Shown: piece by piece, positions 1-47,454 of the stretch
How positions within the stretch are numbered: position 1 is the stretch's first letter
Layout of the letters: each line of letters begins with the position of its first letter
NCBI GenBank assembly: GCA_913020665.1
Contig: CAJVZI010000009.1
Location: 1 to 47,454 of the forward strand
DNA: 47,454 nt
Direction of reading: 5' to 3'
Origin: an uncultured bacterium
GTDB taxonomy: Bacteria; Fidelibacterota; Marinisomatia; Marinisomatales; UBA1611
The notes under the pieces: generated by a model
The model's input: the letters and a program-made list of their open reading frames with translations, nothing else
Database searches by the model: none
Told to the model about the DNA's origin: nothing
Made by a program: the position numbers and the translations under genes

Positions 1-221
1 ATCTCCCCCTCTATCTGATTATAGGAAAGATCAAGAAACATGAGATTGGAAAGAAGTGATATGTCTGCTGGAAGGTTCCCAGACAGACCCTGCTCTGACA
101 GATCTAACTCATAAGTAAAAGCTATAGAATAACATTCTTCCCACAACTCTACCTCACCATCTTCACACTGCCCCCAAACAAGTGAAATGCTGGTTAGGAT
201 GATCATTATATATTTTGGCAT
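1..221 (-). CDS. Secreted leucine-rich-repeat protein, N-terminal part only
   Basis: The window edge cuts this gene, leaving about 73 N-terminal residues. It begins MPKYIMIILTSISLVWGQ, a short signal peptide ending at a likely G-Q cleavage region, followed by a cysteine-containing cap (CEDGEVELWEECYS) and then two leucine-rich-repeat units (LDLSEQGLSGNLP and LDLSYNQIEGE). This cap-plus-LRR layout is common in secreted proteins of marine FCB-group bacteria and suggests an extracellular binding role, but no ligand can be named. An in-frame ATG at 263 would add 14 residues (MHHRKII...); I prefer 221 because the signal peptide then has a normal short basic start. No convincing ribosome binding site precedes either. 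It follows the MFS gene after a 55-base gap on the same strand. Confidence 0.7.
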   Translation of the reverse strand, partial: MPKYIMIILTSISLVWGQCEDGEVELWEECYSIAFTYELDLSEQGLSGNLPADISLLSNLMFLDLSYNQIEGE

Positions 222-276
222 GATGTATTTTACAAACGAACGGATGATCTTTCTATGATGCATATCAATATTTTGA

Positions 277-1581
277 TCAGTCAATGGTCAATTCATCTGC
301 TATAGGAAGCACACGGTCTGATCGTTTTTTCTGATCACGCTCATACTCTTTTATTAGAAACGCATATAGCACTACGCCAATAGCATAAAGAAATGCTGTA
401 ATAAGAAATATCTCAGAGTATCTGTAGTCTAAGATCCGTAGCCATTCAAATATCTTTGCACTGAAGAACCAGGATGCACTCCATAAACTTGAGCTTAATG
501 CACTAATAAGCTCCTGATTATTCTTACCCACATAATTCATCATCAGCTCATTAGAAGCTGGATGAGCCATATGCATCAAAGGTTGCCGAAGTATATATGC
601 ACCAACGGCGATCAATACCGCATAAGAATAACTCGCATACATTTCGGTCATGGCCATGACAATTAAACAAATTATTGCCAGTGTCTGGACGACAACGATG
701 GTCATCCAATATCCATATTTTTTCCTCAAGGTAGGCACCAAAAGAGAGAACATAAATACAAGCAATGCAGTAAAACTTCCGAGCAGGCTGTAATCACTAG
801 ATGTGAATCCAAAAATAGAATTAAAGAAAAGATTTACGAACGGTATGGTCAATCCAGCGCCGATCGATATAAGAATGAGAGGAGATATGGCCTTGAATAT
901 CAGTTTCCAGTCATATGTTTTATGAAGAGAAAAGATATCAACTCGTTTATCATCTTCCTGGGGATCGTCTTCCTTCATCTTTGCTACAAATCTAATAGCG
1001 CCCATACCTATGAAAGTTATGATCCACAAGATCCCTTGTTCATTGAACGAGATCGTCCATTTGGAGATGTTCAAAAATGATATCCAGTCCAATCCGCTTA
1101 TAATAAGGCCGGAAAATATTGTAGCCAGAGACCAGGTCGCCGCACTGAGCGATAAGGCCTCTGTGCTATTATCTGCTGTGGTATTTCGTATAATGAATGG
1201 CAGGGAACAAACTCTCATGAGCATCATCCCTACTCCCCAACACAAAAATGATAGTTGGATCAAGGGTACGATCGAAAAATGGATCGACTCAATGATCATA
1301 GCGCTGGTAATGGGAACTATAATGGCAGCCAGTTTAAAAAATGGCTTTAGTCGTTTGCCTCTTATGTAAATACCCAATGGCAAGGCAAATGCCAGAGCAC
1401 CAATGAATCTCAGTGAATTGAATGATGCGATCTCGGGGTCCGTGAACCCTTGTTTTCTAAGATATATATTCAAAATAAGGATAAATGCTACATGGATCAG
1501 ACTTAAACTGAATTCCAAAAGGAAAAGCAAATGGATATTTCGAGGCAGCTCTCTATAACTGCGAAGAATATTTAATAACAT
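277..1581 (-). CDS. Major facilitator superfamily (MFS) transporter
   Basis: A 434-residue integral membrane protein with about twelve hydrophobic segments. A strongly acidic cytoplasmic loop (KMKEDDPQEDDKR, residues 201-213) splits it into two halves, the usual MFS arrangement of two six-helix bundles. A weak motif-A-like basic stretch (GIYIRGKRLKP, about residues 70-80) lies between helices 2 and 3. Helix-rich length and layout match MFS efflux or uptake permeases, but the substrate cannot be read from the sequence. The start (MLLNILRSYREL) places a short basic segment before helix 1. The upstream gene is divergent, so this gene has its own promoter in the 174-base gap; the LRR gene downstream may be cotranscribed. 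Confidence 0.75.
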   Translation of the reverse strand: MLLNILRSYRELPRNIHLLFLLEFSLSLIHVAFILILNIYLRKQGFTDPEIASFNSLRFIGALAFALPLGIYIRGKRLKPFFKLAAIIVPITSAMIIESIHFSIVPLIQLSFLCWGVGMMLMRVCSLPFIIRNTTADNSTEALSLSAATWSLATIFSGLIISGLDWISFLNISKWTISFNEQGILWIITFIGMGAIRFVAKMKEDDPQEDDKRVDIFSLHKTYDWKLIFKAISPLILISIGAGLTIPFVNLFFNSIFGFTSSDYSLLGSFTALLVFMFSLLVPTLRKKYGYWMTIVVVQTLAIICLIVMAMTEMYASYSYAVLIAVGAYILRQPLMHMAHPASNELMMNYVGKNNQELISALSSSLWSASWFFSAKIFEWLRILDYRYSEIFLITAFLYAIGVVLYAFLIKEYERDQKKRSDRVLPIADELTID

Positions 1582-1705
1582 ATATTATCTGAGAACTTGA
1601 CCGGAACTATATTTCATAAAAAGATCATATCGCTATTTTAGCTCATGGTAATCTACCCTTCATGTAGCTAACAAAAAACCCAACTAGTCAACGCTTTATA
1701 CACAT

Positions 1706-1735
1706 ATTGGACTAAATTCATTTAAATTATTTTTG
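1706..1735 (+). promoter_or_regulatory. Putative FCB-type promoter for the small membrane protein
   Basis: TATTTTTG at 1728-1735 fits the Bacteroidetes -7 consensus TAnnTTTG. ATTG at 1706-1709, 18 bases earlier, is a partial match to the -33 element TTTG. A start of transcription a few bases downstream would leave a very short leader before the AGGA at 1743-1746. The match is by eye only. Confidence 0.25.
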
Positions 1736-1755
1736 CTTAATTAGGAAAATTCATA

Positions 1756-2325
1756 TTGAATGGTTTAGACTATTTCTTTCTTATAGGAGATTTCACGGTT
1801 GCTGTTGGACTTGTGATCGGATTTGTCCTCGCGTATAGAAATAAAAAGATATCCAATACTTATTATATCATGTTCTGGATAGGATGCCTGATCGGCTCTA
1901 CCTGGGAATTTACCTTTTTATATCTTGGACCAGAATTTGTACACTCAGTAAAAGAATGGCCTTACGGACTTGGAGGCTGGCCAAGGAAAGTAAGTCATTC
2001 AATTTGGGATGGCGGTCTTTTTATGGTTGGTGTCTATCTATGCGAAAAGTATCTCAAAGGACCTTTGTTCCAAAGATTTGATAAGATCGAATTATTCATA
2101 TTTAGTTCCTGGGGGATCTTTCAGGAGCTACTGGTAGAATATCTCTTTAATGGGAGGGTCTGGATCTATGAACCCTTGCCATGGAATCCAGTGATCATCC
2201 CAGCCCTACCAGGATCTGCGGCTTTATGCCCCGGTTATACGCTCATACCCCAGGCTGTCTGGGTTGTTGCACCCATTGTTTTCTATTTTATCTTTTTAAA
2301 AGTAACTGAGATCAATAAAGGGTGA
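1756..2325 (+). CDS. Small multi-pass membrane protein, unknown function
   Basis: A 189-residue protein with about five or six hydrophobic segments and little soluble sequence. I do not recognise a named family. Possible functional residues cluster in membrane-flanking positions: WEFTF, HSIWDGG, QELLVEY and EPLPWNP, rich in Trp, Glu, Asp and His, which could suit a small membrane enzyme or a lipid/pigment-binding protein; that is inference. The start is TTG, preceded by AGGA at 1743-1746 with nine bases of spacing; the nearby ATG at 1760 is in another frame. It is transcribed alone, divergent from the MFS gene, and its stop codon lies one base from the stop of the convergent aminopeptidase gene. 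Confidence 0.6.
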   Translation: MNGLDYFFLIGDFTVAVGLVIGFVLAYRNKKISNTYYIMFWIGCLIGSTWEFTFLYLGPEFVHSVKEWPYGLGGWPRKVSHSIWDGGLFMVGVYLCEKYLKGPLFQRFDKIELFIFSSWGIFQELLVEYLFNGRVWIYEPLPWNPVIIPALPGSAALCPGYTLIPQAVWVVAPIVFYFIFLKVTEINKG

Positions 2326-2326
2326 A

Positions 2327-3670
2327 CTATCTGGCCAGGGCACCCATGGGATCCCAAGGCTCCAGGCGAATTGCCTCTTCTTTCAAGAATAATTCTAAAA
2401 GTTCTTCTGGAAGACAACTTTTATGTACCACAACCTCATAGTTATACTCATCAAACCACTTATCGGTCATGATATGATAACCTTTGTCACCACCTTTGGT
2501 ACCCCAACTATTCTCTACTCTCCATTTTGTAGGCTCATTCTTTGAATTAAGGTCCACGCCAGTAAACAACATTGCATGTGTCATTTGACTGTCTCCATAC
2601 TCTAGTCGTGCTCCTTTATCCATACCAAATTTGAGATCATAAAAAGAGTCATAATCAAAAAGATCCATATCCATGACACCCAGATCCCTGTGAAAATGTT
2701 TGCTTACATCACAGCCAAACCAGACAGGATCATCATTCTTTAGTGAACGTATAGCGACCTCCTTCATCACCTGACTTTCCACATTTAAATATCTGATGGG
2801 ATGTCCTTCAGCCACATTGCCTAAGTAATCCACAGTATAGACCTTATTGTATTCTTTATCCGACATTGGGCAGTTGATCAGGCATACATACTCATCTAAT
2901 GCCAATCCTACATGATCCTTGTAAAATGATGCGGGCGTAAGACCTTCAAATCGCATAAAATTCTTTTTCTTATCACGGGTCTGCCAGTCAAAGGAATTTG
3001 GCGGGGTGCCTAGATGTATCGTAAGCATTTTGTATACCTCTTCCAGCATATCTGTCTTCTGCTGCTGGATATCTGACCCTGAGGCGCCACCATTTACAGC
3101 CGTTCTTAAAAGCATAGCATCTTCACGGAGCTTTCTGGTTATTAGGCGGTTCATATATCTAGAGTTACTAGAGGAATAGGACTCGGGCATCTCTGTTTGT
3201 GGAACGACACCGTATTTATCAACAAGATTGACCCACATGTCCCACTGACCACCATCCTGTATCGGGTTGTGTAATAGGTGCATTATGAGCCTGCTGTTCC
3301 ATTCCTTATCAGCTGTTTCAATAATAGATTCTAGAAAGTAATTAGACTTCTCAAGCTTATCCCAGAACATGAAATAACTTTGTGAGAATTCGAAATCCTT
3401 CAAATTATATTTTCTTCCCAAATAGATACGAAAAAGATTTAGACCAGCAAACCCCCAGCATCTTCCGCTCGACTTTTGATTTGTAGTGGGCATTTCTCCA
3501 GACACCACATCTGAAAAGGAATGGTCAATACTGCGAAACTGGTCCCAGTCCATCGCTACCTCGAGCAGGTTATTGCGAAAGGTAGAATTTCTTGCTGACC
3601 TCACATGACCATCAGAGTTGGTCTTTTTATTAAATGAATCTATTGTTTTTATATCTATCGGGTTTCTCAT
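2327..3670 (-). CDS. pepC: Aminopeptidase C / bleomycin hydrolase (peptidase family C1B)
   Basis: A 447-residue papain-fold cysteine aminopeptidase, the normal length for the PepC/bleomycin hydrolase family. The oxyanion Gln65 and nucleophile Cys71 lie in TNQKSSGRCWGFAG, the catalytic His365 in MTHAMLF and Asn387 in VENSWG, so all four key residues are present. The C-terminus (EPWDPMGALAR) resembles the family's conserved tail that enters the active site and restricts it to aminopeptidase action. These enzymes form hexameric barrels in the cytoplasm and trim peptides. No signal peptide is present. It follows the sulfotransferase-like gene after 70 bases on the same strand and probably ends that transcript; its end abuts a convergent gene with one base between. 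Confidence 0.92.
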   Translation of the reverse strand: MRNPIDIKTIDSFNKKTNSDGHVRSARNSTFRNNLLEVAMDWDQFRSIDHSFSDVVSGEMPTTNQKSSGRCWGFAGLNLFRIYLGRKYNLKDFEFSQSYFMFWDKLEKSNYFLESIIETADKEWNSRLIMHLLHNPIQDGGQWDMWVNLVDKYGVVPQTEMPESYSSSNSRYMNRLITRKLREDAMLLRTAVNGGASGSDIQQQKTDMLEEVYKMLTIHLGTPPNSFDWQTRDKKKNFMRFEGLTPASFYKDHVGLALDEYVCLINCPMSDKEYNKVYTVDYLGNVAEGHPIRYLNVESQVMKEVAIRSLKNDDPVWFGCDVSKHFHRDLGVMDMDLFDYDSFYDLKFGMDKGARLEYGDSQMTHAMLFTGVDLNSKNEPTKWRVENSWGTKGGDKGYHIMTDKWFDEYNYEVVVHKSCLPEELLELFLKEEAIRLEPWDPMGALAR

Positions 3671-3740
3671 AATGTTTGTTTTGGTTTAATGGTTATAATA
3701 AAAGAGTTACAACACTCATATACTAGCCAGATTCAGCAGA

Positions 3741-5840
3741 TCATTTCAATAACAACATTTTACCTGTTTTGATGTTATTTCCAGCTTCTATGGTATAAAA
3801 ATAGAGACCAGCACTAACATTCTGGCCATTATTATCCATCGCATTCCACTTTATTGACCTTTTTCCTGAATCCTGTCTTTTATCTAAGAGATCTTTCACC
3901 TTTCGTCCCATGACATCATAGACCAGGATCTTTACGTCACTTTCCTGCATTAATTCATAGCTGATATTGGTAATGGGATTGAATGGATTTGGCAAATTAT
4001 CGATATCATTTATTACCGTATTGTCGATATCTTCCAGTGATCTTGAATCGGATCGATCATATAGCCTAAACTTTAAATGCTTTTCTGCATACGAATGTTT
4101 GATCGGTGTCACTATGATATCAATATCAGTATAGGGAGTATTACTGGTTTGCCAAGATGATAATACATTTAATGACAACTCTAATATATCTCCAGCGTTA
4201 ATAATATCAGTTCCAGTTACCGCCTGAACCCATCTCTTATCATCCTTGATCTTATAGAAATAGGGCTGATCGTAATCGCTTTCATTCTTTATAGATACTA
4301 CAATATTGGTTCCATCAATATGCATGATCCCATCAACACTTTCGCTTCCGGCCTTGATAGAAGACAATGGGTCAATAAGTACCGAAAAGGCATCGGGATG
4401 AATAGAGGGTATCCTAAATGCCCGATACCATGCGTAGTATGATGGGCCTCTGAGTTTCCATACTACCTCTTGGTCGTTGGTTACTTCAATGATTGTAGGA
4501 TTATTTTGCGCCCCAAATGCATTACCCCTAGTGTATATCAATCTATTATTATTTCCCAACACCTGCATGCTGCCACCAGCACGACCAAAAAGTGTATTAG
4601 GTAGGCTATATGACCATATCATATTGCATACAGAGTCGCCAATGACCTCAAACTCAATTGCACGTGATATTCTTAATCCATGATCAAAGATTTGATTACT
4701 GATATTACCATTGTCAAATAGTGTAAAGTTTCCATTTTCTAATTTTTCAATATGATGCTGAAAATTGAATAAAAGACCATTTCCTATACATGAATCACCT
4801 GATGCTATATAGTCTGATGGTAGACCTATATTGTAGATCACCTCACCAGATGGATAATCTATTTTTGTAATGCGAGATAAATGCCGACTTGAAAGGTAAA
4901 TAGAGCTTTCAAACTCATCAAAATAAATGCTATTTGAATGTGTCCAGTCATACTTCATTCGGATGTAAGCCTCTTCCCAAGTATGTCCATGCCTATCGTG
5001 GTCATCCAAAGAAAAATGATCAAATGGGTCCCAGCTCCAAACAATATTATTATCATGGTCGAACTCAATGATCTCCTGCCCATACCAGGGAAATTCATTT
5101 GTGGTATCGTCAGCTAAAAAGCCAAGATCCCGAAACTCTTCTGCTACAGATATATCCGAAGGAATAGGACCATTTGAAAATATATTACGTAGTGTAAAGA
5201 AGGTGTTTCTATCTGTCTCTTTTAATTCATGTGGATCTACCTCTTGGTTTGAACTCCAAAGGAAATCCATGTTGTAATTTATCTTTGTAGCAGTAAAGTC
5301 TGGAAATAAGTGATCACTATTACCATAAATAGCACCATATTGATCAACATGATTGATCTTAAAGCTATACTCTGCATCATTCCAGATCTCATTACCATGT
5401 CTATCTATCACTACAGTGTGACGAATGGGATTGGGTCCTCCCATCATTGTTAGACCGTCCTGTATTAGAGAATCCTGATAATTTGTAATATTAACAAAAT
5501 GAAGTTTGGACTCTTTAGTGATAAATACCGAAGGTTCTGACCATTGAGTATAATCATTTGAATGTAATAACGCCCTCACTCGCCATTGGTAGATCTTATT
5601 CCAAAGGACGTTTGACCTATCAATAAAAAGATTTGTTTTTAGACTATCAATTAGACAAGTTGAATTAGAGTTAAGTTCTATTAATTCCAGTTGATAATGG
5701 GTCGCGTCTGGTTTCTGTTTCCACTCAAAAACAACATGGATATAATTCAACTCTTGGCCATAAGAAGGTCTTATGAGATCACCCAGGCAAATAGAATGAT
5801 ATAATATGATCAATATATTTTGAAATTTTAATAGCTTCAT
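3741..5840 (-). CDS. Secreted arylsulfotransferase-like protein with type IX-like sorting domain
   Basis: A 699-residue exported protein. An N-terminal signal region (to about SYGQE, residue 30) is followed by a fibronectin-III-like domain (about 30-113, ending in WRVRALL...YTQWSEP). A long arylsulfotransferase (ASST)-type beta-propeller domain covers about 125-500, with GGPNPIRHTVVID, EIIEFDHDNNIVWSWDP and THSNSIYFDE as typical strands. After a further beta domain the protein ends in an NPFNPITNISYEL linker and a roughly 85-residue domain (VYDVMGRKV, NVSAGLYFYTIEAG, GKMLLLK), the FlgD-like C-terminal sorting domain used by type IX secretion in FCB bacteria. ASST enzymes move sulfate between phenolic compounds; whether this one is active is not shown. 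The gap to the upstream HD gene is only three bases. Confidence 0.75.
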   Translation of the reverse strand: MKLLKFQNILIILYHSICLGDLIRPSYGQELNYIHVVFEWKQKPDATHYQLELIELNSNSTCLIDSLKTNLFIDRSNVLWNKIYQWRVRALLHSNDYTQWSEPSVFITKESKLHFVNITNYQDSLIQDGLTMMGGPNPIRHTVVIDRHGNEIWNDAEYSFKINHVDQYGAIYGNSDHLFPDFTATKINYNMDFLWSSNQEVDPHELKETDRNTFFTLRNIFSNGPIPSDISVAEEFRDLGFLADDTTNEFPWYGQEIIEFDHDNNIVWSWDPFDHFSLDDHDRHGHTWEEAYIRMKYDWTHSNSIYFDEFESSIYLSSRHLSRITKIDYPSGEVIYNIGLPSDYIASGDSCIGNGLLFNFQHHIEKLENGNFTLFDNGNISNQIFDHGLRISRAIEFEVIGDSVCNMIWSYSLPNTLFGRAGGSMQVLGNNNRLIYTRGNAFGAQNNPTIIEVTNDQEVVWKLRGPSYYAWYRAFRIPSIHPDAFSVLIDPLSSIKAGSESVDGIMHIDGTNIVVSIKNESDYDQPYFYKIKDDKRWVQAVTGTDIINAGDILELSLNVLSSWQTSNTPYTDIDIIVTPIKHSYAEKHLKFRLYDRSDSRSLEDIDNTVINDIDNLPNPFNPITNISYELMQESDVKILVYDVMGRKVKDLLDKRQDSGKRSIKWNAMDNNGQNVSAGLYFYTIEAGNNIKTGKMLLLK

Positions 5841-5843
5841 AGA

Positions 5844-6326
5844 CTAAATTCGAACATCTATGGGTGAATAGTCATTTTCTGCCACCATAACTATCGCAGC
5901 ATCAGAATAGAACCACTGTATATCTGGTTCAATACCAACGCGTCTTAGATCCAATCTGTCGGCCTCCCAACAACAAGCTATGGTATCACAGGATGGGTTT
6001 CTTCCACCTGTATGTCCTGCACAGGCTTTGTAAAGTATATCCAATTGAGATTCCGTTAAATCTAACAGGCTCTTGTTTTTAACAGCATATTTAGCGCCTC
6101 GAAGGCCATGCCCATCATCCCTATGGTCATTGACTCTCATACAATCATGAAAATATGCAAAGTGAGAGATAACATCAGGGTCTCCATCATTGAACTGAGA
6201 AAGATACAATCCATTCTTCTCCACTGTTCTCCAATGTTTAAAACCATGAATGGGGCTATGGAATGACTTAGAGTCTCTTTGCAACTGGTTGACTAACTCC
6301 TTATTGGTTTCCCAGAGATATTTCAA
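5844..6326 (-). CDS. HD-domain phosphohydrolase
   Basis: A 160-residue single-domain protein. The metal-binding HD pattern is complete: His31 in GFKHWRTV, His60-Asp61 in FAYFHDCMR, His105 in CAGHTGG and Asp123 in CCWEADRLDLRRVG. This arrangement belongs to a widespread small HD family annotated only as phosphohydrolase; related proteins cleave nucleotide phosphate bonds, but the substrate here is not known. The protein is soluble, with no signal peptide. It sits ten bases after the macrodomain gene and three bases before the sulfotransferase-like gene, so translation is probably coupled. The macrodomain partner makes a nucleotide or ADP-ribose-linked substrate an attractive guess, labelled here as inference. 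Confidence 0.8.
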   Translation of the reverse strand: MKYLWETNKELVNQLQRDSKSFHSPIHGFKHWRTVEKNGLYLSQFNDGDPDVISHFAYFHDCMRVNDHRDDGHGLRGAKYAVKNKSLLDLTESQLDILYKACAGHTGGRNPSCDTIACCWEADRLDLRRVGIEPDIQWFYSDAAIVMVAENDYSPIDVRI

Positions 6327-6336
6327 AAAAAACTGA

Positions 6337-6837
6337 TCAATCCTTATTTAAATGCTTATCATATAATTGATAGTTTTCTTCATCAAAACAGCAAAAGACT
6401 ATCTCTTTTAATTTTCGCCCAGATATCTGGTGCTGTCTAACAGCTGCTATTGCTGTCTCTGCTGCTAGTTCTTTTGGATAACCAAAGATACCCGTACTTA
6501 TGTTTGGAAATGCAATGGTCTCGATGTCATAGTGTGTAGATAATAATAATGATTTTTTATAGCAATTGAATAAATATTGATTCTCGCCGTTATCTCCTCC
6601 ATGCCAAATGGGACCAACTGTATGAATGACATATCTTGCTTTGAGATCATATCCACTCGTAATTCTGGCCTCTCCTACGCCACAATGACCAATCCTTTTA
6701 CATTCTACGGCAAGCTCTTTTCCTGCCGCTTGATGAATCGCACCGCAAACACCACCGCCAGGCATTAGATCTTCATTTGCTGCATTAACAATACAATCAA
6801 CATCTGATCTTGTGATATCTCCTTTGACCAAATTCAT
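6337..6837 (-). CDS. Macrodomain protein (ADP-ribose / O-acetyl-ADP-ribose hydrolase type)
   Basis: A 166-residue stand-alone macrodomain spanning the whole protein. The ligand-binding features of the MacroD/YmdB class are visible: VNAANEDLMPGGGVCGAIH (residues about 17-35), with the catalytic-loop Asn and the glycine run, then GPIWHGG and the phosphate-binding STGIFGYP. Members remove ADP-ribose from acidic residues or deacetylate O-acetyl-ADP-ribose in the cytoplasm. Length is normal, with no fused domain. It follows the HEPN-motif gene by 24 bases and precedes the HD gene by ten, in one direction. Because macrodomains reverse ADP-ribosylation, its place in a nuclease/HEPN cluster might reflect NAD- or ADP-ribose-based signalling, but it could equally be a housekeeping hydrolase. 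Confidence 0.9.
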   Translation of the reverse strand: MNLVKGDITRSDVDCIVNAANEDLMPGGGVCGAIHQAAGKELAVECKRIGHCGVGEARITSGYDLKARYVIHTVGPIWHGGDNGENQYLFNCYKKSLLLSTHYDIETIAFPNISTGIFGYPKELAAETAIAAVRQHQISGRKLKEIVFCCFDEENYQLYDKHLNKD

Positions 6838-6861
6838 ATATTAGATCCTTAATAACATAGA

Positions 6862-7854
6862 TTACATACCAATAAGTTTATTCAATTCAATTGCTTCCTC
6901 AACATCTTGTACTGAAATATCATCAGAATTTTCTTTAGATGGATGCATTGCCGTATTTCTTTTTCTCCATATTTGATCTACTTTTTTTCTCAAATGAGGG
7001 TCTGTATCTGCTACTTCCATTAGCTTAGCTAGTATATTGCCTTTTTTTGCAGATTGCACAAGCTCATCTAACCTGCTTTGTTGCACTTTTTTTGAAACCT
7101 GATTCCACATATTCCTTTCCAGATACCGCATGGCAAGAATCAATGCTAATCCAGGATCTTTTTCCTTTAATATTTTTGACTTAAGGTCATCATTTATATT
7201 CTCTCCCCATAACTCATTAAGAAGATTCTTAACACGTAAATGCAATATATGAACATCATTTAAATACTCACTCCATAGCTCATCAGTTAATTTTTTATCA
7301 TATTCAGGTATTTTATACCGAAGTTGATGTATGGTCCAGAGTGACTTCTCCATATCAAAAACTCCCATTTTAAATTGACCTGAAAGCTTCTGAATATCAT
7401 CAAAATAGGATAATAGAGTTTCAACCTTATCACTGCTCCTTCTAAATCCAATCATATGTTCAGGAGGTGGGGCAATGATACAATATTTTTCTGGAATAAG
7501 AAAAGCAAGGATAATCGATACGATCTCTATATTTTTTATCATACCCACCATATTCTTTATCAAATTCCGCTCAGCATCCTTAACGTTGTTATTCTTATAT
7601 ACAAATTTTAGATCATCTTTGATTTTTTTAACCAAATCGCTGATTTGCTCATCATTGGGAACACCCCAGGTTCTTGAATAATTCCAACTTTCATCAGAAA
7701 AGATCTTCTGAAGATGCTTTGGTGTTAGATTAATGCAAGCCTTTGTTCTTTTTAAATATGATTCTAAATCAGAGTGAAATGCCTGCCTTCCATAGCACTC
7801 TATATATACTTTATTAAATAGCTTGGATGATAATTCAGGGTATTTATTGAACAT
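6862..7854 (-). CDS. HEPN-motif protein, putative RNase or toxin-like component
   Basis: A 330-residue, mostly helical, lysine-rich soluble protein that I cannot place in a named family. The C-terminal part (about 233-330) looks like a HEPN/DUF4145-type domain: a first helix DPGLALILAMRYLERNM, then, before the final helix, WRKRNTAMHP, which contains R299-N300-x3-H304. An RN-x(n)-H motif is the catalytic signature of HEPN ribonucleases. The N-terminal part (1-180) has a helical domain with ILAFLIPEKYCIIAPPPEH, similar in pattern to segments seen in uncharacterised prokaryotic proteins. It lies 51 bases downstream of the nuclease gene and 24 before the macrodomain gene. The DNA here looks more AT-rich than the neighbouring genes at 9-14 kb, consistent with later acquisition. 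Defence or toxin function is inference. Confidence 0.6.
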   Translation of the reverse strand: MFNKYPELSSKLFNKVYIECYGRQAFHSDLESYLKRTKACINLTPKHLQKIFSDESWNYSRTWGVPNDEQISDLVKKIKDDLKFVYKNNNVKDAERNLIKNMVGMIKNIEIVSIILAFLIPEKYCIIAPPPEHMIGFRRSSDKVETLLSYFDDIQKLSGQFKMGVFDMEKSLWTIHQLRYKIPEYDKKLTDELWSEYLNDVHILHLRVKNLLNELWGENINDDLKSKILKEKDPGLALILAMRYLERNMWNQVSKKVQQSRLDELVQSAKKGNILAKLMEVADTDPHLRKKVDQIWRKRNTAMHPSKENSDDISVQDVEEAIELNKLIGM

Positions 7855-7905
7855 ATTACTATGCCTTTAAATTGCTATTATTGTACAAAGTATTTTTAGA
7901 AATAA

Positions 7906-8574
7906 TCAATTTTTAATATAGTTCAATAATCTTTCACGAATAATACTCAGGTCATTTTGTCTATCTCTAGTCAACCTCTTTGATGATGTATGAGCAAATT
8001 CGCTATAATCCAATTCAATAAGGGTAATACCATTCTCTGGTAATACATCTCTTCTTCTCTGATCGTATATCATTCTCTGTTTCCCCCTACTTACCCCACT
8101 GACAGTCTTTTTATTATCAAAAAACTTTACTTCTTCTGAATGCTGTTTCTCCCGGTATTCAATAACCAGGTTTAATGGTTTATAGTATGCATCAACCGGC
8201 AATTTTGTACCTGCATCACCTTTTAGAAATTCAAACCGATGCTGCCTTGAAGCTGTTATTCCAAGCAGCTCATCACAAAGATCTATCACGTAACTTTCGT
8301 CTGTTGTCTTTCTAAATCTTTTTTGAATTGTTTTAACTTTAATTTGCTCTACAGTCTCTTGCATACTGATTCCATCATCTTCAATAATTACGTTATTAAT
8401 AAAATCAGATTGGTTATATCCACCACCTAACCCAAAATCAGTTGCATAAAATCCCATCCTTCTAATTTTCGCCCTGATTTTCTTTTGTTTAGCGCTATCA
8501 GACTGAAGTTTTTGACCAATTAGTTCAATTATTATGTCAGCTTCAATTTTTGAAAATTTCTTTTTTCCTTTCAC
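7906..8574 (-). CDS. PD-(D/E)XK-like nuclease, restriction/Vsr-type fold
   Basis: A 222-residue soluble protein. The C-terminal two thirds carry a nuclease-like core: Glu93 (TTDESYVIDLCDELLG), Asp128 in LPVDAYY, Glu139 in LVIEYREKQH, and a basic segment RGKQRMIYDQRRRDVLPENG before the strand ITLIELDY. This D-x(10)-E-Y-x-E-x-Q-H pattern is typical of small restriction-, Vsr- and DUF559-like endonucleases. The N-terminal 70 residues (KIRRMGFYATDFGLGGG) may bind nucleic acid. No methyltransferase is nearby, so a classical restriction-modification pair is not supported. The start is GTG at 8574; the next gene downstream is the HEPN-motif protein. Upstream lie only the tRNA-Ala terminator and tRNA, so a promoter must lie between the terminator and 8574, or transcription reads through. 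Confidence 0.65.
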   Translation of the reverse strand: MKGKKKFSKIEADIIIELIGQKLQSDSAKQKKIRAKIRRMGFYATDFGLGGGYNQSDFINNVIIEDDGISMQETVEQIKVKTIQKRFRKTTDESYVIDLCDELLGITASRQHRFEFLKGDAGTKLPVDAYYKPLNLVIEYREKQHSEEVKFFDNKKTVSGVSRGKQRMIYDQRRRDVLPENGITLIELDYSEFAHTSSKRLTRDRQNDLSIIRERLLNYIKN

Positions 8575-8623
8575 TGCCTAACTCTATTTATTCAAGCTGA
8601 AATTTACCCATCACATCATAAAC

Positions 8624-8650
8624 AAAAAAACCCCGCGAATGCAGGGTTTT
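8624..8650 (-). terminator. Rho-independent terminator after tRNA-Ala
   Basis: Read on the minus strand, AAAACCCTGC, a four-base loop ATTC and GCGGGG form a GC-rich hairpin followed by seven T residues. It lies about 20 bases beyond the tRNA 3' end. Because the left arm also begins with A residues, the hairpin could terminate weakly in the other direction, but no plus-strand gene runs into it. Confidence 0.8.
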
Positions 8651-8670
8651 AAAATAAAAGAATATGTTTG

Positions 8671-8743
8671 TGGAGCTGAGCGGGATCGAACCGCTGACCT
8701 CATGACTGCCAGTCATGCGCTCTCCCAACTGAGCTACAGCCCC
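8671..8743 (-). tRNA. tRNA-Ala, anticodon GGC
   Basis: A 73-base cloverleaf on the minus strand. The acceptor arm pairs GGGGCTG with CAGCTCC with one G-U pair, the D arm is GCTC/GAGC, the anticodon stem CATGA/TCATG holds the loop CTGGCAG with anticodon GGC, and the T arm contains GGTTCGATCCC. The discriminator base is A, as expected for alanine. The CCA end is not encoded (the next bases are CAAAC), so it must be added by a nucleotidyltransferase. It lies between the SH3 lipoprotein gene, 18 bases upstream, and a terminator. It is the only RNA gene I found. Confidence 0.97.
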
Positions 8744-8761
8744 AAAATATATATTTTTACT

Positions 8762-9907
8762 TTATTGGTCAGGTCCATCTGGTTTCCCAGATTCATATAA
8801 TTTTCTGGAAGCCAGATTCAGTGGCGCTTTCACAAGTTTATCCACTGAGATCATTGCGAACATAGATCCTGTTGTAGGGTGTATGGCCACCATATCATGA
8901 TATTCATAAGCATCATCGATATCAACCAGTTTCAGATCCGCATTATTCATATGCGTAAAACCAAACTGTCCTTTGTAGTTGATCTTATACCATTCGTCCT
9001 CATCTTGAACATGCTCGAACATATCTCCTTGGCTGGCAATACCTACAATAGATCCATTTGGACGGCTACGGATATGGGCCTTATACGCTTTGATGGCCAC
9101 ATCATATTTAGGTTTCAACTGCTTGACGCCTTTGATCTTTACAGATTTAAAATTAGCCTTGAAGGTCCTTGCCTCTTCACGAGGAACGGATATCTGATAT
9201 TGTGTATCACGAAGGATCACAGGAAACGTCTCATTCTCTGGGTTATATCGCCCTATATCCGTAGGGGTAAATTCCACTGGAGAAGAAGATTCTGCCATGA
9301 TATTCTCTATGACAGATGTCGTCTTTAATTCTTTTTCTTTTGCTACCTGTATCCGCTGGGCCTTTTTGATATCCATCTTCTGACTGGTCATCTGAACGAT
9401 CTCTTTCATGAGCTTTACCTGTTCAGATACTCGTGATTTATATTCATCAGCCGTTTCAAATTCATCATGAGGAAGAAACATTGCAGGGTTTGCATCTGTT
9501 GCAAGCTCATAGACAGTCTTGACCCGAATGAAATTGGAATATGGATCATCTTTTTTCTTCGTCTTATTCTGAGTTGTTTTTGGCTTCGCTACTTTGTTCA
9601 TGGCAGCTACATTCACCTTATCCTGCTTCTCAGGAGATCTTTTATTTCCCTTAGAAGCAATGACTGGAGCCTTAACGGTCATTTGCGCCTGTTTATTATT
9701 CCCCATATTGACAGGAGCTTTGACGGTCAAAACATACTCTGGTTTTTTACTAAGGTTATCATCAACCTTAACGGATGCACCTGTTTTTTGCTTTTTTGCT
9801 ACCGCATGCGCAGGCACTTGTGGTTTTATACCACCACAGCCATTGATCATTGCAAGGATCACAATGGATATAGAAATTTTTGATATATTATTAATATTCA
9901 TAAACAA
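8762..9907 (-). CDS. Lipoprotein with C-terminal SH3-like domain
   Basis: A 381-residue exported lipoprotein. The signal region ends in a lipobox (MINGCGG, Cys24). A low-complexity linker rich in Lys, Thr and Ala follows, with VKAPV occurring twice (about residues 62 and 78). The middle domain (about 125-260) has DEFETADEYKSRV, IGRYNPENETFPV and ISVPREEARTFKANF, a pattern I have seen only in uncharacterised envelope proteins. An SH3-like domain follows at about 268-330 (AHIRSRPNGSIVGIASQGDMFEHV, given here in part), the type that often binds peptidoglycan or peptides. It lies eight bases after the SUMF1-type gene, and the pair probably acts together at the cell envelope. The tRNA downstream might share its transcript. 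Confidence 0.65.
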   Translation of the reverse strand: MFMNINNISKISISIVILAMINGCGGIKPQVPAHAVAKKQKTGASVKVDDNLSKKPEYVLTVKAPVNMGNNKQAQMTVKAPVIASKGNKRSPEKQDKVNVAAMNKVAKPKTTQNKTKKKDDPYSNFIRVKTVYELATDANPAMFLPHDEFETADEYKSRVSEQVKLMKEIVQMTSQKMDIKKAQRIQVAKEKELKTTSVIENIMAESSSPVEFTPTDIGRYNPENETFPVILRDTQYQISVPREEARTFKANFKSVKIKGVKQLKPKYDVAIKAYKAHIRSRPNGSIVGIASQGDMFEHVQDEDEWYKINYKGQFGFTHMNNADLKLVDIDDAYEYHDMVAIHPTTGSMFAMISVDKLVKAPLNLASRKLYESGKPDGPDQ

Positions 9908-9915
9908 TACTCTTC

Positions 9916-10878
9916 TTAGAGGTCTTTGACACAGCGGAAACCAAAATTGGTATCTCTGTAATCAGGTTTAAGTTTATAACGCCTTGAAACATTGCAAAAC
10001 ACATCATTACTGAACCAGGAACCGCCTCGTACTACTTTCTCGGTTCCGTAGTCTGGTCCTTTCGGGTTTTCTGTTTTGGCGATCTGAAAATAGTCGTCAT
10101 GGTACCAGTCTGAGCACCATTCCCATACATTACCACTCATATCATAGATACCAATGGCATTTGGCTTTTTCTTACCTACAGGCTGCTTACTCTGTGTATT
10201 CGCTAGGTACCATGCCACATCATCAATTCTGTTCGATCCTGAATAGCTCTGGTTACCTTTTGCATAGGCACCACCCCGAGCTGCATACTCCCACTCTGCT
10301 TCTGTTGGTAATCGTTTACCGACCTTTCGAGCGTAAGCAATTGCATCAAACCAGGAAACATTTTCTACAGGACATTCCATGCATCCCGTATAGTCGGACG
10401 CATACTTACCCATGACATGCCTGTATTCTCTTTGGGTGACTTCCGTTGCATCCATTAGAAAACTATCTAATTCAATAGAGTGCTCTGTTCTTTCTTTCTT
10501 CTTACCATCTATACCGGTACGTGTAAATTTCCCGCCATCAACATATACCATTCCTTCTGGTATGGTAACCACACGAAAGTTAATTATCTTACCGATGATA
10601 AAATCTTTGTCGATCAGAAGCCAATTGATCTCATTATTCTTGCCTGGCAAAACATTGGATCCTAGGTCACCTTCTGCATCCTTGATGACAGAATAGGTCT
10701 CTCCATTATCTGTAGAGAAAGTAAGGGCAACCTCATCGCCTCTATAGAGTTTTCCTACCATATCATACTGGACAGTTATTGAAAGGCCATCCTGTTTGGC
10801 TCGAACATTCTTAAAAGTTTGTGCTGAAACCACTGCAAAAGAAAGCAGCGTCAGTATCAGTATATATTTTTTATTCAT
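9916..10878 (-). CDS. Secreted SUMF1/formylglycine-generating-enzyme-like protein, probably not a true FGE
   Basis: A 320-residue protein with a signal peptide (MNKKYILILTLLSFAVVSAQ), a small beta domain (about 20-105) and a SUMF1-type C-type-lectin-like domain (about 107-320). The domain shows EGMVYVDGGKF, ATEVTQREYRHVMG, RLPTEAEWEYAARGG, GNVWEWCSDWY and NFGFRCV. In real formylglycine-generating enzymes two cysteines bind copper near GGSxxC...C; here the segment is GGSWFSNDVFC, so the first cysteine position is Ser290 and only Cys295 remains. Oxidase activity is therefore doubtful, and a binding or structural role is likelier. I chose the ATG at 10878 over an upstream TTG at 10887 that adds only three residues. 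It is probably cotranscribed with the SH3 lipoprotein. Confidence 0.8.
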   Translation of the reverse strand: MNKKYILILTLLSFAVVSAQTFKNVRAKQDGLSITVQYDMVGKLYRGDEVALTFSTDNGETYSVIKDAEGDLGSNVLPGKNNEINWLLIDKDFIIGKIINFRVVTIPEGMVYVDGGKFTRTGIDGKKKERTEHSIELDSFLMDATEVTQREYRHVMGKYASDYTGCMECPVENVSWFDAIAYARKVGKRLPTEAEWEYAARGGAYAKGNQSYSGSNRIDDVAWYLANTQSKQPVGKKKPNAIGIYDMSGNVWEWCSDWYHDDYFQIAKTENPKGPDYGTEKVVRGGSWFSNDVFCNVSRRYKLKPDYRDTNFGFRCVKDL

Positions 10879-10916
10879 AATAATCAAATTTGTAAGGAAT
10901 TACTTAAAAGTGCAAA

Positions 10917-10924
10917 CAAAATTA
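10917..10924 (-). promoter_or_regulatory. Putative FCB-type -7 element for the SUMF1/SH3 operon
   Basis: On the minus strand this reads TAATTTTG, matching TAnnTTTG. A TTTT stretch about 21 bases upstream is a poor -33 match. It would give a leader of about 30 bases before the ATG at 10878. The motif was found by eye in very AT-rich sequence, so chance is possible. Confidence 0.25.
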
Positions 10925-10927
10925 ACA

Positions 10928-10948
10928 TTTAAGATCATTAATCTTAAA
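10928..10948. repeat. Perfect 8-bp inverted repeat in the SUMF1 upstream region
   Basis: TTTAAGAT and ATCTTAAA flank the five bases CATTA. The repeat lies directly beside the putative -7 element at 10917-10924, in the spacer where a repressor could act. There is no T run after it in either direction that would make it a good terminator. In AT-rich DNA such a repeat can arise by chance. Confidence 0.4.
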
Positions 10949-10996
10949 ATAAAATATAAAATTATTTAATTCTTCTAAATATAATAATATTAATAT

Positions 10997-13150
10997 TTAT
11001 AACTTATCTTTAAAGAACTCTATCATCTTTTTATAGACATGTTCTCTAGCGCCACCACCATAGATACCATGACTCCGTGCTGGATATTGATACCATTCCA
11101 CATCTTTTCCTGATCTCAGCGCTGATTGCACGAATTGGATCGTATGTTGTGCGTGGACATTATCATCCTCCGTGCCATGCATTAAAAGAATGCTTCCTTC
11201 CATTCTATTCATCCAGGATATTGCACTGGTTGAATCGTAACCTGCTTTATTCTCCTGCGGCAGACCCATGGAACGCTCTGTATAGGCTGTATCATAAAGC
11301 CTGAAGTCGGTACAGGGTGCGATCGCAACACCTGCTTTGAAATATTTCGCATTTCTGGTGAGCATCAGACAGGTGAAATATCCTCCACCACTCCAGCCCC
11401 AAGCACCAATTCTCTCAGGATCTGCATATCCATTATCCACAAGATAGTTGATTCCTGCGATCTGGTCGAGTGCGAGATATTTTGACATATCACCATAGCT
11501 TAGATTCTTGAATTTTTCGCCTCTACCACTCATACCACGAGTATCCATTGAAAATACAATGTAACCTTGTTGCGCGAGATATTGATCCCATGTAGAACCC
11601 CAGCGGTTCCAGACGATCTGTGTACCTGGCATTCCGTACCCATGAATAATGACCGGGTATTTTTTACTTTCTGTGTAATTAGGAGGCAATATAAGCATCC
11701 CATCCAAGGTTGTTGTACTATCTAGCGATGGGAAATGCACTATTTTAGGACTGGACCACTCATATTCTACAAACTGCTTAATATCTGTTTCACCTAGCAC
11801 TCTTACTACTTTTCCTGTCCTTAATTCTCTTAGAAGTATTTTCCTAGGTAGTTCTACATTTGAATAAGTATCGATAAAATATTTTTTCGACCCTGTCGTT
11901 CGGACAATATGGCTACCTTTTTCTGGTGTGATCAGTTTTAGATCAGTGCCATCATAGCGAATGGAATATAGCCTTCTCTCAAACACAGTCTCCTTATTAC
12001 CAATGAAATAGATCAACTTATTTTCTTCATCAATATGTGTAATGCTTGATACTTCCCATTTTCCTTCGGTAATTGGCCAGGTTCTAGAGCCAGAATGCTT
12101 GGACATCCAGATATGTTTATACCCAGAATTCTCTGATATCCATACGATCTTTCCATCATTTAAAAATCGTATTTGTTCATGATTCTCAAGCCAGCCATCC
12201 GGGTCGGATTCTGATAAGACCTTTACAGACCTTCCGGTAGCACGATCTGCAACATACATATCCCAGTTCTTCTGCTTACGGTCCATTTTCAGAAAGGCAA
12301 CTTTTTCTTCATTGACCCACTCCATCCAAGGTAGGTAATCATAGTCAACATTTGCACCCTCTACCCATTTCCTTCCCGCACCCTTGATCCGGATAATACC
12401 GATCTTTAATGTAGGATTGGTCTCACCGGCTTTGGGATAACGTATCTTCTCTATAGATGGATACTGACCCAGCTCATTGATCATTGAGAATTCTGGAACC
12501 ATAGACTCATCCTCTTCCCAATACGCGATAGATTCACTATTAGGAGACCATCTATATCCATCATATCCTGTTAGTTCTTCTTCATATAGCCATCCAAAAT
12601 GTCCATTAGAGACAGTTCCAGAACCTGTAGTAGTGAGCTTTCTTTCACGACCACTTTCAAAGTCGTGCATATATAAATTATTGTCCTGCCTGACATATGC
12701 CACTCTTTTACCATCGGGAGAAAATTTTACATTTCTAAGGTTCTTATTATTATCTGTAAGTGGAAAAAATCTTTTTTGAGTTAGATCATAAACAAAATAG
12801 GTTGATATATGAGAATACCTCCATATTTTCTTAGAGTCTGTTCTTATGAGCAGTCTCTGGCCCGTCTTTGAAATTGTCAATCCATCTACGTGAATATCAT
12901 TTCCACGCCAATTAAATGCTAGGCTGTCTAAGAATAAGGTAGTATCTGCTTTGACAAGATCTACTTTGAACCATTTTCTCCAATCATCTCCTCTACCACG
13001 GATCAAAACAGCATCCTCATTTGGAAATGGTATGGTCCACCCAATAGAAGCGGTTTTAAAAGGTGAATTAAGTACTGCCTCTTCATAAGTAAGCCAAACT
13101 GCCTGCACAGAACTCAATAATAAGAAAAGAATGAGAACAATCCGGGTCAC
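10997..13150 (-). CDS. Secreted dipeptidyl-peptidase-IV-like serine peptidase (family S9)
   Basis: A 717-residue protein with a signal peptide (MTRIVLILFLLLSSVQA), an eight-bladed-propeller-type DPP-IV N-terminal domain (about 60-460) and an alpha/beta hydrolase domain (about 480-717). The catalytic triad is Ser587 in GWSGGGY, Asp662 in HGTEDDNVHAQH and His694 in ARSHGI. The double-glutamate motif that anchors the substrate N-terminus in DPP-IV is present as GWLYEEELTGYDGY, which supports dipeptidyl rather than endopeptidase activity. It probably releases X-Pro or X-Ala dipeptides outside the cytoplasm. Its ATG overlaps the stop of the uracil-DNA glycosylase gene by four bases, so the two are translationally coupled despite unrelated functions. 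Confidence 0.92.
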   Translation of the reverse strand: MTRIVLILFLLLSSVQAVWLTYEEAVLNSPFKTASIGWTIPFPNEDAVLIRGRGDDWRKWFKVDLVKADTTLFLDSLAFNWRGNDIHVDGLTISKTGQRLLIRTDSKKIWRYSHISTYFVYDLTQKRFFPLTDNNKNLRNVKFSPDGKRVAYVRQDNNLYMHDFESGRERKLTTTGSGTVSNGHFGWLYEEELTGYDGYRWSPNSESIAYWEEDESMVPEFSMINELGQYPSIEKIRYPKAGETNPTLKIGIIRIKGAGRKWVEGANVDYDYLPWMEWVNEEKVAFLKMDRKQKNWDMYVADRATGRSVKVLSESDPDGWLENHEQIRFLNDGKIVWISENSGYKHIWMSKHSGSRTWPITEGKWEVSSITHIDEENKLIYFIGNKETVFERRLYSIRYDGTDLKLITPEKGSHIVRTTGSKKYFIDTYSNVELPRKILLRELRTGKVVRVLGETDIKQFVEYEWSSPKIVHFPSLDSTTTLDGMLILPPNYTESKKYPVIIHGYGMPGTQIVWNRWGSTWDQYLAQQGYIVFSMDTRGMSGRGEKFKNLSYGDMSKYLALDQIAGINYLVDNGYADPERIGAWGWSGGGYFTCLMLTRNAKYFKAGVAIAPCTDFRLYDTAYTERSMGLPQENKAGYDSTSAISWMNRMEGSILLMHGTEDDNVHAQHTIQFVQSALRSGKDVEWYQYPARSHGIYGGGAREHVYKKMIEFFKDKL

Positions 13151-13821
13151 TTTAGTTCCTTCTTCACTATGTTTAGAAATTCAACCATCATTTCAAAACT
13201 AAGTCTACCCGTATTGACATTTCTAGGGCTAGGATGGAAAGCACCAAATAGAATGAGCCCATTTGGTAATTTGTAACGAACACCATGCCCAAATTTATAA
13301 TCTTTCATTTTAAGTGGGTGTGTTTTCCTCACAAACCTCAAACAGGAATCAAAACCTACCTTACCAAGACCCAAAACCACCTTTAATTGTTTTAAAAACA
13401 GAAATTCTTTCGCCAAGAATGGTTCACAGTTCTCCTTTTCCTGGGCGGTGGGCTTATCCCCAGGAGGAACACACTTAACAGCTGGAGTGATATAGCCATC
13501 AAGCTTTAGGCCATCATCTCTATGGTCAGAATTGGGTTGATTTGCCAGCCCTACATGGTGAAGACATCTAAATAAAAAATCAGCAGATTTATCACCTGTA
13601 AATACTCTGCCGGTCCTATTCCCTCCATGAGCAGCTGGAGCAAGACCTAGTATCAAAAATTTAGCATCAGGTTCCCCATACCCAGGTACAGCCTTCCCCC
13701 AATAATCCCAATCTATATATGACCGTCTTTTCTCTCTAGCGATCTTCTCTCTAAAGTCAACTAAACGTTCACATTTTTTACATTCAACAATGGTTTTTTC
13801 AAGTTCGACCAGGCTCATCAT
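13147..13821 (-). CDS. Uracil-DNA glycosylase, family 5 (UdgB type)
   Basis: A 224-residue DNA-repair enzyme. Four cysteines placed to hold a 4Fe-4S cluster are present: Cys14 and Cys17 (VECKKCERL), Cys117 and Cys132. Motif A is GLAPAAHGGNRTGRVFTGD; the GLAPAxxGxNRTG form, without the usual catalytic Asp or Asn after GLAP, separates family 5 from family 4. The C-terminal motif is FHPSPRNVNTGRL. Such enzymes remove uracil and other deaminated bases from DNA. Both ends overlap neighbours by four bases (quinone-oxidoreductase-like gene upstream, DPP-IV-like gene downstream), so it is the middle of a coupled operon. The start codon begins MMSLVELEK; starting at the second Met would change little. 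Confidence 0.93.
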   Translation of the reverse strand: MMSLVELEKTIVECKKCERLVDFREKIAREKRRSYIDWDYWGKAVPGYGEPDAKFLILGLAPAAHGGNRTGRVFTGDKSADFLFRCLHHVGLANQPNSDHRDDGLKLDGYITPAVKCVPPGDKPTAQEKENCEPFLAKEFLFLKQLKVVLGLGKVGFDSCLRFVRKTHPLKMKDYKFGHGVRYKLPNGLILFGAFHPSPRNVNTGRLSFEMMVEFLNIVKKELK

Positions 13822-14843
13822 TCAGAGGTGAGAAGTACCTTACCAAAATTTTTCCTATCACCAATATACTGATGGGCATCCGATGCCTGTTCTAATTTAA
13901 AAACGGAATCGATAACAGGGTCGATCGTTCCATCTTCAAGCCAATCAAAAAGTACCTTACCATACTCCGCCACAAGATCTTTTCGTTCCCTGATCATTCC
14001 CAAATGGAATCCAAATGCTCCCTTATTTTTCATCATCATATCTCTTGGACTAAAGCTGGGCATTTTTAAGAACTTGGGTAGTATTTTCAAATAACTCCTT
14101 TTTGGCCCAGTTACTGCGGTAGAAAAACCATACGCGCCTACCCTCCCAAACTCGGACAAACAAGCATAGCTCTTTGCAAGCTCCTTTCCTCCTAAGGAAT
14201 CCATAACAAGGTCTACTCCTTTACCATGGGTCATTTCCATGGCTCTCTCACTAAAATCCTCCGATTGATAATCGATCAGATGTTCGACACCTAACTCTCT
14301 TATTTTAGAATGTTTGCCTGCGGATGCGGTGCCAATGATCTTTGCCCCGATCTTATTTGCTATCTGCAATGCAGCAATACCAACTCCACCACCGATTCCA
14401 TGTATGAGTATAGTTTCATCTTTTCTCAAACTACCCTGGTGTATCATCATGAAGTATGCCGTTAAATAGTTGACAGGTATAGCTGCAGCAACATTTAGCC
14501 ATTTATCATCAATGACAAATAACTGTTCTGCGGGTACATTTACATGACTAGAATAGCCCCCTGATCTACAGAAACCAACGACCGCCCTTCCAACCAATGA
14601 TCGATTTTTTTCTGACCCAGACTTAGAAACAACGCCAGCGATCTCCATTCCAAGTCTATACGGGGGTTTGAGTCTTGTGGTATACAAACCCATACGACTC
14701 ATGATATCAGCAAAGTTAATTCCAGAGTATTTTATTTCTACCAATACCTCTTCTTCAATGGGGTCAGATATAGACGTGGTTCTAAGTTCTAGAACATCTG
14801 GACCACCATGGCGAGTGATAAATACGGATCGACAATCATTCAT
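13818..14843 (-). CDS. Zinc-independent medium-chain dehydrogenase, quinone oxidoreductase / VAT-1-like
   Basis: A 341-residue cytoplasmic oxidoreductase of the medium-chain dehydrogenase/reductase superfamily. The N-terminal GroES-like domain contains SGINFADIMSRMGLY and the NADPH-binding Rossmann domain contains HGIGGGVGIAALQ (about 148-160). The zinc-ligand set of alcohol dehydrogenases is absent. The insert near MPSFSPRDMMMKNKGAFGF resembles the VAT-1-like branch, which reduces quinones or enone substrates with NADPH. The substrate is unknown. It is first in a three-gene coupled operon with the glycosylase and DPP-IV-like genes, its stop overlapping the next start by four bases. The promoter should lie in the divergent gap before the PpiD-like gene. 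Confidence 0.88.
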   Translation of the reverse strand: MNDCRSVFITRHGGPDVLELRTTSISDPIEEEVLVEIKYSGINFADIMSRMGLYTTRLKPPYRLGMEIAGVVSKSGSEKNRSLVGRAVVGFCRSGGYSSHVNVPAEQLFVIDDKWLNVAAAIPVNYLTAYFMMIHQGSLRKDETILIHGIGGGVGIAALQIANKIGAKIIGTASAGKHSKIRELGVEHLIDYQSEDFSERAMEMTHGKGVDLVMDSLGGKELAKSYACLSEFGRVGAYGFSTAVTGPKRSYLKILPKFLKMPSFSPRDMMMKNKGAFGFHLGMIRERKDLVAEYGKVLFDWLEDGTIDPVIDSVFKLEQASDAHQYIGDRKNFGKVLLTSE

Positions 14844-14874
14844 AATCAGGCCTGTAGTTTAAAACTTCTTGCTC

Positions 14875-14906
14875 ATTGTTTCATCAAATACCAAAGTATA
14901 AATTTG
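14875..14906 (+). promoter_or_regulatory. Putative FCB-type promoter for the PpiD-like gene
   Basis: TAAATTTG at 14899-14906 matches the Bacteroidetes -7 consensus TAnnTTTG. ATTG at 14875-14878, exactly 20 bases upstream, matches three of four bases of the -33 element TTTG. It would give a leader of about 55 bases before the ATG at 14968. This is the best promoter match in the window. Confidence 0.4.
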
Positions 14907-14967
14907 CCAGCAAAATTCTTAAGTAATATTTAAAAATTTATAGTAATAACCTCATGAAGGGACTTTT

Positions 14968-16800
14968 ATGGCATTAATGACATCTATGCGCGAGAGAATG
15001 CACGTGGTACTATGGGCTCTACTCGCTCTTTTTCTTTTAAGTATGACCATAGGTGGTCTAGTTGGTGGTGCAAATATCATTGACCAGCTATTTGGCAATG
15101 TAAATCCTCAGACGACCATTGCACGTATCAATGGTGAGAACATATCGCCTGATAATTTTAATAATCGTGTCAGTCAGCAGCTTCAGAATTCTCGAAGCGC
15201 TGGACAAAACATAAATGATTTTCAGCTCAAGCGTGCAAGGGATGCAGCGTGGGATCAATTATTACAGGATGTTCTTGTATCGCAGGCAGTAGAAAGGCTT
15301 AACATCACTGCGTCTGATGAGGAAGTGATGTTCCACCTTGAGAATAACCCTCCTCCATTCCTAACCCAGAATCAATCATTCCAAACAGATGGTAGTTTTG
15401 ATATGAGCAAATACCTACAAGCGCTTGCAAATCCTGATGGGAATGAATGGGCTCCTATTGAGTCATTTATGAAAAATACTTTTATTCCTAACTATAAGCT
15501 TCAAAAAATGTTAGATGAAAGCATCGTTATTACTGAAGACGACATTAAAACAGAGTTTATCAAGAGGAATATAAATTTCACCTTAACTGGGGCACATATT
15601 ACTGATGCCCGTGTGGCAAAAGAAGATGCGAAGGCAACAGAAGAAGAACTCAAAGCAGAATATGAGAAAACAAGGTCGGACCACACACATGAAGGTCTAA
15701 GGTCGATCACATACGTATCATGGAAAAAAGAACCTTCTTCTCAAGATACCAACTCAGCAAAGGTCCTTGCAACCAAGTTAATGAAAAGGGCAAAAAGTGG
15801 TGAAGATTTTTCTGCTCTTGCAAATGAATATTCGATGGATCCTGGCAACCAGAATGTGAAAGGTGGTGATTTGGGTTGGTTCAAACAAGGCAGGATGGTT
15901 GAGGCATTTGATGAAGCAGCTTTCAAAGCAAAGAAAGGCGAAATAATAGGTCCTGTTGAATCAAACTTTGGCTTCCATGTTATCTTTGTGCGGGATAATC
16001 GCAAGGATGAAAATGGTGACAAAGAGGTTCTTGCGTCTCACATATTGATCAAGACGGAGATGTCACCTTCCACTCTTGCCAATTTAAAAAAGGATGCAAC
16101 ACTTTTTAGCTACGATGCACAGGATGATGGATTTGATAAAGCAGTATCAGATCATGGACTAGCAACTGCTTCATTTGAAAAATTTGATGATAGTGGATAT
16201 TCTGTAACCGGTTTAGGGGGCCTTAGAGCCGCTATACGATTTGCATTTAATGCTAAATTGGATGGTGTGTCTGATATTCTTGAGAATAATCAATATTTTG
16301 TGGTCTGCAAACTTGATTCGATCATACCAGCAGGATATAAAGATTATGAAGAGGTTAGATCACAGATAGAGCTAAGACTAAATAGAGAAAAAGTAAGACA
16401 AGCTACGCTCGAGGAAGCAAATAATTTACTGATCAAGCTTTCTACTTCCGATATGACCCTGAAAGAGTTAATAGAGAGTGAACAGAATATTGATGGCTTT
16501 AAAGAAGAATCCAAAACACTATTGCAAGGATTCCAAACCATAGGAAGGAGTCATTTTGTTAATGGTGCGCTCTTAGATTCTGAACCAGGGAAAATACTGG
16601 GACCACTTGAAACAAACCGTGGACATACTATTGTAGAATTGATCGATATCGCAGAATTTGATTCAACAGCGTATGAAGACCAGAAAGAAAAACTGCGGGA
16701 GCTGATCTTTACTCGTAAGCAAAATGGTTACTTCCAGGCCTGGATGGATGAATTGAAAGAAAATGCAGATATCGTAGATAATAGAAAATTCTATTTTTAG
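14968..16800 (+). CDS. PpiD-like membrane-anchored periplasmic chaperone / parvulin peptidyl-prolyl isomerase
   Basis: A 610-residue protein with one N-terminal membrane anchor (about 12-34) and a large periplasmic part. Residues 45-190 form a SurA/PpiD-type chaperone domain (INGENISPDNFNNRVSQQ...). A parvulin (PpiC-type) domain lies at about 262-345 with FSALANEYSMDP, GGDLGWFKQGRMV and NFGFHVIFV; a second, degenerate copy may follow (ASHILIKTEM). The whole layout matches PpiD, which helps outer-membrane and secreted proteins leave the Sec translocon. The start has a good ribosome binding site (GAAGGGA six bases upstream). It is alone on the plus strand with a 120-base gap before the carboxylase gene, and divergent from the oxidoreductase operon. 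Confidence 0.88.
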   Translation: MALMTSMRERMHVVLWALLALFLLSMTIGGLVGGANIIDQLFGNVNPQTTIARINGENISPDNFNNRVSQQLQNSRSAGQNINDFQLKRARDAAWDQLLQDVLVSQAVERLNITASDEEVMFHLENNPPPFLTQNQSFQTDGSFDMSKYLQALANPDGNEWAPIESFMKNTFIPNYKLQKMLDESIVITEDDIKTEFIKRNINFTLTGAHITDARVAKEDAKATEEELKAEYEKTRSDHTHEGLRSITYVSWKKEPSSQDTNSAKVLATKLMKRAKSGEDFSALANEYSMDPGNQNVKGGDLGWFKQGRMVEAFDEAAFKAKKGEIIGPVESNFGFHVIFVRDNRKDENGDKEVLASHILIKTEMSPSTLANLKKDATLFSYDAQDDGFDKAVSDHGLATASFEKFDDSGYSVTGLGGLRAAIRFAFNAKLDGVSDILENNQYFVVCKLDSIIPAGYKDYEEVRSQIELRLNREKVRQATLEEANNLLIKLSTSDMTLKELIESEQNIDGFKEESKTLLQGFQTIGRSHFVNGALLDSEPGKILGPLETNRGHTIVELIDIAEFDSTAYEDQKEKLRELIFTRKQNGYFQAWMDELKENADIVDNRKFYF

Positions 16801-16920
16801 AATTATTTCAAACCGATAAGCATCATTCTTTTATATTCTACTTTTTTAATTTTAAGTAAATTTCATTCTCAATTTATTTAATAGTTGAATGCCATCTTTA
16901 AAATGCATAAAAACTAGATA

Positions 16921-18519
16921 ATGGCCATCCTAAAAACAAAGATCGATCCGAAATCTGAAAAGTTCAAATCAAATTATGATCATCATAGCCATCTATCTGA
17001 TAAACTATATTCTGATCTAGATGAAATTAGAAAGATGGGCCCCGCACATCGAGTGGAAAAACATAAAGCACGTGGTAAACTAACAGCAAGAGAACGCATT
17101 GAGATCTTAAAAGACCCTGGAAGTGACTTCCTTGAATTTTCAGAATTTGCAGCTTATGAGGTATACGATGACCACGTACCTGCAGCAGGCATCATTACTG
17201 GGATCATTGAAGTGTCAGGTCACTACTGCATTGTTATAGCAAATGATGCTACAGTAAAAGGTGGAACCTACTACCCTCTCACTGTAAAAAAGCACCTTAG
17301 AGCACAAGAAATAGCATTTGAGAATAGATTGCCATGTATTTACCTAGTTGATAGTGGAGGTGCATTCTTACCTAAGCAGGATGAGGTATTTCCGGATCGC
17401 GACCATTTTGGTAGGATATTCTATAATCAGGCCAGAATGAGCGCTGAAGGGATACCACAGTTTGCAGCTGTCATGGGTTCGTGCACAGCGGGAGGTGCAT
17501 ATGTGCCAGCGATGAGCGATGAAGCAGTTATTGTCAATAAAACTGGAACAATATTCCTTGGTGGCCCTCCACTGGTCAAAGCCGCTATTGGAGAGACTGC
17601 TACTGCAGAGGAATTAGGGGGTGCAAAACTACATACCAGATTAAGCGGTGTAGCCGATCATTTTGCTGAGAATGATCAAGATGCGATTGATAAACTTCGA
17701 TCAATAATCGATCATTTACCAGTTATAGAAAGATCAAAGAATGATTTTCATGAGCCTAAATATGATCAAAAAGAACTGCTTGGTATTTTAGAAAAAAGTC
17801 ATCGAAAACCATTTGATATTCATGAGGTAATAGCCAGAATAGTAGACGACTCAAACTTTGAAGAGTTCAAATCAGACTATGGCAAAACTCTTGTAACTGG
17901 TTTTGCAAAAATTGGTGGATCGCCTGTAGGCATCATAGGTAATAATGGCGTTCTTTTCAGCGAGACTGCACTTAAGGGTGCACATTTTGTCGAGATATGC
18001 TGCCAAAGAAAGATTCCCCTGCTATTCTTGCAAAATATTACTGGATTCATGGTTGGTAAAAAAGCAGAAGCAGGTGGGATTGCTAAAGATGGAGCGAAAA
18101 TGGTCCAAGCAGTCGCTACAGCTAATGTTCCAAAGCTAACAGTTATCATAGGTGGAAGCTTTGGGGCGGGTAATTATGCAATGAGCGGTCGTGCTTATCA
18201 ACCTAGATTCCTCTGGATGTGGCCTAATGCAAGAATATCTGTTATGGGTGGTGATCAAGCAGCTGGTGTTATGGCCACTATAAAATCTGATCAGGCAAAG
18301 CAGACCGGTAAAGAACTTTCCACTGCTGAGTTAGAAGAATATAAAAAACCTATTCTTGAAAAGTATGAGAATGAGGGTAACCCTTATTATGCTAGTGCAA
18401 GACTTTGGGATGATGGTGTTATCAGTCCAGTTGATACTAGAAAGGTCCTGATCTTTGCACTTCAAGCTATTAAAAATAATCCCATACCTGATACACAATT
18501 CCCTGTTTTTAGAATGTAA
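16921..18519 (+). CDS. Acyl-CoA carboxylase beta subunit, methylcrotonyl-CoA type
   Basis: A 532-residue carboxyltransferase of the propionyl/methylcrotonyl-CoA carboxylase family. Strong family segments are [20 protein letters not shown] (about 141-160), [31 protein letters not shown] (185-201) and [10 protein letters not shown], which favour the methylcrotonyl-CoA (MccB) branch used in leucine or isoprenoid breakdown. The C-terminal half has [20 protein letters not shown] and [13 protein letters not shown]. The biotin carboxylase/biotin carrier subunit is not in the window, so the partner must be elsewhere. No clear ribosome binding site precedes the ATG. With the epimerase at 46.9 kb it suggests acyl-CoA carboxylation routes in the cell, but the two genes are far apart. 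Confidence 0.88.
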
Positions 18520-18530
18520 ATAGTACATTC

Positions 18531-19406
18531 ATGCATCATAACAAGGATATGAGATTAAACATCCTTATGGTAATAGCTATGCTGACATGGGGACTATCAT
18601 GGACGAATGCTAAAATTCTTGGTCAGTATGCGGATGCTCCATTGATCATGGTCTGGAGGTTCTTTTTTGCTTCTTTGTCCTTTGCGCCTTTCCTAAAGCT
18701 AACAAACGATTCTTTACAATTAACAAAAAAAAATATTTATTTCATTTTAGGTAATGCTCTATGCATGGTCTCCTATAACTACTTTTATTTCAAAGGGACG
18801 CAGATCGGACTTGCTGGCGCTGGCGGTGTTCTTGTTACGACTCTAAATCCGATCTTAACTGCTTTATTTGCTAACTTAATATTTGGTTCTATCATGCAAA
18901 AGAAGGACTGGATTGGCCTTGGGCTGGGACTCATAGGTGGTGCATTTATTATCAGAATATGGGAAATGGATATATCTCAAATGGTCCAATCAGGAAATTT
19001 TTTCTTTATTTCAGCATCCCTGTCATGGGTTTGTGTTACTATAATAACATCAAGGTCTAAGGATACGATTCCATTCATGGCTTATAGTTTTTGGAGTTTT
19101 ACTTTCGCATGTTTATTAAGTATCCCAATATCAATGAATGAAGATCTTCTGATCATATTTAATTTTGACCATATCTTTTGGTTAAACCTTTTTATGTTAT
19201 CAGTTTTAGCAATGTCATTTGGTACTTCTATCTATTTTCTTGCTTCTTTGCGCTTAGGTGCAAAAAGATCTAGTTCTTATATTTTTCTAGTGCCATTAAC
19301 TGCAATGGGATTTGCCATGTACCTTCTATCTGAACCTCTACTCCTATCCACTTTAATTGGTGGTATTTTGGGAATTATAGCAGTCTATTTGATAAATAAA
19401 GAGTAA
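18531..19406 (+). CDS. EamA/DMT-family transporter
   Basis: A 291-residue protein with ten hydrophobic segments arranged as two EamA repeats, the standard drug/metabolite transporter topology. The first repeat contains MLTWGLSWTNAKILGQYADA and GAGGVLVTTLNPILTALFAN; the second begins near GNFFFISASLSWVCVTII. Members export amino acids or metabolites; the substrate is not readable. The first ATG at 18531 lacks a ribosome binding site; a second in-frame ATG at 18549 is possible but an AAGGA lies too close to it. The gap to the carboxylase stop is eleven bases and the hydrolase gene follows after 22, so a three-gene plus-strand unit is likely. Confidence 0.85.
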   Translation: MHHNKDMRLNILMVIAMLTWGLSWTNAKILGQYADAPLIMVWRFFFASLSFAPFLKLTNDSLQLTKKNIYFILGNALCMVSYNYFYFKGTQIGLAGAGGVLVTTLNPILTALFANLIFGSIMQKKDWIGLGLGLIGGAFIIRIWEMDISQMVQSGNFFFISASLSWVCVTIITSRSKDTIPFMAYSFWSFTFACLLSIPISMNEDLLIIFNFDHIFWLNLFMLSVLAMSFGTSIYFLASLRLGAKRSSSYIFLVPLTAMGFAMYLLSEPLLLSTLIGGILGIIAVYLINKE

Positions 19407-19428
19407 TTAGATAACTAAAGGATACACA

Positions 19429-20694
19429 ATGGTCATCAATCAATATACATATTCAAAAATGTTAATAAAGGAACACAATTTTCTCGTTCCTTTAGACTAT
19501 GATAATGAAGAGGATAAAAAGATATCAATTTTTGTAAGGGAAATAGTAGATGAGGAATATGGAAATAAAGGCCTCCCCTATCTAATTTTTTTTCAAGGTG
19601 GCCCAGGATATGAGTCACCAAGACCTATTACAAATTCAGGATGGATCAAGAAAGCTAGTCAAAAGTATAGAATATTATTACTAGATCAAAGAGGCACAGG
19701 TTTAAGCACGCCTATATCACAAGAATCATTATCTGGCATGGATGATGAAGGAATAGCTAAATATCTGACCTTTTTCAGAGCTGATAATATTGTAAGAGAT
19801 GCTGAACGAATTAGAGACAACCTCATAAAGGATGGTAAGTGGTCGGTTCTAGGGCAAAGTTTTGGCGGATTTTGTGCAACTCATTACCTATCATTCTATC
19901 CCAATAGTTTAGATCAAGTTTTTATTACAGGTGGACTACCTCCATTAAAAGCACATCCAGATGATATTTATCGTGCAACATACAAAAGGGTGATAGAAAA
20001 AAATAAATTATTATACAAAATTTTCCCTCATGCAAAGAAGAATGCCAGGCGCATTGCTGATCATTTGATAGAAAACAAAATACACCTTCCAAATGGAGAT
20101 CAATTAACTATAGAAAGGTTCCAACAGCTTGGCTTAAGCCTTGGTTTTAGTGATGGTATGGCAACTCTAAATTATTTATTTGAGAAGGCATTTATAAATA
20201 AAGATCTATCCTATTCATTTTTAAAAAATGTTCTTTCACTACAAACTTTTGACACCAATCCTATTTTCAGTATTTTGCATGAATCCTGCTACGCACAAAA
20301 TTTCTCCACAGACTGGGCAGCAAATCGAATTTTGGGAGAATTCCCAGAGTTTGAAATTGATAGAAAAGACGAAATATATTTTACAGGAGAAATGATCTAC
20401 CCCTGGATGCTAGATAAATATCAATCGCTGGCACCTTTTAAGAAGGCAGCAAATTTTCTAGCTAAAAAAAGTGATTGGCCTATGCTATATGATGAACAAA
20501 GATTAAAAAATAATAAAGTTCCCATAGCTGCAGCGGTCTACACAAACGATATGTATGTAGACAGGGAGTATTCCATGGAAACAGCAAGTATTATTCCAAA
20601 TATCAGTATATGGGAAACAGATATATTTGAACACAATGCATTACGAAGTAATGGTGAAAAAGTATTGGATTCACTCTTTTCCAGGGTAATATAA
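19429..20694 (+). CDS. Proline-iminopeptidase-like alpha/beta hydrolase (family S33)
   Basis: A 421-residue cytoplasmic hydrolase. The S33 signature QGGPGYESP (about 56-64) gives the oxyanion region, LDQRGTGLSTP follows, and the nucleophile is Ser144 in GQSFGG. The likely acid is the Asp in YTNDMYVD and the base His402 in FEHNALR. The longer cap and ND-MYVD pattern fit the family branch of about 420 residues that removes N-terminal proline or other residues from peptides. AAGGAT eight bases before the ATG is a fair ribosome binding site. Together with aminopeptidase C and the DPP-IV-like enzyme it adds to peptide-degrading capacity. Its stop lies one base from the stop of the convergent thioesterase gene. 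Confidence 0.85.
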   Translation: MVINQYTYSKMLIKEHNFLVPLDYDNEEDKKISIFVREIVDEEYGNKGLPYLIFFQGGPGYESPRPITNSGWIKKASQKYRILLLDQRGTGLSTPISQESLSGMDDEGIAKYLTFFRADNIVRDAERIRDNLIKDGKWSVLGQSFGGFCATHYLSFYPNSLDQVFITGGLPPLKAHPDDIYRATYKRVIEKNKLLYKIFPHAKKNARRIADHLIENKIHLPNGDQLTIERFQQLGLSLGFSDGMATLNYLFEKAFINKDLSYSFLKNVLSLQTFDTNPIFSILHESCYAQNFSTDWAANRILGEFPEFEIDRKDEIYFTGEMIYPWMLDKYQSLAPFKKAANFLAKKSDWPMLYDEQRLKNNKVPIAAAVYTNDMYVDREYSMETASIIPNISIWETDIFEHNALRSNGEKVLDSLFSRVI

Positions 20695-20695
20695 G

Positions 20696-21100
20696 TTACA
20701 TATTATCTTGAATCGTATTTAATACAAGATCTGGAATCCTTATTGCTCGTCCTGATTGGTTCATAAAAGCATGGACTGTATAACCTTTGACCAACAATTC
20801 ATTTGAATGGTCCTTATATACATTATAATCTATTTTTAATCTTGCCTTTGGAATATCTAGAATAGTTGTTTTGATGATCAGGTCCTGCTCAAACTTTGCA
20901 CCTTTTGAATATTCACAGTGACTTTCTATTACTGGCAGTTGTATACCCTGATTTTCTATAGACGTAACATCCAATCCAATTGAGTTTAATAATTCCGTAC
21001 GGGCTTCTTCAAAATATTCAAAGTATCTTGAATAGTACACAATACCCATCTGGTCTACATCTTTGTAATAGACCTTAACTGGATGGTCATATTGTATCAT
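20696..21100 (-). CDS. Acyl-CoA thioesterase, YbgC / 4-hydroxybenzoyl-CoA type
   Basis: A 134-residue single hot-dog-fold protein of normal length. The N-terminal signature YYKDVDQMGIVYYSRYFEYF contains the catalytic Asp16 of the YbgC/4HBT branch, followed by EEARTELLNSIG. Such enzymes cleave short or branched acyl-CoA thioesters; in Tol-Pal-linked cases they act near the envelope. It is the last gene of the lgt operon, its ATG sharing one base with the accA stop. That placement beside accA suggests a link with acyl-CoA or fatty-acid metabolism. It ends one base from a convergent gene. Confidence 0.9.
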   Translation of the reverse strand: MIQYDHPVKVYYKDVDQMGIVYYSRYFEYFEEARTELLNSIGLDVTSIENQGIQLPVIESHCEYSKGAKFEQDLIIKTTILDIPKARLKIDYNVYKDHSNELLVKGYTVHAFMNQSGRAIRIPDLVLNTIQDNM

Positions 21101-22056
21101 TAAACTTCTTTAAAATATCCAAGCGCATCATATTTTTTTATCCTATTATCTAAGAATTTTTCAGGTTTTATCTTAGAAAGTAATTCTACCTCTTCTATCA
21201 AAGCTTTCTTCAGTAGATCTGCTGAGGATTCAAAATCACGGTGTGCCCCCCCATTAGGTTCTTCAATAATTCTTTCACATATTCCCATTTCTTCGAGATC
21301 TGTAGGGATAGGTTTTAGAGCCTCTGCTGCATCTTCAGCTCGTTTTGCATCTCTAAATAAAATAGATGCACATCCCTCCGGGCTAATAACAGAATACCAT
21401 GTATTTTCCATCATTAACATTTTATCACATACTCCAATACCTAATGCACCGCCACTAGCGCCTTCACCAATTACTACACTAATGATCGGAACCTTTAAAG
21501 ATGACATTTCCATTAAATTACGTGCAATAGCTTCGCCTTGCCCTCTTTCCTCTGCTCCAATTCCAGGATAAGCACCGATCGTATCCATAAAAGTGATAAC
21601 AGGAAGTCTAAATTTTTCAGCTAGTTTCATGATACGCATTGCTTTGCGGTATCCCTCTGGACGCATCATACCAAAATTTCGGAATAGATTTTCTTTTGTA
21701 TTTCTTCCCTTTTGCTGTCCGATCCATGCTATTTTATACTCATCCATATGCCCAATACCAGCAACCACGGCATGATCATCCATATAGTGTCGATCACCGT
21801 GTAACTCTATAAAATTATTAGAGAAATAATTAATATAGTCTAATGAATACGGACGATCTGGATGTCTAGCTAATTGAATACGCTGCCATCTTGTTAATCC
21901 CGAATAAATATTTTGAATTAAGGCAGCACGCTCTTCCTTTAAATTGGTTAAAGATTGAAGATCATTTTTACTCGGATCAGTTAAAGAACTCAAAGATATG
22001 ATCTGATCATCGAGGGCTTTTATTGGTTTTTCAAAATCAAGATAGTAATTAGACAT
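21100..22056 (-). CDS. accA: Acetyl-CoA carboxylase carboxyltransferase subunit alpha
   Basis: A 318-residue AccA of standard length. The N-terminal helical region (MSNYYLDFEKPIKALDDQI) is followed by the crotonase-like carboxyltransferase core with RHPDRPYSLDYI, ELHGDRHYMDDHAVV, IGQQKGRNTKENLFRNFGM, MDTIGAYPGIGAEERGQ and GEGASGGALGIGV. With AccD it transfers CO2 from carboxybiotin to acetyl-CoA to give malonyl-CoA for fatty-acid synthesis. AccD and the biotin subunits are not in the window. It lies five bases after the phosphosugar transferase gene and overlaps the thioesterase start by one base, inside the envelope operon. Confidence 0.97.
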   Translation of the reverse strand: MSNYYLDFEKPIKALDDQIISLSSLTDPSKNDLQSLTNLKEERAALIQNIYSGLTRWQRIQLARHPDRPYSLDYINYFSNNFIELHGDRHYMDDHAVVAGIGHMDEYKIAWIGQQKGRNTKENLFRNFGMMRPEGYRKAMRIMKLAEKFRLPVITFMDTIGAYPGIGAEERGQGEAIARNLMEMSSLKVPIISVVIGEGASGGALGIGVCDKMLMMENTWYSVISPEGCASILFRDAKRAEDAAEALKPIPTDLEEMGICERIIEEPNGGAHRDFESSADLLKKALIEEVELLSKIKPEKFLDNRIKKYDALGYFKEV

Positions 22057-22061
22057 GCGAA

Positions 22062-23111
22062 TTATGGGTAGTTTTTATCTAGCTCATATAAAATGGTGAG
22101 TCCGAGTAACATAGTAAGGGAGAATACAACATTTGCAAAAATGACAGGTAAATTTAAACATAAATAACCGACCATACTCATAACTAAGGATATGCCATGT
22201 AATATGAGTACGGAATGATGAATTGGTATTCCTCTAGATGATAAACGATGGTATGTATGATCACGAGATGCTTTATAAATCGTCTTATTCCTTCTGAGCC
22301 TTGATGAAACAACTAAGATCAGATCAAACAAAGGCACATAAAATATCAATATAGGTACAAACCAAGTGGAAGATTGTATTCCTGTATTTGGATTATAAAC
22401 TATGGCAGTTGCTGCTAATAAGAATCCTAGGGTTTGTGCTCCAGAATCGCCTAAAAATAGCTTAGCAGGGTATGAATTAAAAAAATATAATCCAATGCAG
22501 ATACCCAATAGTATAGCACAAAAGTAAATAATAACTATCTGCCCCGTAGTTAATGAGATGACTAAAAAGAATGCGGCTGATAAGCCACTCAATCCAACAG
22601 ACAGTCCATCAGAACTATCTATAAAATTGAATGCATTTGTCAATGTTACCACCCATAAGATCGTTATCAAGAGATTAAGCCAATTATCTAAATTCGACCC
22701 AGTCCTATAAATGAATTCAGGAGAATCAAATATATTGACCTGCACACCTAAATAGATCAAAACTATAGCTCCAATGATCTGGCCTATCAACTTCAGTGTT
22801 GGTGTAAGATTTATATAATCATCTATGAGACCAAAGATACCGATTATACAGCCTGAAACTAGTATTGCTTTTATCTCTGTATCTTGCCACATACCTGTAA
22901 TGATCATCATTATGATCATAGTGTCTATCAATACAACTCCCCCCGTAAGTGGCACCGCATTGCTATGATTTTTATGCTCAGCGCTCCCTGGAATGTCCAT
23001 CAATCCTACCCGTGGTGCTATTTTAATACTAAACCATCCTAAAACGACTGATATCGTAATGCTACCCAAAAGTAAAAGCATAACATTATCCATGTTTTGA
23101 AATTGTTCCAT
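22062..23111 (-). CDS. Undecaprenyl-phosphate sugar-1-phosphate transferase, WecA/TagO-like
   Basis: A 349-residue membrane protein with about eleven hydrophobic segments, of the MraY/WecA superfamily. Conserved cytoplasmic-loop motifs are HKNHSNAVPLTGG, the Asp pair in GLIDDYINLTPTLKL (Asp97-Asp98), NAFNFIDSSDGL (159-170), FLGDSGAQTLGF and DHTYHRLSSRGI. It moves a sugar phosphate, probably a HexNAc, from UDP-sugar to the polyprenyl phosphate carrier and so starts a surface glycan. The usual NxxDGxDG core reads D-S-S-D-G here, with the first Gly changed to Ser but both Asp retained. It abuts the glycosyltransferase stop and leads into accA after five bases. Confidence 0.88.
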   Translation of the reverse strand: MEQFQNMDNVMLLLLGSITISVVLGWFSIKIAPRVGLMDIPGSAEHKNHSNAVPLTGGVVLIDTMIIMMIITGMWQDTEIKAILVSGCIIGIFGLIDDYINLTPTLKLIGQIIGAIVLIYLGVQVNIFDSPEFIYRTGSNLDNWLNLLITILWVVTLTNAFNFIDSSDGLSVGLSGLSAAFFLVISLTTGQIVIIYFCAILLGICIGLYFFNSYPAKLFLGDSGAQTLGFLLAATAIVYNPNTGIQSSTWFVPILIFYVPLFDLILVVSSRLRRNKTIYKASRDHTYHRLSSRGIPIHHSVLILHGISLVMSMVGYLCLNLPVIFANVVFSLTMLLGLTILYELDKNYP

Positions 23112-23975
23112 TTATTTTTTGATCAAATATGTGATTTGAGTAAATATGAGCTTAGCTATCATTATTATTAGGTAGAATATGTTAAAAATATTTGGATAAT
23201 CATTAGCAAAATGTTTATAAAAATAACGTACATATGATCTATGCCATTCAAAAATGGCCCTAGATCTTACCGAATGAGATCCACCCTGCCCTCCTATGTG
23301 TTTTACAATTGATTCAGGATAATAATAGATCTTCCATCCATTATTCTTGGCAGTTAAACAATAATCAGAGTCTTCCTGATAGGCAAAATATTGCTCGTCA
23401 AAATAACCTATATCATCAATGACGTTATTCCGAATGACCATGCATGATCCAGACACTCCGCTTACTTCATTAATATCATCAGTATTCAAATGATTTAGGT
23501 GATAACCAGTATATTTTTTATCCGATGGAAATAATTTAGATAGACCAAGGAAATAAGAGAATACTGCAGCAGGACGTGCGATACCTCTTCTGCAAGAACG
23601 TTGAAATACCCCAGAATCATCAATAACCTTTGGACCCACAATACCAATACTGTCATCTGATCTTAAAAATTGTAAGATCTGTGATATAGAATTTGGCATT
23701 AATATAGAATCAGGGTTTAATATAACTTTATAATCTCCCTTACTACATTTCAAAGCTTGATTGATAGCTTTTGTATAGCCTTCATTCCTTGAATTAGTAA
23801 TAACACTAACATTGGGATAATGCTCGCGAATATATTCCACCGAACCATCATTAGAATTATTATCCGTTATAATTATTTCATAGGAAGTTGTATCTAGTGA
23901 TCCTGGTATTGAAATCAAACAATCATTTAAATGGTTTTTCGCATTTAGGTTAACAACACAAAAAGAAACATCCAT
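23112..23975 (-). CDS. Family 2 glycosyltransferase, rhamnosyltransferase-like
   Basis: A 287-residue GT2 enzyme of the WbbL/rhamnosyltransferase type. It begins MDVSFCVVNLNAK, the first Rossmann strand, followed by DNNSNDGS, the metal-binding LNPDS and the acceptor-site segment YFAYQEDSDYCL. The C-terminal 25 residues are hydrophobic and may anchor it to the membrane. The reading frame is open for 22 more codons to 24041, but those overlap the upstream gene; starting at 23975 leaves seven bases after that gene's stop and matches the family's normal N-terminus. With RfbD upstream, dTDP-rhamnose is a possible donor. It lies between the mannose-synthase-like gene and the WecA-like gene. Confidence 0.88.
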   Translation of the reverse strand: MDVSFCVVNLNAKNHLNDCLISIPGSLDTTSYEIIITDNNSNDGSVEYIREHYPNVSVITNSRNEGYTKAINQALKCSKGDYKVILNPDSILMPNSISQILQFLRSDDSIGIVGPKVIDDSGVFQRSCRRGIARPAAVFSYFLGLSKLFPSDKKYTGYHLNHLNTDDINEVSGVSGSCMVIRNNVIDDIGYFDEQYFAYQEDSDYCLTAKNNGWKIYYYPESIVKHIGGQGGSHSVRSRAIFEWHRSYVRYFYKHFANDYPNIFNIFYLIIMIAKLIFTQITYLIKK

Positions 23976-23982
23976 ATTTGCA

Positions 23983-24696
23983 TTATATCCAGCCAAATAT
24001 CTTCCATATTCTGAGGCGCCAGACCATCCAGATCGCTTCATACATTATAGACTTTGACATTTTTGATTCACCTATGGTACGATCTACAAAAATGATAGGT
24101 TCTTCTTTAATTCTAGCACCAAGTCTCCATGATCTGAAATTCATCTCGATCTGGAAAGAATAGCCCTGTGATCTAACCTTTTTTAGTTCAATATCATTTA
24201 ATAGAGTTCCACGCCAGGCCTTAAATCCACCAGTACCATCATTGATCGGCATTCCAGTTATAAACCTCGAATACATATTAGCACCATAACTTAATATCAG
24301 CCTTCGAATCGGCCAGTTCACCACACTCACGCCATTGACATATCTACTGCCTATTACAAGGTCATGGTCTTTTAATCTAGATACCAATCTAGGCACATCA
24401 TTTGGATCATGTGATAGATCAGCATCCATTTGTACAATATGGTCATAATTATTTTCTAATGCCCATTTAAATCCAAATAAATATGCAGTACCAAGCCCTG
24501 CCTTACCTGGTCTCTCCTCCAAATGAAGATTTGGATAGGTAGATTGTAATTCTTTTACCTTTAGCGCTGTACCATCTGGTGAATTATCGTCTACGATCAA
24601 AAGATGGTAGCCTGGGTCAAGATCAAATACCTGCTTAACCAAACTCTTAATATTTTTTATCTCATTATAGGTAGGAGATATAATTAATGTTTTCAT
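23983..24696 (-). CDS. Polyprenol-phosphate mannosyltransferase (DPM1-like, GT2)
   Basis: A 237-residue GT2 enzyme close in layout to dolichol/polyprenol-phosphate mannose synthase. Motifs are IISPTYNEIKNIKSL, VDDNSPDGT, the DxD-type MDADLSHDP, GSRYVNG and NDGTGGFKAWRG; the C-terminus ends with amphipathic basic residues (WMVWRLRIWKIFGWI) but has no multi-pass domain. It would transfer a hexose from a GDP or UDP donor to polyprenyl phosphate at the inner membrane, making a donor for periplasmic glycosylation. The start overlaps the rfbD stop by four bases, showing coupled translation. Confidence 0.9.
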   Translation of the reverse strand: MKTLIISPTYNEIKNIKSLVKQVFDLDPGYHLLIVDDNSPDGTALKVKELQSTYPNLHLEERPGKAGLGTAYLFGFKWALENNYDHIVQMDADLSHDPNDVPRLVSRLKDHDLVIGSRYVNGVSVVNWPIRRLILSYGANMYSRFITGMPINDGTGGFKAWRGTLLNDIELKKVRSQGYSFQIEMNFRSWRLGARIKEEPIIFVDRTIGESKMSKSIMYEAIWMVWRLRIWKIFGWI

Positions 24697-25559
24697 TGAT
24701 TATTTTTTTCTATGATCACGGATAAACAATCATCAATACTTGGAGGAATAACATTGAGCATTTTACTGATTTTTTCTGTAATTAATCCAGACTGTAACGG
24801 TCTATCTGCTTCCTGTGCTAATTCTTCAGTACTGATTGGTTGAATTAGAGATGATTTCAAAGAGTACTTTTCAGCGATCATTACTGCAAAATCATAGCGA
24901 CTAACATGATCTAAGTCTCCCCAGTGGATAATACCATTAACATTTTTGTAAATACAAAGTTCAATAATATCTGCCATTGATCTGGTCCAAGTAGGATTAT
25001 TAAATTGGTCATTTACAACTTTTATATTTTGGTTATTTCTTAATGACTCTACTACCCAATTTAGAAAACTAGCTTTAGTATATGATGAGTCATCATATAA
25101 AACGTTCCCCCTTATGACCAAATTATCAGAACTATGTTCAAAAATTAATTTCTCAGATGCCAATTTTGTTTTGCCATATACAGATATTGGACAAACTGGG
25201 TCATCTTCTTTATATGGACCATTTTTTCCATCAAAAACATAATCTGTAGATAATTGAATGATCTTACCTTTGAAAGAATCACAGATGTGCTGAAAACCAG
25301 CGATGTTCACTTCTTTAGCAATTTCTGGATTTCTCTCACATGCATCAACATCGGTCATTGCTGCAAGATTGATAATGAGATCAGGTGAAGTAGCGGCAAT
25401 TACCTCATTTAGATATATCTTGTCTTGTATATTAAGACCTATGCCTTTGAGCCCGCTTGGAATCACGCGCCCCGTACGTATAACATCAAATTTATCCGAT
25501 AATACATCATTTAAAGCAAAACCGAGTTGGCCAAATGCACCTGTGATCAATATTCTCAT
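24693..25559 (-). CDS. rfbD: dTDP-4-dehydrorhamnose reductase
   Basis: A 288-residue short-chain dehydrogenase. The NAD(P)-binding motif is GAFGQLG (about 7-13), the segment AAMTDVDACERNP is the RfbD hallmark, STDYVFDG and the catalytic YGKTKLASE follow. It performs the last step of dTDP-L-rhamnose synthesis in the cytoplasm. The other three rhamnose genes (rfbA, B, C) are not in the window. Four-base overlaps with both neighbours tie it to the DUF4837 lipoprotein and the mannosyltransferase. RfbD-like reductases for other deoxysugars look similar, so the exact sugar is not certain. Confidence 0.9.
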   Translation of the reverse strand: MRILITGAFGQLGFALNDVLSDKFDVIRTGRVIPSGLKGIGLNIQDKIYLNEVIAATSPDLIINLAAMTDVDACERNPEIAKEVNIAGFQHICDSFKGKIIQLSTDYVFDGKNGPYKEDDPVCPISVYGKTKLASEKLIFEHSSDNLVIRGNVLYDDSSYTKASFLNWVVESLRNNQNIKVVNDQFNNPTWTRSMADIIELCIYKNVNGIIHWGDLDHVSRYDFAVMIAEKYSLKSSLIQPISTEELAQEADRPLQSGLITEKISKMLNVIPPSIDDCLSVIIEKNNQ

Positions 25560-26593
25560 GTTGAATGAGTCCTAAATGATCTGACTATCATATCTAATTG
25601 TCTCATAAAAATAGATTTATCATTTCCGGGGTGATGAATGAGATAATTTAGATGGAATGTTTTATTTTGCTTAGGGTCATAGATCAAATATGATCTAAAT
25701 GGGCCACCCTTAGCTTCCTTTAGATCAATAGTCTCCCAAATACCTTGTGCTCTCCATGCAACATCATTATTATAAATTGTTTTATCCAATTTAAATTTGT
25801 ATTCATTGAATTGAATACTTCCATAATGATTAACTGGCCAATTCCACATATACTCTCCAACTGAAAGATCATCTTCAATTATATTTCCATTTGTCCAGCC
25901 TATGCCTATCCATTGGAAGGGCATTTCTTTTCCAAGCCATATAAAATTAGAATCAAGTTGTTTTTTGATCATTTCCCAGCCCCAAGGGATCTTTAATGTC
26001 CATCCAAATTCCACACTTAACGAATCTTCCAGAACTTGATTACGATCAGCACCAAAAATAAATCTACCTTGTCGATCTAAAAATTGTTCATGAAAATTTC
26101 TTCTTATGTATCCTTGTTTTTCTTTAATGGTAGACATCAACTTTTCTTTAGAATTTGCATTGATAACCATAAATAATTGTTTTTTTGCATATACATCCTT
26201 TCCCAATATAATTGGATCTTGATCTTGAGTCGAGTCAAATTGTTCTGGAGAAAGTATCCTTTTAACTAATTGATATCCTGGATTTGCAGGCTCGCGGCTC
26301 ACAGCAGCTACTACAACTTGAGACTGTGACCTTAGATCTAAATAAGTATTAGGCTCAGAGAATTTTAGATGATAATAAGGTTCAGGCTCTGGTGTAAATA
26401 GCGTGTCTGAAAAAATACCAGATAAATATTGCTGAATGATCTCACGATCTACTTCAGAACATATTACACGTATCTCATTATCAGCTCCCAAGGCCTCTCT
26501 TTTATTATCACAGCTGATAGTAAGTAGTAAAACAATTATTGGTACTAACGATATGTAGGCTTTAAACAGATACATTTTGAAAGTTACTTTCAT
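25556..26593 (-). CDS. DUF4837-family lipoprotein
   Basis: A 345-residue exported lipoprotein. After a hydrophobic signal segment the lipobox reads LLTISC, with Cys28 as lipid site. The body resembles DUF4837, a family of Bacteroidetes-type lipoproteins: EIRVICSEVDREI at the start, FSEPNTYLDLRSQSQVVV, KKQLFMVINANSKE, IPWGWEMIKK and the conserved end GGPFRSYLIYD...FHLNYLIHHPG...MIVRSFRTHS. Function is unknown. It lies 14 bases after the Omp85-like gene and overlaps rfbD by four bases, so it belongs to the envelope operon headed by lgt, the enzyme that would lipidate it. Confidence 0.8.
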   Translation of the reverse strand: MKVTFKMYLFKAYISLVPIIVLLLTISCDNKREALGADNEIRVICSEVDREIIQQYLSGIFSDTLFTPEPEPYYHLKFSEPNTYLDLRSQSQVVVAAVSREPANPGYQLVKRILSPEQFDSTQDQDPIILGKDVYAKKQLFMVINANSKEKLMSTIKEKQGYIRRNFHEQFLDRQGRFIFGADRNQVLEDSLSVEFGWTLKIPWGWEMIKKQLDSNFIWLGKEMPFQWIGIGWTNGNIIEDDLSVGEYMWNWPVNHYGSIQFNEYKFKLDKTIYNNDVAWRAQGIWETIDLKEAKGGPFRSYLIYDPKQNKTFHLNYLIHHPGNDKSIFMRQLDMIVRSFRTHST

Positions 26594-26607
26594 TATCTAA
26601 TTTATTC

Positions 26608-27936
26608 CTATAACCGTGAGATCAATTTTATGTGAAGTTTTGCACCATCCATTGATCGACCGGGAAGCGCATATTCAACCTTCAAAATAGAATCTTCATT
26701 GACCTGGCTTATTCCTATTCCATATCCAATCCATTGATCATAAAATGGATTCAATTTATCTGATCCTATATCAATAAAAATGGTCATTTGCATTGTTTTT
26801 ATTAGAAAATATCCAATCTCAGGCGATAGCACTTGATATTGTGTCGACCTTAATATTTGCTCATTATAACCTCTGATCGTTGATGTACCTCCAAACCACT
26901 CATATCTACTTTTTGGAACAGTCGATCTATAATAATATATCCCTTTTCCCATCCATTTTAGTTTAAATAGAAAATTATGTTTAAATGAAACAAACCTATT
27001 TATCACATAAGAACCGTGAATAAATCTCAACTTACCATCTACACCACCATCAATTGCAAAACTAATTACACTTCCATTAGTGGGTAGAAAACGGTCATTG
27101 GTATCATCCATTTTTGAAGTGATTGAAAAAGCTTGGTATTTTGCTTTTTTGTAACCGTTAAGAATGCCATCACCTGTTGGTTTTGTCATGCCCTTTACAT
27201 ATCCAAGACCAAAAGTGCTCAGCAAGGAGCTGTAGGTGTTAGCTAGAAACCTATTTTCCATAAAAGTATAGAGCCCTGAAAAGATCTCATGGTGGTATTG
27301 TAAATCAATACCTGTGTTCCACCCGAATGGGTGTGGAATAGATAGACCCAATTTAATTACCTGAGACAAAGAATCTTTTCTTTTCCAATAGAGATCGATG
27401 TAATCAGCGCTTCTAAAATAGTTTTCTAAGTGAAAGTTTATTTCTCCGTTCAGTACCCGTTCATGACCTACCTTACCCATTCCCATAATACCAGATAGAT
27501 GGCTTTCAAACTGAGGAGAAAAATAGATCATACTACCTAATAGCTCTTTGTCAATTAATCCCAATCTAAATTCTGGTTCTTTGTGCAAGAAGTAATATCT
27601 TGATACTAGATCTTTTCCTATTTCCATGTACCTATCACCAATAGGTGTGACTCGATAAGGATTTAATATCTGGTTCATAATATTATTACGAATATTAATA
27701 TTATTGAATATCAATGAATCTGGACTTTTATAAGTATTGATGACCTTGTAAACCGATTCATCATTATCAATTGAAAATGAAGCTAGTTCATAAGTGTTAG
27801 ATAATTGAGAAAAATTATTGGATACATTTTTAATGGTTTTTAATACAGTATCTGCATTGACCGATGGCACATGGATAATAGTATCCTGAGAATAGATCAA
27901 TGATAATAGAAATAAAAAGTAATTAAAAATGCGCAC
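26608..27936 (-). CDS. Omp85-like outer-membrane beta-barrel protein with short N-terminal region
   Basis: A 442-residue protein. The frame is open from 27984, but I chose GTG at 27936: AAGGGG lies seven bases upstream and translation then gives a clean signal peptide (RIFNYFLFLLSLIYSQ). This start overlaps the previous gene by only 14 bases. Residues about 25-130 could hold at most one or two POTRA-like units; the rest is beta-rich. EWFGGTSTIRGYNEQ carries the RG(Y/F) motif of loop 6 in the Omp85/BamA/TamA superfamily, and the protein ends in an aromatic-poor LHIKLISRL. The family inserts or secretes proteins across the outer membrane. Its position after the 1079-residue barrel suggests they work together. 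Confidence 0.7.
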   Translation of the reverse strand: MRIFNYFLFLLSLIYSQDTIIHVPSVNADTVLKTIKNVSNNFSQLSNTYELASFSIDNDESVYKVINTYKSPDSLIFNNINIRNNIMNQILNPYRVTPIGDRYMEIGKDLVSRYYFLHKEPEFRLGLIDKELLGSMIYFSPQFESHLSGIMGMGKVGHERVLNGEINFHLENYFRSADYIDLYWKRKDSLSQVIKLGLSIPHPFGWNTGIDLQYHHEIFSGLYTFMENRFLANTYSSLLSTFGLGYVKGMTKPTGDGILNGYKKAKYQAFSITSKMDDTNDRFLPTNGSVISFAIDGGVDGKLRFIHGSYVINRFVSFKHNFLFKLKWMGKGIYYYRSTVPKSRYEWFGGTSTIRGYNEQILRSTQYQVLSPEIGYFLIKTMQMTIFIDIGSDKLNPFYDQWIGYGIGISQVNEDSILKVEYALPGRSMDGAKLHIKLISRL

Positions 27937-30900
27937 GCACTTCCCCTTGAAATGTGATAAAATTCTTGTATCTACTATCATCAATTGTGTTTAACGAAAA
28001 AACCATTGAAATTGATCTACTTACAAAATAATGTAGCGTCGTATTTGATCTGAAGCTGTTGCCTATAGGATAGCCATTGACTGCTTCAGGCGGTATAAAA
28101 GATGAATCATCATTTTCCTTTGCAGTAACAAAACTGATCTCTGTTTGAAATCGGCCGGTATCTTTATATAATATTTTATTTACGATCTTTATACCATAAG
28201 CATTTACTGAAAATTCATTATTCTGCTGGATGCCTGATTCAGCGCCTATCATTAATCCAATATTAACATCACTAGACCTATTAAATCGTAATTGAAATTG
28301 TATGTCGTTCCACCATCCTGACATGGAACGGTCTCTTAGTCTTGATATACTCGATCTAGTGTTATGTGACTTTAGCGTAAAACGATTTTTTATGTCTAGA
28401 CCAGTAAAAACTGTTTGAAGCAGATCCACTCCTGCTTCATTGCTTTTAGTAAGATCATTACCTCTTGGGTCAAAACCATCAAGAAAATTATTATTTTCTA
28501 TCCATGTTGTAACTCTTCTCTTCCCTGATGAAATAGCCTCTATTCTTGAATTAAAAAATAAACGTGATACAGAGCTGTCATTGACGTCTAATTGAAAGAT
28601 ACTTTTTAAGGTGGGATCATAGCCGTTGTATTCTTGCCTAGAATTTGCGCGTAATAAAATATTAGGAAGTGCAGAAATCCTACTAAGATCCAATGATAGC
28701 TTCTGCATACCTTGGAAATTTGTATTAGGAGTTCTACTGCCTGTTGGAATGGTATAGGCAATATAAGAACCATTCGGATCTGAAATATAGGAATTAAATA
28801 TCGGGTCAAAACGATATTGTCCTAAACCTATACCTACAGAATCATATACTATCGCACGCTGCTTTGTTAAGGTCTCTTCTTGCCTGAACTGAATTTCCCA
28901 CTGAAATGGCTGGTTTGCTTTATATTTACCAATATCAATGTCTATTAATGAATAATCATGGGTCGCTACCCCCGCTTCGGATTTGATTCGCTTATTTATA
29001 ATAATATTTTGTTTATATCCATTACCTGTTCTCTTATCATACTGTATAAAGCCGATGATGTCTTCTGAAGCATCACTCCAATTTTTTGTTGACAACAGAC
29101 TCTGATCTTTTCGAAGGTCAAAACCTGTTCTTATAAGAGTATTTTCATTCGTAATGTTCATTCCGATACCACTTTTCCAAAAACGATTTGAAAGCGGATC
29201 ATTCTCAGATAAGTAATGTATAAATGGAGAGTATGAATTCATATTCAACTGAATTCTGCCTTTGTATCTATCAAATCTCTTTTTATCATTATTTACAGCA
29301 ATAAACTGAAAAAAGGAATGATCGAATAATTTACTAGAAAATCTCTGCTCTATATCAATTCTTGAACGTGAATCTTCACTTAGAACTAAACTTGCATATT
29401 CAAGCTTAGATGTCCCTATATGATCTAGTATGAGCTCAGACCCAAATATGGTTTCCTTTATCCCTTTTGTTATAGACGAATCTAGATTCCATAATCGAGT
29501 ATGCATTATATCATTCTCCCTATCCATAGAACGATATTGAGGCCCTCTTTTCCAATCCTCTACAGCGATATTCATTAAAACAGGACCAATGCCTATGGAA
29601 TCTAATTTAGCCCCGATCATATACGATCCTCCCTCATAAAGATTTCCACTATTTATGGAATTTTTATCTAATATGGATCCTGAAATTTTCGTATTTAGGC
29701 TAACATGATCGTTAAATTGGACATTCCCATTAACATATGCAAATTGATGAGATCTAGGGGCATATACAGTACGAAAAGGGCTAAACAGCTCCACATCTTG
29801 GGTCCTACCATGTTCCACAACATATTCATAATATATATGGCCAAGGTCTGATATCTCTCTTTTGTATTCTCCATCACTATCATACTGAAAGACTACAGTA
29901 TAGCGATTGATAGTATCATTCTCATTTATCATCGGCTCATATATAAATATGTTATCTTCAAAAATATACTCACCCATATCATCTACTACAGCAGTACTTA
30001 ATTGCAAAGAACCAGAAGATGATGATTGAAGTGAGTCAAAGACCGTATTCTTTAGGGCTTGCTCTTGATACTGATCTTTCTCATTATACATACCAATTTC
30101 TAATATCCCTTTCTCATTCCATTTTTTCTTCATACTCCCACCGATAAAACCCTTATTATATTCATAATCAGAATATTGGTACTCAACCAATATATCTGAA
30201 TCAAAACCAATAAGTACATTAGGTGTAAAATTGATCTCCGCTAATGAATAGTCAATCGTATAATCATGATTATTACCTCTTGTAAGCTCCCTTCCATCCA
30301 GCCAAACTTTTTCAGTACCAGATAATATTATAATTTCTCGATCACCATCTTTTCCTACTAATTGATATGGGCCTTGATCACCGTCCCGCCCCTTTAATTC
30401 TAGAATTCTAAAATAACCTTTAGATTTTGCATAAACAGAAGAACCTGAAACATCATTAAAGTTAAAGTAATTGTTAATACCTACTAGCTTTCTATTGATA
30501 TTGTTATTTTTATACAATATATCTCCAGCATCTATGGTAAAATTTTCATGCGATAAAGTTAGATAGACCTTATCCAGTTCATCTAGTTCAAGTGTTGTGC
30601 CTTCTGGTTGAATTGGAAGATCTTGATCAGTTAAAATACCACTGATGGTCATTTCATCTGTCAGTTTGCCGTTTATTTGCATTTGTAAACCACCATTAAG
30701 ATCAGATCCACCAAAAGGTGATAATGATATTTGCCTATATAAACTCCCTGATGAAAAGACATTTGATCTCTTTTGTAGCTCAAATGAATTATTCAATGAA
30801 TTCATTTTTCTGACACTATCTGTGGCAACATCTAAATTATCCAATAAGGTCCATTGAGGTCCTATCACGGTTGGTAGGCCTTTTATTAAATAGTCATACT

Positions 30901-31162
30901 TAATGATAAGTGTTTGTGTATTTAATGAATCATGTAAAATCACTTTACCTTCTATTGGATCCAAAATTTCTGGAGTGACCATCGAGTTTTCGCCATGAAT
31001 TTTTAGAGATGATCGTATAATAAATTTGTTCCGTAAATAAATAGAAGGGGTGCTTTTTGTATAGAGTACCGTGTCAATACTACTTATTGTTTGATTAAAA
31101 GATATAGACTGAAGTAGGAAAGTAAATAATAGACTGAATAACAGTCCTTTTTTATTTAACAT
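27923..31162 (-). CDS. Large outer-membrane beta-barrel protein of an FCB-type family, unknown function
   Basis: A 1079-residue exported protein with signal peptide (KKGLLFSLLFTFLLQSISF). The body is dominated by alternating polar/aromatic beta strands and ends in ITFQGEVRAHF, with the terminal Phe typical of outer-membrane barrels. The segment LQMQINGKLTDEMTISG, then DQDLPIQPEG and LDELDKVYLTLSHENFTIDAGD (in part, about 160-215) match a pattern in large, uncharacterised outer-membrane proteins of Bacteroidetes, Chlorobi and relatives. No TonB box or carboxypeptidase-like plug was evident. It overlaps the propeller gene by 11 bases and the Omp85-like gene by 14. A remote link to SprA-type translocons is possible but unproven. 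Confidence 0.65.
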   Translation of the reverse strand: MLNKKGLLFSLLFTFLLQSISFNQTISSIDTVLYTKSTPSIYLRNKFIIRSSLKIHGENSMVTPEILDPIEGKVILHDSLNTQTLIIKYDYLIKGLPTVIGPQWTLLDNLDVATDSVRKMNSLNNSFELQKRSNVFSSGSLYRQISLSPFGGSDLNGGLQMQINGKLTDEMTISGILTDQDLPIQPEGTTLELDELDKVYLTLSHENFTIDAGDILYKNNNINRKLVGINNYFNFNDVSGSSVYAKSKGYFRILELKGRDGDQGPYQLVGKDGDREIIILSGTEKVWLDGRELTRGNNHDYTIDYSLAEINFTPNVLIGFDSDILVEYQYSDYEYNKGFIGGSMKKKWNEKGILEIGMYNEKDQYQEQALKNTVFDSLQSSSSGSLQLSTAVVDDMGEYIFEDNIFIYEPMINENDTINRYTVVFQYDSDGEYKREISDLGHIYYEYVVEHGRTQDVELFSPFRTVYAPRSHQFAYVNGNVQFNDHVSLNTKISGSILDKNSINSGNLYEGGSYMIGAKLDSIGIGPVLMNIAVEDWKRGPQYRSMDRENDIMHTRLWNLDSSITKGIKETIFGSELILDHIGTSKLEYASLVLSEDSRSRIDIEQRFSSKLFDHSFFQFIAVNNDKKRFDRYKGRIQLNMNSYSPFIHYLSENDPLSNRFWKSGIGMNITNENTLIRTGFDLRKDQSLLSTKNWSDASEDIIGFIQYDKRTGNGYKQNIIINKRIKSEAGVATHDYSLIDIDIGKYKANQPFQWEIQFRQEETLTKQRAIVYDSVGIGLGQYRFDPIFNSYISDPNGSYIAYTIPTGSRTPNTNFQGMQKLSLDLSRISALPNILLRANSRQEYNGYDPTLKSIFQLDVNDSSVSRLFFNSRIEAISSGKRRVTTWIENNNFLDGFDPRGNDLTKSNEAGVDLLQTVFTGLDIKNRFTLKSHNTRSSISRLRDRSMSGWWNDIQFQLRFNRSSDVNIGLMIGAESGIQQNNEFSVNAYGIKIVNKILYKDTGRFQTEISFVTAKENDDSSFIPPEAVNGYPIGNSFRSNTTLHYFVSRSISMVFSLNTIDDSRYKNFITFQGEVRAHF

Positions 31163-31994
31163 CTAAAATAAGTATATGGTCTTTTGTCAAAACTGCAATA
31201 GATCGGTTCATTGATCGTATATCCATAACTGGTATACTTGAGGCTGGTATAGACAAATGGTCACCAGTATTTATTGATATTCCATCTCCTTGTCGATTAA
31301 ATACCAACCAATCACCTCTTAGAGATACTAAGAATGCAGGGTCATTGATATTTAAAATGGTAGAAGATCTCTTTTGTCCATTACGACTATAATGTTGGAA
31401 GTAACCGTTACAACCTAGAAGAGCTATATCACCATCTTGATTACAGGATATATCAATTAGGCAATGCAATGTTGAGCTTTCCTTTGATAGGTCAATAAAT
31501 GGGAGAGTACTGAGTTCTGATCTTTCAAAACTGAAAATGCCATTATATGTCTTTGAATAGAGGTACATTATACCCCATGGATCAATTGTAGCCATTTCAG
31601 GAAATATTCTATGCTCAAAACCTATAGTTTGTATTGGGTTTAGTCTATAATCTAAATATATCATTTCATTTTCCATGCGATCTATTATCCGAATACCATC
31701 TGGAGCCATACCCATCCAAATCAATTCACCAAAACGTGACTCACGCATTGTAAATCCACTTGTTAAATTGACATCACCAAAAGGTCCAACCTCTAGCAAT
31801 TCACTTCTATTTTCATCAAATAATAAAAATTTATTTGCTATCGACCAATTTATCTGGGTCGGTTCAATACCTAATAAAGAGATTTTTTCAGGGAATGGTC
31901 TATATTCTACAATGGACAGTTTAGGAGATATACCTAGTACAGAATAAAAACAAAAAAGTAATAATATAAAGTAATTACGTAGTATCTGATGCAC
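31152..31994 (-). CDS. Secreted propeller-like protein, unknown function
   Basis: A 280-residue protein with a signal peptide (MHQILRNYFILLLFCFYSVLG). The remainder is a run of short beta-strand pairs with repeating patterns such as KFLLFDENRSELLEVGPFG, GIRIIDRMENEMIYLDY and GYFQHYSRNGQKRSS, resembling NHL or six-bladed beta-propellers, but no metal or catalytic motif stands out. I do not recognise a named family. It overlaps the end of lgt by 20 bases and the start of the 1079-residue barrel gene by 11, so the three are translated in close coupling. A role as a periplasmic partner of the barrel is inference from position. Confidence 0.6.
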   Translation of the reverse strand: MHQILRNYFILLLFCFYSVLGISPKLSIVEYRPFPEKISLLGIEPTQINWSIANKFLLFDENRSELLEVGPFGDVNLTSGFTMRESRFGELIWMGMAPDGIRIIDRMENEMIYLDYRLNPIQTIGFEHRIFPEMATIDPWGIMYLYSKTYNGIFSFERSELSTLPFIDLSKESSTLHCLIDISCNQDGDIALLGCNGYFQHYSRNGQKRSSTILNINDPAFLVSLRGDWLVFNRQGDGISINTGDHLSIPASSIPVMDIRSMNRSIAVLTKDHILILDVK

Positions 31995-32769
31995 TATTAT
32001 TATTTAACGGGTTCATTAAAAAATATATCCCAATACATATCATAAAAACAGAAATGATCTGAGCACCAGAAAAAATATCAAACAAATATTTTTCGTTTGT
32101 GCGTATGATCTCTATTAGGAATCTTTCAATACCTGCAAAAATAAGATATTTAAAAAAATAGCTACCCGGGACTCTTGGATTATTTCTTCTGCTCCATAGA
32201 TAATAAAAAAGTAAACCACAAATAATTGTCTCATATAGTTGTGTTGGGTGAACTGCGATGTTTGTAGGAGGCAGACCATCGGGAAATGGCATCGCCCATG
32301 GTAGGTCTGATGGGATACCATAATCATCCCCAACCAAAAAGCAACCTAACCTTCCTATCGCATATCCAAGTAGTATTAATGGTGATATTATATCAGCAAA
32401 CTTTAACCAGGAAAGATCATTCTTATTCAATATAACTGTTACAGCTATGATGGCACCTAGAAGTCCGCCTAAAAATACGAGTCCTGAACCACTGAATACC
32501 TGTCCCAATGGATTTGGAGATGCTAAGATTTGGTCTAAATTCTCAATGATATGATATATCTTTGAACCAACAATACCTCCAAGAGCAGACCAAAATATTA
32601 TATCTGAAGCTAGTTTTTCATCGTATCCCATTTCTTTAAGATCTTGATCTAAAAAATAATAGCAGGTATAAAATGCAATGACAAGCATTAGACCAAATGA
32701 ATAGATAGCTAAATGAAATTGAAATCCAAAGATATCAACTAATCCAAAATCAATAATGACAGGATACAA
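31975..32769 (-). CDS. lgt: Prolipoprotein diacylglyceryl transferase
   Basis: A 264-residue inner-membrane enzyme with about seven hydrophobic segments. The Lgt signature appears as GYAIGRLGCFLVGDDYG, a variant of the usual GRxGNFxNxExxG, and the conserved HPTQLYE follows. It transfers diacylglycerol from phosphatidylglycerol to the lipobox cysteine of prolipoproteins. The start is TTG at 32769, chosen because AAGGAGG lies six bases upstream, a near-perfect ribosome binding site. It is first in the eleven-gene envelope operon, after a 148-base gap that probably holds the promoter. The window contains three clients: the DUF4837, SH3 and LptE lipoproteins. Confidence 0.95.
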   Translation of the reverse strand: MYPVIIDFGLVDIFGFQFHLAIYSFGLMLVIAFYTCYYFLDQDLKEMGYDEKLASDIIFWSALGGIVGSKIYHIIENLDQILASPNPLGQVFSGSGLVFLGGLLGAIIAVTVILNKNDLSWLKFADIISPLILLGYAIGRLGCFLVGDDYGIPSDLPWAMPFPDGLPPTNIAVHPTQLYETIICGLLFYYLWSRRNNPRVPGSYFFKYLIFAGIERFLIEIIRTNEKYLFDIFSGAQIISVFMICIGIYFLMNPLNNNSASDTT

Positions 32770-32917
32770 AAATTTCCTCCTTTTATAAAAAATTGAATTT
32801 AATTAATGAATATTCAATCATAATTATTCTAATATTAACAAATAAAACACATGCCAAGTTCCAATTCACAAAAATATATTTTTTAACGATAAATTGTATT
32901 TAGAAATCATAATATTA

Positions 32918-33634
32918 TTATTTCATTGTGATTCTTGTTAAAATGATCAGATCATAAATTGCATGGGTCCATGCTGTAATACCAAAACCACGCATAAAAT
33001 ATAGAATACCCAATAATATGCCCGCAAAAAACCTAACCATGAAAATATTGAATGAAAAATAATCTCCATATTCGCCAATAAAATGAAATGAAGAGAATAT
33101 GCCTGCTGCTATGACCATTGCCACCCAATTTTTGAGCATATCACTCCATTGGAAAATAAATCCAAGGATACCTCCAATTGCTGCAATTAATATAACTCGA
33201 AATAATATTTCTTCATAGATACCAGCTCCTACCGCTAATGTGACCTGCTGTATCAAAATAGATCCATTAGGATTCATTAAAAGTATATATACGTTAGACA
33301 TAAAAAAGTAAAGTCCCATAGCCCACGCCATGCTCTCAGCTAGCATAAGTGGTAGAAATTCACTGTTTACTTCCATATCATGCCAGTATTGCTTTTGATA
33401 TATAAAAACAAGTATAAAACCCAAAAAGAATATAACTCCCATCCAATAGAAGCCATTCATGCCAAATGCAGAAAGGATTTGTCTCATCAGCGCATCAGCT
33501 CCATTGCGCATAGAGACCATATCACTAGATGATGTTAAAAATATGCCTATCTCATAAATAAAGAATAGTGGAACGGTGAAAAGAAAACTGTATAATGGAG
33601 TACGAGTATTTATCCAGTATTTATATATCCACAT
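32918..33634 (-). CDS. CPBP-family intramembrane metalloprotease
   Basis: A 238-residue membrane protein with about seven hydrophobic segments. The CPBP/Abi (CaaX-like) motifs are in order: EEILFRVIL (about 140-148), FSSFHFI and HAIYDL near the C-terminus, giving the Glu-Glu-Arg and two His residues expected for the zinc-dependent active site. Family members process prenylated proteins or act in bacteriocin self-protection and envelope signalling; the target here is unknown. Its ATG shares one base with the lepA stop (TAATG), so it is translated from the lepA transcript. Confidence 0.88.
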   Translation of the reverse strand: MWIYKYWINTRTPLYSFLFTVPLFFIYEIGIFLTSSSDMVSMRNGADALMRQILSAFGMNGFYWMGVIFFLGFILVFIYQKQYWHDMEVNSEFLPLMLAESMAWAMGLYFFMSNVYILLMNPNGSILIQQVTLAVGAGIYEEILFRVILIAAIGGILGFIFQWSDMLKNWVAMVIAAGIFSSFHFIGEYGDYFSFNIFMVRFFAGILLGILYFMRGFGITAWTHAIYDLIILTRITMK

Positions 33635-35436
33635 TAATCACTTTCAACTTGCAGTACAGCTAAGAGGGCTTCCTGAGGGACTTCGACTTTTCCAATCATT
33701 TTCATACGCTTTTTCCCTTTCTTCTGCTTTTCCCATAGTTTTCTTTTTCTTGTTATATCACCACCATAACATTTGGCAGTAACATTCTTCTTTAATGCCC
33801 TAACCGTTGTTCTAGCTATTATCCTATTATTTAAGGCTGCTTGAATTGCTACTTCGAACATTTGCCTTGGGATTAATTCTTTTAGTTTACTACAAAGTGC
33901 AACACCACGATGATAGGCATCATCGGAATGACAGATAATAGATAATGCATCAACTGGCTCACTATGGATCAATATATCTAATTTTTGTAGACTTGCTTTT
34001 GAGAATTCTTTGAATTCATAGTCAAAGGAAGCATACCCACTTGATATCGATTTTAATTTATCATAAAAATCAAAAATGATCTCACCAAGTGGCAGGTCAT
34101 AATGTAACTGCGCTTTTTCAGGAGATAAATAGTGGGTAGTTTTGTAAATACCTCGTTTTTTTTGACAAAGGGTCATAATGCTCCCAATATATTCCTTTGG
34201 GGTCAATATCTCTGCAGAAACAATGGGTTCTAGTATGGAATCGATATCGCCGGTTGATGGCATCTTTGCGGGAGTATCTACCGAAAATATTTTATCATCT
34301 TTTGTATGCACTTGATAAACTACGTTAGGTGTTGTTGTAACGAGGTCTAGGTCAAATTCCCTTTCTAATCTTTCTTGTATGATCTCCATGTGTAATAAAC
34401 CTAAAAATCCACACCTAAAACCAAAACCAAGTGCCTCACTTGTTTCAGGAGTGAATTCTAAAGATGCATCATTTAATTTTAATTTTTCTAACGCTTGCCG
34501 TAATTGATCATAATCATCTGCATCGGCAGGATAAAGACCTGAAAAAACCATCGGTTTGATCTTCTTATAACCGGGTAGAGGATCTTTTGCCATATTATCC
34601 TTTGATGTAATGGTATCCCCTGGCTCAATGTGGCCCATATCTCTTATGCTTGCCACTATATAGCCTACGTCTCCAGATCGTAGCTCTGATGTTTTTATTT
34701 TATCTAAAACAAAATGCCCGGTTTCAGTGATCTCATATTCTCTATCATGAGCAAAAAATCTTGCAGTCATCCCAGGTTTTAAAACACCATCAAAAACACG
34801 AATGTATGGGATAGCGCCTTTATAATTATCATACATTGAATCAAATATCAGAGCTCTACAATTATCATCAGCTTTATCATCAGGTGGCTCTATTTGTTCA
34901 ATGATAGCATCAAATATATTTGATATTCCCACTCCGCTTTTTGCACTTGCTTCAATGATCTCGCTTTCATCACATCCGATCAATTCCATCATCTGTATCT
35001 TAACATCTTCGATCATAGCAGATGGAAGGTCTACTTTATTAATAATCGGTATAAGAGTAAGGTTGTTTTCAATGGCAAGATAGGTATTTGATACTGTTTG
35101 AGCTTCAACGCCTTGCGCAGCATCAACTAATAATAAGGCACCTTCACAAGCAGCAAGCGACCGTGAGACCTCATAAGAAAAATCTACATGCCCTGGCGTA
35201 TCGATCAAGTTTAGTATATAATCGTTACCATCAGAATGTTTATAGTTCATACGTATTGGATGGCTTTTGATGGTAATGCCTCTTTCACGCTCTAGTTCCA
35301 TGCTATCCAGAACCTGCTCTTTCATCTTTTTCTTTGAAAGAGTTTTTGTTTCCTCTAATAAACGATCAGCAAGTGTAGATTTTCCGTGATCAATATGAGC
35401 TATAATACAAAAATTTCTTATTCGTTCTGTATTCAT
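33634..35436 (-). CDS. lepA: Elongation factor 4 (LepA), ribosome-associated GTPase
   Basis: A 600-residue translational GTPase of normal LepA length. The G1 loop is AHIDHGKSTLADRLL, G2 region RERGITIKSHP, G3 DTPGHVDF and G4 NKVDLP, followed by domains II, III (GFRCGFLGLLHMEIIQERLERE, here in part), V and the unique LepA C-terminal domain ending with ALNNRIIARTTVRALKKNVT, CYGGDITRKRKLWEKQKKGK (in part). It back-translocates or remodels ribosomes under ionic stress. It begins 49 bases after the cupin stop and is coupled to the CPBP protease gene downstream. Confidence 0.98.
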   Translation of the reverse strand: MNTERIRNFCIIAHIDHGKSTLADRLLEETKTLSKKKMKEQVLDSMELERERGITIKSHPIRMNYKHSDGNDYILNLIDTPGHVDFSYEVSRSLAACEGALLLVDAAQGVEAQTVSNTYLAIENNLTLIPIINKVDLPSAMIEDVKIQMMELIGCDESEIIEASAKSGVGISNIFDAIIEQIEPPDDKADDNCRALIFDSMYDNYKGAIPYIRVFDGVLKPGMTARFFAHDREYEITETGHFVLDKIKTSELRSGDVGYIVASIRDMGHIEPGDTITSKDNMAKDPLPGYKKIKPMVFSGLYPADADDYDQLRQALEKLKLNDASLEFTPETSEALGFGFRCGFLGLLHMEIIQERLEREFDLDLVTTTPNVVYQVHTKDDKIFSVDTPAKMPSTGDIDSILEPIVSAEILTPKEYIGSIMTLCQKKRGIYKTTHYLSPEKAQLHYDLPLGEIIFDFYDKLKSISSGYASFDYEFKEFSKASLQKLDILIHSEPVDALSIICHSDDAYHRGVALCSKLKELIPRQMFEVAIQAALNNRIIARTTVRALKKNVTAKCYGGDITRKRKLWEKQKKGKKRMKMIGKVEVPQEALLAVLQVESD

Positions 35437-35485
35437 AGTCAGAAAATACAGGACATATTCACTTAATTATATCTAGAAATTGATG

Positions 35486-35752
35486 TTATTCAAATATATA
35501 ATGTTTTTTGACAGATTTTCTTACATTCCAATGGCAAGAGAGACCCTTAGGGAAAATAACAAAATCGTTTTCTTTTATATGCAACGACTGCTTTTCAGTC
35601 GTTATTATGATATCTCCTTCTAAAATAAGACAGGATTCTCTTTGATCGTATTTCCAAGGAAATTTAGATACTTCACAAGACCAAATTGGCCAAGAAAAAA
35701 CATTCAGCTTTTTTAATTCATCATTGCTTAATCTTTTGATCTCAATTAAAAT
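35486..35752 (-). CDS. Small cupin protein (DUF861/cupin_3 type) without a standard start codon
   Basis: An 88-residue reading frame between nadE's neighbour and lepA. Its translation includes VFSWPIWSCEVSKFPWKYDQ, ESCLILEGDI, ENDFVIFPKGLSCHW and KKHYIFE before a TAA. That order (WPIW...E...F.W.YD, E-x-C...LEG, GD-x-V-x-FP-G-LSC-W) is the DUF861 cupin pattern, so the frame is very probably a real coding region. Yet the frame is closed by TGA at 35762-35764 and has no in-frame ATG, GTG or TTG before the conserved part. I give ATT at 35752 as the likeliest start; CTG further in, or loss of the start codon, are alternatives. It starts 16 bases after the secreted-protein gene. A sequencing error is also possible. 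Confidence 0.65.
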   Translation of the reverse strand: MLIEIKRLSNDELKKLNVFSWPIWSCEVSKFPWKYDQRESCLILEGDIIITTEKQSLHIKENDFVIFPKGLSCHWNVRKSVKKHYIFE

Positions 35753-35767
35753 AGTTTTAACTCAATT

Positions 35768-36193
35768 CTATTGATTATATCGCTGCTGTGCCTTCAGCAA
35801 ACGAAAATTTGCAGTCTTTTGCTCTCCATCTTGCATTAAGGACACAATCCTTAATGCCTCCATAATTGGAATATTTAAGTTATCTGAATTGGTATAAAAT
35901 GCATCTAGATGCAAAGCAATTATTTTTATGTTATAGCCTACTTCTTTTGAAAGATATTCATCTGTAATGTCATAATAGCGCTCAATGTAATAGGGTTCAA
36001 CCCAGTTATCATCATGCAGGTACTGTTTGCGCACTTCTGCTTTATGGTGTGCTTTTAATTTAGCTATGGCTCCATAGGCTCCATTTATAAAAGCGATCTT
36101 CTCTTTTTGATCATATTGATTCCAAAATTCGTAAGGCTTTGATTCCTGACCAAAAATAAATGAAATAAAAAAAAATAATGTTATCTGCTTCAT
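35768..36193 (-). CDS. Small secreted protein, unknown function
   Basis: A 141-residue protein that starts with a signal peptide (MKQITLFFFISFIFGQE) and continues as a helical, Tyr- and Lys-rich domain (IAFINGAYGAIAKLKAHH, WVEPYYIERYYDI, NIPIMEALRIVSLMQDGEQ). I recognise no family. The ending pattern, with MEALRIV, resembles small 'Rap1a-like' export proteins in size only. It is five bases after nadE and 16 before the cupin, inside the same operon. Confidence 0.6.
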   Translation of the reverse strand: MKQITLFFFISFIFGQESKPYEFWNQYDQKEKIAFINGAYGAIAKLKAHHKAEVRKQYLHDDNWVEPYYIERYYDITDEYLSKEVGYNIKIIALHLDAFYTNSDNLNIPIMEALRIVSLMQDGEQKTANFRLLKAQQRYNQ

Positions 36194-36198
36194 AGTTA

Positions 36199-37806
36199 TT
36201 ATTCTGATTGAAAATGATTTACTATCGGAAAGCGTCTTCCCATACCAAATGCTTTAGATGACACTCTAAGCCCGGGGGCAGCTTGTCGACGCTTGTATTC
36301 ATTGATTCTAATCCTGTTGTATATCGAATTTACTAGATCTTTATCAATCCCATTCTGCACTAATTCATTTATGGTTTTTCCATCCTCTACAATAGCGTCA
36401 ACAAGTGGACTCACAATATCATAATCAAAAGGGTCCACTTGGTCTGGTGCTAATTCTGCTGAAGGTGGTTTATTAAGAGTTCCCAAAGGTATGCGTCCTG
36501 GGTATATAGTATTGATCCAATGAGACAATGCGTAAACATCTGATTTACTAAGATCGGAAATAACTGAGAGTCCACCACTCATATCGCCATATAATGTACA
36601 ATATCCTAAGGCCAGTTCTGTTTTATTTCCTGTAGATAAGACCATCCACCCAAATTTATTTGAAAGTGCCATTAACAGGTTGCCTCTAATACGTGATTGG
36701 ATATTCTCTTCTGCAACATTACGATCTGTACCTAGAAAATGAGGATGTAATAATGACTCTAATTCATCTACAGCTTCTTGTATTGGTATTATCTTATAAT
36801 CAATCTCTAAATTATTAACTAATTCTTTGGCATCTGATAAACTGTGTTCACTAGAATACTTTGAAGGTAGTGATATAGCATGAACCTTATCATGCCCTAA
36901 AGCATCAGCAGCTATAGAGGCAACTAATGCACTATCAATACCACCAGATAAACCTAGAACCGCGTCCGTATGCCCAGTTTTAAGAAAATAATCTTTTAAT
37001 CCTAAACATAGCGCATTATAAATTTTTTCTTCTCTAGGCTTATGAGCTACATTTACTTCTTTTTCTAATTTTGAATCGACCAAAACTATATCTTCTTCAA
37101 ATGCTTCACCACATCCAATAAGAATACCATTACTTGAAAATGCCATTGACTGACCATCAAAGATCAGCTCATCTTGGCCTCCTATGGAATTACAGTACAT
37201 AAATGGTAACTGAGTTTGTCTAACTTTATCTAGAATAACATCTTGTCTTTTTTGTAAACGTTCTTCATGATAAGGCGATGCTGAGATATTAATTATAATC
37301 TCTGCACCAAGTTTTTTTTGAATTGCACTTACTTTACAGTCATAATCTTCATCCCATAGGTCTTCACAGATCTGTAATCCTATTTTCATAACACCACCAT
37401 GGTTGGGTACAGTGACCACCTTAGGATTTTCACCGCTATTAAAATAACGCTCTTCATCAAAAACATCATATGTAGGCAAAAGGATCTTATCACATGATGA
37501 TTGAACCTTGCCATTATAACAAACTGCTGCTGAATTATAAATATGACTACCTTCTTTTCTAATATAACCAAGTATCAATGGGATTTTCGACTCTAATGCA
37601 ATACTATTTAAAACTGTAAGATTTTCTTCTATAAACCCACCATCTAGCAATAGATCTTGTGGAGGATAACCAGATATGCATAACTCTGGAAATACCACAA
37701 TATTTGCACTTTTATCGATGCATTTTAAATAATACTTTAATATTTTATCTCGATTATATCGAAAATCACCTACAATCGTATTTATTTGGCAAAGTGCTAT
37801 TTTCAT
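36199..37806 (-). CDS. nadE: Glutamine-dependent NAD+ synthetase
   Basis: A 535-residue two-domain enzyme. The N-terminal nitrilase-type glutaminase has the full Glu-Lys-Cys triad: Glu41 in VVFPELCISGYPP, Lys107 in CDKILLPTYDVF and Cys147 in LQICEDLWDE. The C-terminal synthetase domain has the ATP-binding P-loop LGLSGGIDSALV (Ser-Gly-Gly-Ile-Asp-Ser at 287-292) and STGNKTELALGYCTLYGDMS. It converts nicotinate adenine dinucleotide to NAD+ with ammonia from glutamine. Length matches the compact bacterial form. It overlaps the acylphosphatase stop by four bases. Confidence 0.97.
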   Translation of the reverse strand: MKIALCQINTIVGDFRYNRDKILKYYLKCIDKSANIVVFPELCISGYPPQDLLLDGGFIEENLTVLNSIALESKIPLILGYIRKEGSHIYNSAAVCYNGKVQSSCDKILLPTYDVFDEERYFNSGENPKVVTVPNHGGVMKIGLQICEDLWDEDYDCKVSAIQKKLGAEIIINISASPYHEERLQKRQDVILDKVRQTQLPFMYCNSIGGQDELIFDGQSMAFSSNGILIGCGEAFEEDIVLVDSKLEKEVNVAHKPREEKIYNALCLGLKDYFLKTGHTDAVLGLSGGIDSALVASIAADALGHDKVHAISLPSKYSSEHSLSDAKELVNNLEIDYKIIPIQEAVDELESLLHPHFLGTDRNVAEENIQSRIRGNLLMALSNKFGWMVLSTGNKTELALGYCTLYGDMSGGLSVISDLSKSDVYALSHWINTIYPGRIPLGTLNKPPSAELAPDQVDPFDYDIVSPLVDAIVEDGKTINELVQNGIDKDLVNSIYNRIRINEYKRRQAAPGLRVSSKAFGMGRRFPIVNHFQSE

Positions 37807-38078
37807 TTATGAATTTCAAATGAAGAAAATTCTTTTTCCAAAAGCTCCTCCCATTCAACACTGATCTTCTCAATCGTTGCGTTTGGCGGTCCAGTTGTAA
37901 GCCAGCCCGCAAAAACGGCTAAATTATCTCTATTACCTTCAGCTACAATTTCAACAGCATTTGAAAATAGGTTCTTTACCCATCCGGTCAATTCAAGTTC
38001 ATTAGCTTTATCCTGTGCGCTTACTCTGAACCAAACGCCCTGAACGTCGCCAGATATCATTACATGAATCTTATACAT
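37803..38078 (-). CDS. acyP: Acylphosphatase
   Basis: A 91-residue protein covering the complete acylphosphatase fold. The active-site loop is SGDVQGVWFRVSAQ, with catalytic Arg18, and Asn36 in TGWVKNL. The usual GVGFR is GVWFR here. It hydrolyses acyl phosphates such as carbamoyl- or 1,3-bisphosphoglycerate. I start at ATG 38078, which has GAGGG eight bases upstream, rather than an in-frame TTG at 38084. It overlaps nadE by four bases and follows asnS by 57. Confidence 0.93.
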   Translation of the reverse strand: MYKIHVMISGDVQGVWFRVSAQDKANELELTGWVKNLFSNAVEIVAEGNRDNLAVFAGWLTTGPPNATIEKISVEWEELLEKEFSSFEIHK

Positions 38079-38135
38079 GTTCAAGTCCCTCTTCTAATTT
38101 ATCAATTACATCAATTGGTCTATCTGTTTTTTTGA

Positions 38136-39431
38136 TCAAGGTTCAAGCCTCGACATCGTTCTAGGAAAAGGTATTGTTTCACGAATGTGTTTTGTACCAC
38201 ATATCCAAGCTACTGTTCGTTCAAGACCAAGTCCAAACCCTGAGTGGGGAACAGACCCATATTTTCTCAAATCAAGATACCATTTAAATGGTTCGAGTGG
38301 AAGATCATGATGGCGTATCCTATCAATTAATATATCCAAATCATCTTCTCTTTGTCCTCCTCCAATGATCTCTCCGTATCCTTCAGGTGCAATCATATCC
38401 ACACCCAGCGCAAGGTCATTATTTTCTTCATCTCGCTTCATATAGAAAGCTTTGATACCAGAAGGCCAGCGATGAACCATAATAGGTTTATCAAAATTTT
38501 CAGATAATAATGTTTCATCTGGCGCGCCAAAATCACTTCCATATTGAAAATCGCTTCCATTATCATTCAGAAGTTTAACTGCTTCATCATATGTGATCCG
38601 AGGGAATGGAGGAATAACTGCTTTCAATTTATCTGCATCTCGTTCTAACAATGATAATTCAGTACTACAATTATCTAAAACACGTTCAACAATATATCCT
38701 ACTAGGTTTTCTGCCCAGGTCATGTTCTCATCAAGATCAACATATGCCATTTCTGGTTCCACCATCCAAAATTCAGTAAGGTGGCGACGCGTTTTTGATT
38801 TCTCAGCACGAAATGTGGGGCCAAAACAATATGTTTTACCAAAAGCCGTAGCACCTGCTTCTTGGTACAACTGCCCGCTTTGTGTCAAATACGCAGAACG
38901 CTCAAAATAATCTACCTCAAATAAGGTTGTGGTCCCTTCCACAGCATTACCAGTAAAAATAGGAGAATCAATAAGAGTAAAACCATTGTTATCAAAAAAA
39001 TCTCTAATTGCTTTAGTAACCTGATGTCTTACTCGCATAATTGCATTTTGTCGTTTAGATCTAAGCCAAAGGTGCCGATTTGACATTAAAAAATCTGCAC
39101 CATGTTCTTTATGAGATATAGGAAATTCATCAGTAACATGTTTGACAACTTTAATTTCTTTAATTCCCAATTCAAAGCCGCCAATTGACCTAGGTTCTTT
39201 ACGCACAGTCCCTGTAATTATCACAGAGTCCTCTTGATTCAAATCATTTTCTAGAGCAAATGATTCATCAGTTGCCTCTCCTTTAACAACAACTCCCTGC
39301 AAGAGACCCGTACCATCTCTAAAAATGACAAACCAGATCTTACCAACATTACGAGTATTATAGACCCATCCTTTTAATTCTACATCTTTGCCTTCATAGT
39401 TACTTAATTTATCAATCGTTACAGTTTTCAT
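38136..39431 (-). CDS. asnS: Asparaginyl-tRNA synthetase
   Basis: A 431-residue class IIb aminoacyl-tRNA synthetase. The N-terminal OB-fold anticodon-binding domain (about 1-105) includes [20 protein letters not shown]. The catalytic core has motif 2 ([21 protein letters not shown], given in part as [15 protein letters not shown]) and motif 3 ([15 protein letters not shown]), and ends [12 protein letters not shown]. The size and ending resemble the short Bacillus-type enzymes. Its presence implies direct charging of tRNA-Asn, so Asn need not be made by transamidation. The start has no strong ribosome binding site. It follows lptE by ten bases. Confidence 0.95.
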
Positions 39432-39441
39432 ATAAATTCCT

Positions 39442-39990
39442 TTACCAGGTTGTCATAATATCATTCAAAATATCTTCTGCAATTTTACGAACTGCTACAT
39501 TTGTTGCAAAACTTCTTGGCTCACCAAACTCATCATCATCCAGGTCATCTATTTTTCCATCGTTGTCATTATCGATTCCGTCAGAACCAATGTCACCACT
39601 TAATCCATAAGCTCCAAAACCAGAATACATGCTTTCAAATATGTTCTTCTGTTCAGAAATATCATACCATTCAATTTTTACATCGATCTTGTATCGATAT
39701 TCAGATACAGCTTCTTGTTTACTGTAAGTATATGGTCCTTCATTTACTTTTTTTATTGTACCCCTAAGAATTGAATGGGCATCTCTTTCATCGGTAATAC
39801 GCAGGATACCAGCTTCATTAAATTGCTCTATTATTCCATCAGTAATACTCTCTGATAAACCAAATTCAGCTGTTTGATTATCCATCAAAGGTATAGCAAT
39901 AGATCTAATATGAGGCGGGATCGATCCTGCCATTGAATAAAAGCCACAAGATGATATAATTAATTGGCTAAAAATGAGAAAATACTTCAT
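39442..39990 (-). CDS. lptE: LptE-like LPS-assembly lipoprotein with acidic insertion
   Basis: A 182-residue lipoprotein. I start at ATG 39990, which gives a clean signal ([14 protein letters not shown]) with lipid site Cys15; the frame runs on to 40029 but that overlaps the sigma-54 gene. [20 protein letters not shown] is the characteristic start of LptE in FCB bacteria. LptE plugs LptD and helps place LPS on the cell surface. Residues 136-158 form an unusual acidic stretch ([19 protein letters not shown]) that looks like a calcium-binding thrombospondin-3-type repeat set in the fold. LptD itself is not in the window. The gene lies directly after the sigma-54 activator. Confidence 0.85.
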
Positions 39991-39997
39991 TCTATTA

Positions 39998-41215
39998 TTA
40001 ATTTCTTTTGATCTTTGGCTCAAGACCAAATTCCTCTATTTTTCTATATAGGGTCCTCTCGCTCATCCCTAATGAGCGAGCAGTTTTTCTTCGGTTATTA
40101 TTGAAAAATTTAAGAGTACGTTTAATTGCTTCTTTTTCAAGATCTTTAATGAGCATGTCACCAATTGCATCATCACGAATAAAGCGATATCCATCTTCAA
40201 CAATTTCCATTGACTTTTGTGGAATTGGAATTCCATTTTCAATTGCATTGGCATCAGGATAAGCAACATCACCAGCTGAAGGGTGTGAACTATTAACAAG
40301 AATTTTTTGAATCAATTCAGTATCTTGTTTTAGCATGAAAAGCTGACGCAATATCAAATCAATTTCTGCTCGTTCTGTTGTATTTTGTACAACGACAGGC
40401 AATGAAGGATTATTTAAAGGACTTAGTGGCATATAATCCATTAATTCTTTTTCTACAATTTGTGCCGTTATTCTCTCACCTTTCTCAAGAACAAGCACTT
40501 TTTCAACAAAATGTTTTAGTTCCCTAACATTGCCTGGCCAATCATATTTTTTCATAACACGGATTGCATCTGGCATAAAACCACGATATAAAATATCATT
40601 AGAACGAGTAAACTCTAACGCAAACCGCTCAATAAATGGGCCAATATCTTCAACGCGATCACGGAGAGGTGGAATATTAATATTTACTGTTTTTAATCTA
40701 AAATATAGATCTTGACGGAATTGTCCTTTTTTTACTAGATCAGCTAAATTTTTATTTGTAGCAGCAATGACACGAACGTCAGTTCTTCGTGTCTTAGCCT
40801 CACCGACACGCATGAATTCTCCACTTTCTAAAACTCTTAGGAGCTTGACCTGAGTCTCAAGTGGTGTTTCTCCTATTTCATCTAAAAAGATCGTTCCCTT
40901 GTTGGCTTCTTCAAAATAGCCTTTTCTATCTTCACTAGCTCCTGTAAAAGATCCCTTTTTATGCCCAAATAATTCAGATTCAATAATACCCTCTGGTATA
41001 GCACCACAGTTCACGACCACCAGCGAATCATTATTTCTTTTGCTAGACCTATGTATTGCTTTTGCTACCACTTCTTTACCAGTGCCTGACTCCCCTGTAA
41101 TAAGAACTGATATATCAACTGGTGATACTTGACATATCATTTCAAGTACCTGATCGATCCCATTAGACGTACCAATTATACCAGATTGTTTTTGCAGTCT
41201 ATCTTTATCAATCAT
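39998..41215 (-). CDS. Sigma-54-dependent transcription activator without a sensor domain
   Basis: A 405-residue regulator. The AAA+ domain starts almost at the N-terminus: Walker A GESGTGKE (41-48), sigma-54 contact loop GSFTGA (88-93, the common GAFTGA with Ser), Walker B TIFLDEIGE (108-116) and the DWPGNVRELKHF segment. The C-terminus is a Fis-type helix-turn-helix (NNRRKTARSLGMSERTLYRKI, in part). There is no receiver, PAS or GAF domain, so activity may be constitutive or controlled by level or partner. This activator-then-lptE order is common in Bacteroidetes. It activates RNA polymerase carrying sigma-54 (RpoN). It follows uvrB by 79 bases. Confidence 0.93.
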   Translation of the reverse strand: MIDKDRLQKQSGIIGTSNGIDQVLEMICQVSPVDISVLITGESGTGKEVVAKAIHRSSKRNNDSLVVVNCGAIPEGIIESELFGHKKGSFTGASEDRKGYFEEANKGTIFLDEIGETPLETQVKLLRVLESGEFMRVGEAKTRRTDVRVIAATNKNLADLVKKGQFRQDLYFRLKTVNINIPPLRDRVEDIGPFIERFALEFTRSNDILYRGFMPDAIRVMKKYDWPGNVRELKHFVEKVLVLEKGERITAQIVEKELMDYMPLSPLNNPSLPVVVQNTTERAEIDLILRQLFMLKQDTELIQKILVNSSHPSAGDVAYPDANAIENGIPIPQKSMEIVEDGYRFIRDDAIGDMLIKDLEKEAIKRTLKFFNNNRRKTARSLGMSERTLYRKIEEFGLEPKIKRN

Positions 41216-41294
41216 AAACCTACTCTCCTAAATCAACATTTTCATTTTTTTTAAATACAATTAATTGTGCTTTCATCTAATGAGTTAGATAATT

Positions 41295-43298
41295 TCATGA
41301 TACTGCTATTCCAAGATCCTTCTCAAATGCAATTATTTCATCACGTATTTTTGCAGCTTTTTCAAATTTTAATTCTTCAGCTGCATTCAACATAGCTTTT
41401 CTCAGCTCATCCAATATGACCTCTTTATCCTTATCACTAATGTCAGAAAGATCTGTTAAAGGGGTTGAATCATCATCATATTCCTTTGTGGAATCTGCAA
41501 CTGATGTAGAAACCATTATATCATCGATTGATTTAAAAATAGTTTTTGGAATAATGTTATTTCTTTTATTGAAATCTTTTTGTACTGACCTTCGCTCTTT
41601 ACTTGTGTCAAGTAGATGTTTCATAGCTTCAGTTTTTTTATCTCCATAAAGAATCACTAGGCCTGTTTCATTTCTTGCAGCCCGTCCTGCTACTTGGAGC
41701 AAAGAACTCTTTGAACGTAAAAATCCTTCTTTATCTGCATCCAAAACAGCAACCAAACTCACTTCAGGAAGATCTAGACCTTCCCTCAAAAGATTAATGC
41801 CAACAAGAACATCAAATTCGCCAATCCTTAATTCGCGAAGGATCCGTACCCTTTCTATTGTGTCTATATCTGAATGCAGATAGCGAACGCGTATGTTAAG
41901 ACCTGAAAAATATTCTGTAAGATCTTCTGCCATACGCTTGGTCAAAGTTGTAACTAATACTCTTTCATTTCTTTTTTCCCGAAAACGTATTTCACCAACA
42001 AGATCGTCGATCTGTCCTCTGGTCTCACGTATATCAACTTCAGGGTCTAAGAGCCCAGTTGGACGGATAACCTGTTCTACAACCACTCCGCTACATAAGT
42101 TTAATTCTCTTTCAGATGGAGTCGCCGAAGTGAATATTACTTGGTTCTGCGCTGAATGAAACTCATCATATTTAAGTGGACGATTATCCAATGCACTGGG
42201 CAACCGGAAACCATGCTCGACCAATGTTTCCTTACGAGCACGATCACCATTGAACATCGCTTGGATCTGTGGTAGCGTGACATGGGATTCATCAAGAATA
42301 GTTAAAAAATTTTCTGCAAAAAAATCAATGAGTGTATACGGTTTTTCTCCAACTTCTCTACCGGAAAAAAATCGTGAATAATTCTCAATACCTGAACAGT
42401 AGCCTAATTCAATCATCATTTCAATATCAAAATGAGTACGTTGCTCTAATCGTTGTGCTTCCAGCAGTTTATTATGATTACGCAAAAAATCAAGCCTCTC
42501 AGACAATTCCTTCCGAATCTCATCGACTACCTTAAGTGTTACCTCTTTATCAGTTACAAAATGTTTTGCTGGAAAAATAACAACCGTTTCTAATTCTTCC
42601 TTGATCTCCCCAGTTAATGGATCAAACTTACTTATCAGGTCCACGTCAGAGCCAAACAACTCCACCCTAATACAGGCATCTTCATATGCCGGATAGATTT
42701 CGATCACATCACCGCGAACTCGCACATTACCTCGCTCCAAAACCTTATCGTTTCTGGAATAATGGATGTGCACTAGGTCTGCTAAAAATGATCTACGATC
42801 AAACCTATCTCCTTTTGATACTTTAACAGTGCCATTGAAATAATCATCAGGGTTTCCTATGCCATAAATACAAGATACAGAACTGATCACAATTACATCA
42901 TTACGCGATAATAGAGAGCTGGTGGTTTTTAATCTTAACTTGTCAATCTCTTCATTAACAGATGAATCTTTTTCTATAAAGGTATCAGTAACTGGTAAGT
43001 AAGCCTCCGGCTGGTAATAATCATAATAACTGATGAAATACTCTACTGCATTATCAGGGAATAATTGTTTGAATTCCCCATATAATTGGGCAGCCAATGT
43101 TTTATTGTGAGACATTATTAACGTAGGTCTCTGTACTTCTTGTATAACATTGGCAATTGAAAATGTTTTTCCTGACCCGGTGACCCCTAATAAGGTCTGG
43201 TATTGTTCTCCTCTATTTAGCCCATCTACTAAGGCATCAATCGCTGCCGGTTGATCTCCTTGCGGAGTAAATTCAGATTGTATTTTAAATTCTGCCAT
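41295..43298 (-). CDS. uvrB: Excinuclease ABC subunit B
   Basis: A 667-residue helicase-fold protein of normal UvrB length. Walker A is LLGVTGSGKTFSIANV (Gly-Ser-Gly-Lys-Thr at 41-45), the DNA-clamping beta-hairpin segment is SYYDYYQPEAYLP, motif II contains LTILDESHVTL, motif V-VI includes GINLLREGLDLPE and QVAGRAARNE, and the C-terminal UVR domain (about 630-667, LRKAMLNAAEELKFEKAAKIRDE in part) binds UvrC. It verifies damage and loads UvrC in nucleotide-excision repair. The gap to uvrC is about 70 bases and both read the same way, so repair genes are clustered here. Confidence 0.98.
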   Translation of the reverse strand: MAEFKIQSEFTPQGDQPAAIDALVDGLNRGEQYQTLLGVTGSGKTFSIANVIQEVQRPTLIMSHNKTLAAQLYGEFKQLFPDNAVEYFISYYDYYQPEAYLPVTDTFIEKDSSVNEEIDKLRLKTTSSLLSRNDVIVISSVSCIYGIGNPDDYFNGTVKVSKGDRFDRRSFLADLVHIHYSRNDKVLERGNVRVRGDVIEIYPAYEDACIRVELFGSDVDLISKFDPLTGEIKEELETVVIFPAKHFVTDKEVTLKVVDEIRKELSERLDFLRNHNKLLEAQRLEQRTHFDIEMMIELGYCSGIENYSRFFSGREVGEKPYTLIDFFAENFLTILDESHVTLPQIQAMFNGDRARKETLVEHGFRLPSALDNRPLKYDEFHSAQNQVIFTSATPSERELNLCSGVVVEQVIRPTGLLDPEVDIRETRGQIDDLVGEIRFREKRNERVLVTTLTKRMAEDLTEYFSGLNIRVRYLHSDIDTIERVRILRELRIGEFDVLVGINLLREGLDLPEVSLVAVLDADKEGFLRSKSSLLQVAGRAARNETGLVILYGDKKTEAMKHLLDTSKERRSVQKDFNKRNNIIPKTIFKSIDDIMVSTSVADSTKEYDDDSTPLTDLSDISDKDKEVILDELRKAMLNAAEELKFEKAAKIRDEIIAFEKDLGIAVS

Positions 43299-43369
43299 AT
43301 TGGCTAATTTACCAAGAATTATCGACGATGGTCAATGGCAGACATAACTATTATTAGGATAAATATAAT

Positions 43370-45205
43370 TTAAATAGTTTTTGCCAGCTTGATTATCTCT
43401 TTTGCGATTTTAATGGGTATCCCAGTCTCAGTATTGATTACTTCTGGAGTCATTTTTGATATTTGCTCAGGTCCATCAAATGCAATCAATAATTTCTCTT
43501 GTCTTTTTTTACCCATCCCCTTCAAACTTGAAAAAATAGATTCACTCATTGTCTTATTTCTTTTCTGTTTTTGGTATGTTATTGCAAATCTATGAGCTTC
43601 ATCTCTTATACGTTTCAAAAGGATCAAACCAGGACTTTGCTTATGAATGATCTGTGGTTCGGAATTACCGGGTACAAAGACCTCTTCCAATCTCTTTGCT
43701 AATCCAATAATAGGTATATAGTCTAAACCAAGTTCCCGCAAGGCAGAGACAGCCATACTAAGCTGGCCTTTACCACCATCAATCAAAATAAGGTCGGGTA
43801 ATGGATCATCTTGATCTTTTACTCGTTTATACCTTCTAAATACCACTTCTCTCATTGCTGCAAAATCATCGATTCCTTTAATTGATTTTATCTTGAATTT
43901 TCTATATTCAGATTTTCTGGGACGCGCATCAATAAAACAGACCAGTGATGCAACATTGTTTGTGCCTCCAAGATGCGATATATCAAAAGCCTCTATTCTC
44001 CTAGGAGGAATTTCTAGTGAGAGATCATCTCTCAATTGTTCAAGTGTCTTTGGTACAAGGTCCTTCCTTTTTTCTCTATTAAGAAGCCATTCTCCTAGTT
44101 GCAATCTTGCATTCTGTTTTGTAATTCTTAATTCTTTAGCTTTTTCACCTCTTTTAGGGTAAATAAATTTGATTTTACCGCCCCTTTTCTCCTTTAGCCA
44201 GGCAATCAGTTGCATATCATCAATTGGCATCTCTTCTAAAGATATTTCTCCTGGTATAAAGTCGCTATCTAAATAGAACCTAGTTATAATTGTTTTAAGG
44301 GTTTTTGAATCATTACTATCTAGATTCTTAAGATTGAGCTTATCACGACTAAATATCCTCCCATTTCTTATTCTTAGTACAATAGCAACACCTAGTGTGT
44401 CTTTTCTTTCCAGAACAATAATATCGCGTTCTTGAAAATCAGTAGCAACATGACTCTGATTTTCCTTGAATGACCTAATTGAATTGACCTGGTCTCTATA
44501 AATAGCAGCTTCTTCATACTTTTGCTCATTTGATGCCTTATTCATCATATCAACAAGATAAGATTCTGTTAATCTTGTTTTACCTTTCATAAAATCTTCA
44601 ATTCTATTGACCATATCCAAATAATTTTCATTCGAGACCAATCCTTCACAAGGGCCCTCACATTTCTTAATATGATAGTCGAGACATAGAGATATTTTCT
44701 TTTCCTTGATTACCTTGTCATCAATAAAATAACTACAGCTCCTAATAGGAAAAACTTTATGTAATGCCTTAAGAATCATTCTTAATCGCCATACATCTGT
44801 AAATGGGCCATAATATCTTGAACCATCCTTAATAATTTTCCTTGTTAGGATAACTTGAGGATAAGGCTCATTAGTAATTCTTATGAATGGGTAAGATTTG
44901 TCATCCCTAAGTTCAATATTATAACGAGGTTGGTATTGCTTTATCATATTTGCTTCCGTCATTAATGCTTCAACCTCATTCCTCACCACTATCCATTCAA
45001 AATCAGTTATATGTTTTAGCATTGTTATATTTTTAGGAGACATCTTATTACTATTTTGGAAATATGATCTTATCCTTGATCTTAAATTTATTGCTTTTCC
45101 AATGTAGATTATTTCACCCTCGGAGTTTAAAAATTGATAAACACCTGGCTCTTGCGGAGAGCGTTTGAGTTTATCTCTAATTATATCATCTATATTGTTT
45201 ACCAT
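43370..45205 (-). CDS. uvrC: Excinuclease ABC subunit C
   Basis: A 611-residue dual-incision nuclease. The N-terminal GIY-YIG domain has PGVYQFLNSEGEIIYIGKA (from residue 20), the UVR domain (about 200-235) pairs with UvrB, the RNase-H-like domain includes EAFDISHLGGTNNVASLVCF (in part) and LILIDGGKGQL, and the C-terminal helix-hairpin-helix is SLKGMGKKRQEKLL. I start at ATG 45205, where the distance to PGVY matches the family; the frame opens at 45229 with eight more residues. Neither start has a strong ribosome binding site. It is divergent from the YDTT-repeat gene. Confidence 0.97.
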   Translation of the reverse strand: MVNNIDDIIRDKLKRSPQEPGVYQFLNSEGEIIYIGKAINLRSRIRSYFQNSNKMSPKNITMLKHITDFEWIVVRNEVEALMTEANMIKQYQPRYNIELRDDKSYPFIRITNEPYPQVILTRKIIKDGSRYYGPFTDVWRLRMILKALHKVFPIRSCSYFIDDKVIKEKKISLCLDYHIKKCEGPCEGLVSNENYLDMVNRIEDFMKGKTRLTESYLVDMMNKASNEQKYEEAAIYRDQVNSIRSFKENQSHVATDFQERDIIVLERKDTLGVAIVLRIRNGRIFSRDKLNLKNLDSNDSKTLKTIITRFYLDSDFIPGEISLEEMPIDDMQLIAWLKEKRGGKIKFIYPKRGEKAKELRITKQNARLQLGEWLLNREKRKDLVPKTLEQLRDDLSLEIPPRRIEAFDISHLGGTNNVASLVCFIDARPRKSEYRKFKIKSIKGIDDFAAMREVVFRRYKRVKDQDDPLPDLILIDGGKGQLSMAVSALRELGLDYIPIIGLAKRLEEVFVPGNSEPQIIHKQSPGLILLKRIRDEAHRFAITYQKQKRNKTMSESIFSSLKGMGKKRQEKLLIAFDGPEQISKMTPEVINTETGIPIKIAKEIIKLAKTI

Positions 45206-45356
45206 AATCGTTGGCAAAATTAACGTCATTGGATAAATGGTATATGAACCAAATTATTTTAGTTAGGCCGCTTAAGATATATGCTCTAACTCTATCTATT
45301 TATGGGACAATGGATTTTTATTTCTTAAAAAATTATTTGTTTTTAAAATCCAGTAT

Positions 45357-45411
45357 GGTTATGCTCGCATATTGAGTGGAATACTCAACTCCGGTAATCC
45401 GAGCATAAACC
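45357..45411 (+). promoter_or_regulatory. Structured leader with two nested hairpins before the YDTT-repeat gene
   Basis: The outer arms GGTTATGCTCG (45357-45367) and CGAGCATAAACC (45400-45411) pair over eleven bases with one bulged A. Inside, TTGAGT and ACTCAA (45372-45377 and 45383-45388) form a second perfect stem with loop GGAAT. An 11-base single-stranded tail CTCCGGTAATC joins them. The outer stem ends just at the ribosome binding site AGGAA (45412-45416), so folding could control translation. No T run follows, so it is not an ordinary terminator. I do not recognise a known riboswitch class. Confidence 0.55.
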
Positions 45412-45428
45412 AGGAAAAACTTATATCT

Positions 45429-46892
45429 ATGCGTAACGTTCAAAAAACGTTGGTTCTCTCTCTGTGTGTTATTCTTATGGCGCAAGAAGAGACCAAGACA
45501 AAAAAAAGAAAGGTCTACAGGACTCAATCAGGAGCCATCATTGAAGCTCCGCGTCCCCTATTTGAGCGATCAGATAAGAAAGAAAAAGTAAAGCCAAAAA
45601 TAAAATCTGAAAAAAGCAAAGCTTTAGCTCGCACAAAAAAGGTTGAGACCACTTATAGAAATGAACTTGATAGTTTAAAAAACTCTGTAGCAATGCTCAT
45701 TAAGCAATCTGAAGAATTAACAAAGAACTATGAAGAGAGACTATCACAAAAATCGTCAGATACGATCTTTGTCTATACCACCCTTTATGATACAACAACT
45801 GTTTTAGATACAACTTATATATATACAAATGCCACTACCACAGTCTATGATACGGTCGTGGTCATTGACAGCATATATATTAAAAGCTTTGACACAACAA
45901 CTGTCGTACAAACTAATTATGATACCGTTTTTGTCATGGATACAACAGTTCTGGTCAATTATGATACAACCGTTATGAAAGATACTGTCTGGGCCTTTGC
46001 ATACGACACGACCTATTATTACGATACTACTTGGGTATATGCTCATGACACAACAGTTGTAAGAGACTCAATATGGCTATTTGCAGTAGATACAGTAAAA
46101 ATATATGATACACTTGTTGTTGCAAATAATGATACCGTAACGATCCATACCTACTCAAGTAAATTTCCAAATAATTTCACACCTGATATGATCGACCAGA
46201 AACAATCTGCATTCCCTAAATACAAGACACTAGGTGATGCACTAAGAGCGCGTGACACGGGTGATAAATCTGCACAAGGCTGGATAAACCAAGCCCTTAA
46301 TGCTGCTGGCGGTGATTGGACCCGCGCCGAAAGGGAGTATAAAAAATTACAGGAAATTTATTCTACAGCAATGGTTCAAGCCATTACTAGAGAGCCAAAA
46401 GACCCATCTTTTATTGGCCCTGATATGAAGTATAAAAGTGTGATCTTCGATACACTAAAGATATTAACATTTGATACAACTTTGGTTCAAGACACAGTCA
46501 AAAATCTTGTTAAACAAACTTACGTTAAGTATGATACCTCTATAGTAGATAGACGTCGAGAGGTAATCGCAAACACAACACCTCCTGGACACGAATTAAT
46601 AATCAAGTATCACAGAAATGGACGCGTTAAAGAAAGAGGTCTAATGAAGGGTAGTAAAAAGAATGGAGAGTGGATACAATACGATTTTAAAGGGGTGCCA
46701 TTAAGAAAATCATTGTATGAAATGGGAAGATTGGTCGATGACGAGTTAGTTGTTGTTGATGGTCAAGAAGAAAATCCTATGGAAGATTTAAAAAAGTTCA
46801 CAAAGAAAAATCGAAAGAAGGATAAAGATAAATCCAAGGTAAAAAGGTCAAAAAGTATATTTCAGCTCATTCTTCCTTGGAATAGAGACTAA
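45429..46892 (+). CDS. Exported YDTT-repeat protein with C-terminal YwqK/MORN-like region
   Basis: A 487-residue protein. I start at ATG 45429, giving the signal peptide RNVQKTLVLSLCVILMAQ; the frame is open from 45372, but that lies inside the hairpin leader. A basic region (about 25-75) and a coiled-coil-like helix (NSVAMLIKQSEELTKNYEERL in part) come first. Residues about 110-250 are a repetitive beta-rich tract of YDTT, MDTT, FDTT, YDTV and similar units, nearly free of Gly and Pro. A helical domain follows, then further DTT units. Near 405-455 is a YwqK/MORN-type repeat (YHRNGRVKERGLMKGSKKNG, WIQYDFKGVPLRKS). The tail is very Lys-rich. Function unknown; a stalk- or fibre-like surface role is a guess. 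Confidence 0.7.
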   Translation: MRNVQKTLVLSLCVILMAQEETKTKKRKVYRTQSGAIIEAPRPLFERSDKKEKVKPKIKSEKSKALARTKKVETTYRNELDSLKNSVAMLIKQSEELTKNYEERLSQKSSDTIFVYTTLYDTTTVLDTTYIYTNATTTVYDTVVVIDSIYIKSFDTTTVVQTNYDTVFVMDTTVLVNYDTTVMKDTVWAFAYDTTYYYDTTWVYAHDTTVVRDSIWLFAVDTVKIYDTLVVANNDTVTIHTYSSKFPNNFTPDMIDQKQSAFPKYKTLGDALRARDTGDKSAQGWINQALNAAGGDWTRAEREYKKLQEIYSTAMVQAITREPKDPSFIGPDMKYKSVIFDTLKILTFDTTLVQDTVKNLVKQTYVKYDTSIVDRRREVIANTTPPGHELIIKYHRNGRVKERGLMKGSKKNGEWIQYDFKGVPLRKSLYEMGRLVDDELVVVDGQEENPMEDLKKFTKKNRKKDKDKSKVKRSKSIFQLILPWNRD

Positions 46893-47293
46893 GTTTTTTC
46901 TGCAAGTTCAACAAGAACCCCTCCCGTTGATCTAGGGTGTATAAAGATCACCTTGAACCCTTCAGCTCCTATACTAGATTTGTCACCGATTGTTTCTATA
47001 CCATGTTTTTTTAAAACCTTTATTGATTCTTCGATATCTTCTACTTGTAAACAAATATGATGAATCCCCGGTCCTCTTTTTTTTAGAAACTTTCCTATAG
47101 GAGAATCTGGGTACTTTGATAATAATAGCTCGATCTTTCCCCTTCCTGTATCATAAATATCTGTGATAACACCCTGATCATCAACGTCTTCAGTTTTCGT
47201 CTGTTCAATACCAAGTACTTTACTCCAAAATGGAGCATCTTTTTCAAGATCCTTAATAGCTATACCAATATGTTCTACTCCAATAACTTTCAT
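46889..47293 (-). CDS. mce: Methylmalonyl-CoA epimerase
   Basis: A 134-residue vicinal-oxygen-chelate-fold protein of normal length. The two half-repeats begin VEHIGIAIKDLEKDAPFW (His8) and PGIHHICLQVEDIEESI (His79), and the C-terminus has RSTGGVLVELAEK with Glu129; these supply the usual metal ligands. It interconverts (R)- and (S)-methylmalonyl-CoA between propionyl-CoA carboxylase and the B12-dependent mutase. Neither partner is in the window. Its ATG shares one base with the stop of the upstream epimerase gene (TAATG), and its stop overlaps the stop of the convergent YDTT gene by three bases. Confidence 0.93.
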   Translation of the reverse strand: MKVIGVEHIGIAIKDLEKDAPFWSKVLGIEQTKTEDVDDQGVITDIYDTGRGKIELLLSKYPDSPIGKFLKKRGPGIHHICLQVEDIEESIKVLKKHGIETIGDKSSIGAEGFKVIFIHPRSTGGVLVELAEKT

Positions 47294-47454
47294 TAAATAA
47301 GTCCTTCTATTTTAGAATTTAATTGGATGCCAGCTCCATTTGACCGTGGCAATGTTAATTTTCCATCAATGACCTTTACTCCAATATATGGATCATTATT
47401 TATTAAAAGATTACCATCAAGATCAGCAACATCTACTTCACCGGCGAGATGGGA
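47293..47454 (-). CDS. Enolase-superfamily dipeptide epimerase, C-terminal end
   Basis: The last 53 residues of a gene cut by the window edge. SHLAGEVDVADLDGNLLINN, then DPYIGVKVIDGKLTLP and the final SNGAGIQL match the end of L-Ala-D/L-Glu (dipeptide) epimerases and related muconate-lactonizing-type enzymes, where DLDG...L..DP is conserved. The catalytic lysines lie outside the window. Such enzymes recycle murein peptides or other dipeptides, which would fit the several peptidases in this region. It is coupled to mce by a one-base overlap. Confidence 0.65.
   Translation of the reverse strand, partial: SHLAGEVDVADLDGNLLINNDPYIGVKVIDGKLTLPRSNGAGIQLNSKIEGLI

Follow-up and report, generated by a model that had tools for sequence, protein, structure and literature searches.

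Conserved promoter-like boxes and a small hairpin upstream of the YDTT-repeat protein gene in one family of Candidatus Neomarinimicrobiota

The window, by which we mean the whole stretch of 47,454 nucleotides that was analyzed, has its relatives among MAGs of Candidatus Neomarinimicrobiota (SAR406), for example TMED46. It contains the gene order uvrC, YDTT-repeat gene, methylmalonyl-CoA epimerase, which is syntenic within one family of the phylum. At 13 loci uvrC lies upstream on the opposite strand, and the epimerase gene is found downstream wherever the contig extends far enough. The YDTT gene has matches in 16 of the 245 genomes of the phylum, all of them within that family. Its product has an apparent signal peptide, judged by eye, and no relative above cut-off in Pfam, NCBIfam or the solved structures. 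In genus g5 a frame of about 1450 codons (G006:C221, G016:C2; L018, L019, L023, L024) includes the homologue and holds many additional matches to the C-terminal repeat of the YDTT protein. The region upstream of the YDTT gene, which is conserved within the syntenic family, has the following features, all on the forward strand.

45336 to 45339, forward strand: TTTG, putative -33 box (or -35 box, with TTG at 45337-45339); its TTG keeps a constant spacing to the second box
45357 to 45367, forward strand: 5' arm of the outer inverted repeat, GGTTATGCTCG
45360 to 45367, forward strand: TATGCTCG, putative -7 box (or -10 hexamer TATGCT, 45360-45365), conserved as TAnnnT
45372, within about 2 nt, forward strand: predicted transcript start, placed from the position of the F. 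psychrophilum -7 box
45372 to 45388, forward strand: inner hairpin TTGAGT-GGAAT-ACTCAA, six perfect pairs and the loop GGAAT
45389 to 45399, forward strand: linker CTCCGGTAATC
45393 to 45400, forward strand: GGTAATCC, conserved 8-nt element, exact or as a close variant in ten orthologs
45400 to 45411, forward strand: 3' arm of the outer inverted repeat, CGAGCATAAACC, with pairs counted in eight orthologs
45412 to 45416, forward strand: AGGAA, doubtful Shine-Dalgarno sequence, 13 nt from the ATG and not conserved
45429 to 46892, forward strand: YDTT-repeat protein gene, 487 aa, ATG at 45429

The outer stem, in which GGTTATGCTCG pairs with CGAGCATAAACC, consists of 11 pairs and one bulged A. The original prediction had described a nested hairpin leader at 45357-45411, and its outer stem, inner hairpin and linker, like the AGGAA and ATG that follow, are all present as claimed. 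The 66-nt element has a minimum free energy of -20.1 kcal/mol (z -3.8), and its 86-nt context has a z-score of -3.07. That such a stem is not expected by chance was not confirmed: in a scan of all 66-nt stretches on both strands of the window the element ranks 13th in stability, and about a dozen other stretches fold as strongly or more so, several of them within predicted genes. The hairpin alone is within the yield of such a search. The lowest z-scores among the window candidates tested belong to 22567-22632 on the reverse strand (-28.5 kcal/mol, z -6.0), inside a predicted gene of that strand, and 36391-36456 on the forward strand (-23.1 kcal/mol, z -6.2), antisense to a predicted reverse-strand gene. 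The prediction had matched the shape to no known class, and the Rfam search was likewise empty, both in the window at gathering score and for the element up to E 10. An intrinsic terminator or attenuator was rejected, as no G+C-rich stem with a T run occurs in 45200-45480 on either strand. A short leader peptide (ATG 45355 or 45361 to TGA) was also rejected; its coding is not conserved and it lies upstream of the predicted start.

Alignment of the upstream regions of 13 orthologs reveals that the best-conserved parts are the promoter-like boxes and GGTAATCC, not the stems. The first conserved block consists of A/T tracts followed by ATTTG, 20 nt and TAnnnT; the second is GGTAATCCRAGnAAAAA. TTG is kept in 11 of the 13 orthologs, TAnnnT (as TATGCT, TATTCT, TACAAT or TAGCAT) in 12, and both in 11. 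L012 was not counted, because its TTG is unidentifiable, its TATTCT is suggested by the alignment only, and the pattern search chose another site. The spacer between the boxes is 20 nt counted from TTG, equal to 17 if counted from TTGnnn, and 21 nt in L136, a true ortholog situated at a contig end. GGTAATCC is exact in eight loci, appears as AGTAATCC in L007 and has decayed to AGTAGTTC in L013, so that the impression of a conserved linker, formed from one sequence, is well borne out among the orthologs. The distance from TAnnnT to the start of GGTAATCC is 27 nt in nine loci and 26 nt in one, and it is near-constant although the intervening hairpin sequence differs among genera. L010 and L014 have lost the hairpin and GGTAATCC and still keep TTG and TAnnnT.

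Five species, spread over three genera (L004, L005, L006, L008 and L009), have retained the inner hairpin, with varying loops: GGA is found only in L004 and L005, and the loops of L006, L008 and L009 are CGTAA, ACATT and GGTAT. Among 11 orthologs tested, folding is more stable than that of shuffled sequences in L004, L005 and L006, and marginally in L008. Excess stability is absent from L007, L009, L011, L013, L010, L014 and L016, that is, from most orthologs outside genus g1, L006 and L008. The motif is single-copy in each genome and restricted to the YDTT locus of one family; searches across the 245 genomes of the phylum gave no convincing copy elsewhere, and within its own genome the element is neither a dispersed repeat nor duplicated. 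Exact GGTAATCCRAGNA matches elsewhere are located in long open frames and do not represent the motif. Weak model matches at L133 and L134 (genus g10), L135 and L138 were rejected; they fall within coding frames or opposite to them, or have a different context.

The leader was said to end at a ribosome binding site. In genomes of the family, AGGA clusters 4-11 nt before the start codon; at the YDTT gene 13 nt separate its end from the ATG, and most orthologs lack AGGA at this place. The distance and the missing counterparts make a Shine-Dalgarno function doubtful here and leave this part of the prediction weak. No conserved helix covers AGGA, which argues against an RNA thermometer, one of the three roles originally proposed.

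The two boxes resemble a Bacteroidetes promoter. In F. psychrophilum the TAnnTTTG box of primary sigma factor promoters spans -12 to -5 (PMC9723704). If TATGCTCG occupies the same positions, +1 falls on 45372, where the inner hairpin begins, and TTTG lies at -36 to -33. The second box is situated within the 5' arm of the outer stem, so with a start near 45372 this arm would be outside the mRNA and the outer stem would not form there. Similar patterns are enriched in the family. In the upstream regions of 587 genes (G000, G001, G002, G024), with a dispersed terminator-like repeat masked, TTG-N21-TAnnTT occurs 41 times against 19.4 expected (z 5.3), TTG-N20-TAnnTT 23 times against 16.8, and TAnnTTTG 86 times against 62.7 (z 3.3). 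The enrichment of TTG-N21-TAnnTT suggests that Neomarinimicrobiota use a Bacteroidetes-like promoter code. The genome-wide signal peaks at N21, whereas the locus has N20. The second box of the locus is imperfect, with CT where the consensus has TT, and a scan for sigma-70-type promoters found none at the locus; for these two reasons we infer a promoter here and do not take it as proven.

At 8590-8660 on the reverse strand the window also holds a recurring intergenic motif, a terminator-like hairpin ending in GGGGTTTT(T)TTG, then about 10-16 nt, then TGATGGGTAgaTTT. In the window it comes after a tRNA gene, and it recurs in related genomes, for example at L087, L094, L096, L115 and L119. The most over-represented gapped word upstream of genes is GGGG-N2-TTT (24 against 4.6). 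The motif may represent a terminator whose tail is conserved, or else a small repeat.

The region upstream of the YDTT gene is a conserved cis-element of that gene. We hold, with slightly better than even confidence, that it comprises the promoter and 5' UTR of the YDTT gene, with a message that starts at the inner hairpin and carries GGUAAUCC near +21. Several observations favor this reading: the boxes are conserved even in the two orthologs that lack the hairpin and GGTAATCC; similar patterns are enriched upstream of the family's genes; the geometry matches that of Flavobacterium -33/-7 promoters; the box-to-GGTAATCC distance is constant despite turnover of the hairpin sequence; and excess folding stability is missing from most orthologs. 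Wobble counts on the forward strand point the same way. G.T and A.C cells stand at 7:1 in the inner hairpin versus 4:4 in the outer stem, small numbers that fit an inner hairpin acting as RNA and an outer repeat free of RNA-level selection. The reading is weakened by the CT in the second box, the empty sigma-70-type scan, the genome-wide preference for N21, and covariation of the outer stem beyond a phylogenetic null.

This covariation supports the reading closest to the original prediction, in which transcription begins upstream of 45357, the mRNA folds into the complete nested hairpin, and a protein or ligand that controls YDTT expression recognizes the conserved internal-loop strand GGUAAUCC. 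In an alignment of eight orthologs (A3; the bulge of L005 was shortened by one base by hand), 5 of the 11 outer pairs have changed on both sides. The whole structure has 12 cells with both-sided changes against 5.8 in shuffled alignments, and a covariation score of 0.277 against 0.162 shuffled (0/500) and at most 0.111 when slid. Under a null of independent columns simulated on a tree taken from the protein tree, the outer pairs changed on both sides have P of about 0.005-0.02 and the covariation score was reached in 0/400 simulations; the fraction paired is less unusual (0.02-0.22). In L011 the 5' arm and two letters of the 3' arm are altered in matching fashion. These statistics are optimistic, since the structure had been chosen on the window sequence and the register on the 3' side was in part a manual choice. 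Many pairs are A-U between T-rich and A-rich arms. Covariation of the outer stem is moderate, and its stability is not conserved. The prediction named a lack of covariation among homologues as its refutation, which is not what is seen. Against the nested leader, besides the seven orthologs with no excess stability, stands the overlap of its 5' arm with a promoter-like box that is conserved where the stem is lost. We consider it less likely than the promoter reading, and the main rival to it. What survives of the prediction is a conserved cis-element with some compensatory change; its deepest conservation lies in the two boxes, the second of which overlaps the 5' arm, not in the nested stems. 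There is a slim chance that the region is an undescribed regulatory leader RNA of one marine Neomarinimicrobiota family, in which the nested hairpin exposes GGUAAUCC for recognition by a protein or ligand. Such a leader could also be a two-state switch whose 5' arm pairs with either GUAAUCC or the distal 3' arm. An alternative pairing, between GRUUAU and GUAAUC, holds in 97.9% of cells; with zero both-sided changes it adds no covariation support. A riboswitch in particular is disfavored, as there is no Rfam match and the element is found at one locus per genome, before one gene, with no convincing match elsewhere in the phylum. A promoter with a short structured message start is more likely than a new riboswitch; the hairpin itself is really present and partly conserved.

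The inverted repeat could also be read as DNA, bound by a transcription factor that represses or activates the promoter. Its halves would lie over the -10 region and near +30, or the half-sites would be GRTTAY and RTAATC, 37 bp apart, and the constant spacing would reflect helical phase. The constant box-to-GGTAATCC distance despite sequence turnover, the retention of the GRTTAT/GTAATC inverted repeat and the wobble cells of the outer stem, which show no strand preference, are all consistent with an operator. We nevertheless judge it improbable, as no regulator is known at the locus and the 32 bp between the arms contain a conserved hairpin, which an operator does not need. Highly improbable is the reading in which the palindromes are accidents that persist in close relatives through short divergence, and the boxes and GGTAATCC owe their conservation to something else. 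The dozen or so equally stable folds in the window and the orthologs without excess stability agree with it; the retention of the inner hairpin across three genera and the excess of covariation over both shuffles and the simulated null do not.

Under the promoter reading, RNA polymerase with a Bacteroidetes-like primary sigma factor would bind TTTG (45336-45339) and TATGCTCG (45360-45367) and begin transcription at about 45372. The mRNA would open with the inner hairpin as a 5'-terminal stem-loop, and GGUAAUCC would come next, about 21 nt into the message. Of the nested structure the mRNA would contain the inner hairpin, linker and 3' arm only; the long outer repeat, part of which would fall in the promoter, would not be an mRNA stem. 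By analogy with E. coli ompA, the terminal hairpin may slow decay of the message, and GGUAAUCC may be the point at which a protein, a small RNA or the ribosome binds. A protein-binding or stabilizing leader is possible.

The object as read is of an ordinary kind: a promoter that is conserved and leads into a short structured 5' UTR. What it offers is a defined promoter model, TTG-N20/21-TAnnYT, along with a sharply delimited 8-nt leader element that is conserved, and it is an example of a striking hairpin in a single sequence that overlaps a promoter box. We found no work on such leaders in the host phylum, and a literature search on Marinimicrobia with riboswitch returned nothing relevant. 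Should the outer stem be transcribed after all, the element would be a new lineage-specific leader RNA. We know of no counterpart to an invariant GGUAAUCC after a 5'-terminal hairpin.

Like riboswitches and leaders of the ribosomal-protein type, the locus has an outer stem, a variable inner hairpin, a conserved internal-loop strand and a single gene downstream. It differs from these in its lack of an Rfam match, its restriction to one gene in one bacterial family, the overlap of the 5' arm with a promoter-like box and the absence of a metabolic gene downstream. The window sequence resembles CsrA/RsmA leaders in having one GGA in the loop of the inner hairpin and another in AGGAA; a CsrA-type leader was rejected, since L006, L008 and L009 no longer have GGA in the loop. 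The 5' UTR of E. coli ompA carries a 5'-terminal stem-loop that stabilizes the mRNA, according to the account of Emory et al. 1992 in PMC7509114. The locus is similar in that a hairpin is predicted from the first base of the mRNA and the protein is probably secreted; its hairpin has only 6 pairs, occurs in three genera and takes its 5' position from the predicted start. With Bacteroidetes primary sigma factor promoters (-33 TTG, -7 TAnnTTTG) the locus differs in the CT for TT of its second box, in its host phylum, Neomarinimicrobiota, and in having a predicted start. Provided that transcription starts at 45372, it shares with them a TTTG covering -36 to -33 and a TAnnYTYG-like box covering -12 to -5, and similar boxes are enriched upstream of genes in the Neomarinimicrobiota family.
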